This document shows, piece after piece, positions 1 through 42,513 of a stretch of 42,513 bases of DNA. Under the pieces are notes generated by a model that saw only the letters and a list, made by a program, of their open reading frames with translations, did no database searches and had not been told where the DNA came from. How positions within the stretch are numbered: the stretch's first letter is position 1; each line of letters opens with the position of its first letter. This DNA comes from Bacteroidota bacterium. GTDB taxonomy: Bacteria; Bacteroidota; Ignavibacteria; UBA10030; UBA8401. The translations under genes were made by a program, and so were the position numbers. The stretch is from the NCBI GenBank assembly GCA_008933835.1, contig WBUG01000028.1, positions 1 through 42,513 of the forward strand, written 5' to 3'.

Positions 1-265
1 GGGCGGGGGGGGCGCCGGAGGCGCCGGTGTACCGCTCGGTGACGATGAGGTCGTACTGATGGAGGAGACGCTCGGGCGGTGTGCCGATCGCCTCCGCGTA
101 GGAGCGGATGAACGCCCGGATGTACGTCTGCGGCAGGACGTCGAACGCCCCCTGCTCGAGCGCTTCGAGGTACTTGATGTTGATGCGGGTGGTGCGGGCG
201 ATGTCCGCAAGCGTGATGCCGCGCGCTTCCCGGCCGGAGCGTAATTGTTCGGAGAACGGATTCAT
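1..265 (-). CDS. RodZ-like helix-turn-helix protein, N-terminal part (cut by window edge)
   Basis: An open frame starts at an ATG at 265 and runs off the left end, giving 88 visible residues. It begins MNPFSEQLRSGREARGITLA and continues with an Xre/HTH_25-type helix-turn-helix. The typical features are a GITL-x-DIA turn, an IKYLEALEQGAFDVLP segment, and then YIRAFIRSYAEAIG. This is the pattern of the cytoplasmic N-terminal domain of RodZ and related membrane-anchored HTH proteins of Bacteroidota and Chlorobiota. In RodZ this domain contacts MreB and is followed by one transmembrane helix and a periplasmic part, which would lie outside the window. The last visible residues become Gly/Ala/Pro-rich, as in the usual linker. 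It lies downstream of the histidine kinase on the same strand. The HTH identity is good; the choice of RodZ over a generic HTH regulator is an inference. Confidence 0.7.
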   Translation of the reverse strand, partial: MNPFSEQLRSGREARGITLADIARTTRINIKYLEALEQGAFDVLPQTYIRAFIRSYAEAIGTPPERLLHQYDLIVTERYTGASGAPPA

Positions 266-308
266 GGATTGGGGTGACGGTGAACGGTTGAACGATGGGA
301 CAAGATAG

Positions 309-334
309 AAAAAAATCGGGCGGGCTTCAACCCG
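309..334 (-). terminator. Possible intrinsic terminator of the aroE-RR-kinase operon
   Basis: On the minus strand, just after the kinase stop, a short GC hairpin (CGGG-TTGAAG-CCCG, 321-334) is followed after four bases by a run of seven T residues. The stem is short and the T run is not adjacent, so the call is tentative. It would separate the kinase from the HTH gene. Confidence 0.4.
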
Positions 335-338
335 GCGG

Positions 339-2522
339 TCACCGGCGGCCGTCCAGCACGTCGCGCAGTTTCTTGGCGAGTTCTTCGATCTTGTACGGTT
401 TCTGCAGGAATCCGTCCACCCGGCTGGCGAAGTCCGCCCCCAGGATGTCGTCCGAATACCCGCTGGAAACGATGACGGCGGAAGGGACCTTCATCGCGCG
501 GACCGCTTCGAACACCTTCTTGCCTCCCATCTCGGGCATGTTCATGTCGAGGATGATGAGGTCGAAGGTCCGTTTCCGTTTCCGTACGGCGGTGAGCGCT
601 TCGGCGCCGGTGGTCGCCACCGTCACCGTGTAGCCGAGGTCCGCAAGCATCGTCCGCAGCGTCATCCGCACGAACTCCTCGTCGTCCACGATGAGCACGC
701 TCTCGGTCCCCTTCGTCAGACGGCGCGGCGCCGCCGCCATCATCTCCTTCGGGTAGTTCGCGTAGAGCGGGAAGGTGAGCACGAACGAACTCCCCGCACC
801 GACGGCGCTCGTGAAGGTGACCGAGCCGTTGTGCGACTGCATCACGCCGTACACCACGGACAGACCGAGGCCGGTCCCCTTTCCCTGCTCCTTCGTCGTG
901 AAGAAGGGGACGAACACCTGTTCCTGCACCGCGGGGGGCATGCCGACGCCGTTGTCGGCGACCGTGATGGTGACGGTCGTATCGGTCACGGACGTGGCGA
1001 TGGTCAGCTCGCCGCCGGAGGGCATCGCGTCCCGCGCGTTGATGAAGAGGTTGAGGATGGCCTGCTGCACCTGTCCGTCGTCCCCGTTCACGATGGGGGG
1101 CGCATCGGCGTACCGGCGGGTGACGGTGACGAGGGGTTTCACGCTCGGTTCGAAGATGCGGAGCGTCTCCTCGAGCAGGTCGTGCAGGTTGATGGGGTGG
1201 AACTCCACCGGCGTCCGGCGGGCGAACGTGAGCAGCTGGTTCGTGAGCGACTTCCCGCGGGTGGAGGCGGTCTCGATGATGTCGACGAACGGGTAGAGCC
1301 GGTTGCGGGGGGTGATGCGCCGCCGCATGATGGAGGCCGCTCCCATGATGGAGGTGAGGATGTTGTTGAAGTCGTGCGCGATGCCGCCGGCGATGTTCCC
1401 GATGCTGTCGATGCGCTGCGACTGGAGGATCTGCAGTTCGAAGCGCTTCTTCTCGGTGATGTCGCGCACCAGACAGCGCATCAGTACGGGACTGCCGTTG
1501 TCGTCGTACACCAGCGAGGTGTTCACCGAGACGTCGAGCATCGCCCCGTCCTTCTTCATCATCTGCTCCTCGCTGCCGCGGATCTCGCGGCGGAACTGGA
1601 ACGATTCGCGGATGACCGAGTTCACCTTCTCGCGCGCGGCCGGGGGGTAGAGGTGCGACATCGGCCGGCCGACGATCTCGGACTTCCCGTAGCCGAGGAT
1701 CTGCGACTCGGTCTGGTTGCATCCCACGATGACGCCGTCGCGGTTCACCAGATGGTACATGTCCGGCGAGTTCTCGAAGAGGTCCGCGTACCGCTCCTCG
1801 GATTCGCGCAGCTTGTCGAACAGGTGCGCGTTGTTGAGCGCCACGCCGATCTGGTTGCTGAACGCCGCGATGAGGTTCACTTTCCGCGGGGTGAAGAAGC
1901 CCTTCAGACCGCTCGCCAGCAGCAGGATCCCCTCCGTCCGGTCCGCCACCTTCAGCGGCACCGACACCCAGGAGAGGATGCGCAGCGTGGCGATGCCGTC
2001 ATGGAACATCACGGCGTCGGTCCCGGAGGCCTCCTGCTCGGTCCGGAGCGTCTTCACCCAGTCGATGAACGCGCGGTTCCGCAGCACCGCGTCCGAGAAG
2101 AACCCGCTCCCCGCGCCGTAGACGTTCTTCAGGATGAGCCGCTCCCCCTGGATGACGTACAGCCACCCGTACTCCGTCCGGAGCACCTGGGTGACGCTCT
2201 GCAGGATGTTGCTGAAGATGTAGTTGAGGTTGATGGACTGGCTGACGACCTGCGAAACGGTGTTCAGCGCTTCGAGCTCCTTCCGCTGCTCCTCGATCTG
2301 CCGGCCGTACTTCAGCGAGAAGAACACCGAGGCGTAGCCGATGATGCCGATGGTGATGATGCCGATGAAATCGAGGTAGCTGAGCTCCTTCTTGAGCAGG
2401 ATGTTCGCCGCGATGATGGTCACGAGCATCACGATGACCGCGGTGGAGGCGACGATCTGCGCCTGCTCGACGAGGCCGAGGTTGAAGGTGAACGAGCGGA
2501 GGCGCTGGAGAAGGGTTCTCAT
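339..2522 (-). CDS. Membrane-bound hybrid histidine kinase (GAF-PAS-HisKA-HATPase-REC)
   Basis: 727 residues. Two hydrophobic helices (about 20-43 and 51-70) anchor it in the inner membrane with almost no periplasmic loop. A GAF-like sensor follows (about 85-235), then a PAS domain (about 245-360). The HisKA box has the phosphoacceptor His383 in GGIAHDFNNIL. The ATPase domain shows the N box (INARDAM, about 494-500), the G1 box DNGVGM (523-528) and the G2 box GKGTGLGL (547-554). A C-terminal receiver (about 607-724) has the acidic pair D613/D614, phosphoacceptor D659 in LDMNMP, and K708 in LQKPY. The architecture implies a cytosolic or membrane-state sensor with internal phosphorelay, because there is no large extracellular domain. 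It starts 10 nt after the stop of the response-regulator gene, so the two are almost certainly cotranscribed. No ligand can be deduced. Confidence 0.93.
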   Translation of the reverse strand: MRTLLQRLRSFTFNLGLVEQAQIVASTAVIVMLVTIIAANILLKKELSYLDFIGIITIGIIGYASVFFSLKYGRQIEEQRKELEALNTVSQVVSQSINLNYIFSNILQSVTQVLRTEYGWLYVIQGERLILKNVYGAGSGFFSDAVLRNRAFIDWVKTLRTEQEASGTDAVMFHDGIATLRILSWVSVPLKVADRTEGILLLASGLKGFFTPRKVNLIAAFSNQIGVALNNAHLFDKLRESEERYADLFENSPDMYHLVNRDGVIVGCNQTESQILGYGKSEIVGRPMSHLYPPAAREKVNSVIRESFQFRREIRGSEEQMMKKDGAMLDVSVNTSLVYDDNGSPVLMRCLVRDITEKKRFELQILQSQRIDSIGNIAGGIAHDFNNILTSIMGAASIMRRRITPRNRLYPFVDIIETASTRGKSLTNQLLTFARRTPVEFHPINLHDLLEETLRIFEPSVKPLVTVTRRYADAPPIVNGDDGQVQQAILNLFINARDAMPSGGELTIATSVTDTTVTITVADNGVGMPPAVQEQVFVPFFTTKEQGKGTGLGLSVVYGVMQSHNGSVTFTSAVGAGSSFVLTFPLYANYPKEMMAAAPRRLTKGTESVLIVDDEEFVRMTLRTMLADLGYTVTVATTGAEALTAVRKRKRTFDLIILDMNMPEMGGKKVFEAVRAMKVPSAVIVSSGYSDDILGADFASRVDGFLQKPYKIEELAKKLRDVLDGRR

Positions 2523-2532
2523 AGGACCGTCG

Positions 2533-3618
2533 TCATTCGGCGCTGCGGCGGAGTTCCCGCGAACGGCGGAGCTTCCCTTCGAGCGTGGCGGTGAGCATCT
2601 CGGCGTCCACCGGCTTCGTCAGGTAGTCGTCCGCGCCGAGCTTCTTGCCGGTGCGCACCAGCACCTCCTGGTCCAGCGCGCTCAGGAAGATGAACGGCGT
2701 GGTGAGGAACTTGTCGATGGAGCGGAACTTCTCGTAGAAGGCGAAGCCGCTCATGTTCGGTTTCTGGAAGTTGATGTCACAGATGACGATGTCCGGCGTC
2801 ATCGTGTCGAGCAGGTTGAGGGCCTCCTCGCCGGAGACGGCGGTGAAGCAGTAGTACCCCGCTTCGGTGAGGATCTCGGTGATGACGGTGAGGAACGCTT
2901 TGTCGTCGTCCATCACGAGCACGGAGCCTTTGGACTGCAGCGACTGCAGCAGCTGGAGCACTTTCGGCTCGAGCGCGGTGCGTTCCTGGTCGGTCAGACC
3001 GAACCGCTGCCGCACCGGCTGGAAGTTCGTCGTCCCTTTCTTCCAGGCGTCGCGCACCGCGTGCAGGTAGGCGGTGGCCCGGACCGACTGCTCGATCTCC
3101 GCGTGCTCCTCAACGGTGATGGCGAACGTGTCGCGCATCGAGTCCACCCGCTGCTGTTCCTCGGGGGTGATGGAGCCGTCCTTCCAGATCTCCAGCAGCA
3201 GCGTGCGGTACGCTTCGGCGGCCGCCGCGCTGCGGCGGATGGTGCCGCCCGTCTTTCCGGCAGACGGGGGAGACGGAGGGTCGGCCGGAGCGGCGGGTGA
3301 AGGGGCTTCCGCCGGTTTCGCTTCGGTCTTCGTTCCCTTCGCCTCGCTCTTCGCGGGGGCGTTCTTCACCGTCGGCGCGGCAGGTTCAGGCGCGGCCGGA
3401 GAAACGTGCGCCGCCATCTGATGGGCGTCCGCGCGGGTGATCCCCTGCGCCTCCATCAGCGAGAGGATGCGCTCCTTGTACGCCTTGGCGTAGATGTTGC
3501 GCGTGTCGAGCTCGAAGACGCGGTTGATGAAGTTGAGGGCCTCCGCCAGGCGGCCCGCTTTGATCTCCTTGTCCGCGCCGCGCAGCAGCTCGCTGATGGC
3601 GAAATGTTTGTCGGTCAT
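2533..3618 (-). CDS. Response regulator with helical-repeat N-terminus and C-terminal receiver
   Basis: 361 residues. The N-terminal 60 residues look like a TPR-type helical hairpin (AGRLAEALNFINRVFELDTRN). A Pro/Ala/Lys-rich linker covers about 72-125. Two related helical segments follow (about 130-225), with repeated short signatures such as ITPEEQQRVDSMR, ITVEEHAEIEQ and LTDQERTALEP. The C-terminal receiver (about 232-352) has D237-D239, phosphoacceptor D281 in VICDINF, S313 and K335 in LTKPV. Having the receiver at the C-terminus and no DNA-binding domain suggests output through protein contacts or a role as a phosphorelay adaptor. Its ATG overlaps the aroE stop (ATGA) and its stop lies 10 nt before the hybrid kinase, so that kinase is the obvious partner. 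The helical middle region is not a family I can name. Confidence 0.88.
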   Translation of the reverse strand: MTDKHFAISELLRGADKEIKAGRLAEALNFINRVFELDTRNIYAKAYKERILSLMEAQGITRADAHQMAAHVSPAAPEPAAPTVKNAPAKSEAKGTKTEAKPAEAPSPAAPADPPSPPSAGKTGGTIRRSAAAAEAYRTLLLEIWKDGSITPEEQQRVDSMRDTFAITVEEHAEIEQSVRATAYLHAVRDAWKKGTTNFQPVRQRFGLTDQERTALEPKVLQLLQSLQSKGSVLVMDDDKAFLTVITEILTEAGYYCFTAVSGEEALNLLDTMTPDIVICDINFQKPNMSGFAFYEKFRSIDKFLTTPFIFLSALDQEVLVRTGKKLGADDYLTKPVDAEMLTATLEGKLRRSRELRRSAE

Positions 3619-4493
3619 GACCGCCCCTCCTTCTGCAGTTCCCGCAGCACCGCCTCGCGGGCGGCATCGAACGGGAACGGGCGTTGAGTGTATAGGACGT
3701 AGGAGCGTGCTCCCTGACCGAGCAGCATCTCCAGTCCCGATACCGTCCGGGCGCCGGATGTCTCCGCTGCGGCGAGGAGCGCCGTTCGGAGTGGATTGTA
3801 CACAATGTCGAACACAATCTGGTTGCGCCGTATCACCGAGCCGTCAGGGAGGGGGGTGGAACCGGTGTCCGGCGACATTCCGAGCGTGGTGGTGTTCACC
3901 AGAAGGAGCGATCGCTCGAGTTCCGCGGCGGTTTCCGCGGCCGTGACCGCCGTACGGAACGGAACGGCGGGGAAGAGTGCGGCGAACTCCCGAGCGAGCG
4001 TCACGGCGGTCTCCGCCGTCCGGTTGACGATGACGATGGATGAGGGGGAAAAATCGCGGGCGAGGGTGTACAGCACGGCGCGGGCCCCGCCGCCGGCGCC
4101 GAACACGAGCACCGGGGCCTGCCGCAGTTCCGCTTCGAACGGTGCGAGCGCATGGCGCACCCCATCGGCGTCCGTGTTGTATCCCGTCAGCCGTCCGCCG
4201 TCGTTGACGATGGTGTTCACAGCGCCGATGACGGAGGCCTCGTCGGAGAGCGCGTCCAGCATCGGCATCACGGTCTGCTTGTACGGCACCGTCACGTTGG
4301 CGCCGCGGAACGACGGAGAGCGGAGCGTGCCGACGAGATGCGGCAGCATCGCCGGTTCGGACTGCAGCACGCCGTACCGCAAGTCGGCGCCGTCGACCCG
4401 GAACGCCGTGGTGTACATCAGCGGCGACATGGTGTGGGACAGGGAGCGGCCGATGATGCCCAGCAGGCGCGGCGATGTGGAGGGGGTCTTCAT
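3615..4493 (-). CDS. aroE: Shikimate dehydrogenase (NADP+)
   Basis: Catalyses the NADPH-dependent reduction of 3-dehydroshikimate to shikimate in chorismate synthesis. The 292-residue protein has the substrate-binding S17-L-S19 in GRSLSHTMSP and the NVTVPYK motif with catalytic K72. It also has NTDADG with catalytic D108, the glycine-rich nucleotide loop GAGGGARA (about 132-139), and NRT at the end of the following strand, typical for NADP specificity. The frame is open up to 4520. I chose the ATG at 4493 because homology begins soon after it and because a TATATTG promoter element (4505-4499) lies between the two candidate starts. It is the first gene of a minus-strand operon, and its stop overlaps the response-regulator start. 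Coupling a biosynthetic gene to signalling genes is unusual and may only reflect transcriptional economy. Confidence 0.95.
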   Translation of the reverse strand: MKTPSTSPRLLGIIGRSLSHTMSPLMYTTAFRVDGADLRYGVLQSEPAMLPHLVGTLRSPSFRGANVTVPYKQTVMPMLDALSDEASVIGAVNTIVNDGGRLTGYNTDADGVRHALAPFEAELRQAPVLVFGAGGGARAVLYTLARDFSPSSIVIVNRTAETAVTLAREFAALFPAVPFRTAVTAAETAAELERSLLLVNTTTLGMSPDTGSTPLPDGSVIRRNQIVFDIVYNPLRTALLAAAETSGARTVSGLEMLLGQGARSYVLYTQRPFPFDAAREAVLRELQKEGRS

Positions 4494-4498
4494 CGCTT

Positions 4499-4505
4499 CA
4501 ATATA
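4499..4505 (-). promoter_or_regulatory. Promoter -7 element of aroE (TATATTG), probably leaderless
   Basis: TATATTG on the minus strand ends 5 nt before the aroE ATG, the same spacing as TACATTG before the gene at 8638. No Shine-Dalgarno-like sequence lies in between. The upstream half is poor: at the 20-nt spacing used elsewhere in the window the sequence is GGTT rather than GTTG. Confidence 0.4.
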
Positions 4506-4518
4506 GCGGAAAAGAGTC

Positions 4519-4549
4519 AAAAAAAAACCTAATCCGGGCGGATCAGGTT
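4519..4549 (-). terminator. Rho-independent terminator of the TPR gene
   Basis: On the minus strand a stem AACCTGATC / GATTAGGTT (one G-T pair) with a short C/G-rich loop is followed directly by nine T residues. It sits 25 nt past the stop of the TPR gene and just upstream of the aroE promoter. Confidence 0.85.
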
Positions 4550-4574
4550 CGTATGCAGCACTATGCGGGACCGG

Positions 4575-5999
4575 TCACGATTGCAGCAGCGCGGCGAACT
4601 CCTTCACGGAACGGACCCCTTTGAACTCCACTTCGAACTTCTTCCGGAGGTCGGGATTGAGTCGGAAGGCCGCTTTGAGCGACTCGACCGCGTCCAGGTT
4701 CCGTTCGAGCACGAAGAGCACCTTGGCGCGACTGTAGTAGGAATCGGCGAAGTTCGCGTTCAGCTCGATGGAGCGGTTCAGCGCTTTCAGCCCCTCCTTC
4801 AGGTATCCCGTGAAGAAGAGGGTGTCCCCGTAGTCGTACCACGCTTCGTAGTTCTCCGGGTCCATCTGCACCACCATCTTATAGCTGAGGAGGCACTCCT
4901 TGAATTTGCCGAGGTTGAACTCCGCGTCCGCTTTGGCGTACCACAGTTCGGGATACTCACGGCAGATCTCCAGCGCGCGGTTGTAGTCGGTCAGCGCCTT
5001 GCGGTACTGCTCCATCGCGTCGTAGCACGAGCCGCGGCCGAAGTACGATTCGTAATGGGTGTTGTCGTACTTCACGGCGAGGGTGAAGCACTTGATGGCC
5101 TCGGTGTAGTTCCCCTGCTCCTCGTACGCGTTGCCGAGATTGTGCAGCGCGGGAACGTCCTTCGGTTCGAACCGCAGGGTCTGCTTGTAGCATTCCACGG
5201 CGTCGTCCAGCTTCCCGACGGCGGCGAGCACGTTCCCCTTGTTATAGAGGGCGGAGGGGAAGTCCTCCTTGATGGCGAGCGCCATGTCGTAGCTGTCGAT
5301 GGCCTCCTGGTGCCGGCCGAGCCGGTTCAGGACGATGCCGCGGTTGTACCAGGCGTTGACGTTGTACGGGTCGAGGTCGATGTTCCGGTTGTAGCAGGCG
5401 AGCGATTCCGTCGTGCGGTCCATCAGATCGAAGCAGAATGCGAGCTCGAACCACACTTCGGAGTTCTGCGGTTCCTCCTTGGAGAGGAACTTCAGGATCT
5501 CCAGCGCCTCGTCGAACCGCTCCATCTTCTCGAGGATGACCGCCTTGTTGATGAGCCCTTCGTAGTCGCCGGGATTGAGGATGAGCGCCTGCTCGAAGTC
5601 CGCCAGCGCCTCGTCGTTCCGGTTGGCGTTGTCCAGCGTGATGCCCCGGTTGATGAACAGGTCGCTGTCGTTCGGGTTCAGCGCGATGGCCTGGTCGTAA
5701 CACTCCAGCGCTTCCTGATACCGGAAAAGATTGTTCAGCACCATCCCTTTTTTCATCCAGGAATCGGACGAATAGGGGGCGTACTCCACCAGTTGCGCGG
5801 CGAAGGTCAGCGCTTCGTCGAATTTCTCCTTCTCGAAGCAATAACTGATGATCTCTTCCAGCGCTTCGATGCTCTTCAGGCCGCCGTTTCCGCGCCGGAG
5901 AAGCTCCTTATACCGCTCGATCTCCTCGCTCCGGTCCCGCCGGGGGGAATAATCGCCGCTGAAATCATCATCAAAATTGTCGGGGTCGTAGGTCGACAT
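4575..5999 (-). CDS. Tetratricopeptide-repeat protein, about 11 repeats
   Basis: 474 residues with no signal peptide or membrane segment, so probably cytoplasmic. After an acidic, disordered start (many D, R and E up to about 27), tandem 34-residue TPR units run almost to the end. Each has the usual pattern of W/Y at position 4, G at 8, A at 20 and P near 32 (for example AWYNRGIVLNRLGRHQEAID and AIALNPNDSD). Such arrays form a superhelical scaffold for protein partners; nothing indicates which. The gene is monocistronic, with its own terminator at 4519-4549, and is divergent from dut. The region 6000-6184 between them is AT-rich and must hold both promoters, but I see no strong two-part promoter for this gene. 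Confidence 0.9.
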   Translation of the reverse strand: MSTYDPDNFDDDFSGDYSPRRDRSEEIERYKELLRRGNGGLKSIEALEEIISYCFEKEKFDEALTFAAQLVEYAPYSSDSWMKKGMVLNNLFRYQEALECYDQAIALNPNDSDLFINRGITLDNANRNDEALADFEQALILNPGDYEGLINKAVILEKMERFDEALEILKFLSKEEPQNSEVWFELAFCFDLMDRTTESLACYNRNIDLDPYNVNAWYNRGIVLNRLGRHQEAIDSYDMALAIKEDFPSALYNKGNVLAAVGKLDDAVECYKQTLRFEPKDVPALHNLGNAYEEQGNYTEAIKCFTLAVKYDNTHYESYFGRGSCYDAMEQYRKALTDYNRALEICREYPELWYAKADAEFNLGKFKECLLSYKMVVQMDPENYEAWYDYGDTLFFTGYLKEGLKALNRSIELNANFADSYYSRAKVLFVLERNLDAVESLKAAFRLNPDLRKKFEVEFKGVRSVKEFAALLQS

Positions 6000-6184
6000 G
6001 TGGTGCAGACTATATAGAGAGTGTCCGAGGATATTGCCCTTTCAATAAACGAAAAGAGGGGGGGTAAGTCAATATCCGGGGGATGAACAATTTATTTTCT
6101 TTGAAAATTGCGGAAAATAGCCGAAATTGGCGTGTCCATTGGACCGCCCCTACGCGGGCTTCAACCGATACTTGAAAGGTTTCC

Positions 6185-6643
6185 GTGACCCCGCTGAAAA
6201 TAAAAATCAACCGTCTGTCCGACACAACGGCGGATGTTCCGCTTCCCCGCTACGCCACGGAAGGCTCCGCCGGCATGGACATTCATGCCGCGGTGGATAA
6301 CCCGATGACCGTCAAACCGGGGGAGACGGTGCTGGTCCCGACCGGGTTCTCGATGGAACTCATCCCGGGATACGAAGCGCAGGTACGGCCGCGGAGCGGA
6401 CTGGCGGTGAAGCACTCCATCGGCATCATGAACGCTCCCGGCACCATCGACTCGGATTACCGGGGGGAGGTGAAGGTCATCCTCACGAACTTCGGGAGCG
6501 GGGATTTCGTTGTGAATCGCGGGGACCGCATCGCGCAGATGGTCGTGGCGCGGTACGAGCGGGTGGAATGGGTGGAAACCGATGCGCTGTCCGGTACCGG
6601 CCGGGGAGCGGGGGGCTTCGGGAGCACCGGTGTCTCTCACTGA
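6185..6643 (+). CDS. dut: dUTP diphosphatase (trimeric dUTPase)
   Basis: Hydrolyses dUTP to dUMP and pyrophosphate, keeping uracil out of DNA and supplying thymidylate synthesis. The 152-residue protein has all five motifs of the trimeric family. These are motif 1 AGMDIHAA (29-36), motif 2 PRSGLA (69-74), motif 3 [10 protein letters not shown] (86-95) with the catalytic aspartate, motif 4 RGDRIAQMV (112-120), and the glycine-rich C-terminal motif 5 around [13 protein letters not shown] (137-149). It starts at GTG 6185, with a weak AAAGG upstream. A TACTTGA element at 6169-6175 could be its -7 box, but the -33 partner is not clear. First gene of a dut - permease - rsmI operon; the next start is 14 nt downstream. 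Confidence 0.97.
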
Positions 6644-6657
6644 ACGGGGAACTGGCC

Positions 6658-7920
6658 ATGCCGCGACCGACGACGAAACGGAGTAGTGGGAACGGGACAC
6701 TGAACGGGAACGCACCGCTGGAGATCGTGGTCATCGCCGCCGGTCTGTTGCTCCTGATGCTGCTGCTGTACACCATCCAGAACCTCATCTCGCCGTTCCT
6801 CATCCTCGGCACCATCGTCTTCCTGCTCTATCCGCTGCGCACCAATCCCGTCGCGCGGAACGTGATGCTCCTCGCCGCCGCTCTCTTCCTGCTCTGGTTC
6901 TTCTACACCATCGAAGAGATCCTGGCGCCGTTCGTCCTCTCCCTCTTCATGGCGTACCTGCTCCACCCCATCGTCACCGTGCTGGAGGAGAAGCTGCGCA
7001 TACCGCGGTGGACCGCCGCGGTCTTCGTCATCCTCTGCATCATCGCCATGCTCATCGTCATCATCGTGCTGGGGCTGCCGCACGTCATCGGACAGTTCGA
7101 AGGCATCCTGCAGTCCGTCACCGTCATCTCCACCCAGTTCGTGGAGTGGGTGCTCGACGGACGGTACATGAAGGTGCTGCAGCGGTACGGCATCTCGCAT
7201 GGGCAGCTCCGCGACATGCTCACCACCACCATCGCTCCGCGCGTGGAGGACATCCTGAAGGGGCTCCTCACCGGCACGTTCGGCATCGTCAGCGGCCTGC
7301 AGGTCGTGGTGTCGGGCATCGTCAACATCGTCATCTTCCCGTTCCTCACCTTCTTCCTGCTGCGCGACTTCCTCCTCGTCCGGCACCGCATCAAGATGCT
7401 CATCCCGCGGAAACGCCGCGAGCAGTCGGTGCGGTTCTACCACCGCGTGGACGAGATCCTGGGCCGCTACATCCGCGGCACCACCATCATCGCGCTCATC
7501 GACGCCGTCGCGGTCTCCACCGGGCTCTGGATCATCGGCATCCCGTATCCGCTGGTGCTCGGCATCCTCTCCGGACTGATGTTCTTCATCCCGTACTTCG
7601 GGTTCCTCACCATCCTCTCCGTCTCCGCGTTCGTCGCGTCGCTGAGCATGGGGGCGGTCGGCCTTCCCGTCATCACCACGGTGGCGTTCCTCGGCACGCT
7701 GCACATCATCGAGAACTACGTGCTCACGCCGAAGTTCATCGGCGGAAAGATCGGCCTCCATCCCGTGCTGCTGCTCCTTTCGCTGTTCGTCTTCGGGTAC
7801 TTCCTCGGCTTCATCGGCCTGCTCATCGCCATCCCCGCCGCGGCCATCATCATCGTCTCGGTGAAGGAATGGGAGTCGAACGTGAAACGGGAGCTCACCG
7901 AGGAAGGGGCCGCCACGTGA
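6658..7920 (+). CDS. AI-2E family transporter (PerM/YdiK-like permease)
   Basis: 420 residues with seven to nine hydrophobic helices. The first two or three, within about 22-105, are an N-terminal addition to the usual family core of roughly 350 residues. The core shows the family landmarks: the long loop after the third core helix, a conserved FLTFFLLRD segment, and the C-terminal blocks PYFGFLTIL, ENYVLTPKFIGGKIGLHPV and LIAIPAAAIIIV. The family includes TqsA (AI-2 export) and Na+/H+ antiporters, so the substrate here is unknown. The frame is open further upstream inside dut, but the ATG at 6658 is preferred because the extra residues are only a shadow of dut. Its stop overlaps the GTG of rsmI. 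Confidence 0.9.
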   Translation: MPRPTTKRSSGNGTLNGNAPLEIVVIAAGLLLLMLLLYTIQNLISPFLILGTIVFLLYPLRTNPVARNVMLLAAALFLLWFFYTIEEILAPFVLSLFMAYLLHPIVTVLEEKLRIPRWTAAVFVILCIIAMLIVIIVLGLPHVIGQFEGILQSVTVISTQFVEWVLDGRYMKVLQRYGISHGQLRDMLTTTIAPRVEDILKGLLTGTFGIVSGLQVVVSGIVNIVIFPFLTFFLLRDFLLVRHRIKMLIPRKRREQSVRFYHRVDEILGRYIRGTTIIALIDAVAVSTGLWIIGIPYPLVLGILSGLMFFIPYFGFLTILSVSAFVASLSMGAVGLPVITTVAFLGTLHIIENYVLTPKFIGGKIGLHPVLLLLSLFVFGYFLGFIGLLIAIPAAAIIIVSVKEWESNVKRELTEEGAAT

Positions 7921-8597
7921 CCGGCACGCTCTACCTCGTCGCCACCCCCATCGGCAACCTCGCGGACATGACCTTCCGCGCCATCGACGTGCTCAAGAGC
8001 GTGGACGTGGTGGTGTACGAGGAACGGAAGGAGGGGGGACGCCTGCTGCGGCACTTCGGCATCGAGAAGCCGGTGGAGAGCCTCAACGAGCACAACGAAG
8101 CGGCCGCCACCTTCATCATCCTGGACCACCTCAAGAACGGGAAGAACGTCGCGCTCGTGTCGGACTGCGGCACGCCGGTCTTCTCCGACCCGGGCCAGAT
8201 GCTCGTCCGCAGGACGGTGGAGGCGGGGATGAAGGTCGTCCCCATCCCCGGCGCGTCGTCCCTGATGCCCGCGCTCACGGTCTCCGGTTTCCCCATCGAC
8301 CAGTTCGTCTTCTACGGCTGGCTCTCTCCCAAGCGTCCGCGCCGCATCGCGGAACTGCAGCAGCTCCGGCGCGAACAACGGACCATCGTCCTCATGGACA
8401 CTCCGTACCGGCTCGTGCCGCTGATGAAGGACATCGCGGAGGTCTTCGGTTCGTCGCGGCGCGTGGCGGTCGCGTTCGATCTCACCATGCCGGACGAAGC
8501 GGTCTTCCACGGCACGGCGCCGGAGCTCGCGCTCCGCTTCGAGCGGGAGGAGCGCAAGGGGGAGTTCGTCCTCGTCATCGAAGGGAAGGGGCGCTGA
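7917..8597 (+). CDS. rsmI: 16S rRNA (cytidine(1402)-2'-O)-methyltransferase, short form
   Basis: A tetrapyrrole-methylase fold enzyme using S-adenosylmethionine to methylate C1402 in the decoding centre. It has the signature start LYLVATPIGNLADMTFRAI, the SDCGTPVFSDPG loop, the IPGASSLMPALTVSGFP block, and KGEFVLVIEG near the end. The start is GTG 7917, overlapping the previous stop (GTGA). It is 226 residues, against about 280 in E. coli, because the C-terminal extension after KGEFVLVIEG is missing. The usual EDTR motif is replaced by YEERKEGGRLL. Short forms occur in some lineages, so I call RsmI but note these two departures. Confidence 0.88.
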   Translation: MTGTLYLVATPIGNLADMTFRAIDVLKSVDVVVYEERKEGGRLLRHFGIEKPVESLNEHNEAAATFIILDHLKNGKNVALVSDCGTPVFSDPGQMLVRRTVEAGMKVVPIPGASSLMPALTVSGFPIDQFVFYGWLSPKRPRRIAELQQLRREQRTIVLMDTPYRLVPLMKDIAEVFGSSRRVAVAFDLTMPDEAVFHGTAPELALRFEREERKGEFVLVIEGKGR

Positions 8598-8601
8598 CCG
8601 C

Positions 8602-8632
8602 GTTGCGGCTCGACGCCGCATTCGCTACATTG
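8602..8632 (+). promoter_or_regulatory. Promoter GTTG-N20-TACATTG for the thioredoxin-like gene
   Basis: GTTG at 8602-8605 and TACATTG at 8626-8632 are separated by exactly 20 nt, matching four other sites in the window and the general Bacteroidota -33/-7 layout. Only 5 nt separate the element from the ATG at 8638, so the transcript is probably leaderless. Confidence 0.5.
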
Positions 8633-8637
8633 TCCGT

Positions 8638-9663
8638 ATGAAAGCGCTCCGCATGACATCGCAGCCCGCGCGGGCTCCCGAACTGTTCGGGGACCAGTGG
8701 CTCAATTCCGAACCCCTCTCGGTGCGCGAATGCCACGGCAGGCCGGTGCTCCTGTTCTTCTGCGACCTGGCCGCACCGCACGCCAACGCGCTCATCCCCC
8801 TCATCAACGGTATCCACGCGCTCTACAGCGGGTACGGCATGACCTGCATCGGCGTCCATTCCCCCGCCTTCTCCTTCGCACGGGACCCTCGCCGGGTCGA
8901 ACAGTGGGTCCGGAAGAGCCTTATCCTCTTTCCGATCGTCACGGACAACGAACGGTCGGTGCTGAACGCGTACCGCATCTCCTCCGTTCCCTCCGTCTGT
9001 CTCATCGACGCGAAGGGGGACATCTACGACACGCTCGGCACCGGACTCGTGCCGGAACGGCTGGAGCGTTCGGTCCAATACCTCCTCCGCCAGTCCGGCT
9101 ACCGCGGCGAACTTCCCATCCTCATCAATCCGGCGTACGACCGCGGTTACCGTCTTCTGCCGGACGATGTCGCGGAGCTCACCGCCGGGTACGCGCACGG
9201 CGCGCTCGGGAACCCGGAAGGGTACAGTCCCGAACTCGCGGCGGAGTACCGCGATCCCGGACTGCACGTCGGCGGAAAGTTCTACGCGCACGGCGTCTGG
9301 CGCGCGGAACGCGACGCGCTCGTCTTCGCCGGCGGCGAAGGGTATCTCCTCTGTCCGGTGGAGGGGGACGAGACATCCGTGCTCGCGGAAGGGAACGGCC
9401 GCACCGTCGTCCGGCTGGAGCTGGACGGCGAACCGCTGAAGATCGCCGTGATGGGGGACGATGTGAAGAAGGACCGGAACGGTCAGACCTACATCGCCGT
9501 CGAGGAACCGCGTGCCTTCTCCGTGCTGAAGAACACCAGCGCGCAGCCGCACCGGCTCAAGCTCATCCCCTCCGCGGAAGGGACCCGCATCTATCTCATT
9601 TCCAGCATCACCTTTGCCGGACGCGATCCTCTCCGCACCGACGACGGACACCTCCGGAACTGA
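8638..9663 (+). CDS. Thioredoxin-like protein with DipZ-type C-terminal domain, CXXC lost
   Basis: 341 residues, no signal peptide. Residues about 10-150 have the peroxiredoxin/TlpA-like thioredoxin fold. The strand VLLFF leads to C42, and the cis-proline loop SSVPSVCLID and the family's IGVHSP and YRISSVPS features are present. The second cysteine of the CXXC pair is absent (C42-D-L-A45), so ordinary disulfide exchange is unlikely. Residues about 195-330 resemble the beta-rich C-terminal domain found after the thioredoxin domain in DipZ-like proteins, with VGGKFYAHGVWRAERDALVF and a later VRLELDGEPL. The function is unknown; a binding or one-cysteine role fits better than a reductase. It is followed 12 nt later by the flavoprotein gene and may share its promoter. 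Confidence 0.75.
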   Translation: MKALRMTSQPARAPELFGDQWLNSEPLSVRECHGRPVLLFFCDLAAPHANALIPLINGIHALYSGYGMTCIGVHSPAFSFARDPRRVEQWVRKSLILFPIVTDNERSVLNAYRISSVPSVCLIDAKGDIYDTLGTGLVPERLERSVQYLLRQSGYRGELPILINPAYDRGYRLLPDDVAELTAGYAHGALGNPEGYSPELAAEYRDPGLHVGGKFYAHGVWRAERDALVFAGGEGYLLCPVEGDETSVLAEGNGRTVVRLELDGEPLKIAVMGDDVKKDRNGQTYIAVEEPRAFSVLKNTSAQPHRLKLIPSAEGTRIYLISSITFAGRDPLRTDDGHLRN

Positions 9664-9674
9664 ACGCCCATCCT

Positions 9675-10622
9675 ATGCCCGGCCGTATCACATCCCTCTT
9701 CCGCACCGAACTTCCCATCGTTCAGGCGGGCATGGTCTGGGTCTCCGGGTGGCGTCTCGCGTCGGCCGTTTCGGCGGCCGGCGCGCTGGGACTCATCGGC
9801 GCCGGTTCGATGAAACCGGAGCTCCTCCGCGAACACATCACCAAAGCGCGCGCCGCGACGGACCGGACGTTCGGCGTGAACCTTCCCTTGCTGCGGGGGG
9901 ACATCGGCGCGCTCATCGACGTGGTGGCGGAGGAACGGGTGCCGGTGGTCTTCACGGCGGCGGGGCATCCCGGCCGCCACATCGAACGGTTCAAGCGCTA
10001 CGGCGCGACGGTGGTGCACGTGGTGGCGAACGTGAAGCAGGCGCTGAAGGCGCAGGAGTGCGGCTGCGACGCGGTGGTGGCCGAAGGGTTCGAGGCGGGG
10101 GGGCACAACGGCATGGACGAACTCACCACCCTCACGCTCGTCCCGCTGATCGCGGACGCCGTCTCGGTGCCGGTCATCGCAGCGGGGGGCATCGCGGACG
10201 GACGGCAGATGGCCGCCGCGTTCGCGCTCGGCGCCGAGGGTGTGCAGGTCGGGACGCGCTTCGCGGCCACGGTCGAATCGTCCGGACATGACGACTACAA
10301 ACGCCGCATCGTCGAAGCGGGCGAAGGGGACACGGTGCTGACCTACCGCGGCATCCTTCCGGTGCGCGCGCTCCGCAACCCGTTCATGGCGTCGGTGGAA
10401 CGGGAGGAACGGGAGCGCGGCATGACGCGCGAGCGGATGATGGAGCTCCACGCGAAGGGGCGCGAACGGAAGGGGATCTTCGAGGGTGACTGGCAGGAGG
10501 GGGAGATGGAGATGGGACAGAGCGCCGCGCTCGTGCGCGATGTGCCGCCGGCCCGCGAGGTGGTGCGGAGGATGATGGAGGAGTTCCACGCGGCCCGGGA
10601 GCGACTGGCCCGCTCCGGTTGA
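9675..10622 (+). CDS. NPD/FabK-family flavoprotein (nitronate monooxygenase or enoyl-ACP reductase II)
   Basis: 315-residue TIM-barrel FMN protein. It opens with the family pattern RITSLFRTELPIVQAGM. The segment AEGFEAGGHNG contains the histidine conserved in both nitronate monooxygenases and FabK. AAGGIADGRQMAAAFALGAEGVQVGTRF forms the FMN phosphate site. The layout, including the FTAAGHP loop and the C-terminal GQSAALVRDVPPAREVV, is close to FabK, which reduces enoyl-ACP in fatty-acid elongation. Nitronate monooxygenases, which oxidise toxic alkyl nitronates, share the same motifs, so I cannot decide between them. The ATG at 9675 lies 12 nt after the previous stop. The last codons overlap the GTTG of the metH promoter. 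Confidence 0.85.
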   Translation: MPGRITSLFRTELPIVQAGMVWVSGWRLASAVSAAGALGLIGAGSMKPELLREHITKARAATDRTFGVNLPLLRGDIGALIDVVAEERVPVVFTAAGHPGRHIERFKRYGATVVHVVANVKQALKAQECGCDAVVAEGFEAGGHNGMDELTTLTLVPLIADAVSVPVIAAGGIADGRQMAAAFALGAEGVQVGTRFAATVESSGHDDYKRRIVEAGEGDTVLTYRGILPVRALRNPFMASVEREERERGMTRERMMELHAKGRERKGIFEGDWQEGEMEMGQSAALVRDVPPAREVVRRMMEEFHAARERLARSG

Positions 10623-10648
10623 TATTCAGCCCTTCTTTCGGTACATTG
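10618..10648 (+). promoter_or_regulatory. Promoter GTTG-N20-TACATTG of the metH leader
   Basis: GTTG at 10618-10621 and TACATTG at 10642-10648 are exactly 20 nt apart. The expected start point, about 5-7 nt past the element, falls at 10653-10655, which is the first base pair of the putative riboswitch (10654). The two predictions were made independently and agree. Confidence 0.6.
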
Positions 10649-10653
10649 TCACA

Positions 10654-10759
10654 GTGGCGATTTGAACCCGACAGCTTGCCCGCCACATGCGGTCCGTCCG
10701 CGGAACGTTCCGATGCCGAGACGGACATGCAGCCACCTCGCGTGGAAGATGCTAAAGCG
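10654..10759 (+). promoter_or_regulatory. Variant SAM-II-like riboswitch upstream of metH
   Basis: The leader matches the SAM-II plan as I recall it. P1 is GTGGC (10654-10658) paired with GCCAC (10682-10686) across a 23-nt loop. The loop starts GATTTGAACC and contains AGCTTGC. The conserved tail GCTAAAG lies at 10751-10757. A pseudoknot P2 can form between CAGCTT (10672-10677) and AAGATG (10746-10751), with five of six pairs. Unlike compact SAM-II elements, about 50-60 nt are inserted. They hold a stem GTCCGT/ACGGAC (10692-10697 with 10720-10725) and a second GCCAC (10732-10736) that could replace the first in P1. SAM is derived from methionine, the MetH product, so feedback repression is the expected logic. 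Confidence 0.6.
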
Positions 10760-10779
10760 TCGACGGTCGTACCACCTGT

Positions 10780-10810
10780 ACCCCGGCGATGTCGTCGGGG
10801 TTCTTCATTT
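10780..10810 (+). terminator. Intrinsic terminator (attenuator) in the metH leader
   Basis: A 9-bp GC-rich hairpin (10780-10788 with 10793-10801, 4-nt loop, one G-T pair) is followed by TTCTTCATTT. It lies between the riboswitch and the metH start, inside the transcription unit. A competing helix pairs CGACG (10761-10765) with CGTCG (10793-10797) and would open it. This is the expected form of transcriptional attenuation. Confidence 0.6.
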
Positions 10811-10839
10811 CCAGGAAGGGCGGCGCCGAACGGTTGTCT

Positions 10840-13800
10840 ATGAATAAAAGCTTTCTTCAGGTCTTGAACGAGAAGGTCGTCGTCTTCGACGGCGCCATGG
10901 GGACCAACCTGCAGCTGCAGAACCTCACGGCGGACGATTTCGGCGGTGAACACTTCAACGGCTGCAACGAACACCTGCTCCTCACCAGACCCGCCGCGGT
11001 GCAGAAGGTCCATGCGGACTTCCTGGCGGCGGGGGTGGACGTCATCGAAACGGATTCCTTCGGTTCCTCCTCCATCGTGCTCGCCGAGTACGGGCTGCAG
11101 GGCAAGGCGTATGAGATCAGCCGTTTGTCGGCGGAACTCGCCAAACGGACCGTGCTCGACTTCTCCACCGCCGCACATCCCCGGTTCGTCGCCGGCTCCA
11201 TCGGTCCCACCACCAAGCTTCCGTCGCTCGGCCACATCGGGTTCACGGAAATGGAACGCTCTTTCTATGAACAGGTGGCAGGACTCGTGGACGGCGGGGC
11301 GGACCTGCTCATCATCGAAACGGCGCAGGACCTGCTGCAGATCAAGGCGGCCCTCGGCGCGGCGTTCCGCTGCATGGCGGACAAGCGCGTCAAGCTCCCC
11401 GTCATGACCTCGGTCACCATCGAGACGATGGGGACGATGCTGATGGGGACCGAGATCGCCGCAGCGCTCACGGCCCTCGAACCGTACGACATCTCCGTCA
11501 TCGGCATGAACTGCGCCACCGGTCCGAAGGAGATGTCCGAGAACATCCGCTACCTCTGCGAGAACTCCCGCATCCCGGTCTCGTGCATCCCCAACGCCGG
11601 ACTGCCGGAGAACGTCGGCGGAACGGCGCACTATCACCTCACGCCGGACGAGATGGTCCATTGGATGTCGCACTTCGTGAAGGACATCGGCGTCGGCGTG
11701 GTGGGCGGATGCTGCGGGACGCGGCCGGTACATCTCAGGGCGGTGGTGGAAGCGGTGGGCGGCCTGTCGCCGCGCGTGCGCCGTGTGCAGCCCCAGCCTT
11801 CCGTCTCCAGTCTCTATGCGAGCCAGGTGATGGCGGTGGACCCCGGTCCGCTCATCGTGGGGGAGCGGACGAACGCGAACGGCTCGAAGAAGTTCCGAGA
11901 ACTGCTCAACGCCGAGGATTACGACGGCATGGTGACGATGGCGAAGGAGGCGATGAAGGAGGGGGCGCACGTGCTCGACGTCTGCGTGGCGTACGTCGGG
12001 CGCGACGAGGCGCGCGACATGCGCGAGTTCGTCTCCCGCCTCAACACGCAGGTGCCCCTTCCGCTCATGATCGATTCGACCGAGAAGGACGTCATCGAAG
12101 CGGCGCTGCAGCTCACGGCCGGGAAGGCCATCGTCAACTCCGTCAACCTGGAGGACGGCGAGGAGCGCATCGACGCGGTCGTTCCGCTCTGCCGGAAGTA
12201 CGGCGCGGCGGTGGTGGCGCTCACCATCGACGAGCGCGGCATGGCGAAGACGGCGAAGGAGAAGTTCGAGATCGCCAAACGCATCTACGGACTGGTGGTG
12301 GGGAAGCACGGCATGCGGCCGTCGGACCTCATCTTCGACACGCTCACCTTCACGCTCGGCTCCGGCGACGAGGAGTTCCGGAAGGCGGGCATCGAGACCA
12401 TCGAGGCCGTCCGTCTCATCAAGCGCGAGTTCCCGGAGGTCGGGTTCATCCTCGGCGTGAGCAACATCTCGTTCGGTCTCTCGCCGGCCGCGCGGCACGA
12501 CCTCAACTCCGTGTTCCTCCACTACGCCATCGAAGCGGGACTCACGCAGGCCATCGTCAACTCGCAGAAGATCAAACCGCTCTACCGCATCGACGAGAAG
12601 GGGCGCGAACTCTGCCGGCAGCTCGTGTTCGACGAACGGCGGTTCGAGGGCGAGCAGTGCACCTTCGACCCGCTCACCGAACTGATGGCGTTCTATGCGG
12701 ACCGCAAGGCGGAGAAGAAGGACGAACGGAAGGTCCGCACCGGCCCCATCGAAGAGGTGCTGAAGGGACGCATCGTGGACGGAGACCGGCAGGACATCGC
12801 CGCGGACCTGGATACGGCCCTCACGACGTACACCGCCCTGCAGATCATCAACGACATCCTTCTGGACGGAATGAAGACGGTCGGCGACCTCTTCGGCCGC
12901 GGCGAGATGCAGCTTCCGTTCGTACTCCAGTCCGCCGAGACGATGAAGAGCGCCGTCGCCTACCTCGAACGCTTCATGGACAAGTCCGAAGCGACGAACA
13001 AAGGGACGATGGTCCTCGCGACGGTGAAGGGGGACGTCCACGACATCGGCAAGAACCTGGTGGACATCATCCTCACCAACAACGGATACAAGGTGGTCAA
13101 CCTCGGCATCAAACAGCCGGTGGAGGCCATCATCCATGCGTGGGAGGAACACCGGGCGGACGCCATCGGCATGAGCGGACTGCTCGTGAAGTCCACCGCC
13201 ATCATGAAGGAGAATCTGGAGGTGCTCAACGAGCGCGGCCTCACGCCGCCGGTGGTGCTCGGCGGGGCGGCGCTCACGCGGCGCTTCGTCGAACAGGACC
13301 TCCGCTCCCTCTATAAAGGCCCGGTCGTCTACGCGAGCGATGCGTTCGACGGACTCCGCTTCATGGAACAGCTGAAGACCAAGGGCGCCGGAAGCTTCGC
13401 CGTTCCGTCGGCGCCGGACGCCGCACCGGAAGAGGACGGTGAAGAGCTCCTCACCGGCGCGGAAGCGAAGATCGCCGCGGCGCTCCGCGAACGCCCCGAA
13501 CCGCCCTCCCGCTCCGCGGTCTCGACGGAGGTCCGCATCCCGCAGCCGCCGTTCTGGGGCACGAAGGTGGTGCAGGATGTTCCGCTGGAGGAACTCTATC
13601 CCTACATCAACGAGGCCGCCCTCATCAAAGGTCAGTGGCAGGTGCGCAAAGGGAAGAGGAGCGAAGAGGAGTACCGCGCGTTCCTGCAGGAGAACGTCCG
13701 TCCCGACCTCGATCGGCTCAAAGAGCAGGCGGTGCGCGAACGGCTGCTGCAGCCCAAGGTCGTGTACGGCTACTTCCCGTGCGTCTCGGAGGGGAACGAT

Positions 13801-14331
13801 CTCGTCATCCTGCAGGACGACCGTGCGTCGGAGCGGATGCGCTTCACCTTCCCGCGCCAGTCGGACGACCGGTTCCTCTGTCTTGCGGACTACTTCGCAC
13901 CGAAGGGGAGCGGACGCACCGACGTCGTCGCGTTCCACATGGTCACGATGGGCAAACGGGCGTCGGAACATTCCGCCGCCCTTTACGCGGAGAACAACTA
14001 CAAGGAGTATCTGTACTTCCACGGACTGAGCGTCGAGACCACCGAAGCGCTCGCCGAACTGTGGCACAAACGCGTGCGCGAAGAGCTCGGCATCGCCGTG
14101 AACGACGCGAAGGATATCCGGCGGCTCTTCAGCCAGGGCTACCAGGGGTCGCGCTACAGCTTCGGCTATCCCGCCTGTCCGAACCTGGAGGACCATGCGA
14201 AGCTCTTCGAGCTCCTGCAGCCCGAACGCATCGGTGTGCGGCTCACGGACGAGTTCATGCTCGATCCCGAACAGTCCACCGATGCCATCATCGTCCACCA
14301 TCCCGAGGCCCGGTACTTCAACGTCCGGTGA
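10840..14331 (+). CDS. metH: Cobalamin-dependent methionine synthase, full length
   Basis: Transfers the methyl group of 5-methyltetrahydrofolate to homocysteine through methylcobalamin. The 1163 residues hold all four modules. The homocysteine domain (1-310) has zinc ligands C225 (MNCATG) and C291-C292 (GGCCGTRP). The folate-binding domain spans about 330-600. The B12 cap and Rossmann region (about 640-850) carries DVHDIG with the cobalt ligand H734. The reactivation domain (about 900-1163) includes [17 protein letters not shown] and [16 protein letters not shown] and uses SAM for reductive remethylation. The frame is open up to 10789, but I chose the ATG at 10840: the extra codons lie inside the leader terminator, AGGAAGGG lies upstream of 10840, and homology starts at [20 protein letters not shown]. 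It is controlled by the putative SAM-II element. Confidence 0.97.
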
Positions 14332-14428
14332 CGCGGCGGTGGCGTCCAATCCTGGAGAGCACGGCGGTGGGTCCGCCGTTGCCGTCACGCTCTCCGCTCA
14401 CAACGATCGAAGAATAGAAAGGTCACCT

Positions 14429-15064
14429 ATGTCCTATTGCGTGCTCATCCGCCACGGGGAATCCCAGTGGAACCTCGAGAACCGTTTCACCGGCTGGGTC
14501 GATGTCCCGCTCTCTCCGAAAGGGGAGCAGGAAGCGAAGGCCGCCGGCGAGAAGCTCAAAGCGTACACGTTCGACCTCGCGTTCACCTCCAAGTTGAAAC
14601 GTGCGAACGACACTCTCCGCTTCATCCTCGCCGCCTCCGGCCAGACCGCCATCCCGATGGAGTTCGATGTCGCCCTGAACGAACGCCACTACGGCGCGCT
14701 GCAGGGACTGAACAAGGCCGAGACCGCCCAGAAGTACGGCGATGAACAGGTGAAGGTGTGGCGCCGCAGCTACGATGTCCCGCCGCCGAAGGATATCACG
14801 GAACTCAATCCGGACGGGTACAGCGAGAGTCTCAAGGACACTGCCGCCCGCACCCTTCCTTATTGGGAGAAAAAGATATTTCCCGAAATCAAAAATGGGA
14901 AAAATATCATCGTCGCAGCGCACGGCAACAGCCTCCGCTCCATCGTGATGCATCTGGATAACCTCACGAAAGAACAGGTGTTAGAGTTGAATATCCCCAC
15001 CGGCGCACCGCTGCTGTACCGTTTCGGACCCGATGGCACGATTCTTGAACGGAAGTATCTGTAG
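14429..15064 (+). CDS. gpmA: 2,3-bisphosphoglycerate-dependent phosphoglycerate mutase
   Basis: Interconverts 3- and 2-phosphoglycerate in glycolysis and gluconeogenesis. The 211 residues start with the histidine-phosphatase signature [10 protein letters not shown] (phosphorylated H9). They also contain RFTGW, the block [21 protein letters not shown] with the catalytic glutamate, and AAHGNSLR with the second active-site histidine (H165). The C-terminus [10 protein letters not shown] matches the family. It is shorter than the roughly 250-residue E. coli enzyme, with a reduced insert after RRSYDVPPP and no basic C-terminal tail; such short forms are common. The start is ATG 14429, preceded by GAAAGG; the open frame upstream is not homologous. 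The 97-nt gap after metH holds a CGGCGG/CCGCCG hairpin without a T run, so read-through from metH is possible. Confidence 0.94.
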
Positions 15065-15123
15065 AATGAACCGGATGTGCCTTCCGCGTGCCGAACGCGG
15101 AGCGGCAAGTCCGTTTTTGGCGT

Positions 15124-15154
15124 GTTGAGTTTCACGACACAAATCACTACTTTC
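15124..15154 (+). promoter_or_regulatory. Promoter GTTG-N20-TACTTTC of the ferredoxin gene
   Basis: GTTG (15124-15127) and TACTTTC (15148-15154) are exactly 20 nt apart. The leader would be about 40 nt long and ends in a good ribosome binding site, TAAGGAG, at 15184-15190. Confidence 0.5.
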
Positions 15155-15198
15155 TTCAGAGCACTACCGACCACCTTTACACGTAAGGAGATTCCGTC

Positions 15199-15537
15199 AT
15201 GGCAACAATGATCACCGAAGAATGCATCAACTGCGGCGCATGCGAACCCGAATGTCCGAACACCGCCATCTATGCCGGCGGCGCCCAGTACGAATTTAAA
15301 GGCCAGAACACCGATGCGCTGTCGAACGACTTCTATTATATCGTTCCGCAGAAGTGCACCGAGTGCGTGGGCCATTTCGACCAGGAACAGTGCGCCGCCG
15401 TCTGTCCGGTGGACTGCTGCGTCCCCGATCCGAACCATGCCGAAACGGAGGATGCCCTCTTCGCCCGCGCGAAGGAACTGCATCCGGACCGTCAGTTCGC
15501 CGAGCTCAGCGCGACGAACTCCCGCTTCCGCAAGTAA
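15199..15537 (+). CDS. 2[4Fe-4S] ferredoxin, Alvin/YfhL type
   Basis: 112-residue low-potential electron carrier of the cytoplasm. The first cluster motif is C9-x2-C12-x2-C15-x3-C19-P. The second is C53-x2-C56-x8-C65-x3-C69-P, where the eight-residue spacing (instead of two) is the mark of the Allochromatium vinosum type. An acidic, Tyr-rich stretch separates the two motifs (about 30-50). A C-terminal helical tail with HAETEDALFARAKELHPD follows, as in this subfamily. The gene has its own promoter, a strong TAAGGAG site and its own terminator, so it is expressed alone. Redox partners cannot be deduced; the nearby epoxyqueuosine reductase and Rieske protein are candidates only by proximity. 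Confidence 0.95.
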   Translation: MATMITEECINCGACEPECPNTAIYAGGAQYEFKGQNTDALSNDFYYIVPQKCTECVGHFDQEQCAAVCPVDCCVPDPNHAETEDALFARAKELHPDRQFAELSATNSRFRK

Positions 15538-15558
15538 GCGGTCGTCACCGTTTTCACG

Positions 15559-15590
15559 AAGTCGGTCCGTTCTCCGGACCGACTTTTTTT
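15559..15590 (+). terminator. Rho-independent terminator after the ferredoxin gene
   Basis: A stem AAGTCGGTCCG / CGGACCGACTT with a short loop is followed by seven T residues. A textbook terminator 21 nt past the stop. Confidence 0.93.
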
Positions 15591-15615
15591 ATTTCAACGC
15601 ATTCCGGACCGCACC

Positions 15616-16458
15616 ATGACCATCGGACCGTACGAACTGACCTCCATCGAGACCGGCCGTTTCGCCCTGGACGGCGGCGCCATGTTCGGCGTCGTTCCGT
15701 GGGTCTTCTGGTCCAGGACGAATCCCCCGGACGAACGGCAGCGCATCACACTCGCCGCCCGCTGCCTTCTCATCCGCGGCAACGGCCGTACCATCCTCGT
15801 GGACAACGGTAACGGGGACAAGTGGAACGCAAAACTGAAGGACATTTACCGGCTGGACACCGAGCACTCCGAGCTGCACCGTTCCCTCGCCGCGGCCGGC
15901 GTCGCTCCGGAGGAGGTCACGGACGTCATCCTCACCCATCTCCACTTCGATCATGCCGGCGGCAGCACGCGGATGGTGAACGGTTCGCCGGAACCGGTCT
16001 TTGTGAACGCGGTGCACCACGTGCAGCGCGCGCATTGGGAGTGTTCGCAGGACCCCACGGACCGCGACCGGGCCAGTTTCATGAAGGACGACTTCATGGT
16101 GCTGAAGGAACGGGGGATGCTCCGCTTCGTGGAGGGGGAGCAGGAACTCTTCCCCGGCATCAGCGTGCTGGTGTGCAACGGGCATACCACCGCTCAGCAG
16201 CTGCCGAAGATCACGGACGGAAGCACGACGCTCCTCTTCCTCTGCGACCTCGTACCGACGGCGTCGCACATCCCGTTCCCGTACGTCATGGGGTACGATC
16301 TCCGTCCCCTCACCACGCTCGAGGAGAAGAAACGGATCCTGCCGCGGGCGGAGAAGGAGGGATGGGTCCTCTTCTTCGAACACGATCCCGAAACCGTCGC
16401 GGTCACGCTGAAACGGACCGAGAAGGGGTACGGCATCGACCGTACGCTGACGTTCTGA
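15616..16458 (+). CDS. Metallo-beta-lactamase fold hydrolase
   Basis: 280 residues, cytoplasmic (no signal peptide). The metal-binding motif THLHFDHAGG gives the HxHxDH pattern. Further ligands are the histidine in CNGHTTAQQ, the aspartate in FLCDLVPTASH, and a late histidine in FFEHDPET. The N-terminal half has LVDNGNGDKW, the usual second strand of the fold. The subgroup resembles the lactonase/YtnP-like hydrolases, which also carry an H-x-DxxxAGG core and a C-terminal EHDP motif. Acyl-homoserine lactone quenching is possible but is not demonstrated by sequence. Its stop codon TGA shares a base with the ATG of the Rieske gene, starting a tightly packed three-gene operon. Confidence 0.88.
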   Translation: MTIGPYELTSIETGRFALDGGAMFGVVPWVFWSRTNPPDERQRITLAARCLLIRGNGRTILVDNGNGDKWNAKLKDIYRLDTEHSELHRSLAAAGVAPEEVTDVILTHLHFDHAGGSTRMVNGSPEPVFVNAVHHVQRAHWECSQDPTDRDRASFMKDDFMVLKERGMLRFVEGEQELFPGISVLVCNGHTTAQQLPKITDGSTTLLFLCDLVPTASHIPFPYVMGYDLRPLTTLEEKKRILPRAEKEGWVLFFEHDPETVAVTLKRTEKGYGIDRTLTF

Positions 16459-16772
16459 TGGCGGTCGTGGACCTTTGCGGAGCGGACGAATTGCGGCCGG
16501 GCGAACGCCGCCGCTACTACGCGGAAGGGGAGAACATCATCCTCTGTTCGGTGGACGGTACCGTCGCGGCGTTCCGCAACCGCTGTCCGCATCAGCGCGT
16601 GGAACTGCTGCACGAAGGGAGCTTCACCGATGGCGTCCTCACGTGTCCGATGCATGGCTGGGCGTTCGACGTCCGGACCGGGAGATCGCTCAACGCCTCC
16701 GGACAGCTCACCCGCTTCCCGGCGGAGGTCCGGAACGGACGCGTGTTCGTCACTCTTCCGGACCCGTGGTGA
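16458..16772 (+). CDS. Small Rieske [2Fe-2S] ferredoxin (NirD-like)
   Basis: 104 residues, soluble. The Rieske cluster motif is RCPHQRVELLH ... LTCPMHGWAFDVRTG, that is C-x-H about 17 residues before C-x2-H. The final beta strands FPAEVRNGRVFVTLP are typical of NirD and dioxygenase ferredoxins. Such proteins deliver electrons to oxygenases or reductases. No oxygenase is encoded nearby, so the partner is unknown. The gene is coupled to both neighbours: ATG overlaps the upstream stop by one base and the stop lies within the GTGA junction to queG. Confidence 0.93.
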   Translation: MAVVDLCGADELRPGERRRYYAEGENIILCSVDGTVAAFRNRCPHQRVELLHEGSFTDGVLTCPMHGWAFDVRTGRSLNASGQLTRFPAEVRNGRVFVTLPDPW

Positions 16773-17749
16773 GCCCGAAGGAACTCACGGAGCGTATCAA
16801 GGCGCAGGCCGCTGCGCTCGGATTGGACAAGGTCGGCGTCGCACCCGCCGCGCTGCTGGAGCGGGAACGGAGCCATCTCAAAGATTGGCTCACGCGCGGT
16901 TACCAGGCGACCATGCGGTGGATGGAGAAGGACCCGGACCGCCGTTCCGATCCGCGCTTGCTGGTGCCCGGCGCCCATTCGGTCCTCTCCGTCGCCGTCA
17001 ACTACTATCACCCGGCGGTGAGACCGGACGATGCCGACCACGGGAAGATCTCCCGGTACGCGTGGGGGGATGATTACCACCGTCATCTCACATCCCGAAT
17101 CCAAACGCTCTTTGACTGCATCTCACAATGGGAGCCCGGTTCCTCCGGCCGGTATTATGTCGATACCGGTCCGGTGATGGAGAAGGCGTGGGCGGTCAGG
17201 GCGGGCATCGGCTGGCAGGGGAAGCATACCAACGTCATCACGCGGGAGTTCGGTTCTTGGGTCTTCCTCGGCGAGATCATCACGACGGCCGACCTGGTGT
17301 ACGATACACCGGCCGAGGACCTCTGCGGCACCTGTACGGCGTGTCTCGACGCGTGTCCCACCGGCGCCATTCCGGAACCGTATGTGGTGGATGCCGGACG
17401 CTGCATCTCGTACCTCACCATCGAACACCGGGGTGAGATCGCGCACGCGCTGGGGGAACGGTTCGACCGCTGGATCTACGGCTGCGACATCTGTCAGGAT
17501 GTCTGTCCGTGGAACAGATTTCAGAAAGAGACGCAACATCCGGAATACCGTCCGCGCGAGGGGGGAATTGCGCCGGAGCTGAAAGAGATCGTGTCGCTCA
17601 CACAGGAGGACTTCTCTGCACGATTCCGTCATTCGCCGGTGAAACGGACGAAGCGGGAGGGTCTGCAGCGGAACGCTTCCATCATCCTGAGGAATGAACA
17701 GAAACCGGACCGGTCCGGTCCGGATACACTCTCCCCAGGGGGAGAATAG
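16769..17749 (+). CDS. queG: Epoxyqueuosine reductase
   Basis: Performs the last step of queuosine synthesis in tRNA, reducing epoxyqueuosine to queuosine with cobalamin and two [4Fe-4S] clusters. The 326 residues have the family start (GLDKVGVAP, then RWMEKDPDRRSDPRLLVPGAHSV), VDTGPVMEKAWAVRAGIGWQGKH with the catalytic aspartate region, and EFGSWVFLGEI. The two cluster motifs are CGTCTACLDACPT and CGCDICQDVCPWN. The start is GTG 16769, overlapping the Rieske stop (GTGA). The C-terminal HEAT-like extension of some homologues is missing. The final 15 codons contain a perfect 16-bp palindrome. A cobalamin enzyme here, like MetH, implies that B12 is made or imported. Confidence 0.96.
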   Translation: MSPKELTERIKAQAAALGLDKVGVAPAALLERERSHLKDWLTRGYQATMRWMEKDPDRRSDPRLLVPGAHSVLSVAVNYYHPAVRPDDADHGKISRYAWGDDYHRHLTSRIQTLFDCISQWEPGSSGRYYVDTGPVMEKAWAVRAGIGWQGKHTNVITREFGSWVFLGEIITTADLVYDTPAEDLCGTCTACLDACPTGAIPEPYVVDAGRCISYLTIEHRGEIAHALGERFDRWIYGCDICQDVCPWNRFQKETQHPEYRPREGGIAPELKEIVSLTQEDFSARFRHSPVKRTKREGLQRNASIILRNEQKPDRSGPDTLSPGGE

Positions 17750-17797
17750 TACTACAACGTCATCAGCATCATCCCATCACCAACGTCGCGAGTCGCT

Positions 17798-18745
17798 ATG
17801 TCTGCAACGAACCATCGTCACCTCATCATCATCGGATCCGGTCCGGCCGGATTCACCGCCGCATTGTACGCGTCGCGGGCGAACCTGAGACCGCTCATCT
17901 TCGAAGGACTGCAGCCCGGAGGCCAGCTCACCATCACCACCGAAGTAGAGAACTATCCCGGTTTCGAGCACGGTATCATGGGACCGGAACTGATGGAGAC
18001 GATGCGGAAACAGGCGCACCGGTTCGGCGCCGAATCGCTCTACAAGATCGTCACCAAGGTGGACTTCTCGAAGCGTCCGTTCACGCTGTGGGCGGACGAT
18101 GAGGTCTACACGGCGGACGCCGTCATCGTGGCGACCGGCGCATCGGCCAAGTGGCTCGGCATCCCGTCGGAGAAGGAGTTCTCCGGCTACGGCGTCTCGG
18201 CCTGCGCCACGTGCGACGGCTTCTTCTTCCGGAACCAGGAAGTGTACGTCGTCGGCGGCGGCGATACGGCGATGGAAGAGGCGAGCTTCCTCACGAAGTT
18301 CGCTTCGAAGCTCACGCTCGTGCACCGGCGGAACGAGTTCCGCGCCTCCAAAGTGATGCAGGACCGCGTTCTGAACAATCCGAAGGTCTCGGTGGAATGG
18401 GACTCCGTGGTGGAAGAGGTGCTCGGCGTGACGGAGAACAATAAGAAGAAGATGACCGGACTCCGGCTGAAGAACGTGAAGACGGGAGCGGTGAAGGAAG
18501 TGAAGGCGGACGGTCTCTTCCTCGCCATCGGTCATCAGCCGAACACCGCCATCTTCAACGGTATCCTGGACATGCATCCGAACGGATACCTGAAGGTGCA
18601 GCCCGGTTCCACTCGCACCAACATCGAGGGGGTCTTCGCGGCCGGCGACGTCGCCGATGCCTACTATCGGCAGGCCATCACGGCGGCAGGGAGCGGCTGC
18701 ATGGCCGCTCTGGATGCCGAGCGTTGGCTCGCCGAACGTGAATAG
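17798..18745 (+). CDS. trxB: Thioredoxin-disulfide reductase
   Basis: Flavoprotein that reduces oxidised thioredoxin with NADPH. The 315 residues include the FAD loop IIGSGPAGFTAALYASRA (10-27), the GGQL and ENYPGF FAD contacts, and the redox-active C136-A-T-C139. The NADPH-binding GGGDTAMEEA with the following HRR pair indicates NADPH rather than NADH. The C-terminal FAD motif is GVFAAGDVAD. The start at ATG 17798 fits the family. The gap to queG is 48 nt, and I see no clear promoter there. It is followed by a strong terminator. It sits directly upstream of the small heat shock genes, so thiol and folding stress functions are neighbours, though separately transcribed. Confidence 0.97.
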   Translation: MSATNHRHLIIIGSGPAGFTAALYASRANLRPLIFEGLQPGGQLTITTEVENYPGFEHGIMGPELMETMRKQAHRFGAESLYKIVTKVDFSKRPFTLWADDEVYTADAVIVATGASAKWLGIPSEKEFSGYGVSACATCDGFFFRNQEVYVVGGGDTAMEEASFLTKFASKLTLVHRRNEFRASKVMQDRVLNNPKVSVEWDSVVEEVLGVTENNKKKMTGLRLKNVKTGAVKEVKADGLFLAIGHQPNTAIFNGILDMHPNGYLKVQPGSTRTNIEGVFAAGDVADAYYRQAITAAGSGCMAALDAERWLAERE

Positions 18746-18775
18746 ATGCACTCTTTAACATCAAGAGAAATGAAC

Positions 18776-18803
18776 AACGCTTCCTCCGGGAAGCGTTTTT
18801 TTT
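18776..18803 (+). terminator. Rho-independent terminator after trxB
   Basis: A perfect 9-bp stem AACGCTTCC / GGAAGCGTT with a 4-nt loop is followed by a run of eight T residues. It isolates trxB from the heat shock operon. Confidence 0.95.
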
Positions 18804-18921
18804 GTCAGTGTTCTCCGACGGAAGTTCATCTCGTCCGAAAAGTTGACAGAAATTCCTGACGTCTCTTCATCAGAGCAAAGAACGAAGGCCTGAAAATGGG
18901 GTGAAATTCCGGATTTAATTT

Positions 18922-18937
18922 TGGCACACGGCTTGAC
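18922..18937 (+). promoter_or_regulatory. Sigma-54-like promoter of the small heat shock operon
   Basis: TGGCACA-CGGC-TTGAC has the -24 GG and -12 G in correct register (10 nt between the GG and the -12 dinucleotide). The -12 dinucleotide is GA, not the canonical GC. The predicted start near 18948 leaves a leader of about 37 nt ending in AAGGAG, which is sensible. A competing reading is TAATTTTG (18917-18924), a perfect TAnnTTTG -7 box, but it has no -33 partner. Confidence 0.4.
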
Positions 18938-18985
18938 ATCTATTCGGCAGCACAACGAACATTCACCAACAAAGGAGAAACAACC

Positions 18986-19405
18986 ATGCTGCTGCGCTAT
19001 CGTACCATTCCCTCGCTGCTGTCGGATATCGACACCATCTTCGACACCGCGTTCCCCGTCCGCCGCACGCCGTCGTACACCAACGCCCCTTCCGCATTGT
19101 CGATGAAGGACGCCGGCGATTCGCTCTCGGTGACGCTCGCGCTTCCCGGCATCGCGAAAGAGGATGTGAAGGTGACGCTGCACGACGGTCTGCTCACCGT
19201 CGTCGCCGAGCGCCGCGCTCCGGAACTGAAGGAGAACGAACGCTGGCTCCGTAACGAGATCGGCTACGGACGCACCGAACGCTCGGTGGCGCTCCCGTAT
19301 CCGGTGGTGACGGAGAACGTGACCGCTGCGCACGAGAACGGCCTGCTCCGCATCGTGCTGCCGAAGGCCGAAGAGGCCAAACCGAAACAGATCGCCATTC
19401 GCTGA
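18986..19405 (+). CDS. Small heat shock protein (Hsp20/alpha-crystallin), paralogue 1
   Basis: ATP-independent holdase that binds unfolding proteins. Of 139 residues, about 36-130 form the alpha-crystallin domain with LALPGIAKEDVKVTLHDGLLTV. The conserved A-x-x-x-N-G-L-L motif appears as AAHENGLL, followed by VLPKAEEAKPK. The C-terminal IxI anchor is I-A-I. The N-terminal arm is short and arginine-rich. A good AAGGAG site precedes the ATG. It is first of three tandem paralogues, the next starting 18 nt after its stop. The C-terminal phrase PKAEEAKPK is shared almost exactly with paralogue 3, indicating duplication within the cluster. Confidence 0.95.
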   Translation: MLLRYRTIPSLLSDIDTIFDTAFPVRRTPSYTNAPSALSMKDAGDSLSVTLALPGIAKEDVKVTLHDGLLTVVAERRAPELKENERWLRNEIGYGRTERSVALPYPVVTENVTAAHENGLLRIVLPKAEEAKPKQIAIR

Positions 19406-19423
19406 ACGAAAGGAACCGACATC

Positions 19424-19762
19424 ATGACGAACGAAACACGACAGACCGCCCACACCCTCGTCCCGGCCGTGGACATCATCGAGACGCCCGCGGCGTACGT
19501 CGTCCGGCTGGACATCCCCGGCGCGGAACGGGAACGCATCTCCGCGAAGGTCGAAGAGAACACGCTCACCGTCTCCGCCCCCGTGTCGGCGGCCGGAGAG
19601 GTCTCGAAGGACATCGAGCCGGTACGGGAGTACCGCCGTGAGTTCTCGCTGGCCAACGACGTGGATGTGCAGTCCATCGACGCCCGGTACGAGCTCGGCG
19701 TCCTGACCATCACCCTGAACAAGAAGACCCAGTATCTTCCGAAAGAGATCTCCATCAACTGA
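19424..19762 (+). CDS. Small heat shock protein, short paralogue 2
   Basis: 112 residues, almost only the alpha-crystallin domain. PAVDIIETPAAYVVRLDIPGAERERI is followed by a variable loop. The A-x-x-x-x-G-V-L motif appears as ARYELGVLTITLNK, and the IxI anchor is I-S-I at the extreme C-terminus. The N-terminal arm, which drives assembly of large oligomers and binds clients in most family members, is nearly absent (about 14 residues before the domain). It may therefore form small oligomers or mix with its neighbours. AAAGGA precedes the ATG. The gap to paralogue 3 is 30 nt. Confidence 0.93.
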   Translation: MTNETRQTAHTLVPAVDIIETPAAYVVRLDIPGAERERISAKVEENTLTVSAPVSAAGEVSKDIEPVREYRREFSLANDVDVQSIDARYELGVLTITLNKKTQYLPKEISIN

Positions 19763-19792
19763 ACCGTACCATCACAGAAAGGAGCGATCACT

Positions 19793-20281
19793 ATGTCACT
19801 CGTCAAATGGAACCCTGCCCAGGACGTGACCCGGTGGAGCACCGAGTTCCCCGCCTTCCGCGGACTCGAATCGCTTCGCCGGGACATGAACCGCATTTTC
19901 GACGACTTCTTCCGGGGCGACGTCACCGCCGATGAATCGTTCTTCGGCCGCGACTGGACGCCGGCCGTGGACATCGTCGAGACTTCGGACGCCTACGTGC
20001 TCAAGGCCGAGCTGCCCGGCATCGCGAAGGACGATGTGAAGATCACGCTGGAGAACAGCGTGCTCACCATCCGCGGTGAGAAGAAGGGGGCGTCGGAGAC
20101 GAACAACGCCTCTCTCCGCCGCGTGGAACGGAGTTACGGTCTGTTCGAACGGTCGTTCACCCTTCCCGGCACCGTCCGGGCCGGTGGTATCGACGCGCAG
20201 TACAAGGACGGACTGCTCACGCTCACGCTGCCGAAAGCGGAAGAGGCGAAACCGAAGGTCATCGATGTGAAGGTGAAGTGA
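19793..20281 (+). CDS. Small heat shock protein (Hsp20), paralogue 3
   Basis: 162 residues, the most typical member. The N-terminal arm (1-55) has the Bacteroidota-style LVKWNP start and the RRDMNRIFDDFF helix. The alpha-crystallin domain runs from WTPAVDIVETSDAYVLKAELPG to about 150 and includes KITLENSVLTIRGEKK and AQYKDGLLTLTLPK. The C-terminal anchor is I-D-V. It has an AGAAAGGAG ribosome binding site and ends 22 nt before a strong terminator, closing the three-gene operon. Having full-length, medium and arm-less forms together suggests hetero-oligomers, an inference from co-expression only. Confidence 0.96.
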   Translation: MSLVKWNPAQDVTRWSTEFPAFRGLESLRRDMNRIFDDFFRGDVTADESFFGRDWTPAVDIVETSDAYVLKAELPGIAKDDVKITLENSVLTIRGEKKGASETNNASLRRVERSYGLFERSFTLPGTVRAGGIDAQYKDGLLTLTLPKAEEAKPKVIDVKVK

Positions 20282-20303
20282 GACGCATCCGGTCGTCCGT
20301 TCC

Positions 20304-20331
20304 AAAAAGCCCGCCTCAAGGCGGGCTTTTT
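20304..20331 (+). terminator. Rho-independent terminator after the heat shock operon
   Basis: A perfect 12-bp stem AAAAAGCCCGCC / GGCGGGCTTTTT with loop TCAA. The symmetric A and T runs mean it could act in both directions. Confidence 0.95.
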
Positions 20332-20360
20332 CGTTCATGCATCGTTTGCACCGATATGCA

Positions 20361-20381
20361 CGTTCTGCGCACCGGAGAACG
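20361..20381 (+). promoter_or_regulatory. Inverted repeat CGTTCT-N9-AGAACG, candidate activator site
   Basis: A perfect 6-bp inverted repeat with half-sites 15 nt apart, centred about 75 nt upstream of the predicted sigma-54 start point at about 20446. Sigma-54 promoters need an upstream-bound activator ATPase, and this is the best dyad in the interval. No such activator is encoded in the window. Confidence 0.35.
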
Positions 20382-20420
20382 ACGACTCGGCTGTTTCTGA
20401 CGGAAAGACGGGATCGGCGG

Positions 20421-20436
20421 TGGCACGCCGATTGCA
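20421..20436 (+). promoter_or_regulatory. Sigma-54 promoter, perfect consensus
   Basis: TGGCACG-CCGA-TTGCA matches every base of the -24/-12 consensus TGGCACG-N4-TTGCW. The predicted start is near 20446, leaving a leader of about 50 nt with a TCCA repeat and GAAGGAG before the ATG at 20496. It lies in an intergenic region pointing at the lipoprotein gene. Confidence 0.72.
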
Positions 20437-20452
20437 GTACAAAAGGCACGGC

Positions 20453-20480
20453 TCCATCCATCCATCCATTCATCCATCTA
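20453..20480 (+). repeat. Short TCCA tetranucleotide repeat in the leader
   Basis: About four perfect TCCA units (20453-20469) are followed by two imperfect ones up to 20480, between the predicted sigma-54 start point and the ribosome binding site of the lipoprotein gene. Its copy number would change leader length but not the reading frame. Confidence 0.7.
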
Positions 20481-20495
20481 TTCGAAGGAGTACCA

Positions 20496-21023
20496 ATGAA
20501 GAACCTGCTTGTTGCCGCACTCTTCCTGCTGGCGATGACCGGCTGCGACAATTCCGGGAATCCGGTCGAGGCACCGTCCGCCGGCGAGGCCGAGTACAGC
20601 GAGCTCTCGATGTACACCACCGCTGTCGCGACGGACGCCGAGTATGCAGTGATGCGGGCGGACAGCCTTGCTCATGACTCGCTTCGGCACGGGAAGATGC
20701 TCGGTACGCTGAAACGGCATCTCGGACTCACCGATGCACAGGTGGAGAGCGTGAAGGTGTACGGCAAGACGCTGTTCGAGAAGCTGCAGGGGATCCGGCT
20801 GCAGGTACGGGACAGTGTTCTGACGAAGGAGAGCGCCCGCTCGCTCATACAAGCCGCACGGGACGAGTTCATCGCTTCGCTCACCTCCATTCTCACCGAT
20901 GAACAGAAGGAGCTGCTGGACGGATGGATCGAGCGGTTCTGGGACCGGCGGCATGGCGGCGGCGGGAGACCGGGTCGTCCCCACGGGCCGCACGGACCGC
21001 ATGGACCCGGCGGCCGTCCGTAA
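20496..21023 (+). CDS. Spy/CpxP-like periplasmic lipoprotein with His/Gly/Pro tail
   Basis: 175 residues. A signal peptide ends in the lipobox MTGC, with acylated C17. The mature part is helical and carries two exact LTxxQ motifs, LTDAQ (78-82) and LTDEQ (133-137). This motif defines the Spy/CpxP/CnrX-type family of periplasmic chaperones and stress sensors. The tail from about 152 is made of Gly, Arg, Pro and five His residues (HGPHGPHG), plausibly a metal site. The start ATG has GAAGGAG just upstream. The frame is open further upstream, but that part lies in the promoter. Sigma-54 control and the neighbouring heat shock genes suggest an envelope stress function. It may be cotranscribed with the 59-residue membrane protein that follows. 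Confidence 0.85.
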   Translation: MKNLLVAALFLLAMTGCDNSGNPVEAPSAGEAEYSELSMYTTAVATDAEYAVMRADSLAHDSLRHGKMLGTLKRHLGLTDAQVESVKVYGKTLFEKLQGIRLQVRDSVLTKESARSLIQAARDEFIASLTSILTDEQKELLDGWIERFWDRRHGGGGRPGRPHGPHGPHGPGGRP

Positions 21024-21058
21024 CGAGGTGACATCGTTTTGAATCGAAGGGAGGAAAC

Positions 21059-21238
21059 GTGTTCAAGGTCATCGTACTGGGAACCCTGCTCTCCGCTGTG
21101 CTCGTCTCAGCGATGCTGATCCTGCCGGCAGAGACCCTTCCGCTCTCCGTGCTGACGATGCTGCTCTTACTGCGGGGTTTGGAACGCGAGAAGGAGGGAT
21201 TTCGCAAAGGAGCGGAACGGAAAGTTGTCCGATTGTAG
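21059..21238 (+). CDS. Small membrane protein, 59 residues
   Basis: An open frame from GTG 21059 to TAG 21238, preceded by an excellent GGGAGGA site 6 nt upstream. It encodes two adjacent hydrophobic stretches (about 3-22 and 27-39) separated by PAETLP, then a very basic tail (RGLEREKEGFRKGAERKVVR). The charge pattern puts the tail in the cytoplasm and predicts a helical hairpin. It begins 35 nt after the Spy-like lipoprotein and ends 24 nt before a strong terminator, so it should be the second gene of the sigma-54 transcript. I do not recognise a family. Ribosome site, position and composition make it likely to be a real gene. Confidence 0.65.
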   Translation: MFKVIVLGTLLSAVLVSAMLILPAETLPLSVLTMLLLLRGLEREKEGFRKGAERKVVRL

Positions 21239-21262
21239 CAGTACGTTCCGATAAGCAAGGTT

Positions 21263-21300
21263 GAAGGCCGTCCGGTGTTCCGGACGGCCTTCGCGTTTTT
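21263..21300 (+). terminator. Rho-independent terminator after the lipoprotein/small-protein unit
   Basis: A perfect 12-bp stem GAAGGCCGTCCG / CGGACGGCCTTC (plus one inner G-C pair) is followed, three bases later, by TTTTT. It overlaps the last codons of the convergent PAP2 gene, but the T run serves only the plus strand. Confidence 0.9.
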
Positions 21301-22099
21301 AAAAGCGGACCTGCAGTGCGATACCGTGTCCGTCCCGAAGAAGGAGCGGTGTGAGCACGATGCCCGCCTTCCGCTTGTGCATCGCGGGAATGATGTATCC
21401 GATAGCGGAACCGACCGCCGCTCCGGCCAGCACATCGGTGGGGAAGTGCGCTCCGGACGAGATACGAAGAGCGGAACAGAGCGCCGCGGTGCCGAGACAG
21501 GCGCTCCACACCAGCGTGCGGTGCGGCGAGTCCGGAAAGTACTCCTGGTACATCACGGCAGTGAGCACCGCGGGCGCGAACGAACGGGTCGCATGTCCGG
21601 AAAAGAACGACCGGATCGCGTCAGGGTCCTGCCGTTCTTCCATGGGTGCGTCGGCCGCATACGTGTACGGCCGGTACCTCCGGACGGCCCCTTTGGCGAT
21701 GAATGGCACGATGCCCGAATAGAGTCCCACTTCGGCATACAGGACGGCGGCGGTCATCCAATCGCTGCGGACCCTCTCGTCCAGCGCCAGCGCGAGTGGA
21801 GAGGCGATGGCGAGCGCGGCGGTCACGTCGCTCATCACCATCTGGGAAGAGGAATAGCGTCCCGCTGCAAAACGGTCGAACCCGTTCACCGATGAACGGT
21901 CCAGCGCCGCCAGGTCAGCCGGGGTCGGCGGCGCGAAATCCCGGTCCGCTGCCAGCGCCGCAGTTCCAAGAAGCACTCCCCCTCCGGCGATCCATGCCTC
22001 CCGTTCCCAGTCGATCGTGAACGGTCCCGCCTCGGACGCACCGTCCTGCCCCCGTGTCAGGGAGAGAACGATGAATAAGAGCAACGCTGTATGCTTCAT
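21299..22099 (-). CDS. PAP2 family phosphatase, exported or membrane-associated
   Basis: 266 residues with an N-terminal signal sequence (about 1-17) and several hydrophobic helices. The three motifs of type 2 phosphatidic acid phosphatases are complete: KGAVRRYRPY (K-x6-RP), FFSGHATRSF (SGH) and RISSGAHFPTDVLAG (R-x5-H-x3-D). These enzymes remove phosphate from lipid phosphates such as phosphatidate or undecaprenyl diphosphate at the outer face of the inner membrane. In Bacteroidota similar proteins include LpxE/LpxF-like lipid A phosphatases, so lipid A is another possible substrate. AAGGAG lies before the ATG, and a CTTG-N20-TATACTG promoter lies just upstream. It is divergent from the M28 peptidase. 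Confidence 0.9.
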   Translation of the reverse strand: MKHTALLLFIVLSLTRGQDGASEAGPFTIDWEREAWIAGGGVLLGTAALAADRDFAPPTPADLAALDRSSVNGFDRFAAGRYSSSQMVMSDVTAALAIASPLALALDERVRSDWMTAAVLYAEVGLYSGIVPFIAKGAVRRYRPYTYAADAPMEERQDPDAIRSFFSGHATRSFAPAVLTAVMYQEYFPDSPHRTLVWSACLGTAALCSALRISSGAHFPTDVLAGAAVGSAIGYIIPAMHKRKAGIVLTPLLLRDGHGIALQVRF

Positions 22100-22116
22100 G
22101 GGGCTCCTTTCCTCTT

Positions 22117-22147
22117 CAGTATATTGAAAGTTGCCGGGAGGAGCAAG
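22117..22147 (-). promoter_or_regulatory. Promoter CTTG-N20-TATACTG of the PAP2 gene
   Basis: On the minus strand CTTG (22147-22144) and TATACTG (22123-22117) are exactly 20 nt apart, about 17 nt before the ATG. The element overlaps a plus-strand TATATTG (22120-22126), so RNA polymerase could be recruited in either direction. Confidence 0.45.
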
Positions 22148-22162
22148 CGGAGCTCTCCGGGA

Positions 22163-22193
22163 GTTGGAACTCTCCCTTTTTCGTTCTATTTTC
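22163..22193 (+). promoter_or_regulatory. Promoter GTTG-N20-TATTTTC of the M28 peptidase gene
   Basis: GTTG (22163-22166) and TATTTTC (22187-22193) are exactly 20 nt apart, and 7 nt remain before the ATG at 22201. No ribosome binding site fits in that space, so a leaderless transcript is predicted. Confidence 0.45.
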
Positions 22194-22200
22194 TCCCCGT

Positions 22201-23820
22201 ATGAAAACTACGGGCATCGCATCGTACTTCCGGACCGCTCTCGCCCTGTTCCTCGTCTCCGTAACGGCCGCCGCGCAGTTGCCCTCCTCCGATGGTGACC
22301 GCGACGCGACCCTGCAGCGGCGGTTGATGGGACACCTTTCGTTCATCGCGTCGGACGAACTCGAAGGGCGCGACACCCCGTCGCGCGGACTCGATATCGC
22401 CGCCCGGTACATCGCCGCCCATCTCACCCGCTGCGGCTGGACGCCGGCCGGCGACAGCGGTTCTTTCTTTCAGCGCATCGCGCTCCGAAGAACGCGCGCG
22501 GTCGCGGAACGTTCGTTCATCACGGTCAACGGCCGGCGGTTCGGATACGGCGGCGGCTTCATCGCGCCCCCCGTACCGTTCTCCGGTGCGGACCTTCCGG
22601 CGGTGTACGCCGGACACGGATACATGGTGAGGTCGAAGAACATCGATCCGTACAAGGGATTGGACCTGAAAGGGTCCGTGCTCATCGTGTCGGGCGGATA
22701 TCCTTCCGGCGTCGGTCCGTCGGATTTCAAGGGGACCTCCGGAGTGGATTTCGAGACTCCGTCCGGCGCCGCCCGTGCACACGGAGCCGCCGCGGTGATC
22801 GTCATACCCGCATCCTCCGCGCTCACGCAGTGGGAGAAGAACCGGAAACGGTACGCCGAACGGGGTGAACATGTCGTACCGGCGTTGGATGGAACTCCCG
22901 CCGCACCCGTTTCCATCACCGCTTCTTCCGCACTGGTCGACGCACTCTTTGCCGGCGAATCGCTCCCGGTTGCGTCCTTGGCATCGGAGTCCGCGGCCGA
23001 TTCGGTCGCTCCGTTCCGTCTCTCCTCCGCACTCCGGCTCGGCATCACGCTTTCGGTCGAGACCGACACGCAGTACACGAGCAACATCGTTGCCCGTCTC
23101 CCCGGCGCCGATGCGGTGCTCTCGTCGGAGCATGTCGCGCTCAGCGCGCATTACGATCATGTCGGAACGGGAACGCCGGTGAACGGCGACTCCATCTATA
23201 ACGGTGCGGACGACGACGGTTCCGGAGCGGCCGCCCTGCTGGCGCTGGCCGAGTCGTTCGCCGATGCTCCCCGTCCGAAGCGCTCTCTGCTCTTCATCTG
23301 GCATACGGGGGAGGAGAAGGGGCTCTGGGGCTCGAAGTATTTCACGCGGTTCCCGACGGTGCCGCTCTCTACGGTCACGACGCTGGTCAATATGGACATG
23401 ATCGGCCGGAGCCGTACCGAACGGACGCCCGAACGGTCGCGTAACGACGTCTCGGCCTCCGACGAGATCTTCGTCATCGGTTCCCGCATGCAGAGCGCCG
23501 AACTCGGACGGCTCGTGGAAGAGTCGAACCGTTCCGCTTCGTCCCTGCGTCTCAACTATCGTTTCGATTCTCCGGACGATCCCCAGCGTCTGTACGACCG
23601 CAGCGATCACATCAACTATGCGAAGAAGGGTGTGCCCATCGTCTTCTTCTTCGACGGGCTGCATGAGAACTACCATTCCGTCGATGACGAGACCGACCGT
23701 ATCGACGCGGTGAAGTACGAGAAGGTGGTGCGGACGGTGCGGGCGCTGGCTGCCCGGCTGGCGAACCGGACGCATCGACCGGCGGTGGAACGGCAGGAAC
23801 CGAACAGCGGTATGGAATAG
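22201..23820 (+). CDS. Exported M28 family zinc aminopeptidase with PA-like insert
   Basis: 539 residues with a signal peptide ending near TAAAQ (25-26). An N-terminal segment (about 33-100) shows the usual HLSFIASDELEGRDTPSRG pattern of secreted M28 peptidases. A protease-associated-type insert covers about 130-290. The catalytic M28 domain begins at about 292. Its dizinc site has H317 in AHYDHVG, D337-D339 in GADDDGSGA, the catalytic E371/E372 in HTGEEKGLWGS, D399 in NMDMIGR, and a late histidine in RSDHINYAKKGVP. Expected role: release of N-terminal residues from peptides in the periplasm or outside the cell. It is followed 26 nt later by another exported protein gene with AGGAGGG, so the two likely form an operon. 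Confidence 0.95.
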   Translation: MKTTGIASYFRTALALFLVSVTAAAQLPSSDGDRDATLQRRLMGHLSFIASDELEGRDTPSRGLDIAARYIAAHLTRCGWTPAGDSGSFFQRIALRRTRAVAERSFITVNGRRFGYGGGFIAPPVPFSGADLPAVYAGHGYMVRSKNIDPYKGLDLKGSVLIVSGGYPSGVGPSDFKGTSGVDFETPSGAARAHGAAAVIVIPASSALTQWEKNRKRYAERGEHVVPALDGTPAAPVSITASSALVDALFAGESLPVASLASESAADSVAPFRLSSALRLGITLSVETDTQYTSNIVARLPGADAVLSSEHVALSAHYDHVGTGTPVNGDSIYNGADDDGSGAAALLALAESFADAPRPKRSLLFIWHTGEEKGLWGSKYFTRFPTVPLSTVTTLVNMDMIGRSRTERTPERSRNDVSASDEIFVIGSRMQSAELGRLVEESNRSASSLRLNYRFDSPDDPQRLYDRSDHINYAKKGVPIVFFFDGLHENYHSVDDETDRIDAVKYEKVVRTVRALAARLANRTHRPAVERQEPNSGME

Positions 23821-23846
23821 CGGCGGACCATTCAGGAGGGAACACC

Positions 23847-24668
23847 ATGCGGTACATCTTCGTGTTGACCATGGCGGCGGCGCTGTCGCTGTCCGCACAA
23901 CCGGACGCTCCGTCCGCCGCCAAGGAGATCGTCCATCAGGAGCTGCTCTTCGCCCATACGGCGGTGGTGAAAGGGAGGAACGCGTCGTTCCTCGAGTTCT
24001 TCGCCGACGGCGCGCTCTTCTTCAATCCGCTCCCGGCCGATGCGAAGGCGTACTACGGCAGTGTTCCGGAACCGAAGAGCTTCCTGCTCTGGCGTCCGGC
24101 GGTCGTGGAGGCGTCGTCCGACGGAACGTTCGGATACTCCACCGGCCCGTGGGAGATCCGTCCCGCGTCGATGGGGAATCCCGCGGTCGTCCGTGGATGG
24201 TTCTTTTCCATCTGGGAGAGGAAGGGCGGGGCGTGGAAGGTGACGTTCGATACCGGCATCATGATGCCGTTGACGGTGCATGAACCGGATTCGGTGACGG
24301 TCATTCCCGTGCCCTCGGCAGCGCCTTCGGCGGTGCGGATGGAGGAGGCGGAGGAGGAGTTCCGGAATGTGGAGAAGGAACGGTCGCGCCGTGCGGCGTT
24401 CGAACGGTTCGCCTCCGTTGATGCACGCGTCTACCGGAACGGCGAACGTCCGGTTGCCGGTCGCGCGGCGGCGCTGCAGCGGTCGTCCACAGAGAAAGAG
24501 CGGTATTCGTATTCGACGGCCCGGATGACCGTCGCGCCCTCCGGCGGACTCGGCTACGTCGTCGGGACGGCGGTGAGCGCGGCGGGGGACACCGCGGCCT
24601 TCCTGCGCGTCTGGCGGAACGACGGCTCCTGGAAGGTCGTGACGGAACTGCTCAGTCCGGTGAAGTGA
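23847..24668 (+). CDS. Exported protein with two NTF2/DUF4440-like domains
   Basis: 273 residues with a signal peptide ending near LSAQ (17). Two cone-shaped SnoaL/DUF4440-like units seem present. The first (about 25-145) has QELLFAHTAVVKGRNASFLEFFADGALFF and ends in a tryptophan-rich strand SIWERKGGAWKVTFDTG. The second (about 160-273) has AEEEFRNVEKERSRRAAFERFASVDARVY and ends with LRVWRNDGSWKVVTELL. The repeated W-R/K-x-x-G-x-W-K-V ending shows the duplication. Such domains bind small ligands or act as simple hydrolases or isomerases; no catalytic set can be assigned. Probably cotranscribed with the M28 peptidase. Confidence 0.72.
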   Translation: MRYIFVLTMAAALSLSAQPDAPSAAKEIVHQELLFAHTAVVKGRNASFLEFFADGALFFNPLPADAKAYYGSVPEPKSFLLWRPAVVEASSDGTFGYSTGPWEIRPASMGNPAVVRGWFFSIWERKGGAWKVTFDTGIMMPLTVHEPDSVTVIPVPSAAPSAVRMEEAEEEFRNVEKERSRRAAFERFASVDARVYRNGERPVAGRAAALQRSSTEKERYSYSTARMTVAPSGGLGYVVGTAVSAAGDTAAFLRVWRNDGSWKVVTELLSPVK

Positions 24669-24692
24669 CGCCGGCCCGCCGGGTCACTTCAC
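24660..24692. terminator. Inverted repeat between two convergent genes
   Basis: GTGAAGTGAC (24660-24669) and GTCACTTCAC (24683-24692) form a 10-bp stem, extended by four inner G-C pairs, that spans both stop codons. Both proteins end in Val-Lys-stop with identical codons, which creates the repeat. There is no T run on either side, so termination would need another factor. Confidence 0.45.
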
Positions 24693-25229
24693 ACGGACGA
24701 ACGGCGCGCCCGATTCCGGGAACGCCTCTTTGCTGCCGCCGAACTTCTCGGCGAGCTGCTTCAGCGTCGCGGTGGGGGCGGTGAGGATCACCTCATGGCC
24801 GCGCCGCACGTGCGACACCTTCATCTTCCCCGCGTCGACCATCTTCGCCAGCCAGTCCGCTTCCAGCATCGCGATGTGCAGCCGGTCCTTCTCGAACCAG
24901 ATCTTCGAGATCATATGCGCGGTGACGAGGTGGTCGTCCTTCGGACTCTCCATCGGGGAGGAATCCAGGAACCACCGGTCGCCGACCGTGCCGAGCCGCA
25001 CGGCATAGACGAGCGAATCGCCGCTCTGGGTGTCGCGATACACCGCACGGTACTCCTTCGCGCCGTTCCGCGTGAACGTGAGGGTCGTACCGTCGCCGCG
25101 CCATTGGCCGGTGAGCGCGGGGTTGTACACCGATTCCTCCTCCGTGAAGAGAGGATTGAGGGAACGGGCCGGGCATCCGAAGAAGAGCAATGATAACGTC
25201 AGCCAACCGGCGGCGAAGAATCGTCTCAT
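24684..25229 (-). CDS. Lipoprotein of unknown function
   Basis: 181 residues. A signal peptide MRRFFAAGWLTLSLLFFGC ends in a lipobox with C19. The mature protein is a beta-rich domain with a repeated pattern of short strands (GQWRGDGTTLTFTRNGAKEY, then AVYRDTQSGDSLVYAVRLG), a central helix near IWFEKDRLHIAMLEADWLAKM, and a basic end. I do not recognise a family. AAAGGACG precedes the ATG. It is the distal gene behind the TonB-C/parvulin lipoprotein, with a 60-nt gap. Confidence 0.75.
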   Translation of the reverse strand: MRRFFAAGWLTLSLLFFGCPARSLNPLFTEEESVYNPALTGQWRGDGTTLTFTRNGAKEYRAVYRDTQSGDSLVYAVRLGTVGDRWFLDSSPMESPKDDHLVTAHMISKIWFEKDRLHIAMLEADWLAKMVDAGKMKVSHVRRGHEVILTAPTATLKQLAEKFGGSKEAFPESGAPFVRVK

Positions 25230-25289
25230 GGAACGTCCTTTCTCTGTTGCGCGAATATCGTCAATTCTTCGCCGAGAGTAAACACCGTT

Positions 25290-25907
25290 TCAACGGTCGT
25301 CCACCCGTTTGAAGATGGCGTACCACTCGCCGTACTTCACCGGTTCCGTCCATTCCTCACCTTCCAGCCGGGAGAGGATCCGCCGGATCTCCTCCGGATA
25401 CTGCTGGATGTTCACCCGTCCCACGGTGCCTCGCTGGTCCCGCGATGGAGCGACCGAATGGAGCAGCACCATCTCGCAGAAATCGCATCCTTCCGTCAGT
25501 TTCCGGTAGACCGAATCGGCCTCCTCCTGCGTTGCGCAGTACAGTTCCGCGAGCGTCATGTAGTTGGGCTGCGCGAACTGCACCACGGCGGACTGATGGA
25601 GCCAGAGCTTCAGCGATTTCCCTTTGTACTGCGCGGGCGAATACCGCCAGCGGAACACGGCCGCTCGGGCGGACGAATCCCACTCCGTCGAACCGCTGCC
25701 GCGGAGCAGGTCCACGTACCGCACCGCGCCCTGTTCGTCGATGAGGATGTTGAGTTCGATGCGCACATCGGGGGCGGTGACGGGATACGGGAACGGGGGG
25801 AACGGGGCCTGATAGATGAGAGCCGGCAGCGTGAGGTCGGCGACCTCGGGAGTGGAGGAGCATCCGCCGGCAAGCAGGAGAACGATGACACACAGGAGAG
25901 CTTTCAT
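25290..25907 (-). CDS. Lipoprotein fusing a TonB C-terminal domain to a parvulin-like domain
   Basis: 205 residues from ATG 25907, which has a perfect AAGGAGG site; an upstream in-frame ATG lacks one. The lipobox is AGGC with C16. Residues about 35-113 match the TonB C-terminal fold: VRIELNILIDEQGAVRYVDLLRGSG, DSSARAAVFRWRYSPAQYKGK, then VVQF. Residues about 118-203 resemble a parvulin (PpiC) prolyl isomerase core: TQEEADSVYRKLTEGCDF, an SVAPSRDQRGTVGRV loop, and EEIRRILSRLEGEEWTEPV ending in the YAIFK strand. There is no membrane helix or proline-rich arm, so it cannot act as a normal TonB. Three cysteines in the mature part (124, 141, 144) could form a disulfide. The parvulin call is from pattern only. 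Confidence 0.68.
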   Translation of the reverse strand: MKALLCVIVLLLAGGCSSTPEVADLTLPALIYQAPFPPFPYPVTAPDVRIELNILIDEQGAVRYVDLLRGSGSTEWDSSARAAVFRWRYSPAQYKGKSLKLWLHQSAVVQFAQPNYMTLAELYCATQEEADSVYRKLTEGCDFCEMVLLHSVAPSRDQRGTVGRVNIQQYPEEIRRILSRLEGEEWTEPVKYGEWYAIFKRVDDR

Positions 25908-25934
25908 GGCGCACCTCCTTTCGTGCTGACGGTA

Positions 25935-25966
25935 CAATGTACCGACATTTCGATGATGATGTCAAG
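25935..25966 (-). promoter_or_regulatory. Promoter CTTG-N21-TACATTG of the TonB-C/parvulin gene
   Basis: On the minus strand TACATTG (25941-25935) is the same heptamer as at 8626 and 10642. CTTG lies 21 nt upstream (TTGA at 20 nt). The leader is about 20 nt and contains the AAGGAGG site. Confidence 0.45.
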
Positions 25967-26011
25967 GAGGGAAAAAGGGCGCTGATACGGGGACGAACGG
26001 TCCTCCGGTCG

Positions 26012-27268
26012 TCATGCGGACCGGCGGAGCAGCACCATCAGTTCCACTTCGTCCGTTCCGGGGAACATGTCGAACGGCACGGCGGTGACCGGCGCGTATC
26101 CCGCGTTCTTCCACCGTTGCAGTTCGGAGGCGATGACCGGCGGATTGCAGAAGATGTGGAGCACGGCGGCGGGCCGGGCTTCGGCGATGACGTCGATGAC
26201 GCCGGAGGCGGTGCCGCTGCGGGGCGGGTCGAGAAGGACCTTGCGCGTTCCTTTCTCCGCTCCGCCGAGCAGACGGCGCATCATGGCCGGCGAGATGTCG
26301 GCCGAGAGGAACTTCACGTTCTCCGCACGGAGCCGGCGCGCGTTGGCGATGGCGTCCGAGATGGAGCCGCGCGACAGTTCCACGCCGGTGACGGAGCGGA
26401 CCTGCGGCGCAAGGGTTAAGGAGAACAGTCCGTATCCGCAGTACAGGTCGTACAGCGCATCGTCCTTCGAGAGCTGCAGCAGCGACGCGGCCCGTCCGGT
26501 GAACTCCGGCAGGATGGCATGGTTCGTCTGCGAGAACGACAGCGGCGAATAGCGGAAAGGTGTGCCGGAGACCGAATGCGAAAGGAGGTCGGTGCCGAAG
26601 AGCTTCTGTGCGCGGGGAGTGGAGGGGCGCTCGGAACGGGTCGGCCGTCCGGAAAGATAGTACCGGGAGCGTTCCTCGTCCACGAAGACGAACAGTCCCT
26701 TCACCGCCGGCACGCGTCCGGTGAGATGCTTGGAGATCCGGTTCACCTCCCGGCGGTTCGCGGAGGAGAAGTGGTTCATGTTGAAGATGACGGTGGCCGC
26801 CTCGTCGCCCCCTTTCACGATGACGTAGTTGAACTCCTCCGCGAGCGAGGAGTTCTCCCTCTTCTGCAGGTACGTCTGGACCACCGAGTACACCGAAGCA
26901 TGCACGGCGGGTTCGATGGCGCACTGTCCGACGTCCATCGGGAAGGAACGCTCGCTCTCGTCGTCCGTTCCGATGAGTCCGAGCGTGAACGTGCGGCCGC
27001 GGATGAACGCCTTCCGTTTGGAGACGGTGCGGTACAACCGCCCGAGCGGGGAGGGGACGAACGGTTCGAGGGGGATGCCGGTGCCGAGCGCGGACCAGAA
27101 CGCGTCGAGAGGGGCGGGTTTCTGTGCGGTCTCCGTCTCGTACGTGATGCGGCCGGCGAAGCAAAGCCCGCAACGCTTTCCGGCGGGAGTGCGGCATTCC
27201 CCCGCGGCGAGCGGACGGGGCGCGGCCGGAGCGAAAGCGGAGTGAAGACGTTCGGACAGTGTCGGCAC
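26012..27268 (-). CDS. RlmD/TrmA family RNA (uracil-5-)-methyltransferase
   Basis: 418 residues. SAM-dependent methylation of a uracil C5, most likely U1939 of 23S rRNA. The C-terminal half has the family block PLSFSQTNHAILPEF, the SAM loop DLYCGYGLFSLTLA, LLDPPRSG, the catalytic Cys374 in HIFCNPPV, and DMFPGTDEVE. In that last motif a histidine is usual where D occurs, and the active-site glutamate is kept. N-terminal cysteines C25, C33, C36 and C116 match the spacing idea of the RlmD [4Fe-4S] cluster, but the usual TRAM domain is missing. The start is GTG 27268. It is divergent from ftsB, and a TTG-N20-TAATTTG promoter lies in between. The enzyme class is certain; the exact target site is inferred. 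Confidence 0.87.
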   Translation of the reverse strand: MPTLSERLHSAFAPAAPRPLAAGECRTPAGKRCGLCFAGRITYETETAQKPAPLDAFWSALGTGIPLEPFVPSPLGRLYRTVSKRKAFIRGRTFTLGLIGTDDESERSFPMDVGQCAIEPAVHASVYSVVQTYLQKRENSSLAEEFNYVIVKGGDEAATVIFNMNHFSSANRREVNRISKHLTGRVPAVKGLFVFVDEERSRYYLSGRPTRSERPSTPRAQKLFGTDLLSHSVSGTPFRYSPLSFSQTNHAILPEFTGRAASLLQLSKDDALYDLYCGYGLFSLTLAPQVRSVTGVELSRGSISDAIANARRLRAENVKFLSADISPAMMRRLLGGAEKGTRKVLLDPPRSGTASGVIDVIAEARPAAVLHIFCNPPVIASELQRWKNAGYAPVTAVPFDMFPGTDEVELMVLLRRSA

Positions 27269-27315
27269 GGCGGAAATGACGGTGGAGTGCGGTGTTCGGA
27301 CCGATATTCTCCTAC

Positions 27316-27346
27316 CAAATTACGCTAATTGTTGTTACCTTTCAAT
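27316..27346 (-). promoter_or_regulatory. Promoter ATTG-N20-TAATTTG of the rRNA methyltransferase gene
   Basis: On the minus strand ATTG (27346-27343) and TAATTTG (27322-27316) are exactly 20 nt apart. The leader would be about 45 nt. Confidence 0.42.
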
Positions 27347-27352
27347 GATTCC

Positions 27353-27691
27353 ATGAAGTTTTACCGTAAAATACGCAAGCAGGTGCGTCCCGAGAACCTC
27401 CTCGAATCGGTGCGCGAGAACAAGGTGCGCACCGCCGTCATCGCCGGAACGTTCCTGCTCGTGCTCTATATTATTTTCAACAGCAATGGACTGCTGCCGC
27501 GCGTGAGACTGGAAATGGAACGCGAAGCGATGCAGGAGAAGATCCGTCTGGCAGAAGAGGAGCAGCGGAAGCTGAAGGACCAGTCCAAGGCGCTCGACGG
27601 CGATCCGAAGGCGATCGAAAAAGTGGCGCGGGAGAAGTACGGCATGGTGCGCGAGAACGAGAAGGTGTACAAAGTGGCGCCGAAGAAGTGA
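27353..27691 (+). CDS. FtsB/DivIC family septum formation protein
   Basis: 112 residues. A basic N-terminal tail (KIRKQVRPENLLESVRENKVR) is followed by one transmembrane helix (about 27-44), a coiled coil (about 48-80, RLEMEREAMQEKIRLAEEEQRKL) and a short conserved end with DPKAIEKVAREKYGMVRENEKVYKV. This is the topology of FtsB and DivIC, which bridge FtsL and FtsQ in the divisome. ATG 27353 is chosen over the upstream TTG frame because it gives the normal N-terminus. Its stop overlaps the GTG of rarA (GTGA). Confidence 0.88.
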   Translation: MKFYRKIRKQVRPENLLESVRENKVRTAVIAGTFLLVLYIIFNSNGLLPRVRLEMEREAMQEKIRLAEEEQRKLKDQSKALDGDPKAIEKVAREKYGMVRENEKVYKVAPKK

Positions 27692-28980
27692 CAGGAAGCC
27701 GGGACCATAGCGCACCGCTGGCCGAACGGGTCCGACCGCAGACCATCGCTCAGTTCGCCGGACAGTCGCATCTGCTGGGCGACGGGAAGCCGCTCCGCCG
27801 TATGGTGGAGGAGGACCAGCTCCGTTCGTTCATCCTCTGGGGACCGCCGGGCGTCGGCAAGACGACCCTCGCGCGCATCATCGCCAACCAGACGAAGGCG
27901 GAGTTCTTCGCGCTCAACGCCGTCTCGTCCGGCGTCAAGGACGTCCGTGAGGTCATCGCCCAGGGGGAGGCGTTCCGCGCGTCGGGACGGCGGACCGTCC
28001 TCTTCATCGACGAGATCCACCGGTTCAACAAGGCGCAGCAGGACGCGCTCCTGCACAGCGTGGAATCGGGCGTCCTCACGCTCATCGGAGCGACGACGGA
28101 GAACCCTTCGTTCGAGGTCATTTCGCCGCTCCTCTCGCGCATGCGGGTGTACGTGATGGAGCCGCTCGGGCGCGCGGACCTGGACCGCATTTTGGAGCAG
28201 ACCCTCGCGGCGGACGACGTCATCACCACCGCCTCCGTCGCGGTGGAGGACCGCGACTATCTCTTTCTCCTCTCCGGCGGCGACGCGCGGAAGCTGCTCA
28301 ACGGACTCGAACTCGCGTTCCAGACCGCGGTGCCGGACGTCGGCGGCGTGCGCCGGCTGACCAACGCGGTGCTCGAAGAGGCGTTCCAGCGCCGGTACTC
28401 GCTGTACGACAAGAAGGGGGAGCAGCACTACGACATCATCTCCGCCTTCATCAAGAGCATGCGCGGCAGCGACCCGGACGCGGCGGTGTACTGGCTCGCC
28501 CGGATGCTGGAGGGAGGGGAGGACCCGACGTTCATCGCGCGGCGGATGATCATCCTCGCGTCCGAGGACATCGGCAATGCCGATCCGGCGGCCCTCATGC
28601 TCGCGGTGGACGGGTTCACGGCGGTGGAGTACGTCGGCATGCCCGAAGCCCGCATCATCCTGGCGAACGTCGCCACGTACCTCGCCGGAGCCCCCAAGAG
28701 CAACGCGTCGTACGCGGCCATCGGCGAAGCGATGGAGGACGTCCGGCGGCTCCCCAATCTGCCGGTGCCGCTGCATCTGCGTAACGCGCCGACGAAACTG
28801 ATGAAGGAGCTCGGGTACGGCCGCGAGTACAAGTACGCGCACGAGTACGACGGGAACTTCGTCGAACAACAGAACCTTCCGGACCGTCTCAAGGAGAAAC
28901 GGTACTACCGTCCCACCGAGAACGGCCGGGAGAAACAGATCAAGGAACGGCTGACCCACCTGTGGAAAGGGAAGAAGTGA
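27688..28980 (+). CDS. rarA: Replication-associated recombination protein A (AAA+ ATPase)
   Basis: 430 residues. A clamp-loader-like AAA+ ATPase acting at stalled replication forks, homologous to E. coli RarA/MgsA and eukaryotic WRNIP1/Mgs1. Walker A is GPPGVGKT (52-59), Walker B is LFIDEIHRF, sensor 1 is IGATTENPSFEV and the arginine finger region is LLSRMRVY. The C-terminal half has the family-specific HYDIISAFIKSMRGSDPDAAVYWLARMLEGGEDP and ASEDIGNADP blocks. The length is normal. The start is GTG 27688, overlapping ftsB. The next gene begins 1 nt after the stop. Confidence 0.97.
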   Translation: MTGSRDHSAPLAERVRPQTIAQFAGQSHLLGDGKPLRRMVEEDQLRSFILWGPPGVGKTTLARIIANQTKAEFFALNAVSSGVKDVREVIAQGEAFRASGRRTVLFIDEIHRFNKAQQDALLHSVESGVLTLIGATTENPSFEVISPLLSRMRVYVMEPLGRADLDRILEQTLAADDVITTASVAVEDRDYLFLLSGGDARKLLNGLELAFQTAVPDVGGVRRLTNAVLEEAFQRRYSLYDKKGEQHYDIISAFIKSMRGSDPDAAVYWLARMLEGGEDPTFIARRMIILASEDIGNADPAALMLAVDGFTAVEYVGMPEARIILANVATYLAGAPKSNASYAAIGEAMEDVRRLPNLPVPLHLRNAPTKLMKELGYGREYKYAHEYDGNFVEQQNLPDRLKEKRYYRPTENGREKQIKERLTHLWKGKK

Positions 28981-28981
28981 C

Positions 28982-29746
28982 ATGACCGAGGCATCCGCTC
29001 TCATCGACCGCCTGAAGGAGCACTGCACCATTGTGGTCTTCGGCGATTCCATCTCCCGCGGCGTCGTCTTCGACGAGACGAAGCAGCGCCATTCGCTCCT
29101 GCTGGAGAGCTATGCGAACATCGTGAAGGAGCAGCTCCGCGCTGCGGTGGTGAACGCCGCGAAGTTCGGCAGCACCATCCTGGAGGGGCTGCAGCGGTTC
29201 CAGAACGACGTGCTGCAGAAACGGCCGGACATCGTCCTCATCGAGTTCGGCGGGAACGACTGCGACTTCGCGTGGGACGATGTGGCGCAGGACCCCACCG
29301 GACCGCACCAGCCGAAGACCGACCGCGGCGAGTTCGCGCGGCGCCTGTCGGACCTCATCGCCCGGCTGAACGAGCTCCGCATCATCCCTGTGCTCGTCAC
29401 GCTGCCGCCGCTGGACCCGGAACGGTACCTGCAGTGGGTGTCGCACAACAGCGCCGAGGCGAAGGAGAACATCCTCCGGTTCATCGGTGCGGCGTCGCGC
29501 ATCTACTCCTGGCACGAACAGTACAACGCCGCCATCCTCCGCGTGGCGGAGGAGACGAAGACGCGGCTCATCGACATCCGCTCCTCGTTCCTCGCGGCGG
29601 AGGACTACACGACGCTCATCTGCCGCGACGGCATCCATCCGAACCGGGAGGGACACCGCGTCATCGCGGAGACCATCCTGCAGTACATCCGGACGCGGCA
29701 CGACTTCCTCCTCACCAATCCGCCCTCCACCACGGCGGCACCGTAG
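28982..29746 (+). CDS. SGNH/GDSL family hydrolase
   Basis: 254 residues, no signal peptide. The four SGNH blocks are present: GDSIS (catalytic serine), the glycine block near AAKFGSTI, GGND, and the C-terminal CRDGIHPN with the catalytic Asp and His. The family includes esterases, lipases and acyl-thioesterases; the substrate cannot be told. An insertion with TGPHQPKTDRGEF follows the GGND block. It starts 1 nt after rarA and ends 7 nt before the ROK gene, so it sits inside the ftsB-rarA-SGNH-ROK-lptD run. Confidence 0.92.
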   Translation: MTEASALIDRLKEHCTIVVFGDSISRGVVFDETKQRHSLLLESYANIVKEQLRAAVVNAAKFGSTILEGLQRFQNDVLQKRPDIVLIEFGGNDCDFAWDDVAQDPTGPHQPKTDRGEFARRLSDLIARLNELRIIPVLVTLPPLDPERYLQWVSHNSAEAKENILRFIGAASRIYSWHEQYNAAILRVAEETKTRLIDIRSSFLAAEDYTTLICRDGIHPNREGHRVIAETILQYIRTRHDFLLTNPPSTTAAP

Positions 29747-29753
29747 GACCACC

Positions 29754-30704
29754 ATGACCAATCAACTCGCCGTCGGGGTCGACCTCGGCGGCACCACCGT
29801 CAAGACGGCCCTCATCGACAGCGGCGGCACCGTCATCGCACAGTCCAAACTCCCCACGCTGGCGGAAGTGAACCCTCCCGCGGTGATCGGCCAGATCAAA
29901 CGGGCCATCCGCGACGTGCTGCCGCACGCCGCCGGCCGCACCGTCGCCGGCATCGGCATCGGCGCCCCCGGCCTCATCCAGAATCCGGGCGGCATCGTGA
30001 AGAGTCCGCCGAACCTGAACGGGTGGGACGAGGTGCCGCTTGCGGACGAGATCCGGAGGGAGTTCGGCCTGCGCGTGGAGGTGGACAACGACGCCAACGT
30101 CGCCGCCGTGGCGGAAGCGAAGTTCGGCGCCGGACGGACGCACCGCGATTTCCTCTTCATCATCTGGGGGACCGGCGTCGGCGGCGGCATCATCCTCAAC
30201 GGTGAGATCTACCGCGGCACCACGGGGGGCGCCGGCGAGGTCGGACACATCTCCATCGATCACAACGGACTCCTCTGCAACTGCGGCACCCGCGGCTGTG
30301 TCGAAGCGTACGTCGGACAGAAATACCTTTCCAAACGGACCGCCGAGAAGGTCCGCTCCAGTCCCTCCTCCAAGATCCTCGAACTGGCCGGCGGAGACCC
30401 GGAGAGGATCACGCCGCTGTTCATTTCGCAGGCCGCGGAAGCGGGGGACGACCTGGCGAAGGAGGTGCTCGTCGAAGCGGGCACGCTGCTCGGCGTGATG
30501 ATCGGCGGCGTGATGAGCACGCTCGACTTCCGCATCACCGTCATCGGCGGCGGCGTCTCCGCCGTGGGCGATTTCGTCTACGACGCCATCCTCCGCTCCG
30601 TCCGGAACAACGTCCAGAAACCGCTCCGCGACGGCATCCGCATCGTCCGTGCGGAGCTCGGCAACGACGCCGGCGTCTTCGGCGCCGCCGGCATGGTCCT
30701 GTAG
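29754..30704 (+). CDS. ROK family sugar kinase (glucokinase-like)
   Basis: 316 residues. The N-terminal phosphate loop is AVGVDLGGTTVKTALID. The sugar-binding region includes the VDNDANVAAVAEAKFGAG block with its catalytic aspartate, and GTGVGGGIILNG. The ROK signature and zinc site is GEVGHISIDHNG followed by CNCGTRGCVE. The adenosine motif is IGGGVSAVGD. This is most like ATP-dependent glucokinases, but N-acetylmannosamine or allose kinases share the motifs. There is no N-terminal HTH, so it is an enzyme rather than a ROK repressor. The gap to lptD is 17 nt. Confidence 0.93.
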   Translation: MTNQLAVGVDLGGTTVKTALIDSGGTVIAQSKLPTLAEVNPPAVIGQIKRAIRDVLPHAAGRTVAGIGIGAPGLIQNPGGIVKSPPNLNGWDEVPLADEIRREFGLRVEVDNDANVAAVAEAKFGAGRTHRDFLFIIWGTGVGGGIILNGEIYRGTTGGAGEVGHISIDHNGLLCNCGTRGCVEAYVGQKYLSKRTAEKVRSSPSSKILELAGGDPERITPLFISQAAEAGDDLAKEVLVEAGTLLGVMIGGVMSTLDFRITVIGGGVSAVGDFVYDAILRSVRNNVQKPLRDGIRIVRAELGNDAGVFGAAGMVL

Positions 30705-30721
30705 CGACCCGCACAAGGCCG

Positions 30722-33289
30722 GTGACCAGGCGACCCACGCATACCGTTCTGCTCTTCGCGGCGCTCCTCTTCGCCGCCCTGCCGGCCGCCGCCCAGACGG
30801 CGGACACGGCCGCTGTCCGGACCGACTCCGCCGCCGTCGCCGCCGATTCCCTCCGTCCCGCCGCCGGCGGCATCGACTCCGTCGTCACCTACACCGCCAA
30901 GGACTCCATCAACTTCACGTTCGATGACAAGACGATGACGATGTTCGGGCAGGGGGACGTGAAGCATAAGACGATGTCGCTCCGCTCCGAGATCATCGAG
31001 GTGAACTGGAAGACCGACGACATCAACGCGTACGGCGTGCTCGATTCCGTGCGCGCCCGCACCACCGATTCGCTCAAGGCGCGGTACACCGGCACGCCGG
31101 TGATGAACGACGGTGGGGACGTGTACGAAGGATGGAGGATCGCGTACAATTTCCGCTCGCAGAAGGGGCGCGTCACCCTCGGCGAGACGGAGGAGGACCA
31201 GGGGTACTATCACGGTGAGCAGATCAAACGGGTGGACAAGGAGATGATGTTCATCGCGAACGGATTCTTCTCCACCTGCGAGCTCGGCCATCCGCACTTC
31301 TATTTCGCCACGCCGGAGATGCGCGTCACCCTCCGCGACAAGATCGTCGCCCGTCCCATCTACCTCTACATCGCGGACGTGCCGGTCTTCGTCCTGCCGT
31401 TCGGCGTCTTCCCGAGCCAGGGAGGAAGGCGCTCCGGCATCATCGCGCCGGCGTTCGTGGACAAAGGGCCCCGCGGGACCGGTCTCGAACATCTCGGGTA
31501 CTACGTCGCCATCAGCGATTATATGGACCTCGCGATGACGGGGGACTGGCTCACCGGCGGCACATGGCGGCTCAGCCCGAGCTTCCGGTACGTCAAGCGG
31601 TACGACTTCTCCGGTTCGCTCGCCGGTTATTATCAGAACACCGTTGAGAATGAGTCCGGGGACCCGGACTACTACAATTCGAAGGAGTACTTCGCGAACC
31701 TCACCCACAACCAGACCTTCAATCCGACGACCCGGCTGGACGTCAACTTCTCCTTCTCGAGTTCGGAGACGTACAACAACGCGCTGACCCTCAACGACCG
31801 GCTCCGTCAGGAGATCGTCTCCAACGCCACGCTGAGCAAGAGCTGGGAGGGGACGAACAGCAGCATGAGCGTCAACATCAACCGCCGGCAGAACCTGCTC
31901 ACCGGTTCCATCACCAACGCGCTCCCCTCCGTCAATTTCTCCCTCGGACAATCCTATCCGTTCCGGTTCGGGCGCACACGGAACGGCTCGTCGGAGTACG
32001 CGTGGTACGAGATGATCAGCATGTCGCACGGATCATCGTACCAACGCGTGGACAATCGAACGCGTTCGGCCGACACGCTGCCGTACACCTACTTCGCGCG
32101 GCAGGGGGCGACCCATTCGCTCTCGTTCAGCGCGGCGCCGAAGGCGGGCTTCTTCACCGTCTCTCCGTACTTCGCGTACAATGAAAAGTGGTACGACGAG
32201 CACTCCGCCATCGACAGTTTCGGGATGGGAGGATTCGCCGCTGCCCGGGACGTGCGCGGACTGGAAGCGGTCCGGTGGTTCAACCTCGGCGTCAACGCCT
32301 CCACAAAGCTGTACGGCATGATGAACTCCCCCATCCCGGGCATCGTCGCGTTCCGCCATACGATGGAACCGTCGGTCTCCTTCAACTACCAGCCGGACTT
32401 CTCCGAGGAACGGTGGGGATACTATGTGCATTACAAGGATTCGACGGGTCGGACGCAGAAGTTCGACCGGTTCCAGCGCGAGATCTACGGCGGCGCGCCG
32501 GCCGGAGAGCAGCAGGCGGTCGGGTTCTCGCTCGGCAACGTCTTCGAGATGAAGACCGCGGCCCGCGACACGTCGGAGAGGGAGGAGAAGTACCGGCTGC
32601 TGAACCTGCAGGCGCGGACCGCGTACAACTTCGTGGCCGATACGATGCGGCTCGCCCCCCTGTCCATCGGGTTCACGACGCAGATCGGCGAACTGCTCAA
32701 CATCGGCGGCGGCGCCACGTACAACTTCTACCAGTTCAGCCGCGCGGCGAACACCCGCATCAACCGGACGCTGCTCGAGGACGGGAAGGGGATCGCGCAG
32801 CTCACGTCGTTCAACATCAGCCTCTCCACCTCGCTCCGCGGCGAACGCTCCGCCGCCCAGACGGAGCAGGAGGTGAACGACAGCATGCGCGTGGCGGACG
32901 ACCGGCGGAACCGCGCGTTCAACAGCTTCCGCGGCATTTACGACACGCCGGAGCCGGACTTCAGCATCCCGTGGAGCCTCTCGCTCAGCTTCAACTTCTC
33001 GCAGAGTCAGGAGAATCCGCTCCAGAAGTTCCGCTCCGCCAGCATCAGCGGCAGCCTGGACTTCAACCTGACGGAGAACTGGAAGTTCACCGCCTCCTCA
33101 GGCTACGACCTCGTCACCCGTCAGGTCGCCACGCCGCAGCTCAACATCTCCCGCGACCTGCACTGCTGGATCATGAACTTCAACTGGACCCCGCTCGGCG
33201 CCGTCTCCGGTTACCGGTTCGAGATCCGGGTGAAGGCGCCGCAGCTGCAGGACATCAAGCTCACCAAACAGAACAATGACCGGCTCTGA
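30722..33289 (+). CDS. lptD: LptD-like outer membrane LPS assembly protein
   Basis: 855 residues starting at GTG 30722, with a signal peptide ending near AAAQ (24-25). An OstA-type beta-jellyroll region (about 50-180) holds the repeats of the lipid A transport domain (NFTFDDKTMTMFGQGDVKHKT). It is followed by PIYLYIADVPVFVLPFGVFPSQGGRRSGII, a strongly conserved LptD junction. The rest is amphipathic beta strands of an outer membrane barrel ending near the C-terminus. With LptE, LptD inserts lipopolysaccharide into the outer leaflet. Its presence indicates a diderm cell, most likely with LPS. The length and divergent barrel match the Bacteroidota/Chlorobiota forms. Last gene of the ftsB-lptD run. 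Confidence 0.88.
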   Translation: MTRRPTHTVLLFAALLFAALPAAAQTADTAAVRTDSAAVAADSLRPAAGGIDSVVTYTAKDSINFTFDDKTMTMFGQGDVKHKTMSLRSEIIEVNWKTDDINAYGVLDSVRARTTDSLKARYTGTPVMNDGGDVYEGWRIAYNFRSQKGRVTLGETEEDQGYYHGEQIKRVDKEMMFIANGFFSTCELGHPHFYFATPEMRVTLRDKIVARPIYLYIADVPVFVLPFGVFPSQGGRRSGIIAPAFVDKGPRGTGLEHLGYYVAISDYMDLAMTGDWLTGGTWRLSPSFRYVKRYDFSGSLAGYYQNTVENESGDPDYYNSKEYFANLTHNQTFNPTTRLDVNFSFSSSETYNNALTLNDRLRQEIVSNATLSKSWEGTNSSMSVNINRRQNLLTGSITNALPSVNFSLGQSYPFRFGRTRNGSSEYAWYEMISMSHGSSYQRVDNRTRSADTLPYTYFARQGATHSLSFSAAPKAGFFTVSPYFAYNEKWYDEHSAIDSFGMGGFAAARDVRGLEAVRWFNLGVNASTKLYGMMNSPIPGIVAFRHTMEPSVSFNYQPDFSEERWGYYVHYKDSTGRTQKFDRFQREIYGGAPAGEQQAVGFSLGNVFEMKTAARDTSEREEKYRLLNLQARTAYNFVADTMRLAPLSIGFTTQIGELLNIGGGATYNFYQFSRAANTRINRTLLEDGKGIAQLTSFNISLSTSLRGERSAAQTEQEVNDSMRVADDRRNRAFNSFRGIYDTPEPDFSIPWSLSLSFNFSQSQENPLQKFRSASISGSLDFNLTENWKFTASSGYDLVTRQVATPQLNISRDLHCWIMNFNWTPLGAVSGYRFEIRVKAPQLQDIKLTKQNNDRL

Positions 33290-33337
33290 CGGCTCGGGCG
33301 GAGGGAACCCCGCCGGCCTCATGACCGTTCTTCCGGC

Positions 33338-35422
33338 ATGAACAGACTCTCGACCGAACGCTCCCCGTACCTTCGCCAGCATGCCGGCAATCCGGTGCAT
33401 TGGCATCCGTGGGGGGACGAAGCGTTCGACCGCGCGCGGCGCGAGCACAAACCCATCTTCCTCTCCGTCGGCTACTCCACCTGTCACTGGTGCCATGTGA
33501 TGGAGCACGAGTCGTTCGAAGACCCCGCGGCGGCGGCCGTGCTCAACGAGCTCTTCGTCAGCATCAAGGTGGACCGTGAAGAGCGTCCCGATGTGGACAA
33601 GGTGTACATGTCCGCCGTACAGGCGATGACCGGTCACGGCGGCTGGCCCCTCTCCGTCTTCCTCACGCCGGACCTGAAGCCCTTCTACGGCGGCACGTAC
33701 TTCCCCCCGCGCGACGCCCACGGCCGTCCCGGCTTCATAACGCTGCTCCGCCGCATCGCTGAGGTGTGGAACACCGAGCGGGAGAACGTGCTCGACTCGG
33801 CGGAACAGCTGACGCGGGAACTGCAGCGCCGCGAGTACACCGACAGTGCGGCGACGGACATCGGCGGTGCGCTTCCGGAACTTGCGGTCCGCCAGTTCTC
33901 CGCCGGTTACGATGCGCTGCATGCCGGGTTCGGACGCGCTCCAAAATTCCCCCGTCCGGCGGTCCTCTCGTTCCTCATGCGGCGGTACCATGCCGCCGGT
34001 GATGACGCGGCGCTGCGCATGGCGCTCGACACGCTCACGGCGATGTCCCGCGGCGGAATGATGGACCAGCTCGGAGGGGGCTTCCACCGCTACTCGGTCG
34101 ATGCGCGGTGGCACGTTCCGCACTTCGAGAAGATGCTCTATGACCAGGCGCAGCTCATCACGGTCTACGTGGACGCCTTCCGTATCACGGGCGACGCCTC
34201 CTTCGCCGTCACCGCCCGCCGCACGGCGGACTATGTGCTGCGTGAGCTGAGCGCGCCGGACGGCGGTTTCGCCTCCGCCGAAGATGCGGACAGTGCCGAT
34301 CCCCGTGAACCGTCGGTGAAGAGGGAAGGAGCGTACTATGTGTGGGAAAAGAAGGAGATAGAGCAGCTCCTTCCGCGAGACATAGCAGAACTGATCTGCA
34401 CGCAGTACGGGATCGCGGATGGAGGGAATGTTCAGGAGGATGCGCACGGAGAGTTCACCGGCCGGAACATCCTTTTCGCTGCGCGTACGGCGGGCGAATG
34501 CGCTCGTGAGCTCGGTCTGCGCGAGGACGACGCGCGGAATCGATTGGAGCTCGCCTCCGCTGCGCTGCTCGCCGCCCGCATAAAGCGGCCGCGGCCGCAC
34601 CGCGACGAGAAGGTCATCGCCGCATGGAACGGAATGACCATCGGCGCGCTCTCGCAGGCGTACCTGTCAGTCGGTGATGAGCGGTACCGCACGGCGGCGG
34701 CGGACGCGGCGCGCTTCGTGTGGGAGAAACTCTACGATGAACCGACCGCCGTGCTCCGGCGCCGGTATTGCGACGGAGAGGTGAAGCACGACGGGCTGCT
34801 GGACGACTATGCGAATCTTGCGGCCGGATTCCTCGACCTGTACGAAGCGACGTACGACGCCGCATGGCTCCGCCGCGCGGACCTGCTCACCGGCCGGGCC
34901 GTCACGCTCTTCTGGGATTCCGCCGAGGGGGGCTTCTTCGACACGGCCGGTAAGGACCCTTCCATTCTCGTCCGCACCAAGGACGCGTACGACGGCGCGG
35001 AACCGTCCGGTAACGCCGTCATGGTGATGAACCTTCTCCGGCTGCACCGTCTCACCGGGAACGACGGACTCCGTTCCTGCGCCGAGAAGACTCTGAAGCT
35101 GTTCATGACGGTCTTCGCGCAGGCGCCGCAGATCATGCCGTACCTCCTCTGTGCGGCGGATCTCTATCGAAGCGCACCGGACCATTGTCTCATCGTGCCG
35201 AAGGGGGCGGAAGACGGTCCGGGAATGGACCGGGCTCTGCATGCATCGTTCCGGCCATGGATGCAGTGTGTTGAGGTGAACGACGGTACGTCCCGCTTCA
35301 TCGGCGGTCCGCTCGCATTCTCCCGAACGCTTCCGTCAGTGGAAGGCCGGCGGACGTACTACCGCTGCTCCGGCTTCACCTGTCGCTTGCCGGTGACCGA
35401 CGCCGCCGCGGCGGGAGGTTGA
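33338..35422 (+). CDS. YyaL/SSP411-type thioredoxin-domain protein (DUF255)
   Basis: 694 residues. The N-terminal DUF255 domain (about 1-165) has the hallmark [18 protein letters not shown], then [18 protein letters not shown] with a thioredoxin-like C-x2-C pair, and [12 protein letters not shown]-x3-FYGGTYFP. The remainder is an (alpha/alpha) barrel like that of N-acylglucosamine 2-epimerases, with [30 protein letters not shown] and [15 protein letters not shown]. The function is unknown across the family despite wide conservation. The length and domains are complete. A 48-nt gap separates it from lptD, and an AT-rich region follows. Confidence 0.95.
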
Positions 35423-35461
35423 ACGGACGCAATTCCGTTGAGCGGAAGTGACCGGAGTAAT

Positions 35462-35605
35462 ATGTCGATTTTCAGTGTAAAATTAAGGAAAACACGAAAT
35501 TTCTTATTGCAACTTGAGTACTCTATATTTATCTTCATTACTACAGTGTTGATAATGGTCAACGCGTACGTATACAACCATCAATACTCCGGGACCATCC
35601 AATGA
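35462..35605 (+). CDS. Possible 47-residue single-pass membrane peptide
   Basis: An open frame from ATG 35462 to TGA 35605, with GGAG 4 nt upstream. Its stop overlaps the ATG of the STAS gene (ATGA), the coupling used by many gene pairs here. The peptide has a basic start (KLRKTR), one hydrophobic helix (about 20-38, YSIFIFITTVLIMVNAYVY) and a polar end. The DNA is far more AT-rich than the rest of the window. AT-rich DNA tends to encode hydrophobic residues by chance, and this stretch should also hold a promoter. The overlap and ribosome site argue for a gene, the composition against. Function unknown. Confidence 0.35.
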   Translation: MSIFSVKLRKTRNFLLQLEYSIFIFITTVLIMVNAYVYNHQYSGTIQ

Positions 35606-35943
35606 AATCTTCCACCATAGATGAAGGACGGGTCGTCATCCTCGAACCGAAGGGCTCTTTGGTCGGCGGGGATGAGACCGATGAACTGAAGCGTTCCATT
35701 CAGGACCTTCTGGAGAAGGGGAACCGCAAGCTCATCATCGACCTCGGGAACGTCGAATACCTCAATTCCTCCGCGATCGGCGCCCTCGTCTCAGCCCACA
35801 CGTCGTACCTCAACCGGCAGGGGAGGATGGTCCTCTGCAATGTGAACAAGAGCATCTCCAACGTCTTCATCGTGACCAAACTGTCGACCATCTTCGCCGC
35901 CTTCGACAAGCGGGAGGATGCCATCTACGATATCGCGAAATAA
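35602..35943 (+). CDS. STAS domain protein (anti-sigma factor antagonist type)
   Basis: 113 residues, a single STAS domain. It has the strand ILEPKGSLVGGDETDELKRSI, LIIDLGNVEYLNSSAIGALVSA with the serine phosphorylated in SpoIIAA/RsbV proteins, and LCNVNKSISNVFIVTKLSTIFAAFDKREDAI. Such proteins bind an anti-sigma kinase or a signalling complex and respond to its phosphorylation. No RsbW-type kinase or PP2C phosphatase is encoded in the window. It stands 41 nt before the ExbB gene. It may be cotranscribed with the Ton operon, but a link in function is not established. Confidence 0.92.
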   Translation: MKSSTIDEGRVVILEPKGSLVGGDETDELKRSIQDLLEKGNRKLIIDLGNVEYLNSSAIGALVSAHTSYLNRQGRMVLCNVNKSISNVFIVTKLSTIFAAFDKREDAIYDIAK

Positions 35944-35984
35944 AGATCACACCATCACACTATCATCCTATAAGGAGTCGCTTT

Positions 35985-36707
35985 ATGAAACAGGGTTCGT
36001 TGAATTTCATCATCATCTTCGGCGCCGCCGTCATCGGATGGGCGATCTACGAGTTCATGATGCCGCAGTTCATCAAGGACGGCGGTCAGCTCGTGATCGG
36101 CCTCATCGCCCTCTCCATCATGGTGCTCACCTACGTCATTGAGCGCAATCTGTCCCTCAAGAAGGCGGGCGGACGCGGACCGATGGCGAAGTTCCTCAAG
36201 AACCTCGTTCAGAACGTGAACTCCAACGACATCCCGGCCGCCATCGCGGCGTGCGACCAGCAGCGCGGCTCCCTCGCGAACATCGTGAAGACCGGTCTGG
36301 AGCGCTATCAGGAGGTCGGTTCCAAGAAGGACCTCACCAAGAAGGAGAAGATGGAAGAGGTGAAGCGGGTCATCGAAGAGGCGACCATGCTCGAGATGCC
36401 CATCCTGGAACGGAACCTCATCGCCCTGTCCACCATCGCCTCCATCGCCACGATGTGGGGACTGCTCGGAACGGTGCTCGGCATGATCCGTTCGTTCGCG
36501 GCTCTGGCGAAGGCCGGCGCTCCGGACGCCACGGCGCTCTCCCTCGGTATCTCGGAAGCGCTCATCAACACCGCCGGCGGTATCGCCATCGCCATCGCGG
36601 CCATCGTGGCCTACAACTTCTTCACCACGAAGATCGACGGCATGACCTACATGATCGACGAGGCGAGCAAGGACATCCTGATGAACCTGTCGTCCAAGCA
36701 CGAATAA
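35985..36707 (+). CDS. exbB: ExbB/TolQ/MotA family proton channel protein
   Basis: 240 residues. Transmembrane helices lie at about 8-28, 34-52, 143-168 and 190-215; the first two form a hairpin before a cytoplasmic domain (about 60-140). The family core is LIALSTIASIATMWGLLGTVLGMIRSF, followed by SLGISEALINTAGGIAIAIAAIVAYNFF. With ExbD it converts the proton gradient into motion that energises TonB. A TAAGGAG site precedes the ATG. It heads the set exbB-exbD-exbD-tonB, with gaps of 19, 15 and 24 nt. Confidence 0.95.
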   Translation: MKQGSLNFIIIFGAAVIGWAIYEFMMPQFIKDGGQLVIGLIALSIMVLTYVIERNLSLKKAGGRGPMAKFLKNLVQNVNSNDIPAAIAACDQQRGSLANIVKTGLERYQEVGSKKDLTKKEKMEEVKRVIEEATMLEMPILERNLIALSTIASIATMWGLLGTVLGMIRSFAALAKAGAPDATALSLGISEALINTAGGIAIAIAAIVAYNFFTTKIDGMTYMIDEASKDILMNLSSKHE

Positions 36708-36726
36708 TCCACCGAGAGGCTTCACC

Positions 36727-37182
36727 ATGTCAAAATCGAAACGTGTCGGTTTCAAGCTGGACATGACGCCGATGGTGGACGTCGGGTTCCTGCTGCTGAC
36801 CTTCTTCATGCTCACCACGCAGTTCAAGCCGCAGGATGTGGCGGAGGTGGTCCTTCCGTCGTCGCATTCCGCGTTCAAGCTGCCCGACTCCGACGTGATG
36901 GTCGTGACGGTCGACAAAGAGGGGAACGTGTACCTCGGCGTCGATTCGCAGAACCTTCGGGCGCAGCTCTTCGGCGTGGAGAACAGGCTCCGGGCCGGAA
37001 TGCAGGTCCAGCTGAGCGAGCTCAGCAAACTGCTGCGCGAGGCCCGCATTCGCAATCCGAAACTGCGGACGGTCATCAAGGGCGATAAGGAATCCGAGTA
37101 CAACGTCATCCAGACGGTGATGGAGACCCTCCAGAAGGAGAACATCACCCGTTTCAACCTCGTGACCGACCTCGAGAAATAA
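36727..37182 (+). CDS. exbD: ExbD/TolR family protein 1
   Basis: 151 residues. A short basic cytoplasmic tail is followed by a single transmembrane helix LDMTPMVDVGFLLLTFFMLT (about 11-30), with D18 at the position of the essential proton-carrying aspartate. The periplasmic part (about 40-151) has the usual VVTVDKEGNVYLG and VIKGDKESEYNVIQTVMETL elements of ExbD/TolR. It works with ExbB to drive TonB. It is paired with a second ExbD in the next gene, whose helix is almost identical at the DNA level. Confidence 0.94.
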   Translation: MSKSKRVGFKLDMTPMVDVGFLLLTFFMLTTQFKPQDVAEVVLPSSHSAFKLPDSDVMVVTVDKEGNVYLGVDSQNLRAQLFGVENRLRAGMQVQLSELSKLLREARIRNPKLRTVIKGDKESEYNVIQTVMETLQKENITRFNLVTDLEK

Positions 37183-37197
37183 GCCGGAGAATTCATC

Positions 37198-37707
37198 ATG
37201 GCAGATGTAGATCTTTCACAATCCAAAGGGAAGCAGAAGCACGGCGGCAAGCGGAAGAAGAAGCGGGTCGGTGTGCGCATCGACATGACGCCCATGGTGG
37301 ACGTCGCGTTCCTGCTGCTGACCTTCTTCATGCTGACCACCACCATGAACAAGCCGCAGACGATGGAGATCAACCTCCCGCCGGGCCGCCAGACCGCGGA
37401 GGTGGCGGAGTCGAACCTGCTCACGCTGCGCGTGACGGACGACTTCCGCATCTTCTGGAACATCGGTACCAGCAAGCCCGTGGCGGTGGACGGCAGCGAC
37501 AAGAAGGCGAAGCTCATCGCCCTCGGCAAACTGCTGAAGGAGCAGAACAGCGCCAACCCGAAGCTCATCACCCTCGTGAAGGTTGACGGGAAGGCGAAGT
37601 ACATCGATATGGTCGACGTGATGGATGAACTGAACCTGAACAACATCAACCGGTTCAGCCTTGCGCCGATGGTGGAGGACGACAAGAAGATCCTCGCCGC
37701 GCTTTAA
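37198..37707 (+). CDS. exbD: ExbD/TolR family protein 2
   Basis: 169 residues. It has a longer, strongly basic N-terminal tail (KGKQKHGGKRKKKR), then the helix IDMTPMVDVAFLLLTFFMLTT with D35 as the proton-carrying aspartate. The periplasmic domain has LLTLRVTDDFRIFWN and ITLVKVDGKAKYIDMVDVMDELNLNNINRF. Tandem ExbD genes are common in Bacteroidota and may give ExbB5-ExbD2 complexes containing one copy of each. The lysine-rich tail is the clearest difference from paralogue 1. The gap to tonB is 24 nt. Confidence 0.94.
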   Translation: MADVDLSQSKGKQKHGGKRKKKRVGVRIDMTPMVDVAFLLLTFFMLTTTMNKPQTMEINLPPGRQTAEVAESNLLTLRVTDDFRIFWNIGTSKPVAVDGSDKKAKLIALGKLLKEQNSANPKLITLVKVDGKAKYIDMVDVMDELNLNNINRFSLAPMVEDDKKILAAL

Positions 37708-37731
37708 TCTTTTCGAAGGAACCCAGCGATC

Positions 37732-38466
37732 ATGGCAACAGCAGCCGCCACAACCACGTACGGATTCCAGGAGCTCCGGATCCTGACCCGTAAGTACTCC
37801 ACCGTCGCCCTGGTGTCGGCCGGAGTCCTGCACGTCAGCGTCATCGGCGCCTACTACGGCATCCAGAAGCTGATGGAAGAGGACGAGCCGGTGTACACCG
37901 TGCGCATCATGAAGTACAGCGACCTCGGTCCGCCCCCCTCCATCACCAATTCGCAGGCGGCTCCCGCCGTTTCGGTGCAGGGGCCCGTCGCGAAACCGAC
38001 CGTCGGTACGCCGGTGCCGGTGCCGGACGCGGAGATCAACCCGGAACAGACCATCGCCACGCAGACGGAAATGGCCGCGGTCGGACCTTCCATCGGCGAA
38101 GGTGTCGGCGACGGAGGTCCGGTGGAGATCCAGGAGGACGTGAGCATCCAGGACGACGGGCCGCCGCCGGATTTCGTACCGGTGGAGAAGCAGCCGCAGC
38201 CCATCCCGGGGAACAATCCCTCGCCGACCTATCCGGAGATCGCCCGCCGTGCCGGCGTCGAAGGGACGGTGTGGGTGAAGATCTGGGTGGACAAAGAGGG
38301 GAATCCGAAGAAGGCGCAGGTCCTCAAGTCCGACGCGGAACTCTTCAATCAGCCCGCCATCGAAGCGGCGATGAAGTGGAAGTTCACGCCGGCCATCATG
38401 AACAACGGACCGGTCTCGGTGTGGGTCTCCATCCCGTTCCGGTTCAAGCTGAATCAGGGGCGCTGA
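37732..38466 (+). CDS. tonB: Energy transducer TonB
   Basis: 244 residues. One N-terminal transmembrane helix (about 23-43) is preceded by a cytoplasmic tail of about 20 residues. A Pro/Gln-rich periplasmic spacer (about 65-165) includes the PPPSITNSQAAP and DDGPPPDF stretches. The C-terminal domain (about 158-243) has NNPSPTYPEIARRAGVEGTVWVKIWVDKEG, then AIEAAMKWKFTPAIMNNGPVSVWVSIPFRF. It transmits energy from ExbBD to outer membrane transporters. No TonB-dependent receptor gene lies in the window. AAGGAA precedes the ATG. Confidence 0.95.
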   Translation: MATAAATTTYGFQELRILTRKYSTVALVSAGVLHVSVIGAYYGIQKLMEEDEPVYTVRIMKYSDLGPPPSITNSQAAPAVSVQGPVAKPTVGTPVPVPDAEINPEQTIATQTEMAAVGPSIGEGVGDGGPVEIQEDVSIQDDGPPPDFVPVEKQPQPIPGNNPSPTYPEIARRAGVEGTVWVKIWVDKEGNPKKAQVLKSDAELFNQPAIEAAMKWKFTPAIMNNGPVSVWVSIPFRFKLNQGR

Positions 38467-38475
38467 CACGGAGCG

Positions 38476-38697
38476 ATGGACCCTTCGAGGATCTTCGGGT
38501 ACTTCGGGTATGCGATGGCGGGGCTGTTCCTGGTGATGGGGGGCTACGTGCTCTTCCTCCTTCCGGAACAGTTCCGCATGCCGGAGAAATTTCGCATGAT
38601 GTTCGGCACTGTGCTCGTGCTCTACGGCCTGTACCGGATCATCGCCACGCGTATCAAGCAGCGTCAGCAGGATGATGAACAACACCAGCATCTCTAG
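38476..38697 (+). CDS. Small two-helix membrane protein in the Ton operon
   Basis: 73 residues with two hydrophobic helices (about 5-28 and 41-59), separated by a short PEQFRMPEKFRM loop. A highly polar tail RIKQRQQDDEQHQHL follows. Its end overlaps the start of the binding protein gene by 26 nt in another frame, and it begins 9 nt after tonB, so it is tightly held in the operon. I recognise no named family. The likely place is the inner membrane beside ExbBD/TonB. Confidence 0.78.
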   Translation: MDPSRIFGYFGYAMAGLFLVMGGYVLFLLPEQFRMPEKFRMMFGTVLVLYGLYRIIATRIKQRQQDDEQHQHL

Positions 38698-39613
38698 GAC
38701 CCTCTCGGCCGTCATTCTCGTCTCCCTCGCATTCCTGCACTCGTCCTGCCGCGACGAACCGCGCGAGACCCCGACACAGGGGACCCTCGCGATGATCTCG
38801 TCCGAGGACGTCTCGCCGGTCATCGACCTGCAGGTCACGGACTTCACCCGCGCCTATACCGGCGCCGTCATCACGCACCGTCACTCGTCCGCCCGCGATG
38901 CGGTGGTCCAGCTGCTCAACGACAGCGTCAAGCTCATCGTCATCCCCCGCGAGTTCAACGACGAGGAGCGGCGCGTCATCGCCAAGAACGAGCTCGACGT
39001 CACTTCCACCCTCATCGCGTACGACGCCGTCGCGGTGGTCGTCAACGAAGGGAACCGGCTCACGCAGGTGACGACGGCGCAGCTCCGTTCGTTCCTCGAT
39101 GGCTCGGTGACCTCCTGGTCCGCCGTTCCCGGTTCCGGCCTGACCGGACAGGTGGTGGTGGCGATGGGCGAACCGAACAGCGCGGTCTCCGAATATGTGA
39201 AGCAGAGGCTCAACGGAGGACGGGAGTTCGCTCCCGTGGTCCTGCCGGGCGCCACCACGGCCGATGTCATCGCCGACGTGCAGAAACGGCGGAACGCGGT
39301 CGGGTTCGTGCCGCAGGCGTGGTTGAAGGGGCTCCCGGAATCGCTGCGCGTCCTGGAAGTGGGGGACCCGGCGTTCCGGCGCGATACCACGGGCACCGCG
39401 ATGGAGTTCTTTGCGCCGCATCAGGCGTACATCCATCAGGGGCTCTACGCCATGCGCCGTTCCGTGTACGTTCACACCCATAACGCGGGACGGGGCGTGG
39501 CGCTCGGTTTCACCTCGTTCGCCGCAGCGGCGGAAGGACAGAAGATCATCGTCAAGAACGGCCTGGTGCCCGCGACCATGCCCGTGCGTCTCGTACAACT
39601 TTCACAACAATAG
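38672..39613 (+). CDS. PstS-like substrate-binding lipoprotein
   Basis: 313 residues. A signal peptide ends in the lipobox LHSSC, with C26. The mature part has the two-lobe fold of phosphate-binding-protein-like domains: MISSEDVSPVIDLQVTDFTRAYTGAVI, then DSVKLIVIPREFNDEERRVI, TSTLIAYDAVAVVVNEGNRLTQVTTAQLRSFLDGSVTSW and the IADVQKRRNAVGFVPQAW hinge. It resembles PstS/PBP-like-2 proteins, but there is no ABC transporter in this operon. Its link is with the Ton machinery, so its ligand and job are uncertain. The start could also be the adjacent ATG at 38675. Confidence 0.88.
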   Translation: MMNNTSISRTLSAVILVSLAFLHSSCRDEPRETPTQGTLAMISSEDVSPVIDLQVTDFTRAYTGAVITHRHSSARDAVVQLLNDSVKLIVIPREFNDEERRVIAKNELDVTSTLIAYDAVAVVVNEGNRLTQVTTAQLRSFLDGSVTSWSAVPGSGLTGQVVVAMGEPNSAVSEYVKQRLNGGREFAPVVLPGATTADVIADVQKRRNAVGFVPQAWLKGLPESLRVLEVGDPAFRRDTTGTAMEFFAPHQAYIHQGLYAMRRSVYVHTHNAGRGVALGFTSFAAAAEGQKIIVKNGLVPATMPVRLVQLSQQ

Positions 39614-39625
39614 GACACCCGTGCC

Positions 39626-41347
39626 ATGAAGTTCACCGCACTCCTCCTCGTCGCAATCTTTTCGGTCACAGCGTTCGCCCAGGACGACCTCACGAAGGGG
39701 AAGGACCTCTTCATGAAAGGGCAGTACGACCAGGCCATCGAGACCCTTCAGAAGTTCCTCGCGGGGAACTCACGGAACGTCGAAGCCAACTACGTCGTGG
39801 GAGAGTCGTACCGGCTGAAGGGGGACATGGAGAACGCACTGAAGGCGCTGGAGCGGACCCTCGACTTCGACGACGAATATGAACCGGCGCTGGCGGCCAT
39901 CATCCGCGTGCACGGCCGGCTGAAAGCATGGGACAAGGCACAGAAGCGGTACAACGAGGCGGCGAAGTACCACAAGAAGGGGAAGCTCGCTCCGCTGGCC
40001 TACGCCGAGACCTTTCTCGAGGCCGATTCGGTGGACAAAGCCTCCATCTATTTTTCGAAGCTGAAGGAGGTCGATGAGAAGGACGTCCGCGCGTACATCG
40101 GGCTGGCGGAGGTCTACTCGCGGCAGAACGTCATCGTGCTGGCGGTGGACAACCTCCGCACCGCATCGACGCTGGCCCCCGAGGACCCGTCGGTATGGTA
40201 CAAGCTCGCCACCACCATCCTGAAGAACCGGAGCCTCAACGCCGACCAGATCCGCGAGGTCATCGCGGCGCTCAAGAAGTCCATCGACCTCGATCCGGCG
40301 AACAACAAAGCGGTGTACGACGCGGCGGTCATCTTCTACCGTATCAAGTACTGGCGCGAAGCGGCGGAGTTCTTCAAACGGTACACCGATGCGGTGAAGG
40401 ACAACGCCGAAGCGTGGGAGATGTACGCCACGTCCGCCTACAACGCCCGCGCGTACCAGGACGCCGTTCCGGTGCTCGAAAAGGCCATCGCGATGAACAC
40501 GAACGCCTTCGCGCTCAAGCCGATGCTCGCCCATTCCCTCTACGTCACCAAGGAGTACAAGCGCTCCGTCGAACTGTATGCGAGCCTCCCGCCGGACTCG
40601 CTCGGCGCCGACGACGTGTACCGCATGGGTTTCTCCTCCTTCCAGCTGAAGGACACGGTGAAGGCCATCACCTACCTCGAAAAGACCCTGGCGATGGACA
40701 AGGAGAACACCGACGCCATCGGAACGCTGGCCGCCATCTATCTTCAGCAGAAGCGGTATGACCTCGCCGCCGTGCAGTACGACCGACTGCTGGAGAAGGA
40801 CCCGAACAACATCACGGCGCTCTTCTACGCCGGTTATTCGAACTACGTGCTCGAGCGGAACGACACCGCGAAGGGATTTTTCCAGCGCCTCGTGGCGCTC
40901 CGGCCGAACAACATCCAGTCCCACCAGTCGCTGATGCAGATCTACAGCCTGCAGGATTCCCTCGACCGCGGACGCTTCCATGCCGGCATCGTCATCGCGC
41001 TGGCGGACAGTTCGCTGAAGGCGGACCCCGGCAAGGCGGCGCAGCATGCCGCGATGGCCATCAACGGCTACCGGATGCTCGGTCTGTTCGACTACAAGGA
41101 GAAGAACATCGTCTCGTCCATCGCGAACCTCGAGAAGGCCGTCGCGTACGAGAAGGAGAAGAAGGACGAGGGACTGCACCTGTTCCTGGCGCAGATGTAC
41201 GCCGTGAAGAGCGGCGACCAGGAGCTCTCCGCGGCGGACGGGAAGGCGTTCCGCGAAAAGGCGTGCCGCGAGTACAAGCTGGTGCTGAAGATCAATCCGA
41301 AGAACGCGGCGGCGAAGAAGGAATCGACGCAGATGAACTGTAACTGA
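39626..41347 (+). CDS. Exported TPR protein of the Ton operon
   Basis: 573 residues. A signal peptide MKFTALLLVAIFSVTAFAQ is followed by about 12-14 TPR units up to about 540. Examples are YDQAIETLQKFLAGNSRNVEANYVVGE and YRLKGDMENALKALERTLDF, and later YDRLLEKDPNNITALFYAGYSNYVLERND. The array should form a periplasmic scaffold. Such a gene after ExbBD-TonB-binding protein is a recurring arrangement in Bacteroidota, but its role is not known. It begins 12 nt after the binding protein gene. Confidence 0.9.
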   Translation: MKFTALLLVAIFSVTAFAQDDLTKGKDLFMKGQYDQAIETLQKFLAGNSRNVEANYVVGESYRLKGDMENALKALERTLDFDDEYEPALAAIIRVHGRLKAWDKAQKRYNEAAKYHKKGKLAPLAYAETFLEADSVDKASIYFSKLKEVDEKDVRAYIGLAEVYSRQNVIVLAVDNLRTASTLAPEDPSVWYKLATTILKNRSLNADQIREVIAALKKSIDLDPANNKAVYDAAVIFYRIKYWREAAEFFKRYTDAVKDNAEAWEMYATSAYNARAYQDAVPVLEKAIAMNTNAFALKPMLAHSLYVTKEYKRSVELYASLPPDSLGADDVYRMGFSSFQLKDTVKAITYLEKTLAMDKENTDAIGTLAAIYLQQKRYDLAAVQYDRLLEKDPNNITALFYAGYSNYVLERNDTAKGFFQRLVALRPNNIQSHQSLMQIYSLQDSLDRGRFHAGIVIALADSSLKADPGKAAQHAAMAINGYRMLGLFDYKEKNIVSSIANLEKAVAYEKEKKDEGLHLFLAQMYAVKSGDQELSAADGKAFREKACREYKLVLKINPKNAAAKKESTQMNCN

Positions 41348-41381
41348 CACCGACACCAATCATCCACTCATGAGGTGCCTT

Positions 41382-42449
41382 ATGAACACACTGCTGGCCC
41401 GTCTGTCGACCACCGCCGTCATCGTGCTGCTCCTGACGGTCTCCGCCACGATGTCGTCGTGCAAGAAGCCCGTCGAAACCCCCGTCATCTCGGAATGGGA
41501 CACCCATCAGGACCCCATCAGCGGTCTTGAGGTCGAATTTCCCAAAGGCTGGCTGAAGAACGTCGACCCGAAGGCCGTGAAGCTCTATTCGACGCAGGCT
41601 GTCTCCCAGAAATTCTACGAACTGTACTCCACCGGAACCACGGACGTGAACGACGAAGAGGGGGGCGTGGAGCTCACCATCGCCATGGAGTCCTTCGCCG
41701 ACGCCCAGGCCGGGACGCTCGACGCGTACAAGGAGCAGCAGCTGAAGGCGTACGAGGCGCTCGGCCTCGCCGACGAAAAGCCGGTCCAGGTGGGCAAGGA
41801 GACCGGGGCCGGGTTCTCGTACTCGGTGAAGGTGAGCAAGAACACCACGATGTCGGGCCGGAAGATCTTCGCCGTCCACGACAGCGTGTTCTACACCGTG
41901 AGCGTCACCGGGTTCAACGATTACACGAAGGCGTACGAGCCGGTCTTCGACCGTATGATCGCCTCCATCAAGCTGCCGAAGCCGAAGGAGACCTACAAGG
42001 ACCCGAACGCCGCCTCCAAGCCGTCGCCGGACCTGACGAAGTTCAGCAACGAGTTCGTCGAGTTCATGCATCCCGACAACTTCACCGCGGCCCCGGCCGC
42101 CGCTAAGGGTGGGGCGGTCCACTCGCTGCACCTCGAAGGGCTCCGCAAGGACTGCACCATCGACCTCGACATCTTCCCGACGAAGACGGACAAGGGAGAG
42201 GTGAAGTTCGACCGGTTCGTCGAAGACAATAAGGCGAAGTTCTCGCCGAAGTCCGTGACCGCGGGGAAGGTGGACGGCCTCGATGCGAAGGTGCTCGCCG
42301 CATCGCCGGCCCCGCAGATCGACCGGAAGGTCTTCTTCGTCGCCAAGGGTGAGCGCATCTACCGCATCATCCTGACCTGGTACAAACCGATGGCCGCCGA
42401 CTTCCAGCCGGCGTTCGAGAGCGTCGTCGCGTCGATGAAACTGAAGTAA
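41382..42449 (+). CDS. Lipoprotein with two PsbP/DUF1795-like halves
   Basis: 355 residues from ATG 41382. The in-frame ATG at 41370 is less likely, because GAGGTG lies 6 nt before 41382. The lipobox is MSSC, with C27. Two related halves follow. Half 1 (about 33-205) runs from DPISGLEVEFPKGWLKN to FYTVSVTGFNDYTKAYEPVFDRMIASIKLP. Half 2 (about 215-355) runs from LTKFSNEFVEFMHPDNF to YRIILTWYKPMAADFQPAFESVVASMKLK. The fold resembles PsbP/DUF1795 (start of the type 'ysYPkgW', end 'f..v..Sfk'). The function is unknown. It is the last gene of the operon, followed by a strong terminator. Confidence 0.82.
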   Translation: MNTLLARLSTTAVIVLLLTVSATMSSCKKPVETPVISEWDTHQDPISGLEVEFPKGWLKNVDPKAVKLYSTQAVSQKFYELYSTGTTDVNDEEGGVELTIAMESFADAQAGTLDAYKEQQLKAYEALGLADEKPVQVGKETGAGFSYSVKVSKNTTMSGRKIFAVHDSVFYTVSVTGFNDYTKAYEPVFDRMIASIKLPKPKETYKDPNAASKPSPDLTKFSNEFVEFMHPDNFTAAPAAAKGGAVHSLHLEGLRKDCTIDLDIFPTKTDKGEVKFDRFVEDNKAKFSPKSVTAGKVDGLDAKVLAASPAPQIDRKVFFVAKGERIYRIILTWYKPMAADFQPAFESVVASMKLK

Positions 42450-42469
42450 ACGGAACGTCAACACCGAAC

Positions 42470-42509
42470 GGACCCCGGAGCGGCAGACCGTCCGGGGTCC
42501 TTCGTTTTT
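42470..42509 (+). terminator. Rho-independent terminator of the Ton operon
   Basis: A perfect 10-bp stem GGACCCCGGA / TCCGGGGTCC with an 11-nt loop is followed by TTCGTTTTT. It lies 20 nt past the last stop. Confidence 0.92.
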
Positions 42510-42513
42510 CGAG

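Follow-up and report, generated by a model that had tools for sequence, protein, structure and literature searches.

The cobalamin-dependent methionine synthase gene, metH, of this Bacteroidota genome is preceded by what is, on the evidence of its sequence, a SAM-II riboswitch aptamer in an expanded form, with SAM as its presumed ligand. The element spans positions 10654-10762 of the window, i.e., of the whole stretch of 42,513 nucleotides that was analyzed. SAM-II elements are pseudoknot riboswitches usually described as compact, a compact L3 being usual rather than strictly defining. The class and the regulatory logic of the metH element are ordinary, and it is the architecture of L3, together with a history of gain and loss, that is unusual. 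Two extra hairpins in L3 hide the aptamer of the window from standard RNA annotation. Its parts, the flanking signals and the regulated gene are listed below, with the basis of each assignment in brackets.

10619-10647, + strand: promoter-like site (TTGATA, 17 nt, TACATT) ending 6 nt before P1 (consensus scan)
10654-10659, + strand: 5′ strand of P1, GUGGC plus G (P1 covariation in 59 aptamers; fold)
10659-10665, + strand: conserved GAUUUGA of L1 (near-invariant among compact relatives)
10669-10679, + strand: 5′ strand of P2, CGAC(A)GCUUGC (ten standard pairs with 10751-10762; class-wide covariation)
10681-10686, + strand: 3′ strand of P1, C plus the first GCCAC (fold; covariation)
10687-10732, + strand: hairpin HA in L3, arms 10687-10698 and 10720-10732 (predicted in each of the six long forms; two pairs with both partners changed)
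10733-10745, + strand: hairpin HB in L3, CCAC of the second GCCAC copy (10733-10736) with GUGG (10742-10745) (six of six long forms)
10746-10750, + strand: short A-rich rest of L3 (sequence; the other long forms have GAAATT or a like sequence here)
10751-10762, + strand: GCUAAAG and 3′ strand of P2, GCUAAAGCGUCG (conservation, pairing and covariation; also the predicted antiterminator strand)
10780-10801, + strand: intrinsic terminator hairpin with the tail TCTTCATTTC (scan; fold of -16.3 kcal/mol; same place in relatives)
10840-14331, + strand: metH, cobalamin-dependent methionine synthase of 1163 aa, the regulated gene (Pfam domains; TIGR02082)

Identity of the aptamer upstream of metH

The initial annotation had proposed a SAM-II-like element with P1, an L1 motif, a pseudoknot and GCTAAAG in that order. 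All of these parts are present, and the motifs that it named were found at 10654-10658 (GTGGC), 10659-10665 (GATTTGA) and 10751-10757 (GCTAAAG). By analogy with the known SAM-II structure, GAUUUGA would form the SAM-pocket side of the aptamer. The pseudoknot had been credited with five of six pairs and the element with an end at 10759, both of which are underestimates because P2 is complete: ten standard pairs join 10669-10679 to 10751-10762, in the window as in all six long forms described below, and the end moves to 10762. P1 consists of five to six pairs and is 99% paired across the class, with compensatory changes; its third pair, for example, is G-C in 36 and C-G in 23 of 59 aptamers. Over these 59 distinct aptamers, pairing in P1 and P2 together amounts to 95.4%, and six of the pairs have changed in both partners. 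Their covariation score, obtained from an alignment fitted to P1 and not to P2, is 0.210, compared with a mean of 0.108 for shuffled alignments (none of 500 as high) and a maximum of 0.071 for slid versions. P1 and P2 are thus established by class-wide covariation.

Related metH leaders carry the pattern GTGG(C/T)GATTTGA..CGACAGCTTGC..GCCAC, followed after 9-19 nt by GCTAAAGCGTC, which is an evident SAM-II aptamer, and both GATTTGAACC and GCTAAAG are conserved among them. Together with the covariation, this is the opposite of what the initial annotation had named as refuting its reading. Two compact relatives (L020 and L022) exceed the cut-off of the Rfam SAM_alpha model, with 40.0 and 39.0 bits. 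The aptamer lies upstream of metH in at least 26 genomes from two families of the window's order, targets having been recognized by the initial sequence of each downstream open frame, and representative proteins having been examined with Pfam and NCBIfam. In the window, metH is complete and its product scores 1356.9 bits against TIGR02082 (cut-off 1010.85). The initial annotation had considered metH an unusual target, which holds by comparison with the targets listed for proteobacteria (metY, metA, metX, metC, hom, and metW; PMC4239095) but not within this order of Bacteroidota, where metH is the rule and apparently the main SAM-II target. SAM-II elements as such have been reported in Bacteroidetes before (PMC1273637, PMC2258182, PMC2864571).

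Scanning of the whole window with Rfam at gathering scores yielded no match. At loose thresholds, RF00521 (SAM_alpha), a model built without the sequences considered here, recognized the 5′ half of the aptamer (10654-10686) with 17.6 bits, which is below the cut-off of 36 but makes the metH leader the best site in the whole 3.57 Mb genome (runner-up, 13.9 bits). A covariance model of the element's own lineage, built from 19 compact relatives, aligned to the full length (10652-10763) with 47 bits and, at E≤1, picked out no place in the genome other than the metH leader. These two rankings and the presence of metH downstream bear out the proposed identity. With RF00521 the element shares P1, the GAUUUGA loop, P2 with GCUAAA, a start next to P1, a downstream terminator, and a methionine gene, so that both a target in methionine or SAM metabolism and an expression platform accompany the aptamer. 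It differs in its target, metH, in its score under the Rfam cut-off, and in L3, which measures about 11 nt in RF00521. RF01726 (SAM-II long loops, Bacteroidetes; PMC2864571) has the same aptamer core and comes from the same phylum, but its consensus contains a short single-stranded L3, and it found no match in the window's genome at E≤10. SAM-V, which PMC6061858 describes as an H-type pseudoknot binding SAM, likewise gave no hit to the leader when all Rfam families were scanned over 10400-11000 at E≤10. Matches to malK-III, PsrR1 and THF in the leader lie far under their own cut-offs and were taken as chance. None of the long forms tested attains the SAM_alpha cut-off, and they are therefore overlooked by standard annotation.

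Hairpins HA and HB in L3

L3 measures 64 nt in the window, about 45-55 nt more than the 9-19 nt of compact relatives. The insert foreseen by the initial annotation is thus real, its estimate of 50-60 nt being somewhat high, and in place of the compact single-stranded L3 that is usual in SAM-II the window contains two hairpins. Six genomes of the family (the window's own, G001, G003, G011, G016, and G020) share this long form, with an L3 of 62-66 nt. GCCAC is present twice (10682-10686 and 10732-10736) with a strong hairpin between the copies, and the predicted fold of each of the six long forms is P1, using the first GCCAC, followed by HA and then HB, in computations that held the P2 strands unpaired and with energies that leave out the pseudoknot and coaxial stacking. 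The strong hairpin recognized earlier is HA, which begins 0-1 nt 3′ of P1. Since the second GCCAC finds its partner in a GUGG close by in all six long forms, L3 holds two hairpins next to P1, leaving GAAGAU alone single-stranded after HB. For every one of the six inserts, at least 96% of the dinucleotide shuffles fold less well than the native sequence. Covariation of the inserted stems, which had been suggested as a check, is present but thin in these six related sequences: both partners have changed in two pairs of HA and in one of HB, a total of three that was equaled or exceeded in 17 of 500 shuffles. Toward its apex HA differs between long forms in both length and sequence, which makes a second ligand pocket there unlikely. 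According to the solved SAM-II structure, the minor groove of P1 accommodates adenines of L3 (PMC12434664). A literature search that covered mostly the main texts of open-access articles found no description of hairpin inserts in SAM-II L3.

The insert comes and goes among close relatives. In a tree of MetH proteins, compact aptamers are nested among long forms, G019 adjoining G011 and G018 adjoining G020; G017, whose leader is missing, goes with G018, and G009 stands beside the long-form group at an unsupported node. This pattern requires either repeated gains or one gain with two or three losses at the least, and a single gain followed by losses appears preferable because the six inserts share their arms, the extra GCCAC, and the GUGG. 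Either way, the add-on appears and disappears over the evolution of these relatives. At least three further lineages have L3 inserts of a different build: G080 and G086 each contain two hairpins, G106 and G133 a single one, and G163 a weaker one. These inserts adjoin P1 or follow an A-rich stretch of L3. A pseudoknot riboswitch of a compact type thus tolerates, and repeatedly acquires, structured inserts in the very loop whose adenines pack on P1, and the existence of sister species with and without the insert renders the role of L3 directly testable.

The chances are about even that the insert is a neutral passenger, tolerated because hairpins in L3 return the strand to the same place, and leaves regulation unaffected. 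The alternation of compact and long forms between close relatives, the unconserved apical part of HA, and the unrelated inserts at similar sites elsewhere would all be expected of such a passenger, whereas the lower stems of HA and HB are retained with some compensation and the GUGG of HB goes with the second GCCAC, although all of this is also compatible with mere avoidance of misfolding. It is conceivable, if only tentatively proposed here, that L3 is instead an evolvable expansion site, where, in this clade, partial duplication of the aptamer's own P2 and P1 strands supplied a spare P1 strand that a new GUGG silenced, where the addition was gained and then lost several times, and where stacking on P1 and delayed synthesis of the 3′ strand of P2 retuned kinetics or affinity.

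The duplicated GCCAC had also been read as offering P1 two alternative partners. The duplicate exists, but its second copy is probably an arm of HB. An aptamer that is bistable in this sense, the choice of copy being part of the switch, seems improbable: both copies are retained in all six long forms, and GUGGC can pair with either on paper, yet P1 formed with the second copy is worse by 8.6-10.8 kcal/mol in six of six. Furthermore, every long form provides a separate GUGG partner for the second copy, and the P2-like letters 5′ of that copy are not conserved (CAUGC in the window). This GUGG is missing from compact sisters with a single GCCAC, a co-occurrence that suggests that HB would serve to occupy the extra copy. 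As an alternative partner for P1, the second GCCAC was rejected on energetic grounds.

Predicted control of metH

The initial annotation had placed the start of transcription exactly at P1. The promoter-like site supports a start there, as does a -10 element, TAnnTT, which is 11 or 12 nt upstream of P1 in 28 of 39 related leaders; any such hit within 20 nt has a random background of 5%. The pattern also agrees with the start of SAM-II transcripts a few nucleotides before P1 (PMC1273637). Downstream of the aptamer, terminators are found at the corresponding place across the order. In simulated folding of the nascent RNA, the 3′ strand of P2 pairs first with the 5′ arm of the terminator (-14.0 kcal/mol at 10793), after which the terminator forms (-19.6 kcal/mol at 10802). 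Among 48 leaders with a script-found terminator, at least three bases of the P2 strand pair into the terminator 5′ arm of the nascent fold in 37, and the bare duplex of P2 strand and terminator arm in the window is not above shuffles (p 0.135). The terminator and this complementarity are, like the anatomy, the conservation and the covariation of P1 and P2, features read in the sequences themselves. From a terminator whose 5′ arm is complementary to the 3′ strand of P2, an OFF switch that responds to SAM by terminating transcription is predicted, as has been proposed for many SAM-II elements (PMC1273637, PMC2258182). Very probably, then, the element is a SAM-II riboswitch that would turn metH off when SAM is plentiful, with both the ligand and the OFF logic assigned by deduction.

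In the proposed course of events, transcription would start at about P1, and P1 would form first. HA and HB would then fold within L3 and reunite the ends of the loop; HA, lying 0-1 nt after P1, could stack on it, and HB, by taking up the second CCAC, may serve to prevent competition for P1. Upon binding of SAM, the L1 loop and P2 would lock and sequester GCGUCG, allowing the terminator at 10780-10801 to form and transcription to stop before metH. When SAM is scarce, GCGUCG would pair with the 5′ arm of the terminator to give an antiterminator, and metH would be transcribed. Control of translation, by which some SAM-II elements act (e.g., that of S. meliloti metA; PMC9373788), is an improbable substitute for this scheme, given that the aptamer is 77 nt away from the metH start codon, that the intervening terminator has a 5′ arm able to pair with the P2 strand, and that terminators recur at this place across the order.

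Origin of the insert and other arrangements in relatives

The insert terminates with copies of the aptamer's own CTTGC..GCCAC. In compact sisters, AGCCAC directly follows GCTTGC, which is what a deletion between the two CTTGC copies of the long form would leave. Tentatively, the insert may have arisen by partial duplication of the aptamer. That a mobile repeat element landed in L3 is hardly credible and was rejected: the presence or absence of the insert between close relatives (G011 and G019; G020 and G018) might suggest it, but the 64-nt L3 has no second full copy in the genome, where the next match covers 38 nt (84%, E 0.004), and the terminal copies fit partial self-duplication with deletion between repeats. 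The second partial copy, CTTGC..GCCAC, inside the insert of most long forms recalls tandem SAM-II riboswitches, of which 44 cases are described (PMC9481103). In contrast to these, the long forms are one complete aptamer with a single GCTAAAG, the second copy has no P1 5′ strand, and GATTTG-like letters precede it in G001 only.

Two SAM-II aptamers that directly abut, their starts being about 52 nt apart, were observed in family f5 (L137-L141; G097, G046, G089, G090, and G049). There is no terminator between them; a terminator follows both, and then an O-acetylhomoserine sulfhydrylase gene (checked in G090). Some members contain a further SAM-II-like motif 5′ of the gene. In family f15 (L127, L128, L129, and L145-L150; G106, G133, G163, G124, G142, G174, and G185), metH is split into two genes encoding the homocysteine/pterin half and the B12-binding half, located on separate contigs or at distant places. 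Both halves are preceded by a SAM-II aptamer of their own, P1 being formed by GTCG/CGAC before the first and by GTGG/CCAC before the second. GCTTTGA is common in L1 of this family, and in one metH leader (L024, G036) GCGTTGA replaces GATTTGA while the remaining parts of the aptamer are intact.

Other genes also lie behind these elements. In five leaders (L003, L002, L080, L012, and L013, from G011, G018, G019, G004, and G012, respectively), a small gene for a 23S rRNA intervening-sequence protein, a four-helix bundle (PF05635 and TIGR02436 in the G011 copy), follows the riboswitch and its terminator and precedes metH, and would therefore share the same switch. In L097 (G070), inspection by eye revealed two small HicB/HicA toxin-antitoxin-like genes after the SAM-II element, at the place of metH in relatives. 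In other families of the class, SAM-II precedes metK (L156, L136, and L157 in G334, G164, and G361; Pfam-checked in G334) or an aspartokinase-like gene (L164 and L165 in G092 and G039; Pfam-checked in G092).
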